Virus record (IMG/VR): IMGVR_UViG_3300009379_000005
Span: 1 to 23,442 of that record
Direction: 5' to 3' (one strand)
Source: a virus
DNA length: 23,442 bases
The position numbers were made by a program, and so were the translations under genes. The notes under the pieces are model-generated. The model searched no databases and was not told the DNA's origin. It saw nothing but the letters and a program-made list of their open reading frames with translations. Numbering within the stretch: the stretch's first letter is position 1; each line of letters starts with the position of its first letter. Positions 1 to 23,442 of this stretch are shown here, one piece after another.

Positions 1-2
1 GG

Positions 3-101
3 GAAGGTGAATTTATAATATTCTCAACTCCGAAGCTGAAAATAGACGCAACAGATATTATGATTCCCGGCAAGCCATACGGGAAAGGTTGGGTGGATTA
101 A
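3..101 (+). CDS. C-terminal end of an upstream phage gene (possibly portal protein), partial
   Basis: An open frame enters from the left edge and ends with TAA at 99-101, giving 32 residues that finish in PYGKGWVD. The next gene's ATG starts on the last base of this stop (TAATG), so the two are translationally coupled. In HK97-type phages the portal gene sits just upstream of the prohead protease, which is the only reason to suggest portal. The visible tail has no diagnostic motif, and it could instead be another small head gene. The gene is real because of the coupling; its identity is a guess from position. Confidence 0.45.
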   Translation, partial: EGEFIIFSTPKLKIDATDIMIPGKPYGKGWVD

Positions 102-286
102 TGGCAGCGAAAAACAGGAAATTTTTAAGTGGGCGAAAACCCAAAACCAGGGTTTACGATTTGACAGCCAACCTCGCAAATTCGGATTTTATTCGATCCG
201 CAAGGTTGGCAAAATCGAAGAAAAAAGTGGATAAGGTGACTCTTTTAGAAGATGGGGTCACTCCATTAAAAACTATAACAGATTAA
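101..286 (+). CDS. Small basic protein of unknown function between portal position and prohead protease
   Basis: A 61-residue protein, rich in Lys and Arg in its N-terminal two thirds (for example KNRKFLSGRKPKTR and AKSKKKVDK), with no signal peptide or membrane segment. The ATG at 101 overlaps the preceding stop as TAATG, which decides the start. An in-frame TTG at 89 lies inside the previous gene and is less likely. Four bases separate its stop from the protease ATG, so it belongs to the head operon. The basic character would suit binding to DNA or to an acidic protein surface, but that is inference. I do not recognise the family. Confidence 0.6.
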   Translation: MAAKNRKFLSGRKPKTRVYDLTANLANSDFIRSARLAKSKKKVDKVTLLEDGVTPLKTITD

Positions 287-290
287 AGGG

Positions 291-1379
291 ATGGCAAATT
301 TGGAACACGAATTCGAAAGGAGAAGCGACACCCCGCCCAAAATCGAGCTGAGGACCGCCGGAGAAATTCGGGGGACCACAGAAGACGGGACTTGTGAGGC
401 GTACCTCACGAAATGGGGTTCAGTCGATTCGTACCGGACCCAGTTCGAGGCAGGGGCTTTTAAAAACACGTTCGAAAAGCGAGGAGCAACAGGAACCCGC
501 CTGTTCTGGAACCACCGCGAACTATGCGGGAAGATCCTCGAATTACGGGAGGACGACTATGGCCCGTACGCGAAATGCCAATTTAACCTTAACACCAGGG
601 CTGGTAAAGAAGCTTACGAACACGTAAGGGCCGGTGATGTGGATTGCTTTTCATTCGGTTTTAATACCGTAAAATCACACCCTATTAAAGGGGGTGTGCG
701 CTCTATCACGGAAGTTGATATGCTCGAATGTGGCCCGGTCGTTTTCCAGGCAAATGATGAAGCGGTCATTACCGGGGTTCGATCTGAGGATTTCGACGAA
801 ACTCACGAACAATCAATGTTGAGGTCGGAGGGTTGGAAACTCCTTTACTCCCTTGAGGAGACCATTGATGACATTTACTGGATGGGTGATAACCCCACAT
901 CCGACGAGATCAAGTCAAAGATTGACACGGCGATTAGCAAATTTCATGTGACTTATATGGGTTGGTTGGACCGGTATTATGATCAGTTCGAAATGCGGGA
1001 GGGTGTAGCTCCCCGGGAAAGCCGAAACGCGATCATGGATGCCGTGGGAACCGTTGATTTGGACCTCATGGTGAAGGAAACCAGCTTGACACAGGGTGAC
1101 GTGGACCTTTTAAAGAGAGGCTCTCTCCTCCCGGCAGAGTCCAGGGGAAAGATAACCGAACTATCCGAAGGCTTCCAGCGGGATTATCACACCGAGCGTC
1201 GAAAGACAGTTGAAGGTCTCTGTGATGAACTGAGATCCGGCGGGTTTACCGAAGGGGAGCGGGACCGGTTTGAGGCCCTTCTTGAACTGGCGGCAGCCGA
1301 AAAACGTGAAACCGAACTTAAAACAGATGACGAAACAACGGACTTTCTAAAAGAACTCCGGTCATCCCTCATTAAATAG
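291..1379 (+). CDS. HK97-family prohead protease with long C-terminal extension
   Basis: This 362-residue protein is the maturation protease that cleaves the capsid delta domain and itself inside the prohead. The first 165 residues match the serine protease family of HK97 gp4. The His is in LFWNHRE (His75) and the Ser in CFSFGF (Ser121), with the usual acidic segment EVDMLECGPVVFQAN near 141-155. Residues 170-362 form a charged, mostly helical extension (DDIYWMGDNPTSDEIKSK and later Glu/Arg-rich helices), which could act as a scaffold-like region; that part is inference. It lies directly before the major capsid gene, the standard order. The AAAGGG before the ATG is unusually close, so a TTG at 300 (nine bases later) is an alternative start, with little effect on the protein. 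Confidence 0.9.
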   Translation: MANLEHEFERRSDTPPKIELRTAGEIRGTTEDGTCEAYLTKWGSVDSYRTQFEAGAFKNTFEKRGATGTRLFWNHRELCGKILELREDDYGPYAKCQFNLNTRAGKEAYEHVRAGDVDCFSFGFNTVKSHPIKGGVRSITEVDMLECGPVVFQANDEAVITGVRSEDFDETHEQSMLRSEGWKLLYSLEETIDDIYWMGDNPTSDEIKSKIDTAISKFHVTYMGWLDRYYDQFEMREGVAPRESRNAIMDAVGTVDLDLMVKETSLTQGDVDLLKRGSLLPAESRGKITELSEGFQRDYHTERRKTVEGLCDELRSGGFTEGERDRFEALLELAAAEKRETELKTDDETTDFLKELRSSLIK

Positions 1380-1406
1380 CACTTAAAAATTAGGAGAAAA
1401 TTTACC

Positions 1407-2633
1407 ATGGCTTTTGAAAACGAAATTAAAGACCTGAAAACCGAAGTAAGAACCACCTTCACCGCCTTCAAGGAGGCGAACGACCTGGCGATCGAGGAGG
1501 CCGAGAAGCGTGGAGTGGCAACCGCCGAAACAGCCAAAAAAGTGGAGGCGATCAATGCCGACCTCACCGAGATAAAAAAAGAGGTCCAGAATTTCTCAAA
1601 AAGATCCCAGCGAGTAGGTGTCAAAGAAAAGGGTTACAACGAGCGCACCGGTGAGGAGCAGGAAGCTTACGAACTTAGGACCGCCGCCTTTTCGAAATAT
1701 CTCCGCTTCGGGATGGGGGAGAACACCCCCAGCGAATTCTCCCCCGAGGAAAAAAGAGCCCTGGCCGGAACATCCGACACTGACGGTCAGTTCCTCGTTC
1801 CCGAGGACATGGAGTCAAACATTATAATAGCCGCTGCTAACGTGGCAGAGATCCGCCCCCTGGTACAGGTCGGAACCACCTCCCGAGATGCTGTGAAAAT
1901 GGGTGCCCTGGGACGTCCCATCGTACAGTGGGGGACGAGAGGTCTCGAAATTGATAAGCAGACCCTCAACACCGGTGGTCTGATCATCCCCATAAAAAAC
2001 GTTCGTGCTCTCACCCTGATTTCGAATGACACTCTCGACGATGCCGCTGCTAATATTGTGGCAGAGCTCGAGGAGATGTTCCAGACAGCGGTAGCAGAGG
2101 CAGAGGATGATGCTTTTATCGTTGGCCAGGACCAGGACTCCCCGAAAGGTATTCTCACCAATGCCGCAGTTCAGGCCGCAGCCATCGCCTCCGGTGTAGC
2201 CGCTGACATTGCAGACGGCAGTCACAATGGTATGGACATCCTTAAGCAGATGCTTTACGCCCTGAAAAAGGCTTACAGGCGAAACGCAACCTGGGCCATG
2301 AACTCCACTACCGAGGGCGAGTATCGGAAGCTGAAAGACGGGGAGGGCAGATACCTTTGGGACGATAAACTCGACACTGCAGGAAACGCAAACCTCCTGG
2401 GTCGCACCGTCGTGAACCCCGAGGGTATGCCTGACATTGTGGCCGGTTCTTTTCCAGTTCTCCTGGGTGATTTTAAGAGCGGCTACAAGGTCCGGGACCG
2501 GTCCGGCCTGACGATCACCCGCCTGGTGGAGCGTTATGCTGAGTATGACCAGACAGGGTTCGTCCTGAAGAAGAGAGTTGGTGGTGGCGTCGCCCTCGCG
2601 GAAGCCTTCGTCCCCCTGACAATCTCTGCGTAG
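1407..2633 (+). CDS. Major capsid protein, HK97 fold, with N-terminal delta domain
   Basis: A 408-residue capsid subunit. Residues 1-70 are charged and helical (repeated Glu/Lys with heptad-like spacing), as expected of the delta domain that scaffolds the prohead and is then removed. The mature capsid body starts near 118-140, with ALAGTSDTDGQFLVPEDM, a typical beginning for this family. Later segments such as NDTLDDAAANIVAELEEMF and GQDQDSPKGIL fit the spine helix and the following loop. AGGAG at 1391-1395 lies at good distance from the ATG. The protease upstream and connectors downstream support the call. Whether the shell is covalently crosslinked as in HK97 cannot be judged by eye. A 219-base spacer follows. 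Confidence 0.95.
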   Translation: MAFENEIKDLKTEVRTTFTAFKEANDLAIEEAEKRGVATAETAKKVEAINADLTEIKKEVQNFSKRSQRVGVKEKGYNERTGEEQEAYELRTAAFSKYLRFGMGENTPSEFSPEEKRALAGTSDTDGQFLVPEDMESNIIIAAANVAEIRPLVQVGTTSRDAVKMGALGRPIVQWGTRGLEIDKQTLNTGGLIIPIKNVRALTLISNDTLDDAAANIVAELEEMFQTAVAEAEDDAFIVGQDQDSPKGILTNAAVQAAAIASGVAADIADGSHNGMDILKQMLYALKKAYRRNATWAMNSTTEGEYRKLKDGEGRYLWDDKLDTAGNANLLGRTVVNPEGMPDIVAGSFPVLLGDFKSGYKVRDRSGLTITRLVERYAEYDQTGFVLKKRVGGGVALAEAFVPLTISA

Positions 2634-2852
2634 TAAAAACAATTTTAACATAAAGTGGGGTGGTCTCCAGGACACTCCATTTAAAACTACCCCTAAAGGG
2701 CTATATGATGAGATTTTAACTTATATTAAATATATACACTGTATATATTATAGTAATATATAGTGTACTATATATGGTGTGTATATTTACTATTTTTAAA
2801 ATATAGAACTGGGGGGTGATAGTGACACCCAAAATGAAAAGGAGAAAGACAC
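2634..2852. other. AT-rich non-coding spacer between capsid and decoration-protein genes
   Basis: No convincing gene is seen in these 219 bases, unusual in a tightly packed structural operon. Three structures stand out. First, an 8-bp stem with one GU pair, GGGGTGGT at 2657-2664 against ACTACCCC at 2686-2693. Second, an AT-only hairpin with extended arms at 2735-2767. Third, a short GGGTG/CACCC hairpin at 2814-2830. None is followed by a T run, so they do not look like ordinary terminators. From about 2697 to 2810 the composition is almost entirely A/T, unlike the flanking genes. A promoter could sit here, but I see no good -35/-10 pair. Confidence 0.6.
2735..2767 (+). repeat. Near-perfect AT-rich inverted repeat (hairpin)
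   Basis: The arm TATATATTA (2742-2750) pairs perfectly with TAATATATA (2754-2762) across a TAG loop. After a two-base bulge (TG, 2740-2741) the outer arm TACAC (2735-2739) pairs with GTGTA (2763-2767). This gives 14 base pairs. It could be an RNA hairpin protecting the capsid or decoration mRNA, a protein-binding palindrome, or a DNA cruciform; the sequence does not decide. Confidence 0.6.
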
Positions 2853-3257
2853 ATGGTAGATTTTCAGAGACCGAATCTCAGAACACAGATGCTCGATGTA
2901 AAAGGAGTGGATTGCACCGACGCAATTCAACACCTCGCGGAGATGGGAACAACCCAGGTACTAACCGTAACCGGAGCAGTCGACTCCGATAAACACGTCA
3001 TCGAGCTGACCCATGCTTCCGGTGCCATCGCTGCAACCATTGCGGACATGACCACCCATGGCCCGGGCCTCGTTATCATCACCGACACCACCACCGGCGC
3101 AACCCATACCGTAACACTCACCATCGGAACTTTTGACGGCACAAACGACGTGGCGACTTTTAATGCTGCGGACGAAACACTGGTGGTTCAGGTGGACGAG
3201 GATGGAAACGGCATCATCGTCTCAAACATTGGCGGAGTGGTTCTATCCGAAGCGTAA
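2853..3257 (+). CDS. Small beta-rich virion protein, probable capsid decoration protein
   Basis: A 134-residue protein dominated by short beta-strand patterns with Thr/Val alternation (TQVLTVTGAVDSD, HTVTLTIGTFDG, NGIIVSNIGGVVL) and no membrane segment or signal peptide. It has AAGGAG upstream at good spacing. Its position directly after the capsid gene and before the connectors is where lambda gpD-like and other decoration proteins lie. The repeated strand-turn pattern fits a trimeric or fibrous head protein. Function is inferred from position and composition; no family motif is recognised with certainty. It could also be a head fibre. Confidence 0.55.
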   Translation: MVDFQRPNLRTQMLDVKGVDCTDAIQHLAEMGTTQVLTVTGAVDSDKHVIELTHASGAIAATIADMTTHGPGLVIITDTTTGATHTVTLTIGTFDGTNDVATFNAADETLVVQVDEDGNGIIVSNIGGVVLSEA

Positions 3258-3263
3258 ATAAAA

Positions 3264-3292
3264 CTTTCTTTTTTGTGTAAGTTTGGTATGAT
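3264..3292 (+). promoter_or_regulatory. Candidate extended -10 promoter upstream of the second decoration-like gene
   Basis: The spacer between the two small virion genes holds TGGTATGAT, an extended -10 (TATGAT at 3287-3292, five of six consensus bases, with the TG two bases ahead). The -35 side (about 3264-3270) is T-rich but a poor match to TTGACA. The downstream gene has its own ribosome site and is closed by a terminator, so a single-gene transcript is plausible. The call rests on the -10 alone. Confidence 0.4.
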
Positions 3293-3335
3293 TCTTGCAT
3301 AAAAACAAACAACAATTTTCTAAGGAGAAAAACAA

Positions 3336-3749
3336 ATGGCTAAAGCAGATCCCGGTTCGAATTATATTTTCGAGGAAATTTTCAACGACGCCTCACTGGC
3401 GGCTGGTACAATTTACAGTTCCGCCATCGACCACTCCAGTGGAGAAAGCGCAACCGTTCTGATTACGACTCTCGTCGCAGCAACGACTCTCGTCGCGACT
3501 GTTCAAACATCCAGTGACAACGGCGTGACCGATGCCTGGGCAGACCAGACAGCGGACGGTTCAAAGAATGACATTTCCGTGGATATCGGAACCGCTGTGG
3601 AGACCAACCAACTGAACATTCCCAACCCAATTAAGCGATATTCCCGGATCAAGTTCGTCATTACCGGTACGGCCTGCGAGATCGCGGCGACTTCATGCAA
3701 AGGTCCCCGGCTGATGGTTATGCCGACCACTGCCACTCTCGATAGCTAA
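3336..3749 (+). CDS. Small beta-rich virion protein, second probable head decoration protein
   Basis: A 137-residue protein rich in Thr, Ser, Ala and Val with strand-turn-strand patterns (SATVLITTLVAATTLVATVQTSSD, here split by loops, then IKFVITGTACEIAATSC). It ends in a short Met/Thr-rich tail. There is no membrane segment. AAGGAG sits eight or so bases before the ATG. It is flanked by a candidate promoter and an intrinsic terminator, which would let it be made at a different level from the rest of the operon, as expected for a high-copy surface protein. It has the look of the small beta virion proteins common in environmental phages. A small tail protein is an alternative. Confidence 0.5.
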   Translation: MAKADPGSNYIFEEIFNDASLAAGTIYSSAIDHSSGESATVLITTLVAATTLVATVQTSSDNGVTDAWADQTADGSKNDISVDIGTAVETNQLNIPNPIKRYSRIKFVITGTACEIAATSCKGPRLMVMPTTATLDS

Positions 3750-3754
3750 ACTCT

Positions 3755-3790
3755 AAAAGGCCCCTGTGGATTGAGATAGGGGCCTTTTCT
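3755..3790 (+). terminator. Intrinsic terminator after the second decoration-like gene
   Basis: AAAAGGCCCCT (3755-3765) pairs perfectly with AGGGGCCTTTT (3778-3788) around a 12-base loop, and the right arm ends in a T run. This is a textbook rho-independent terminator on the + strand. It sits inside the structural operon, so the downstream tail genes need read-through, antitermination or another promoter. Confidence 0.85.
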
Positions 3791-3805
3791 TTATGAGGTG
3801 ATACT

Positions 3806-4357
3806 ATGGCCATGCCTGAATTATGTTCATGGGATGATCTAAAAAACATGCTGGATCTTGAAGGGTCGTCAATATCCGAATACCCAGCCCTGGATGATAC
3901 CCGCCTTCGCGTGGCCTATGCCCTGGAGGTTCATCTGGGCAGACTGTTCGAGGTGAAAGAAAGAACGGAATCCATATCCGTCGGGATGTCCCCAATTCAA
4001 ATGATATACCTCCCAGGTGTCCCCAGTGCGTCCATATCCAGCGTTACGGTTCGGACTCGATACGAGACACTGACTCTCTCTGAAGACGATTATATGGTGA
4101 CGAATTACGGCCTCAAGCTATGGAGCAGAGTATCGAACAGTGAGATAGAAGTGGTTTACACCGGTGGGATATCTGAAGTTCCTGGATCCCTTAACCGGGC
4201 GTCGCTCCTACAGACCGTTTACGAGTTCCAGGGAAAGGAACACGTCGGGGCTACATCGGTGTCCACTGACGGCGGAACAGTTTCTACCCCGGAAATCCAG
4301 CTTTTAAAGACGGTCAAGGCTTCGATTAAGGGTGAGCACCACCCCCTCCAATGGTAG
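3806..4357 (+). CDS. Head-tail connector (adaptor) protein, gp6-like
   Basis: A 183-residue protein of the head-completion adaptor type that docks on the portal ring. The N-terminal half is helical (LDDTRLRVAYALEVHLGRLF). A beta segment follows, with the hallmark LPGVPSASISSVTVRTRYE near 69-87, then EIEVVYTGGISEVPGSLNRA and the helix LLQTVYEFQGKEH near 113-145. This order of helix, LP-x-PV/S strand, Y-T-G-G and C-terminal helix is typical of the family in HK97-like phages. GAGGTG at 3795-3800 supports the ATG at 3806; ATG at 3812 is also possible. It overlaps the next gene by seven bases, so translation is coupled. Position just before an HK97 gp10-like gene strengthens the call. Confidence 0.75.
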   Translation: MAMPELCSWDDLKNMLDLEGSSISEYPALDDTRLRVAYALEVHLGRLFEVKERTESISVGMSPIQMIYLPGVPSASISSVTVRTRYETLTLSEDDYMVTNYGLKLWSRVSNSEIEVVYTGGISEVPGSLNRASLLQTVYEFQGKEHVGATSVSTDGGTVSTPEIQLLKTVKASIKGEHHPLQW

Positions 4358-4938
4358 ACGCCATAAAGGTCGATATCGTTGGTCTTGATAAAGTTCAGGA
4401 ATATCTTTCTGATTTCCCAGAAGAAACTTATCAGGTGGCCAGGGACACAATCAATGGCGCTATGTTCCGAGCGAAGGCGAAGACCCAGCAGAACGCCCGA
4501 TCAATCTTAAAAGTGCGATCAGGGGCATTACGGCGGTCAATCCTTTTTTCTTCTGGTGGGAAAACACTATCCACTTTAAAAGGCTCTTTTTATGCCGCGC
4601 ACAAGCTGGGCGGGGCGACGGTAGCCTATGCCCCTATCCATGAATATGGCGGAACCATAAAGGCCAAAAACGCCTATAAAAAGGTGCCCGGTGGCCCCTA
4701 TCTGAACATCCCAGCGAAGGCGAACATGACCCCATCTGGGGTCATGAAAAAAACAGCCAAACAGGTTTTTCAGGAGGGTGGGACTCTTAGAGGGCGGATA
4801 ATTGTTCTAAAGGGAAAAACAATGTTTTACCTGGTAAAATCGGTTAAAATAAAACCCCGCCTGGGCATGACAAAAGCTGCTGAAGATGAGATTCCGACGC
4901 TTCTAAGTGAACTTCAAAATCTGGTAGGAGAATATTAA
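4351..4938 (+). CDS. HK97 gp10-like head closure / tail completion protein
   Basis: A 195-residue protein with the signature elements of the HK97 gp10 family. It has a helical N-terminus that begins with a small strand (KVDIVGLDKVQEYL), then VRSGALRRSI at about 55-64, and the motif VAYAPIHEYGGTI at about 91-103. The C-terminal part carries a further strand-rich segment (RGRIIVLKGKTMFYLVKSVK) and a closing helix. These proteins sit at the neck and help join the filled head to the tail. The ATG lies inside the last codons of the adaptor gene and its stop overlaps the next start (TAATG), placing three neck genes in one coupled string. Confidence 0.75.
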   Translation: MVDAIKVDIVGLDKVQEYLSDFPEETYQVARDTINGAMFRAKAKTQQNARSILKVRSGALRRSILFSSGGKTLSTLKGSFYAAHKLGGATVAYAPIHEYGGTIKAKNAYKKVPGGPYLNIPAKANMTPSGVMKKTAKQVFQEGGTLRGRIIVLKGKTMFYLVKSVKIKPRLGMTKAAEDEIPTLLSELQNLVGEY

Positions 4939-5423
4939 TGGTGCTTGTACCGATCAATAAAATGTTTCTCGATGAAATAGAAGCCCGCCTGGGAAATGTC
5001 ACTGCCTCGAATGGGTATAACCTCCCTCTAAAAAAGATCCGGCGGGCGAGGTTAAAGCCTTTTACCTCTCATGATCTCCCGGCATGTAATTATTGGCCGT
5101 CCACGATCAGCAATGTTGTGGATAAATATAATCAGGACGGCAGAGACATCGAGGTAACTGTGGAGGCCCACACAAAGAGTCGTGAGACCCCTTTTACAGA
5201 CCTTTGTGACGTCCTCGCGGCTGATATCATTACCGCTTTAAATAGGTCCACAACAGCACCAGAACCGGGCGACGATCCATCCTATGATTTGGGGGGTCTC
5301 GTCGAGGATTTTATTTTCGAGGGTTATGATTATAGCATTGGCGAGGGGCAAGCACCCTGGTGCGGAGTTATCATATCTTTCAGAGTAAGATTCTCAACCG
5401 AAATAAATAAAATGTTTAATTAA
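4938..5423 (+). CDS. Probable tail terminator / minor tail protein
   Basis: A 161-residue protein between the gp10-like gene and the tail tube gene, the normal position of the tail terminator that caps the tube and joins it to the neck. It has an N-terminal helix (INKMFLDEIEARLGNV) and a central beta segment (DGRDIEVTVEAHTKSRETPFTD). A helix (LCDVLAADIITALNR) and a C-terminal strand pair (PWCGVIISFRVRFSTEI) complete the pattern, which fits the alpha-beta fold of lambda gpU and related proteins. Sequence similarity is not clear by eye, so the call leans on order and secondary structure. Its ATG overlaps the preceding stop by one base. Confidence 0.6.
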   Translation: MVLVPINKMFLDEIEARLGNVTASNGYNLPLKKIRRARLKPFTSHDLPACNYWPSTISNVVDKYNQDGRDIEVTVEAHTKSRETPFTDLCDVLAADIITALNRSTTAPEPGDDPSYDLGGLVEDFIFEGYDYSIGEGQAPWCGVIISFRVRFSTEINKMFN

Positions 5424-5437
5424 ATAAGGAGCTTAAA

Positions 5438-6457
5438 ATGTCAACAAGTAAAACCGCAAAAATGATGTACGAGTCTGGGCAGTCTTTCACAGACTATTCC
5501 ATGGCTACCGATTCTGGAGATGGAAAAACATTCACTGTATCTGGAGCACTGGTGTTTTCCGGGTATTCAGGAAAAGAGGTTGAGGTAAGACCAAATGGAG
5601 TGGTAACGGGCCGGGATATGCTTTCCACCCATGCCACTGATGACACTGTAACGGTAGCTGGGTTTACCGCCTATTCAGAAGGAACTCTTTATACAGTAAC
5701 TGCCACGACAGACACGATCACCAGACCGGCCACGAACGTTTCGAAAGTAAACTCCATTACCATGACCGACGCCGGTGCCATCGCTGTCGTCCCCGGTGAC
5801 GATGGGACGACCACAGCTTTTTCCGAGGTCCGAGGAGATCCAGGGGCACCCCCGCTTATCGCCGTGGATTCCGTGGAAATCGGGCAGATTCGAGTCACTG
5901 CCTCGGCGGCTGCTGCTATCACGACTTCTGAAATTTTCCAGGTGGTGGGAACCCATGCTGAGCGTTTCGATCTTCCTTCTTTTTCGACCAATAACGTCGG
6001 GGATGGTAACGCCGCAGAAGTAACAGCGAAGAAGAACGCCTACGTGGCTTTCGATGACACCCTCCCTGCGATCCATACCGGGGATGTAGAGAAGCGTGTA
6101 TATGTCTCTTTTTACACACCCATCTTCGCGGAAGTGGGGAAGGCCCTGGACTTCGTCCCCGCGGAAAACACCCATTCCCTCGCATCCACCCAGTATTATA
6201 ATGGTACGGTGGGATCCGTTTCATCCTCCCTGGGCCAGGCATCATTTACCGCTCTTATGGAGGATAATATCACGGACACCCTGGTGGGACTAAAGGATAA
6301 GACTCTGACCTTTAAGTTTTTCCCGGATCGAAACAGGGCGCCCTATGTCCTCACCCAGGGGATCATGGGAATGAAGAGGTCTTTCCCTGTCGCGGACCAG
6401 AATCAGGCGGATATCACGATCTCTGCCGAAGACCCTTCTGCTGAATTTACGAGCTAA
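5438..6457 (+). CDS. Major tail tube protein
   Basis: A 339-residue beta-rich protein, the likely subunit that stacks into the tail tube. It lies after the tail terminator-like gene and before the chaperone and tape measure, and is closed by its own terminator, as expected for an abundant protein. The ending TLTFKFFPDRNRAPYVLT then GMKRSFPVADQNQADITISA resembles the final strands of siphovirus tube proteins. Residues 25-110 contain a Thr/Val-rich segment (TFTVSGALVFSGYSGKEVEV) that could be a surface domain inserted in the tube fold. AAGGAG lies at good spacing from the ATG. The length is greater than that of many tube proteins, which supports an added domain. Confidence 0.75.
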   Translation: MSTSKTAKMMYESGQSFTDYSMATDSGDGKTFTVSGALVFSGYSGKEVEVRPNGVVTGRDMLSTHATDDTVTVAGFTAYSEGTLYTVTATTDTITRPATNVSKVNSITMTDAGAIAVVPGDDGTTTAFSEVRGDPGAPPLIAVDSVEIGQIRVTASAAAAITTSEIFQVVGTHAERFDLPSFSTNNVGDGNAAEVTAKKNAYVAFDDTLPAIHTGDVEKRVYVSFYTPIFAEVGKALDFVPAENTHSLASTQYYNGTVGSVSSSLGQASFTALMEDNITDTLVGLKDKTLTFKFFPDRNRAPYVLTQGIMGMKRSFPVADQNQADITISAEDPSAEFTS

Positions 6458-6463
6458 TTATCC

Positions 6464-6496
6464 AGGGCACTCTCAAGATTAAGAGAGTGCCCTTTT
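6464..6496 (+). terminator. Intrinsic terminator after the tail tube gene
   Basis: AGGGCACTCTC (6464-6474) pairs perfectly with GAGAGTGCCCT (6483-6493) across an eight-base loop, and the arm runs into TTTT. The structure begins seven bases after the tube stop and ends just before the ribosome site of the tail chaperone. A terminator here would lower transcription of the chaperone and tape measure relative to the tube, matching the need for many tube subunits but few tape measures. Confidence 0.8.
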
Positions 6497-6511
6497 AAAA
6501 GGAGAAAAAAT

Positions 6512-6952
6512 ATGTTCGATATGAACAAGTTCGCTACCGCCAATTTTTTGGTTCGAGCCAGTAAAGTTCCCGTCCCGGAAATGGAGAAATTTTTTCCGGG
6601 GGATACCGATAAAAAGGACATGGTCTGGGAGGTTCGAGGACTAAGCGCTGAGGAGCTGGCGGTCGTAAACGAGGCAGTCCAACAGAATAAAAACACGAGT
6701 GCAATCCTTTCCGCTATCGGATCGAAAGTTACGAAAGAAAAAATAGGTGCCATCAAAGAAGCGATGGGGGTTTCAGAGGATAATGCACCGGACGATGTGG
6801 TTAGGAGAATAGCGATGCTGACCGCTGGGTGTGTGACCCCGGAATGCCCTCAGGATATAGCAGTGAGAATAGGGGATGCTTTCCCTCAGGTTTTCTACAA
6901 AATAACAAACAAAATCACAGAGTTAACGGGGCTCGGTAAAGTGGGGGAATAG
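6512..6952 (+). CDS. Tail assembly chaperone, upstream (G-type) product
   Basis: A 146-residue, mainly helical, soluble protein directly before the tape measure, the invariant position of the siphovirus tail assembly chaperone. It would coat the hydrophobic tape measure until the tube assembles and is absent from the virion in studied phages. The helix segments LSAEELAVVNEAVQQN and KEKIGAIKEAMGV, and a segment DDVVRRIAMLTAGCVTPE that resembles part of many chaperones, support the call. AAGGAG lies seven to eight bases before the first ATG, choosing it over the in-frame Met at residue 4. The reading frame stops at 6950-6952 immediately after a slippery GGGGGAA, from which a longer fused product can be made. 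Confidence 0.75.
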   Translation: MFDMNKFATANFLVRASKVPVPEMEKFFPGDTDKKDMVWEVRGLSAEELAVVNEAVQQNKNTSAILSAIGSKVTKEKIGAIKEAMGVSEDNAPDDVVRRIAMLTAGCVTPECPQDIAVRIGDAFPQVFYKITNKITELTGLGKVGE

Positions 6953-7128
6953 ATGCCCTGTGGAATAACGAAAATGTAAGATTTGGGATGGCTTTAGCTG
7001 ATAAGTGGGGGAAACCTCTTTACGAAGTGATGCCGGACCGTTTTCCATGGGGCAGATTGACGCCGGTAGAACTCGAACTATGGTCGAGATTTCTCAAAGA
7101 GAGGAAAGATAATGCCAGGAACCGTTAA
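6943..7128 (+). CDS. Tail assembly chaperone extension (T-type), reached by -1 frameshift
   Basis: In the -1 frame an open reading frame runs from the slip site to TAA at 7126-7128 and codes for about 60 residues ending in VELELWSRFLKERKDNARNR. It overlaps the start of the tape measure by 17 bases, as lambda T and H do. The -1 frame has a stop (TAA within GGTAAA) just 5' of the site, so the shift must occur in AAAGTGGGGGAATAG, which points to GGGGGAA at 6943-6949. The predicted fusion is about 205 residues. An in-frame ATG at 6988 could instead start a separate 46-residue product, but it lacks a good ribosome site. The Trp-rich, acidic-basic C-terminus is the kind of segment that contacts the tape measure in other phages. 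Confidence 0.75.
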   Translation, partial: GGIDALWNNENVRFGMALADKWGKPLYEVMPDRFPWGRLTPVELELWSRFLKERKDNARNR

Positions 7129-9679
7129 AAAAACGATCGATATAATTTTCGCTGGGACAGATAAGGTTTCCGGGGTCATAGGGGACATCGGAAAAAGCCT
7201 CGATGATGTCGGGTCCGCCATGGGAGACATCGCGACACCTTTCGAGGAAATGACGAAAGCAATAGGAATTGCCCAGCTCGCAGTGGCGGGCCTGGCCACC
7301 GCAGGGGTAATAGCTGCGGGAAATCTCGAAAAAGAAACTCAGAGGATGGTAAACGCCCTGGGTCTCCCCGCCGAAGAAGCCGAAAAGTTTAAAGACATAG
7401 CTCGGGACGCTTATTCCAGTGCCTTCGTGGAGGATCTCACTGCCGCCTTCGATGGGGTTATTTTGGCCCAGCAGCGGTTCGGGGATAATGCCGATACCGA
7501 CATAGGTAAAGTCGTCGAGAACGCCGGAAAGCTGGAAAAGACTTTCGGTGTGGATATGAATGAGTCCATGAATGCTGTTTCCGCCCTGATGTCTAATTTC
7601 GGAGTTAATGCAGCCGATGCTTTCGATCTCATCGCCGACGGGTATCAAAAAGGCCTGGATGGATCAGGAGACTTCCTCGATTCGATCAATGAATATGCTA
7701 CCCAATTTTCGAACGGGCAGGCAACGGCGAGCGAGTTCTTTTCCATCATGCAAACAGGATACCAGGAGGGTTACCTCGGGGCCGATAAAGCGGCAGATGC
7801 CTTTAAAGAGTTCCGAGTGCGAATCCAGGATGGCTCAAAACTTACAGCGGACTCTTTAAAGCTTATAGGCCTGGATAATACGGAGCTTCAAAAAAATCTC
7901 CAATCCGGTGAGACAACAGTCTTTGAAGTGTTCAATAAAATCATCGGGAAGATTGGTGAGACCGATAATGAACAGACCCAAATGATAGCGGGTGTTGGCC
8001 TTATGGGAACTCAATTCGAGGACCTCGGAACGAAAGCAGTCCTCGCCCTGGACGGGACAAAGGTCAAAATTGAAGATGTCCGAAACACAATGGCGAATAT
8101 CACTTTTGAGGACTTTGAAACAAAGTTAGTTTCCGCCTGGAGATCGGCCGTGGGCTCTGTGGCCGCCATGCCAGAATGGGGAGATATTGGAGCAAAAGTA
8201 GCGGAAGTTGCCGGGGAAGTTGGCGCGAACTTTACTGATGTAATAGGGGGTTATGACTTCTCTCCTCTCATGGAAAAATTCATGTCTCTGTGGGATGAGA
8301 TTGGGAAAATATTTACAGATGCCGACCTCGATTTAACGACCATTGAGGGAATGGAAAAAGCAATTGAGTTGGCCGTCGATTCGATCGAGTCCCTGATCGC
8401 GGTAACCGAAGGCCAGATTAATGCTATAAAGCCAATCGTACTTGGGTTTGTAGACCTGGTAAAATGGTTTAACTCCCTGGACGAGGGAACAAAAAATCTT
8501 GCTGGGCAAATAGCAACAATCGGGACTGCTTTAGGTGTTGTTGGCGGCGTTGTCTCGGTGGGGTCTCCTCTATTAAGCGGCATTGGCACCATGATAACTT
8601 TATTGACCGGGCCTGTTGGGTTGGCTGTTGGGTTGGGGGTTGTTGCTGCTGCTTTAGCCACCTGGCTCGATGATTTCGAACCCATGCCGGAATCATACTT
8701 TACGAAACCCCGAGACCTCCTGAAAGAATTTAAAGAGGATATTGATCTTTTCCCCACTGAAATTGCCACAAAATTAACTGCTGCCATCGATACAGGGGCT
8801 TCCACTCAGGAAGTGATGACGATCATACAGGAAGGAATCGAGATAACAGATCAGCATTTCGATCTCGTCTTCGGAGAGGAAGGTCTCACGGAAATAGAGG
8901 AAGATCTCTACGCAATCCCGGACGAGAAACCGGTCATGATTAAAGTCGACGGCGAATGGGTGGCTGTGGACGAGCTTGAGGATAAACTTGATTCCCTCAC
9001 AGATAAGCAGATAAAGCTCGGTGTCGATGTTTCTGATGGAGACCTGAAGGTCGCGAAAGAGACGATTGAGGTTCTCGTGGGGGAGGGTGAGGCTGCCAGG
9101 GTGGTTTCCATTGAGGTCGACGCTACGGGGGCAGATGAAGCTAAAAAGAAAATAGAGGAAATCCCGACTGAAAAAGTGGTGGAGATCAAAGTTCAGGGGG
9201 AAATCGACACCGAGATAGCGAGGATAGAGGCTCAAGCGGAAACAGTGCGATCCGCGTTCGAATGGAAAGCGAAAATAGATATTTCAGAGGCGCAAGCACA
9301 AGCGGACATCCTCACAGCGGCTTATGGTTCGATCGGTGAAGGGATCGCGTCGACTGGGGATGTTATTCAGACTTCGATAAGTGCCCTGGCGGGGCTCGAT
9401 TCTGCCTCTGAAGGTTTCGGAAAGGAGTGGAAAATCGAAAAAGTCATGAGAGATGAACAAGAACTCCGGGAAAAATCATTTGAACTTCAGGAAAAATTAA
9501 CGAATTCCCAAGTGGAATATATGGACGCGAAAACAAAACAGCTCGAGAGTGGAGAAGCTTCAATCACGATCGATTCCAATGGGCTTGAACCGGCATTAGA
9601 GATGATTATGTGGCAGATAATCCAAAAAGTCCAGGTAAAAGCGAATGAGGAGGCATCCGACTTCCTCCTGGGGATATAA
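7112..9679 (+). CDS. Tail tape measure protein
   Basis: At 855 residues this is the longest structural gene, placed right after the frameshifted chaperone. It fixes tail length and is thought to pass into or through the host envelope at infection. Residues 75-320 match the conserved tape-measure core, with MSNFGVNAADAFDLIADGYQ near 160-179, a segment on the later helices (GADKAADAFKEFRVRIQDG) and MIAGVGLMGTQFEDLGTKAV near 291-310. Hydrophobic stretches lie at about 51-70 and 464-517. Residues 600-750 carry short strand-helix repeats. The C-terminal ending EEASDFLLGI is also typical. GAGG precedes the ATG. At the usual scale of about 0.15 nm per residue, the tail should be near 130 nm, close to lambda, whose tape measure has almost the same length. 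Confidence 0.92.
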   Translation: MPGTVKKTIDIIFAGTDKVSGVIGDIGKSLDDVGSAMGDIATPFEEMTKAIGIAQLAVAGLATAGVIAAGNLEKETQRMVNALGLPAEEAEKFKDIARDAYSSAFVEDLTAAFDGVILAQQRFGDNADTDIGKVVENAGKLEKTFGVDMNESMNAVSALMSNFGVNAADAFDLIADGYQKGLDGSGDFLDSINEYATQFSNGQATASEFFSIMQTGYQEGYLGADKAADAFKEFRVRIQDGSKLTADSLKLIGLDNTELQKNLQSGETTVFEVFNKIIGKIGETDNEQTQMIAGVGLMGTQFEDLGTKAVLALDGTKVKIEDVRNTMANITFEDFETKLVSAWRSAVGSVAAMPEWGDIGAKVAEVAGEVGANFTDVIGGYDFSPLMEKFMSLWDEIGKIFTDADLDLTTIEGMEKAIELAVDSIESLIAVTEGQINAIKPIVLGFVDLVKWFNSLDEGTKNLAGQIATIGTALGVVGGVVSVGSPLLSGIGTMITLLTGPVGLAVGLGVVAAALATWLDDFEPMPESYFTKPRDLLKEFKEDIDLFPTEIATKLTAAIDTGASTQEVMTIIQEGIEITDQHFDLVFGEEGLTEIEEDLYAIPDEKPVMIKVDGEWVAVDELEDKLDSLTDKQIKLGVDVSDGDLKVAKETIEVLVGEGEAARVVSIEVDATGADEAKKKIEEIPTEKVVEIKVQGEIDTEIARIEAQAETVRSAFEWKAKIDISEAQAQADILTAAYGSIGEGIASTGDVIQTSISALAGLDSASEGFGKEWKIEKVMRDEQELREKSFELQEKLTNSQVEYMDAKTKQLESGEASITIDSNGLEPALEMIMWQIIQKVQVKANEEASDFLLGI

Positions 9680-9681
9680 AA

Positions 9682-10026
9682 ATGATATCTTTCTCAACAA
9701 TCGAAAGTAGTTCTTCTGGGAACATCGTTATGAAAGAAGACTCGAAATCGAAATTAAACGAAACCGCCGCGAGGGTGACGAACGTTCCCACTCTCGATGG
9801 CGGGTCTGTGGTGGTCCATTCAGGGACGGCCCAGGAGGATAAGACCGTAACGGTTACGGCTCGAATAAACAAAGAAGAAGAGTCTCAATTGTGGGATCTT
9901 TTCTATGGTTATAATTATTTTTTAATGGCATATCAAACAACCCTTTTCCTGGTTTCGATTAAATCAATGAAAACAGACCAAGGAAAATTGGTAATGTCCA
10001 TAATTATCGTAAATAAGGAGAACTAA
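9682..10026 (+). CDS. Small tail-tip-region protein of unknown function
   Basis: A 114-residue protein starting two bases after the tape measure stop. The pattern is beta-rich (RVTNVPTLDGGSVVVHSG, DKTVTVTARINKEEE, KLVMSIIIVNKEN) with one aromatic segment (LWDLFYGYNYFLMAY). The TLDGG-x-VV turn followed by T-V-T strands is seen in many small minor tail proteins that follow tape measures, so I read it as a virion component at the tail tip. No enzyme motif is present. The ribosome site is weak (GGGGAT), consistent with coupling to the tape measure. Confidence 0.55.
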   Translation: MISFSTIESSSSGNIVMKEDSKSKLNETAARVTNVPTLDGGSVVVHSGTAQEDKTVTVTARINKEEESQLWDLFYGYNYFLMAYQTTLFLVSIKSMKTDQGKLVMSIIIVNKEN

Positions 10027-10027
10027 A

Positions 10028-10459
10028 ATGGCTATCGTATCAACAGTTTCTAATCATTTCAAGTACATGCAGGCAACAAAAGAGATCGATTTCGAGAATG
10101 ACGTTTTCAAAATGATACTTCTCGATTCAACCTTCGCCTTCGACCCAGACACCCACGCAACCCTGGCTGACGTAACATCTCACCAGCTCGCTACCGGGTC
10201 CGGTTACACCCAGAACGATAAGATCCTGGCAGGGGTTACCGTAACGGAGGACGACACTAATAATCGATGTTCTGTCACATGGACTAACGTTACATGGACG
10301 GCGTCCGGCGGAACAATTGGGCCGACTGGTGCCGCTGTCATTTACGACGATACCACCGCAGACGATACGGTCATTGGCTGCATCGACTTCGGGACCGACT
10401 ATTCCATTGCGGATGGCTCCTCTCTTCAGTTCCAGAATCTCGCATTTTATAATAATTAA
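10028..10459 (+). CDS. Conserved beta-rich phage structural protein
   Basis: A 143-residue protein of a recurring phage type. It opens with a short helix-strand segment (NHFKYMQATKEIDFENDVFKM), then has DPDTHATLADVTSHQLATGSG, then VTVTEDDTNNRCSVTWTNVTW and the motif GPTGAAVIYDDTTADDTVIG. This order (DTHAT-ADV, ELATG-GYT, W-NVTWTA, G-AVIYDDT, IDFG) is familiar to me from many siphovirus and prophage virion proteins. Its exact role, tail tip or surface decoration, is not settled in my knowledge. GGAG precedes the ATG, and it starts two bases after the previous stop. The protein is likely secreted into the particle rather than enzymatic. Confidence 0.65.
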   Translation: MAIVSTVSNHFKYMQATKEIDFENDVFKMILLDSTFAFDPDTHATLADVTSHQLATGSGYTQNDKILAGVTVTEDDTNNRCSVTWTNVTWTASGGTIGPTGAAVIYDDTTADDTVIGCIDFGTDYSIADGSSLQFQNLAFYNN

Positions 10460-10470
10460 TTGGCTTCACT

Positions 10471-10488
10471 GCCCGCCGAAGGGCGGGC
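10471..10488 (+). other. GC-rich hairpin in the spacer after the conserved structural gene
   Basis: GCCCGCC (10471-10477) pairs perfectly with GGCGGGC (10482-10488) around GAAG, a very stable seven-bp stem. It is followed by TAAAAC, not a T run, so it is not a standard terminator on either strand. It lies between the preceding stop and a strong AAGGAGGTG ribosome site at about 10505. It may protect or process the mRNA, or be a weak or factor-assisted terminator. Confidence 0.55.
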
Positions 10489-10517
10489 TAAAACACCCTT
10501 TAAAAAGGAGGTGAAAA

Positions 10518-11558
10518 ATGGCTTATGTGAACCTCGTAAACCAAACAGTCGCCAATAAGGCGGAAGCTTTCGCGAGAATCCGGGACTTCATCTGTAAGAG
10601 AAACGGCACCTATGATTATTCAACAACCGGGATCGGCTGGGCCCTCCATGACTCAGCCTACGCGGTCGACGAGAATAACCCCCAGGCGGGGGACTGGTTC
10701 GTCGTAAAATCCACTGGTGAGGGTACGAAGGACTATCTGTATTATCGCTTTCTGTGGGATACCACAGATTTTGAAATAAACGGAATGTTGCATTGGAATG
10801 CCACCACACACACCAGTTCCGTGAACTACCAAACACTGGCCAACAATTTTAAATTTTTAAATGCCGCAACAAGTGTTCCATTGTATGTATATGGAGACTT
10901 GGATTCCGTGGTAATTGTGGCGAAACATTCTGATTACGCTTACATGACATCTTTCGGAAAAATGGTGAGGCCTTTTTCCTCAACTGATGATACTATTGCA
11001 ACGTGTTCTTCCTCTTTAAGTTCAGGGTCAGATGTCTCCATAGCCCTCGATTCTGCCCCTGCGACCTGGAAAGTAGGTGGACATATTTATATCTGGTCAT
11101 CGGATGCCACGACAACCAATGTTGAAAAAGCTGAAATAAAGACAATTGTAAGCAACACCATTACCGCTGACCTTACGAAATCTTATTCAGCAAATAGTCG
11201 GGTATCCCAGCACAATGGGTATCATGCCCAAGGGACTATAAACGCAAGTTCAAGTCGTTATGTCTTAATCGATGGTTTCGGCACTTCTGGGGCAATCAAC
11301 TATTCTCATACTCCATTGATATCCTACAACAACACTCTTTTGACCTATGGCGACCCCGATCCTTTCGATTCGGAATATTCCATTGTGGATTCCATAATGG
11401 GTCATTCGACTCACGGATTTACAGGAGTGATAAAAAACTTAAAGCAGGTGTCTTACACTGGACTGGTTGATGGGGATGTTTTGACTTTGCCGGACGGCAC
11501 AGAATACCGTTTTTTTAAAGTTTATCCGGGTTTGGGGATAGTGAGTAAGGAGGTATAA
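10518..11558 (+). CDS. Tail-tip / minor virion protein
   Basis: A 346-residue protein without membrane segments, rich in aromatic residues and Ser/Thr. The N-terminal half has a helix (NLVNQTVANKAEAFARIRDFI) followed by strands containing DYLYYRFLWDTTDFEINGML. The pattern of a sample-like repeat of short strands with conserved Trp/Tyr is seen in several marine and soil siphovirus tail proteins, but I cannot name the family. The middle has a jelly-roll-like segment (ATWKVGGHIYIWSSDATTTN), and the end, VDGDVLTLPDGTEYRFFKVY, reads as a small beta hairpin domain. It has the strongest ribosome site of the region and shares its last base with the next start (TAATG). Tail-surface or host-contact roles are possible. 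Confidence 0.55.
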   Translation: MAYVNLVNQTVANKAEAFARIRDFICKRNGTYDYSTTGIGWALHDSAYAVDENNPQAGDWFVVKSTGEGTKDYLYYRFLWDTTDFEINGMLHWNATTHTSSVNYQTLANNFKFLNAATSVPLYVYGDLDSVVIVAKHSDYAYMTSFGKMVRPFSSTDDTIATCSSSLSSGSDVSIALDSAPATWKVGGHIYIWSSDATTTNVEKAEIKTIVSNTITADLTKSYSANSRVSQHNGYHAQGTINASSSRYVLIDGFGTSGAINYSHTPLISYNNTLLTYGDPDPFDSEYSIVDSIMGHSTHGFTGVIKNLKQVSYTGLVDGDVLTLPDGTEYRFFKVYPGLGIVSKEV

Positions 11559-11836
11559 TGGCTGATTCTAATGCTGGATTATTGGCTGTTATATTTGGTT
11601 CTGCCAAATTGGCCACAGTTACAATTGCCGGAACAGTTCAATCAAGTGGGAGCCCGGCCATACGGACCATTTTAATCTATAAAAACCAGGCAACAGATTT
11701 ACTCGACTCCACAACTTCTGACTCTTTCGGTGATTTTTCTATTGACGTGAATGGCGGAAGTAATGATTGTTTTAGAATTATTTGCGTCGGAATCGAAAAC
11801 GAAAATAGTGTGATATACGAACACGTCTGTTCATAG
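11558..11836 (+). CDS. Small Ig-like / regulatory-like beta-sandwich protein
   Basis: A 92-residue protein whose sequence VTIAGTVQSSGSPAIRTILIY then TTSDSFGDFSIDVNGG has the order of the carboxypeptidase-regulatory-like or Ig-like beta sandwich often appended to phage tail proteins. It is GTV-x(n)-G-P-x-R-x-V-x-V-Y, then T-x-S-D-x-x-G-x-F-x-I. It may be a free-standing version of the surface domain that is usually fused to the preceding tail protein. It overlaps the preceding stop by one base, which argues for close association with that protein. Carbohydrate or cell-surface contact is an inference. Confidence 0.5.
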   Translation: MADSNAGLLAVIFGSAKLATVTIAGTVQSSGSPAIRTILIYKNQATDLLDSTTSDSFGDFSIDVNGGSNDCFRIICVGIENENSVIYEHVCS

Positions 11837-11848
11837 GGAGGGAGAGTA

Positions 11849-13558
11849 ATGTCATATACACCACCAAGTTTAGATAACATCAATTTTGACATGCCGACTT
11901 CCTATACCCCTCCTGCTATTGGTTCGATAGCTATCTCAATAGGCGGGGTGACTATCACCACCGTGGACTGTATAAATGCACCTTTCGAGGTTAGCACCCA
12001 GTGCTCCCCGGATGAGGCGCCAGAATGGATATATCCCCTTATCCCTATAGAGGGTAGTTCTGATATCGGAACTCCCGATCTCGCTATTACTCTCCCTGTT
12101 CCGGGCCTGGAATGCACTGTCTCTTTCACAGGAAGCCCACAGCCCCGTGTGAATTGCCTACCGCTGACATCTGACACACAGATAGTAGTTAAAGGCATTC
12201 AAGAGGTCCCCGAAGGGTTTACGGTGGTTAGCCCATGGCCTTTAGAAATGACCCCTTCTCTGTCCATGGATGGCGTGGCGATGGTAGTCAGTGACGGGGC
12301 TTTCGAGATTAATTTCGCGATTGGAACACCGGCTATCCTCGCGGGTGGGGAAATGACCGTGGACTTGGAGCCTCTTTCGGTAAGCTCTTCTGTTGGCTCT
12401 GATATGTTTATTTCAGCGGTTCTGGAGCCCATGGAAACAGGGGGGTCCCAGCTCGACGTTCTGGCTATAAAAAGTATGCCCGCTGGGGACCAGTACCTAT
12501 CTTGCCCAGCGTTCGAAATGAGCAGTTATGTGGGGATCCCGATACCGCTTTTCGGATTTCAGATGCCTCCATTTATGGGTAGTTCAGATTTATCAGTGGA
12601 TTCTGTTTATCTGGGTGGCATTTCGGTTCTCGAACCCATTCAAATATCCCAGGAACTAACATCCCTGGTTAGCGCGGCGCTCGATCTCCAACCACTTGTT
12701 ATGGCGACCGGGATAGTTCCTGACCCTATTATTGACGTTACACTGTATTCGAGCCCAGTCGAAGTTAGCTCTGCCCTGGGTGTCGATGATATCGTGATAG
12801 GATCTTTTATTGGTCTCCCAGCGCTGGAGAGCGTTTCAGCGGTGGAATCCGGGATAGGGGTTGATGTGTGGCTTTTTAATGGTGAATCCAGTGGAGAGGC
12901 CCAGCAAGGCCACCCGATAGTGGACACAGCATTAGGAGTGCCCTCAATTATTCGAGCGGTTATTTGCCCGGCTTTTACCTCGGATTCCGAAATTTCTTTT
13001 GACGACATAAAAATATTTAATCTTGATTTTGCTACTCAATTTTATTATTTCGTTCTGACCGGTGATGGTGATGGAACCACGGATATTGAGATTCCGATCT
13101 CATCTTTTCAGGCGAGCCGAAGAAATGGAGCACCATCTTTTTTGCAGGTGGTTATCCCTGGGATGAGCTATGTTCCTGCCATAAATGACAGGGCGAAAGG
13201 CACCCTACAAGTGTACCTGACGTATAAACTGGACGGAAGCATTGTCCGCCAAAGTCTGGTGGTCGATGCCTCTCTCGATTCTGTTAGAATAGATGAAGGT
13301 CCGGTAAATTCGTCAGTGACTCTTTCCGGGCACAAAACGGAAACGTTTACCCCGAAAGAGATAGAGCTTGAAGGCGTCATGTATAAAAATATAACCGACG
13401 GAAAATTTAGGTACCGTCTGGCAGTTCCGAGCTTAACACTGACCCCTGGGGACACGGCTACGATTGGTGGAGAAACGTTTTCGGCAGATGTCATATCCTA
13501 TTATTTCAGGGCCACGAGAAATGGAATGGCCCAAAACATGGAGGTTTCGGAGGCATAA
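11849..13558 (+). CDS. Repeat-built tail protein with baseplate-type C-terminal domain
   Basis: A 569-residue protein. It begins with two SYTPP motifs (residues 2-6 and 18-22), an N-terminal pattern I know from phage tail proteins. Residues about 60-390 consist of a series of degenerate short units with a small-residue turn and strand, such as GSSDIGTPDLAI (69-80), VSSSVGSDMFISAV (178-191), MSSYVGIPIPLFG (224-236), VSSALGVDDIVIG (306-318) and VDTALGVPSIIRAV (358-371). The C-terminal 395-569 has a single beta-rich domain with IPISSFQASRRNGAPSFLQ, an arrangement found in tail-hub or distal-tail proteins. AGGGAGG lies before the ATG. I think it forms the tail tip stalk or hub surface, but no known family is certain. 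Confidence 0.6.
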   Translation: MSYTPPSLDNINFDMPTSYTPPAIGSIAISIGGVTITTVDCINAPFEVSTQCSPDEAPEWIYPLIPIEGSSDIGTPDLAITLPVPGLECTVSFTGSPQPRVNCLPLTSDTQIVVKGIQEVPEGFTVVSPWPLEMTPSLSMDGVAMVVSDGAFEINFAIGTPAILAGGEMTVDLEPLSVSSSVGSDMFISAVLEPMETGGSQLDVLAIKSMPAGDQYLSCPAFEMSSYVGIPIPLFGFQMPPFMGSSDLSVDSVYLGGISVLEPIQISQELTSLVSAALDLQPLVMATGIVPDPIIDVTLYSSPVEVSSALGVDDIVIGSFIGLPALESVSAVESGIGVDVWLFNGESSGEAQQGHPIVDTALGVPSIIRAVICPAFTSDSEISFDDIKIFNLDFATQFYYFVLTGDGDGTTDIEIPISSFQASRRNGAPSFLQVVIPGMSYVPAINDRAKGTLQVYLTYKLDGSIVRQSLVVDASLDSVRIDEGPVNSSVTLSGHKTETFTPKEIELEGVMYKNITDGKFRYRLAVPSLTLTPGDTATIGGETFSADVISYYFRATRNGMAQNMEVSEA

Positions 13559-13559
13559 A

Positions 13560-15326
13560 ATGGGTAAAGGGCGGATCATAAGCGATGACGGCGAGGGCCA
13601 ATACACTATAGAAGTGCAGTACAATAGGGATTTTTATGATTCGAGAAAAGCCAAGCTCGAGAGCAATATTGAGGCCCTCGAGAAACAACTGCAAGAAACC
13701 ACTGAATACATTGACCGGCAGGTCATAAAGTTGAAGATAACGTCATGTGAAAAAGAACGAGAGTCCCTGAGCGGTGATATGCCTGATGACTACTCCATCG
13801 ATGCCTGGTGTGCCGACCTTACCGAGGAGATAAGTGGCGAGGTCGGCACCATCGAGGTCCCTGGAGAAGTCGGGAATATTCAAATTCAACCCGGTTTCAG
13901 TGGGGGTCAGGTGTATAAAAAAGGGAGGGACGGTCAATTAACCCCTCCGGGGACCCTGCCAGCCAGTGGGGCCTTTTATAACCTGGCCATGCTCCCTGGC
14001 TGGCAAAAATGGAAGCCTCTTTTTAGATACGCGACTATCGATTCTATAAACACTGACGAGGACACCGCTGACGTTACTTTGGAAGGCATTAAATCATCCC
14101 AACAGAATTTAAATATTAACCAAACGGAGACTTTGTCCCGGGTCGAGATCGATTATATGGACTGCAATGCGGGTGCTTTCGAGGAGGGTGATACAGTCCT
14201 CGTCATGTTTGAGGGGCAGGATTGGTCAGGTCCGAAAATCATAGGGTTTAAGGAAGAGCCAAAACCGTGCACTGCTCGGTTTTTCATCAGACCATTTTTT
14301 AACGGAGACAACGCGGAAAAGGGTGGGGAAGAGATGCGCTTTAGTATTCCCGGCATAGGGGGGGTTCAAGAAAAAGTATATGGAGACGAACACCCTCCAC
14401 CTCCTGAGTTCGATCTCCAGGATGTAAGGGGAATGGTTGGGCCTTTCGAAATGGACCGCCAAGCCTTCGATGATTTTATCGAGGGTCCGAGTGTGGACGT
14501 TAAGCTACATGATGAGGAGAACCTGTACTTTAGCGCCTCCACAATAGCTCCCAGTCCTGGGGGTATCCTTATTGACACGGTCTATAAAGAGAGTCCGTTC
14601 GGTGGGGCTCCCCCAGGGACAGTTCAGGTACGACACCTGAGAGAACAGGTCGTGGATATGTTCGCCACGACGAAACTACTTGAGGGTTCCGAATCAGATA
14701 TCACAATTGAAGGAGTCGATTATAAATGTTTCGAGGTCGCATTTACAGACTTGAAACTTCTTGAATCTACGCCAACGAAAGGAGGGCCTTTTTCAATTCC
14801 AGTGATAAACGTCCGAGACTATGGTCTGGGAATAGATTGGCAGGAGCAGTTCGGAGGCGGCGAGATTGTTCCAATCGCCTCTAAGCATCGCTACTATATC
14901 GCGAGTGGCCCTTTCGGCCTGTACGAAAGAACTGATCCTGAGCTCGGGAGGTTATACTGGACGAGCACGAATTGCAGTGAGGTTCCATATCAAGGGAGTT
15001 GCAGCTATGGGTGTTGCCAACCCGGAAAATCTGCTTATTGGGTCGACGGAGTTACCGGATCAGAAGATTATATGAAGAGCAAGTATATAGTCACAGACGA
15101 AAACGGCCAAAACCCAGAATTTAACTCAAAAACCTGGAACTCATCCATGCGGATCATGTCTCAAATAATACTTACGTCAGAAGTGACAGGGGAAGCCCTC
15201 GACTGCATTAAACTAACTGGCCCAGGCATGGTCATATTAGGAGAGCATCCATATTGTGGAGCTGAATTTAAAGATACTGTCGGGTACACCTATTCGATGA
15301 TCCCGACGCCCGAAGATAGATTTTAA
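13560..15326 (+). CDS. Baseplate / tail-hub protein with coiled coil and OB-like domain
   Basis: A 588-residue protein. The start is set at ATG 13560 because GGAGG (13549-13553) lies six bases upstream and the preceding gene ends at 13558; an in-frame ATG at 13464 would add 32 residues overlapping that gene and has no such site. The N-terminus GKGRIISDDGEGQYTIEVQY resembles a family of phage tail proteins. Residues 26-70 form a charged coiled coil. Residues about 195-231 read GDTVLVMFEG then GPKIIGF, typical of the OB-like hub or spike domain. The C-terminal third is Cys-rich (about 490-515: CSEV, CSYGCC). It probably sits at the tail tip; enzyme activity is not visible. Confidence 0.6.
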   Translation: MGKGRIISDDGEGQYTIEVQYNRDFYDSRKAKLESNIEALEKQLQETTEYIDRQVIKLKITSCEKERESLSGDMPDDYSIDAWCADLTEEISGEVGTIEVPGEVGNIQIQPGFSGGQVYKKGRDGQLTPPGTLPASGAFYNLAMLPGWQKWKPLFRYATIDSINTDEDTADVTLEGIKSSQQNLNINQTETLSRVEIDYMDCNAGAFEEGDTVLVMFEGQDWSGPKIIGFKEEPKPCTARFFIRPFFNGDNAEKGGEEMRFSIPGIGGVQEKVYGDEHPPPPEFDLQDVRGMVGPFEMDRQAFDDFIEGPSVDVKLHDEENLYFSASTIAPSPGGILIDTVYKESPFGGAPPGTVQVRHLREQVVDMFATTKLLEGSESDITIEGVDYKCFEVAFTDLKLLESTPTKGGPFSIPVINVRDYGLGIDWQEQFGGGEIVPIASKHRYYIASGPFGLYERTDPELGRLYWTSTNCSEVPYQGSCSYGCCQPGKSAYWVDGVTGSEDYMKSKYIVTDENGQNPEFNSKTWNSSMRIMSQIILTSEVTGEALDCIKLTGPGMVILGEHPYCGAEFKDTVGYTYSMIPTPEDRF

Positions 15327-15360
15327 CTTTTAATTTTTAGCAAAAGGAGGCAAAAACACC

Positions 15361-15684
15361 GTGGCTACCACTTTAGAACTTATTCTCGATAGACTAAAAT
15401 CACAAGATGATAAGCTCGAAAAGATTCATGAATCCCTGGCAAGTATCGGAGTACACAAGGAGATGATAGCTAATCTTCAGCAGCAAAACGATTTTCTTTT
15501 CAGGGCAAAAGACGCTCATGATAAAGAAATAAAAGAGTTGAAAAGAGAAAATGCTGATCTGAAAGTTCAGATAGCAGTGAAAACCGCACCGGTAAAAGGA
15601 GTGGTCATCCAGCAGAGAATGATATGGGGGACAATCGTCACTGCGGCGATTGCCCTCGTTTCTAAAATTTTAATAGGAGTATAG
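15361..15684 (+). CDS. Coiled-coil protein with C-terminal membrane segment, possible holin-like protein
   Basis: A 107-residue protein from a GTG start, preceded by AGGAGG at 15345-15350. Residues 5-75 are charged and heptad-like (ILDRLKSQDDKLEKIHESL and KEIKELKRENADLKVQI), predicted coiled coil. Residues 87-106 (MIWGTIVTAAIALVSKILIG) form one hydrophobic helix that ends the protein, so the coil would lie on the cytosolic or periplasmic side. The layout recalls XhlA-like membrane proteins that work with phage holins. The neighbourhood has tail-fibre genes on both sides, where lysis genes sometimes lie, but no endolysin is present here. A membrane-anchored tail or superinfection protein is an alternative. 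Confidence 0.5.
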   Translation: MATTLELILDRLKSQDDKLEKIHESLASIGVHKEMIANLQQQNDFLFRAKDAHDKEIKELKRENADLKVQIAVKTAPVKGVVIQQRMIWGTIVTAAIALVSKILIGV

Positions 15685-15687
15685 AAA

Positions 15688-16014
15688 ATGGGAAATTTAG
15701 TTGAAAGGGAAGGCCGGTTTTTAGGTTGGGAGTACACCGAAACGATGTCAGCGGGCACAAATTCCGATCCGATACCGATTCCCCCGCTGGGTAGGATCGG
15801 GACCCTGACTGCTGCACTGGTTATCACTTCCGGGGAGGGTAAAGTTCAGGTTTCCACGAGCCCAGACGCCGCTGTCGTAGCTGACACTGCGAACTGGCAG
15901 GATTGGGAGGCTGGATCCGTAACATCTACCACAGCAGATTCTCTAATGTCTCAGGTGTCAGCGGTCCGCTTCGTCCGAACCAGCGGGACCGTAACCCTCG
16001 AACTGGTGATATAG
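15688..16014 (+). CDS. Small beta-rich structural protein, probable tail-associated
   Basis: A 108-residue protein, one of three small beta proteins in the window. It has strands such as GTLTAALVITSGEGKVQVST and the ending SAVRFVRTSGTVTLELVI. The motif VRFVRTSGTVTLELV resembles small proteins in many phages that fold as a short sandwich of strands. It lacks any signal peptide or membrane segment. It starts three bases after the preceding stop, with AGGAG upstream, and is followed by the candidate tail fibre after ten bases. A virion role near the tail tip or a fibre chaperone role are both possible. Confidence 0.5.
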   Translation: MGNLVEREGRFLGWEYTETMSAGTNSDPIPIPPLGRIGTLTAALVITSGEGKVQVSTSPDAAVVADTANWQDWEAGSVTSTTADSLMSQVSAVRFVRTSGTVTLELVI

Positions 16015-16024
16015 AGGTGTCTTT

Positions 16025-17302
16025 ATGGGTATTTGGAGAAACAGTGTACCAATAACAAACCTCCGGCGGGAGATGATCATAAAAGGGAGCCTTGTAAACC
16101 CCGACGACGGCGACCTTAAATTAAGTGTCGATGAGTCAGGGCAAACATCAGTAAAAGAATACAGCACCAACGCTGAAAAATGGCTGTTTTCATCGTTCCA
16201 CATCGGTTCTGCATCTTTGCAAGCTGGTAACCAGGTTTTTGTAATGGATTCCGGAAATACTTTGGCCTATCGATTGGCCAGGGATGATGAAGAGTTCAGG
16301 TTATTGCCCTTTTACTCTTACGGAACAGGCGGGACAATAACACCATTGTCTGTGATGCGGATGTATGGCCCCCCTAATCTGGAGTTGCCCTTTCATGATG
16401 GTATTGTCGACTATCTGGCTCCTCTTGTCGACGGGGTGTACGAACATGAAGTTCCAAACCCTTACACAGCTAATTTCATGACATGGATGTTGACACATAC
16501 GATTGGAAGTGTTGTGCCGTCCGCGCCTTTGCGGATCCGTGTTTATGTAGGCGTGAGAATTGAAGATAACCTTCTTCTGGATATGGTCCTTCCCGTATCA
16601 TTGTTCGACGGTAAAACGACCGGGGACGATTTCAGTTATTATTTTTCGGAATATTATGGTGGCCCGAAGACCCCCCTCGGAGGAGAGAAAGATAAAACCT
16701 ACATTACAGTCATGGACTCTGTTTCCCCCTGGGCAATAAAAGGGGATGCCACTCAACCATATGGGAAAGTAAAGGGGCAACTGTTCGATTTTGACATGTT
16801 GGTCACCGACAATACCGTAGAGGTATCTGGCACCCTAACTCACGAGGCTCTGTCCACTTACATCGTGGATACTTCGGGGGGAGAATGCGAGATAACGATA
16901 CCTTATGGAATCGAATCTCCCTTTACGGTTCGGGACCAATCGAAAACTTTTAACGTCGCCAATAAAGCGTGCAAAATATATATAAAAGATTCCGGTGGTT
17001 CAACGATCCACTCAGCCACTCTGAACAATTATAATAAGTCTTATCACATCTACTTTGACGGGGTGGATTGGAATTATTCTATTGAGGGGGAGGGGGAAAC
17101 GGTCGCTATCGCTTCCGACCATGTGTCCTCTGTTGATTTTCCATATGAGCCACGATTGGCCGCGATCGATAAAACGGCTTCAGTGGAAAACGTAGGAAAA
17201 GTTAGATATCGCGTCACCTCGAATTCGTCCTGCATGGAAATGTGTATGCAGACCGGGGCCGATGCCTATTCATGGAAGTGTTTTCAGTTGAACACATGGT
17301 AA
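16025..17302 (+). CDS. Candidate tail fibre / receptor-binding protein
   Basis: A 425-residue protein, the last gene of the structural arm, a common place for the tail fibre. It has no membrane segment and is rich in aromatic and Gly residues. The middle contains beta segments (IRVYVGVRIEDNLLLDMVLP, DDFSYYFSEYYGGP), and the region of 270-355 (CEITIPYGIESPFTVRDQSK, CKIYIKDSGGSTIHSATL) reads as short repeating strands. The end has a Cys/Met cluster, SNSSCMEMCMQTGADAYSWKCF, which is odd for a fibre and may bind metal or form crosslinks. No lysis, lyase or chaperone motif is recognised. Function is inferred from position and composition. Confidence 0.5.
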   Translation: MGIWRNSVPITNLRREMIIKGSLVNPDDGDLKLSVDESGQTSVKEYSTNAEKWLFSSFHIGSASLQAGNQVFVMDSGNTLAYRLARDDEEFRLLPFYSYGTGGTITPLSVMRMYGPPNLELPFHDGIVDYLAPLVDGVYEHEVPNPYTANFMTWMLTHTIGSVVPSAPLRIRVYVGVRIEDNLLLDMVLPVSLFDGKTTGDDFSYYFSEYYGGPKTPLGGEKDKTYITVMDSVSPWAIKGDATQPYGKVKGQLFDFDMLVTDNTVEVSGTLTHEALSTYIVDTSGGECEITIPYGIESPFTVRDQSKTFNVANKACKIYIKDSGGSTIHSATLNNYNKSYHIYFDGVDWNYSIEGEGETVAIASDHVSSVDFPYEPRLAAIDKTASVENVGKVRYRVTSNSSCMEMCMQTGADAYSWKCFQLNTW

Positions 17303-17309
17303 CTTAAAC

Positions 17310-17342
17310 AAAAAAAGCCGGGCACCCTTTCGAGCGCCCGGC
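17310..17342 (-). terminator. Intrinsic terminator between the two converging arms (reads leftward)
   Basis: GCCGGGC (17317-17323) pairs with GCCCGGC (17336-17342). Read on the - strand, the stem is followed directly by seven T residues (complement of the A run 17310-17316), a perfect rho-independent terminator for the leftward genes. On the + strand the same stem is followed by AAACTGTTTTTA, a poor tail, so it may be only a weak terminator for the structural arm. Confidence 0.85.
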
Positions 17343-17364
17343 AAACTGTTTTTATGAAACGTGA

Positions 17365-17556
17365 CTACCTGTTTTCGTAATGATCGTCGAATCCGGTAAC
17401 GGCATTTCCATTCTCATCTTCCATACCCAGATAAAAAGATAGGATGTTTCCGTCATCGTCGGTGGTCCGGTTAACGTAGGGAGTAATTTTCCCGTCTGAG
17501 TGAAAGTCTGTAAAAAGTTCGGTGGCTGATGTGATATCTTTTTCTGTATAAAACAT
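17365..17556 (-). CDS. Small acidic protein of unknown function
   Basis: A 63-residue acidic protein (many Asp and Glu) that starts at 17556 with AAGGAG seven or so bases upstream, a strong sign that it is real. It ends 23 bases before the convergent terminator. It contains TPYVNRTTDDDGNILSFYLG and ENGNAVTGFDDHYENR, which may form two short hairpins. No known motif is seen. It is the second gene of a two-gene leftward unit with a near-consensus promoter. DNA mimicry is one possible role for such an acidic small protein, but nothing in the sequence shows it. Confidence 0.65.
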   Translation of the reverse strand: MFYTEKDITSATELFTDFHSDGKITPYVNRTTDDDGNILSFYLGMEDENGNAVTGFDDHYENR

Positions 17557-17571
17557 GGTGTTCTCCTTGTT

Positions 17572-17585
17572 GCCCGTTGCCGGGC
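17572..17585 (-). other. Short hairpin between the two small leftward genes
   Basis: GCCCG (17572-17576) pairs with CGGGC (17581-17585) around TTGC, just upstream of the ribosome site of the 63-residue gene and eight bases after the preceding stop. It is too short and has no T run for a terminator. It could influence translation of the second gene. Confidence 0.4.
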
Positions 17586-17593
17586 GATTTAGG

Positions 17594-18061
17594 TCATTTT
17601 AAGATAGAGATGAAACCACTTGCGTCCCTTTTTCGGAGGGTTTCGATAAAGGATTCTACCGAAACAGGCTTTGTGGATCCGGCACCGTTCCATTTTGTAA
17701 TCGATTCTACGAAGTATCCTTCGGTTTCGTCCTCGTCCCCTGCTGATCGACTTTCTTCCAGTTCTTCGTCCGTAAAATAATCGTTCAGGCAATCTTTAAT
17801 GTATTCTATTCTCCTGGCCTTTAACTTTTCGATGTATGCCATTTGCTTTTCCGTCCCAGCAACTTTCTTTTCCGCTATTGCCTGGATTATAGCTTGACCA
17901 TTTTTCCAGAATTCGTTTGTATTCTCGATCTCCATTTTAATCTCCTCACCTTTGTGCGCCATTGAGAGGCAGATTCCGAAAATGATCTCTGATCCTGCAC
18001 AATCCCATTTTACCGATGCTGCTTTTTTGATTGTGTGGGCTGTCTGCATGATCTTTTTCAT
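17594..18061 (-). CDS. Unknown phage protein with short conserved N-terminal motif
   Basis: A 155-residue protein starting at 18061, with GGGAG upstream in the leader from the promoter at 18102-18130. Residues 1-38 (MKKIMQTAHTIKKAASVK then IIFGICLSMAHKGE) resemble the short phage domain often seen in small recombination/replication-linked proteins, of the form M-K-x-L-M-x-x-A-H followed by a helix with G-L-C-L/A-L. Residues 69-92 (GTEKQMAYIEKLKARRIEYI) resemble a second short motif, T-E-K-Q-x-A-Y-x-x-x-I, found in several phage proteins. The C-terminal half is acidic (ESRSAGDEDETEGYF). I do not assign a function; a DNA-associated or regulatory role is possible. Confidence 0.6.
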   Translation of the reverse strand: MKKIMQTAHTIKKAASVKWDCAGSEIIFGICLSMAHKGEEIKMEIENTNEFWKNGQAIIQAIAEKKVAGTEKQMAYIEKLKARRIEYIKDCLNDYFTDEELEESRSAGDEDETEGYFVESITKWNGAGSTKPVSVESFIETLRKRDASGFISILK

Positions 18062-18101
18062 TTTCGGTCTCCCTTGTTTGTTTTTCGTTTAACTTAAAAC
18101 C

Positions 18102-18130
18102 AGAATAGCGAAACAAAAAGGGGCTGTCAA
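18102..18130 (-). promoter_or_regulatory. Sigma70-type promoter of the leftward two-gene unit
   Basis: On the - strand, TTGACA (18130-18125) is an exact -35, followed by a 17-base spacer and TATTCT (18107-18102), matching four of six positions of TATAAT. Transcription would start near 18095, leaving a leader of some 30 bases before the gene at 18061. The site lies in the 77-base gap after the resolvase gene, so it can add transcription to this unit independently of the replication operon. A partial palindrome GTTTAAC/TTAAAAC (18088-18101) lies next to the -10 and could be an operator. Confidence 0.75.
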
Positions 18131-18138
18131 CGCTTATT

Positions 18139-18678
18139 TTACTTTTTCTTCAATTTAAATTCATGAAGCGCTATCCACAGGGCATCCGCCCGGTCGACAT
18201 CCTTTTTCCTTCGGAGTTTTTCCGCAAGGTTGGGGTATTTTTCCAGGGCCAGGAGCCGGGACGCGTCCTTCCCCTTTCCGACCAATCCAATGGGGCCCTT
18301 CCACGCCTGGGGAAATACCATCACCGGATCATGCCCAGCAAGTTCAATGGCGGACAATGCCGTATAAAAAGCACCGCCGAATGAAAAAGCGCTGGCGACC
18401 CCATCTCGGGGCATGGAGTGAACTATCTCCAGGGTTACACGTTCGACCGGGTGTGGAGCATTCCTGATCCACTGAGCGAGCTTTCGAACATCTACCCTCT
18501 TCTTATGAGTCTCCTCTTTCACTTCTTTCTTTGTGGATCCTCTACCCCTCAGGACCTTCTTTATCTTCGGCTTTTTCCACTCGACGATTCTCGTCGGCAT
18601 GTCAAAGAGCCATATCTTTTCCGGGGACTCATAAAAAGCGATGGCCCCGTTTAGCCCCGGATCAATTCCGACTTTCAT
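18139..18678 (-). CDS. RuvC-like Holliday junction resolvase
   Basis: A 179-residue RNase H-fold nuclease that would cut four-way junctions and branched phage DNA before packaging. The start is ATG 18678, because it overlaps the zinc-ribbon stop as ATGA; an in-frame ATG eight codons earlier lies inside that gene. GIDPGLNGAIA holds the first Asp (Asp6), VTLEIVHSMP the Glu (Glu84), and DVDRADALWIALHE the last acidic residues (Asp162, Asp165). SFGGAFYTALSAIELAG and VFPQAWKGPIG-x(5)-KDAS are also typical. Residues 35-61 form a strongly basic insertion (KKPKIKKVLRGRGSTKKE) that is not usual at this place. It is the last gene of the replication operon. Confidence 0.85.
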   Translation of the reverse strand: MKVGIDPGLNGAIAFYESPEKIWLFDMPTRIVEWKKPKIKKVLRGRGSTKKEVKEETHKKRVDVRKLAQWIRNAPHPVERVTLEIVHSMPRDGVASAFSFGGAFYTALSAIELAGHDPVMVFPQAWKGPIGLVGKGKDASRLLALEKYPNLAEKLRRKKDVDRADALWIALHEFKLKKK

Positions 18679-18866
18679 TGAACAGCCCCGCAAATGCCGC
18701 AATGCCAGACTCCGTCCCGATAATCCATATCTCCCTGCATCCCCTCACACCCGACGACGTAACAATCTTCCGAGTCACACCATGGCTGTTCCGCCTCACA
18801 ATCGGGGAAATAAAAGTGCCCTCCAGGCGCCATTTCCATTGGGGTGTCATGCTTTTTACATTTCAT
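18675..18866 (-). CDS. Small zinc-ribbon-like protein
   Basis: A 63-residue protein with seven Cys and three His. The opening CKKH (Cys3, His6), the middle cluster at Cys23, Cys30, Cys35 and Cys40, and the closing WHCGICGAVQ (Cys56, Cys59) suggest one or two zinc sites. It starts with AAGGTGG ten or so bases ahead of the ATG, 12 bases after the ligase gene, and its stop overlaps the resolvase start (ATGA), so the gene is real and coupled. It may be a DNA-binding or protein-contact partner for the ligase or the resolvase; this is inferred from position only. It has no other recognised domain. Confidence 0.7.
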   Translation of the reverse strand: MKCKKHDTPMEMAPGGHFYFPDCEAEQPWCDSEDCYVVGCEGMQGDMDYRDGVWHCGICGAVQ

Positions 18867-18878
18867 TTTTCCACCTTT

Positions 18879-20174
18879 TTAATCTGTATTGACTTCATTT
18901 TTATCTAACCTCCATCCTTTAAATCTTGGCTGCCTCATAGAACCGACCTTTGTCTTTTCCTTGAACTCAATTTCAGCTATCATACCCTGAAAATTGTCGG
19001 CGTTCGCCCACAGATAACACCTTCGTCTGCGCTCATATGCACCCTGGGTTCCGTATTTTTTTAACATTTTTCGGGTCTGGCCAGGGGATAATTCCCCGAA
19101 AGGTTTCTCCACGAACCCGGTGCCAACCTTTACCTCGTGGCCGCAGAACTCGACCACCATTTTACCCATGGACCCAAGAAACTTACCCTTCCCCTCCTCG
19201 AAATAAAGAACCCGGCAATCGGCTGACTTTACAGGACACATCCGACACCAGTCCATGGAACGGGCATCCCGATAGTCATGCTTAATTTTATAGACCACAA
19301 GACCCTCTTCCCCGGCGGAAAGGGCTTCCTCGTAAAAGGAGGCAAGCTCCTTTTCATTGGTGCATGTCCGGTGCTCCACGACCTTTACATGGTCCGTTTC
19401 CTCTATGTTTTCCCGCATAAACTTTAATCGAGTGAGCTTGCCTCCCTGGACATTGGGAACGTCGAATATCCAAAACACGGCGTCGGGCGTCTCCGCGTGG
19501 TTGCGGACTTTTCCGGATCCCTCATCAAAGATCATCCCTGGGATAACAACCTCTCCATCCTTTTCAAAAGGATACTGGTCAAGCTCTTCCTCAAGGTGTG
19601 ACATCCCTTTTAAAGAGTGACCGGCCCGTGTCTGGATCCTCGACTCTCCATAGGCCACCCGCCCCCTGGTCCCGTCTTTCTTGATGGCGGCGACCACGGG
19701 ATAAACCACCTTTTCGATATCAAGGGTTTTGCACAACATGATGGGGGGTTTGTCCGCTCCGTTGTCGGCTGTCTTGATCAGCCCTGGGAAAGCCCTGTTT
19801 ATCCCCTTGACACCGACCCCAAGGTGCAGATCCTTGCTCAAAATACACCTGAATAGGTCGATGCTATCCGGGGTCAAGGTGACGAGATAGTCACAAACAA
19901 CCTCAAAAGCGGCATTCCCGGAAAGTTCCCTTTTATGGAGATCAAGGAGAATGGCTCGCCCCTCGGGATCAATATTACCGTTTTCGAAAAAGAGTGTTCC
20001 TCCGTCTTCATTAGGAATCCCAAAAACTCTTGGAACCTTATCTCCGGTCATGTAGAATTTTATGAACGGATCATAGGCCAGACGGAGAAGGTTTTTTATC
20101 TCCGGGTGTGTTTTCATGGCCTCGATCTGGGCGTTTCCCGACAAAGCTCGTAATTCATTAATCGTATTTATCAT
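18879..20174 (-). CDS. ATP-dependent DNA ligase
   Basis: A 431-residue ligase that seals nicks with ATP through a lysyl-AMP intermediate. Motif I is AAIKKDGTRGRV, with the nucleotide-binding Lys at about residue 165. DGEVVIPGM (about 206-214) is motif III. FWIFDVP and EEGLVVYK (about 289-296) follow as motifs IIIa and IV, and CPVKSADCRV (Lys at about 316) as motif V. The C-terminal segment has an OB-like domain (MVVEFCGHEVKVGTGF). The helical N-terminal 120 residues resemble those of T7/T4-related enzymes. ATG 20174 is chosen because it overlaps the polymerase stop (ATGA) and follows AAGGGAG by five bases; a GTG at 20180 is less likely. Its partners are polymerase and resolvase, a nick-sealing role in phage replication. 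Confidence 0.92.
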   Translation of the reverse strand: MINTINELRALSGNAQIEAMKTHPEIKNLLRLAYDPFIKFYMTGDKVPRVFGIPNEDGGTLFFENGNIDPEGRAILLDLHKRELSGNAAFEVVCDYLVTLTPDSIDLFRCILSKDLHLGVGVKGINRAFPGLIKTADNGADKPPIMLCKTLDIEKVVYPVVAAIKKDGTRGRVAYGESRIQTRAGHSLKGMSHLEEELDQYPFEKDGEVVIPGMIFDEGSGKVRNHAETPDAVFWIFDVPNVQGGKLTRLKFMRENIEETDHVKVVEHRTCTNEKELASFYEEALSAGEEGLVVYKIKHDYRDARSMDWCRMCPVKSADCRVLYFEEGKGKFLGSMGKMVVEFCGHEVKVGTGFVEKPFGELSPGQTRKMLKKYGTQGAYERRRRCYLWANADNFQGMIAEIEFKEKTKVGSMRQPRFKGWRLDKNEVNTD

Positions 20175-23005
20175 GTCCACTCCCTTGTTATTTTTTTAAT
20201 GTTTTCAACGAAAAGTATTCCCCAACCGTTTATCTTTTTTCCATGGATCATATACCAGTCTTTCTCCTCTTTCCCTCTTTCCGCAATTTCCTTTCCAAAC
20301 CGGAGATAATCTTGACGCTTTATCTTTACCACCATTTCCCCGGTATCATCCTCAAGTCGCAAATTAATGGATTGGGAATCTTTTGTCAAGTACTTTCCAC
20401 CCCTTTGTGAAACTTTTTCCGGGGCGTTCTCGTCTTTCATCTGTTTAAAGAGCAAACACCCGATAAAAGTAAAGGTGCCGTCACCCTTGCAATCCTTGAT
20501 ATAATGGATGGCACCATTCAGCCCGTGGGCCTGGGGGTTTTCGTATATGTCCCCGTATACCTCCCGACCTGGCCACAGATACTTAAATGGAGTGATACCG
20601 GAAGATACAGCTTTTTCAATTGCGGGGGTTAGTTTCGACCCATCTCTCCTGGCTTTTAAGACCTTATTTGCCTTTGCTGGGCCCATTCCATCGATCGAAC
20701 ATAAACCGCCGTATATAACCCCATCATGGACCGTCCACGCCCTATCTGATCGTTCCCGATCAAAGTGGCACCACTGGAGATCGTCTTTTTCAACCCCGTC
20801 TCTCAATATCTTCCTTGCCGACATGTTATTTTTTGCATTATTGAGGTTTGCGACAACAAACTCAAGCGGGTGATGGGCCTTCATGTACGCACAAAGGTAT
20901 GAAATAAGCCCGTAGCAGACGGAATGTGACTTATTGAAGGCATAACCACCCATAGTTTGTATGCCTTCCCAAACAATATTTGCAGCCTCTTCAGTGTCGC
21001 CATTATTGACAGCTCCGGAAATGAATTTTTCTTTAAAAGCCGAGAAGAACTCTGCCCCCATGGATTTTGATACACCTTTTCGGAGCTTACCGCATTCCCC
21101 CCAAGAGAATTTTCCATATCTCCTGGCAAGCTCCAGCATGGTTTCCTGATAGATGATCATTCCGAAAGTCTTTTTACAGATCTCTATTACCAGGGGGTGG
21201 TCTGATAGTTGGGTCACAGGGGCAGCTCCCCGACGGACCCGGCAGAACTTTACTGCTGCACCTGACCCCATGGGACCGGGGCGACCGATGGCGCACAAGG
21301 CGGAAATATCTTCCAGGGATTCGATTGGCATGCTATTCGCGAGACCTTGGACCGCTGATCCTTCGAATTGAAAAATACCATCATAGCGGTGGTCTGCGAA
21401 CACCCTAAATGCTCCAGGATCATCGAGGGGGATTTCATAAAGCCAATCATAGGGCTTTCCTATTTGGTCGCAAACGTGGGCCAAAATGGTCATGGTTCGA
21501 AGACCCAGCGCGTCAATTTTCAGGAGGTTGACCACCTCTGCATCTTTTTTATCCACCATTGCGATTCTGGCATTTTTTACGGACAAGATACCGGCATATT
21601 TCGAAATTGGAGAATTGCAAACGATTATAGCCGCCGCATGAACCCCGGTGTGGGATGGGTGCCCCTCTATCTTTGCGACGGGGATCATCCGGGGAAACTC
21701 TTTGGCGAACCTTTTTCCGATATCAGACTTTTCAAAAAAATCATCAATGGTTTTATTTTTCCGAGAGTCACCGGCGGAACCCTCCGGGATGGATTCTTTT
21801 ATTTCGTCGGTGGCTTCGAAAGGCAATTTTAGAGCCTTCGAGAAAAGGTTTATTGCGGATTTCGGTTTCAGGAGACCGACGGTTCCGAGCTGGGCCACGT
21901 TTTGTTCCCCGTATTTTCTTGAAAGATACTTCATAACAAGATGTCTCTTGTCGTCCTGGAAATCAATATCAATATCAGGGGCATCGAAACGACCCGGATC
22001 GAGAAACCTCTCAAAGAACAGGTTAAAAACTATTGGGTCCACCGTGGTGATCCCCATGAGATAACATACCAGCGACCCAGCGGCCGAACCACGCCCAGGG
22101 CCTACGGCCATTTTCGTTTTCGAGTATCGGATAAGATCCGCAGTTACGAGGAAATAATCGACATAATCCTTCTTTTTAATGAGGTCAATTTCCCGGTGGT
22201 ACCTGTCCCGGTATTCCCCTGGGTTCGTGATATCTACCCCCAGGATCTTTGCTCCTTTTTCACACCAAATGTCGATCTTGTCTTTTCCAACATATTTCAC
22301 CATGGGGGCGAACGGAAGCTCGACGTTGCACTCTTCATTTAACACCTGTAGGTTTCGGAACGCTTCAGCGCTGGGGCACGTATTCAACCATTCCCTGGGT
22401 GTCGGGATGTGCATCATAGTCGTGCGCCTCTCTCTCTTCCGATCGGCGGCGAACGGTTCATAAACGGGCTTGTCCCAGGGGTCCAAATAAAAATTGTCTA
22501 TGGATGCGATCAAAGGGGCCTCTGAAGCCTTCCATATGCTGGCTGGTATATGCGGGCCGACTTCCTGGTAAACATTGCCATGTGGCATCAAATCCCAGTC
22601 AGGAGCAATACCCGAGAACATGACCACGGAAGGTGAAAGGTTCTGAATATCACTGTATTCGAGGAGGTTCTGGAAGTAAAACTTTTTCCCGGAGATATTA
22701 ACCAGTTCGTAAATTTCCGCCAGCCCGTGGGAATCTTTCGCGATAAACGTCATCTCATTAACTTTATGTCTCCTGTTCTTCGTCTCCCGGATGTGCGCCA
22801 GGTCGTTAACGACGTGAAGCCGCACCCCGTATATGGGTTTTATCTCGGCTTTATCACAGGCTTTTTTCCACCTGACGTGCCCGAAGGTGTTATTTCTGTC
22901 CGCCATTCCTCCGGACGTGCCGAACCTGGCAAGTTTTTCCGCCACCTGGTCCAGGTGTCCGTAAACTTGCCCGAAAGTGTATCCTGTTTTTACATTAATC
23001 CACAC
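20171..23005 (-). CDS. dnaE: DNA polymerase III alpha-type replicative polymerase (short, phage form)
   Basis: A 944-residue family C polymerase. The palm holds GPGRGSAAGSL (302-312), PDIDIDF (343-349, Asp346 and Asp348) and KIDALGL (Asp498), the three catalytic acids of this family. CAIGRPGPM (571-579), FGMIIYQE (614-621) and FNKSHSVCYGL (690-700) are further family marks. Residues 764-786 (IYGGLCSIDGMGPAKANK) form the helix-hairpin-helix. Residues 845-940 look like an OB fold, and there is no tau-binding tail; E. coli alpha is about 1160 residues. The N-terminal PHP domain has INVKTGYTFGQ where a histidine-rich motif is usual. The start is GTG 23005, one base over the preceding TAG, with GGAGGGG upstream. 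The gene symbol is by similarity only. Confidence 0.92.
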   Translation of the reverse strand: MWINVKTGYTFGQVYGHLDQVAEKLARFGTSGGMADRNNTFGHVRWKKACDKAEIKPIYGVRLHVVNDLAHIRETKNRRHKVNEMTFIAKDSHGLAEIYELVNISGKKFYFQNLLEYSDIQNLSPSVVMFSGIAPDWDLMPHGNVYQEVGPHIPASIWKASEAPLIASIDNFYLDPWDKPVYEPFAADRKRERRTTMMHIPTPREWLNTCPSAEAFRNLQVLNEECNVELPFAPMVKYVGKDKIDIWCEKGAKILGVDITNPGEYRDRYHREIDLIKKKDYVDYFLVTADLIRYSKTKMAVGPGRGSAAGSLVCYLMGITTVDPIVFNLFFERFLDPGRFDAPDIDIDFQDDKRHLVMKYLSRKYGEQNVAQLGTVGLLKPKSAINLFSKALKLPFEATDEIKESIPEGSAGDSRKNKTIDDFFEKSDIGKRFAKEFPRMIPVAKIEGHPSHTGVHAAAIIVCNSPISKYAGILSVKNARIAMVDKKDAEVVNLLKIDALGLRTMTILAHVCDQIGKPYDWLYEIPLDDPGAFRVFADHRYDGIFQFEGSAVQGLANSMPIESLEDISALCAIGRPGPMGSGAAVKFCRVRRGAAPVTQLSDHPLVIEICKKTFGMIIYQETMLELARRYGKFSWGECGKLRKGVSKSMGAEFFSAFKEKFISGAVNNGDTEEAANIVWEGIQTMGGYAFNKSHSVCYGLISYLCAYMKAHHPLEFVVANLNNAKNNMSARKILRDGVEKDDLQWCHFDRERSDRAWTVHDGVIYGGLCSIDGMGPAKANKVLKARRDGSKLTPAIEKAVSSGITPFKYLWPGREVYGDIYENPQAHGLNGAIHYIKDCKGDGTFTFIGCLLFKQMKDENAPEKVSQRGGKYLTKDSQSINLRLEDDTGEMVVKIKRQDYLRFGKEIAERGKEEKDWYMIHGKKINGWGILFVENIKKITREWT

Positions 23006-23442
23006 TATATTTTCCCCTCCAAACGGTTTTTTGCAACATCAACCCATGACATTCCATCAATGTAAACCCCGTTCACCACTTTCTTCTTTTCGCAATAACC
23101 GTTATCAATGCCAACACCAAGGCGGTTGAGATTCTGACATGCAACAATGGTTGTGCCGGAGCCCATGGAAAAATCAAGAACCCTTTCCCCCTCATTCGTG
23201 TACGTCTTAATAAGATACTCCATGAGTTCAACGGGTTTTTGGGTGGGGTGAACCGCCTTTCTTTGGTTATCCCGGCTGAAATAGATCAGATTCGTTTTTT
23301 TCGAATGAGTGTAATGGGCGTATTTTCGGGAGCCATCATCATTTAAGTTATTGGGGCCTGTTTTAAAATTAATGTCTGATTTTATTACAGGGAGGGTGTG
23401 TTTATATGGTTTTTTTAACTTTTCCCCTTTGCTGTCATAGTG
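23005..23442 (-). CDS. DNA adenine-type methyltransferase, C-terminal part (gene runs off the window)
   Basis: The open frame continues without stop from the right edge (first codon at 23442) to TAG at 23007-23005, 145 residues. HPTQKPVELMEYLIKTY is the region before motif I, and VLDFSMGSGTTIVACQNLNR holds the S-adenosylmethionine motif (F-x-M-G-S-G-T-T). The order, with the catalytic DPPY-type motif expected upstream, fits the beta class of N6-adenine or N4-cytosine methyltransferases. The start and target domain lie outside the window. Its stop overlaps the polymerase start by one base. Likely role: to modify phage DNA against host restriction, or to act on replicated DNA; no partner endonuclease is seen. 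Confidence 0.85.
   Translation of the reverse strand, partial: HYDSKGEKLKKPYKHTLPVIKSDINFKTGPNNLNDDGSRKYAHYTHSKKTNLIYFSRDNQRKAVHPTQKPVELMEYLIKTYTNEGERVLDFSMGSGTTIVACQNLNRLGVGIDNGYCEKKKVVNGVYIDGMSWVDVAKNRLEGKI

Follow-up and report, generated by a model that had tools for sequence, protein, structure and literature searches.

The gene at positions 6512–6952 of the window (the whole IMG/VR virus record IMGVR_UViG_3300009379_000005, 23,442 bases) very probably undergoes -1 programmed ribosomal frameshifting near its 3' end and belongs to the tail assembly chaperone genes of the siphovirus type, with a probability of about 0.93 in our estimate. A frameshift of the lambda G/GT type had been predicted here from the sequence letters, and this original prediction is supported by the gene order, the same -1 layout in every related locus, purifying selection in the -1 frame, the slippery motifs and an HK97-like predicted fold.

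The frame-0 gene (6512–6952, + strand) begins with ATG at 6512, encodes 146 aa and ends with GGT AAA GTG GGG GAA TAG, in which the slippery heptamer G_GGG_GAA occupies 6943–6949 and is directly followed by the UAG stop at 6950–6952. Its product would be the short, G-like form of the chaperone, as the gene order, an AlphaFold model and 45 relatives suggest. The second open reading frame (ORF; 6940–7128, + strand) lies in the -1 frame, overlaps this gene and has no start of its own in the window. It is limited by a TAA at 6937–6939 on the 5' side and by another TAA at 7126–7128 on the 3' side, with 6940–7125 free of stops, and the overlap of the two frames is 13 nt, the UAG counted in. Because of these two stops and the short overlap, a -1 shift is confined to AGTGGGGGAA, the 10 bases 5' of the UAG. 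The +1 frame stops at 6966–6968, and its extension is not comparable to that of the -1 frame. A tandem slip would add 59 T-like residues, read from 6949, to the 146 of the short form, giving a predicted product of 205 aa. The main readings of the original prediction, namely the heptamer and the stop next to it, the -1 frame open to 7128, the TAA within GGTAAA that bounds the slip and a fusion of about 205 residues, were all confirmed on the sequence.

The order of genes around the site is that of a tail assembly chaperone, between a presumed major tail protein (assigned by position only) and the tape measure gene. The tape measure protein (7112–9679, + strand, 855 aa; PF10145, E = 3.2e-18; phrog_1272, E = 8.6e-37) is the presumed partner of the chaperone, and its gene overlaps the -1 ORF by 17 nt. 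The presumed major tail protein (5438–6457, + strand, 339 aa) matches phrog_30644 (E = 3.8e-86), whose function is listed as unknown; its place ahead of the chaperone suggests a role for this protein family. Farther 5' are a neck-type protein, a possible terminator, a capsid protein (PF05065) and a prohead protease (PF04586). On the - strand, the far end of the window encodes a 944-aa DNA polymerase III alpha-type protein with PHP, NTPase and finger domains (20171–23005; PF02811, PF07733, PF17657), an ATP-dependent DNA ligase whose gene adjoins that of the polymerase (18879–20180; PF01068, PF04679), and a C-terminal piece of an N6/N4 DNA methylase, listed as a 72-aa ORF (23005–23223; PF01555).

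Relatives were gathered by tblastn and pattern scans, which yielded two GenBank phages and many IMG/VR contigs, and profiles made for each half identified 45 non-redundant loci containing both parts (window included). In all of them (45 of 45), the C-terminal domain is encoded in the -1 frame with respect to the N-terminal ORF, although these loci share ancestry and their counts are therefore not independent draws. Comparison with related phages had been proposed as a check on the site, and it thus comes out in favor of the -1 arrangement. No match was found in cellular genomes with the window protein alone, while an alignment-based scan of cellular genomes gave three usable loci, all with the same -1 layout and one of them from Desulfoluna spongiiphila, as well as a doubtful partial match (L060). 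Sequencing error or gene decay could give a metagenomic contig an isolated one-base shift of this appearance, with no recoding involved. However, the same split at 45 non-redundant loci, GenBank phages included, together with purifying selection in both frames, makes this explanation extremely improbable, and we regard it as already refuted by the comparison.

The nearest relative (L005) shares 81% and 79% protein identity with the window in the two parts. In the -1 frame past the overlap, the two differ by 24.5 synonymous changes over 32 sites and 10.5 nonsynonymous changes over 127 sites, and the synonymous excess vanishes in the other two frames. This pattern of substitutions, mostly synonymous in the -1 frame only, supports purifying selection on the C-terminal part as read in that frame. 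The longest identical DNA run between the two gene pairs is 19 nt (6935–6953) and spans the slip site, and the best 30-nt segments begin at this run. Taken at the level of sequence comparison, both coding frames, the position of the slip site and its conservation are established.

In 41 of 45 loci, the window among them, no ATG, GTG or TTG stands ahead of the conserved C-terminal domain, so that frameshifting is the sole evident route to it. Alternatively, the domain could be expressed as a gene of its own, through internal initiation or reinitiation, if the G run served as a Shine-Dalgarno sequence; Sharma et al. suspected a low-level start at a -1 frame AUA 7 nt past their G_GGG constructs (PMC4066793), and the window has a -1 frame AUA at 6949–6951, just past its G run. 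But this AUA abuts the G run, a spacing that is probably too short for a normal start, and the layout is the same in relatives where A_AAA_AAG or GUA_AAG replaces the G run. With the usual start codons missing as well, we consider internal initiation very improbable.

On the + strand of the window GGGGGAA occurs in four copies, three of them in phase within + strand genes, so the heptamer alone proves nothing and it is its position that counts. A shift-prone motif is found about 7–10 codons past a conserved LTG in 44 of the 45 loci, at the same codons as in the window, and these motifs are G_GGA_AAG (11 loci), G_GGA_AAA (9), GUA_AAG (9), A_AAA_AAG (6), G_GGG_GAA (5) and G_GGG_GAG (4). Where the motif is a GGR-RAR codon pair, the preceding base was G every time (29 of 29), whereas the other GGR codons in these genes follow a G in 39 of 146 cases. 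On the tree of fused proteins the motif class switches at least 13 times, which indicates that the motif is exchanged while the -1 layout is kept. One locus (L001, 5418–5426) reads GAG GGG CAT and has no standard slippery motif, yet its -1 frame domain is retained and a stable structure is predicted downstream.

A change of frame could also arise in transcription, if RNA polymerase slipped at a homopolymer and added a base, and A runs of 9 to 10 in three relatives (L006, L020 and L056) would suit such slippage. The window, however, has only five G, which is shorter than the runs where RNA polymerase usually slips. Many relatives carry the mixed GGGAAAG with no long run, and in all relatives the motif is phased on codons as tandem tRNA slippage predicts, which leaves polymerase slippage a very small chance.

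The original prediction had called the heptamer not the most common one, but GGGGGAA is not rare. Every one of the roughly one thousand 'fivetwo' motifs that PRFect reports from SEA-PHAGES data has this sequence (PMC10885494), and corynephage phi16 is predicted to use it as well (PMC5506516). The window site has the features of 'fivetwo', with five G and two A in the phase G_GGG_GAA ahead of the frame-0 stop. In these actinophages and in phi16 the same GGGGGAA lies in the tail assembly gene (PMC10885494, PMC5506516); their hosts are actinobacteria, whereas the hosts named for relatives of the window (not for the window itself) are proteobacterial or Desulfobacterota-like (Marinobacter, Desulfoluna, Methylobacter). 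Among the other motifs of the family, G_GGA_AAG, A_AAA_AAG and A_AAG are shift-prone in E. coli (PMC5009743), and A_AAG tops the tetramers (PMC4066793). As to whether related phages keep the G run, the slip position is retained and the G run itself is not kept by all of them. Since another known shifty sequence stands at the same codons, a changed G run does not refute the site.

A stop directly 3' of the motif is present at 8 of 9 GGGGGAR sites and 7 of 36 others (Fisher p = 2e-4), while most GGGGGAR sites form one clade and only three independent pairs exist on the tree, of which one or two go in the predicted direction. The proposal that the stop itself, here the adjacent UAG at 6950–6952, stimulates the slip is plausible as a hypothesis, though phylogenetically confounded. 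A stronger version adds to the frameshift reading that the UAG is needed to stimulate G_GGG_GAR, with the slip taking place partly with the stop in the A site. The 8 of 9 sites speak for this addition, but the single clade, the few fitting pairs and locus L030, which carries GGGGGAA with no stop, make it rather unlikely. At L030 (5414–5520), frame 0 stays open alongside the -1 frame domain for over 30 codons.

Downstream of the heptamer, folding predicts a 12-bp outer stem between 6954–6965 (5' arm, + strand) and 7043–7054 (3' arm, + strand), which begins 4 nt past the heptamer. Across the family, RNA of the stretch after the heptamer is more stable than its synonymous recodings (mean z = -1.8; 49% with p < 0.05), and control stretches taken upstream and in the tape measure gene reach a mean z of only -0.88 to -0.15. 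For a stem that was defined from the window itself, whose arms encode the conserved ALW and FPxG, and with the effect of kinship retained, pairing in the outer stem covers 71% of cells versus 62% after synonymous shuffling (z = 6.2), its covariation score is above all 500 shuffles, and pairing falls to 41–49% when the partner strand is slid. About half of the relatives form the outer stem, and in many others a local hairpin takes its place. In the window alone, compared with synonymous recodings, the pairing of the arms is in excess (p = 0.02) and the total energy is not (p = 0.16). No short hairpin was detected within 40–80 nt downstream in the window (z about +0.4 to +0.6), and only the longer structure stands out. 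An upstream Shine-Dalgarno-like stimulator showed no excess over synonymous recodings (-5.77 vs -5.65 kcal/mol), and an Rfam search of the window returned no family. From these folding comparisons, the stem at 6954–6965/7043–7054 probably exists and stimulates the slip, as a candidate element; it was absent from the original prediction and would be a new part of the finding.

Tail assembly chaperones diverge widely in sequence. Searches of Pfam and PHROGs gave no match for either half in the 45 members, so the family is uncatalogued there, and a sequence search of solved structures found no meaningful match. The AlphaFold model of the N-terminal domain, built from 43 relatives, has a mean pLDDT of 88.8, with YqbN (3klu) and the HK97 tail assembly chaperone (2ob9) as its top PDB matches (Foldseek probability 0.97–1.00); one of these two is thus from the family that was expected. 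These two give the best structural likeness (Z = 7.7 for 2ob9 and 7.6 for 3klu; next best 4.9), although the scores are middling, no Foldseek E-value is below 0.001, and sequence identity is less than 20% over the aligned part. Weaker viral matches include several annotated phage tail assembly chaperones. On the strength of the modelled fold, the product of 6512–6952 is likely to be a tail assembly chaperone.

In the proposed mechanism, the majority of ribosomes would terminate at the UAG at 6950 and release the 146-aa chaperone, while a minority would step back one base on G_GGG_GAA. The tRNA-Gly could re-pair fully on GGG and the tRNA-Glu on GGA via a U:G pair, the same re-pairing that the PRFect authors proposed for GGGGGAA (PMC10885494). 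Reading would then continue as AUA GAU GCC CUG UGG and give the 205-aa fusion, the stem 4 nt past the heptamer probably stimulating the slip. The lambda short form binds to its tape measure protein, and the major tail protein arrives with the fusion (PMC5009743); by analogy, the short form here may coat the tape measure protein, while its C-terminal extension may recruit the major tail protein. We infer the use and efficiency of the slip in cells, the roles of the stem and the stop, and the chaperone function from these sequence patterns and models.

The lambda G/GT pair likewise lies just 5' of the tape measure gene, shifts to -1 near its 3' end and makes a short and an extended product, and the lambda heptamer G_GGA_AAG recurs, identical and in phase, in 11 of the 45 loci. 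Unlike lambda, the window has G_GGG_GAA with a stop directly after it and no detectable Pfam or PHROG chaperone match. Two GenBank phages, Marinobacter phage PS3 (MF959999) and ctUtU524 (MW202621), contain homologous genes with the same -1 layout ahead of the tape measure gene, in which the motif is GUA_AAG rather than the G_GGG_GAA of the window. Their annotation lists the products as hypothetical, and no join marks the frameshift.

A mechanism of the lambda G/GT kind has long been known, and the site found here is a real but ordinary case of it. What is new is the uncatalogued chaperone family, the annotation missed in GenBank and the candidate stem. Ordinary annotation misses such a frameshift, as happened in the two GenBank relatives, and the analysis contributes a family of chaperones that Pfam and PHROGs lack, together with a series of 45 loci whose slippery motifs are interchangeable. 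We tentatively suggest, as a possibility well short of even odds, that G_GGG_GAR, the stop at the next codon and the conserved long-range stem act together, while relatives swap their slippery motifs. If this is true, the family would provide a natural series for measuring the trade-offs by which heptamer, stop and stem hold one product ratio.
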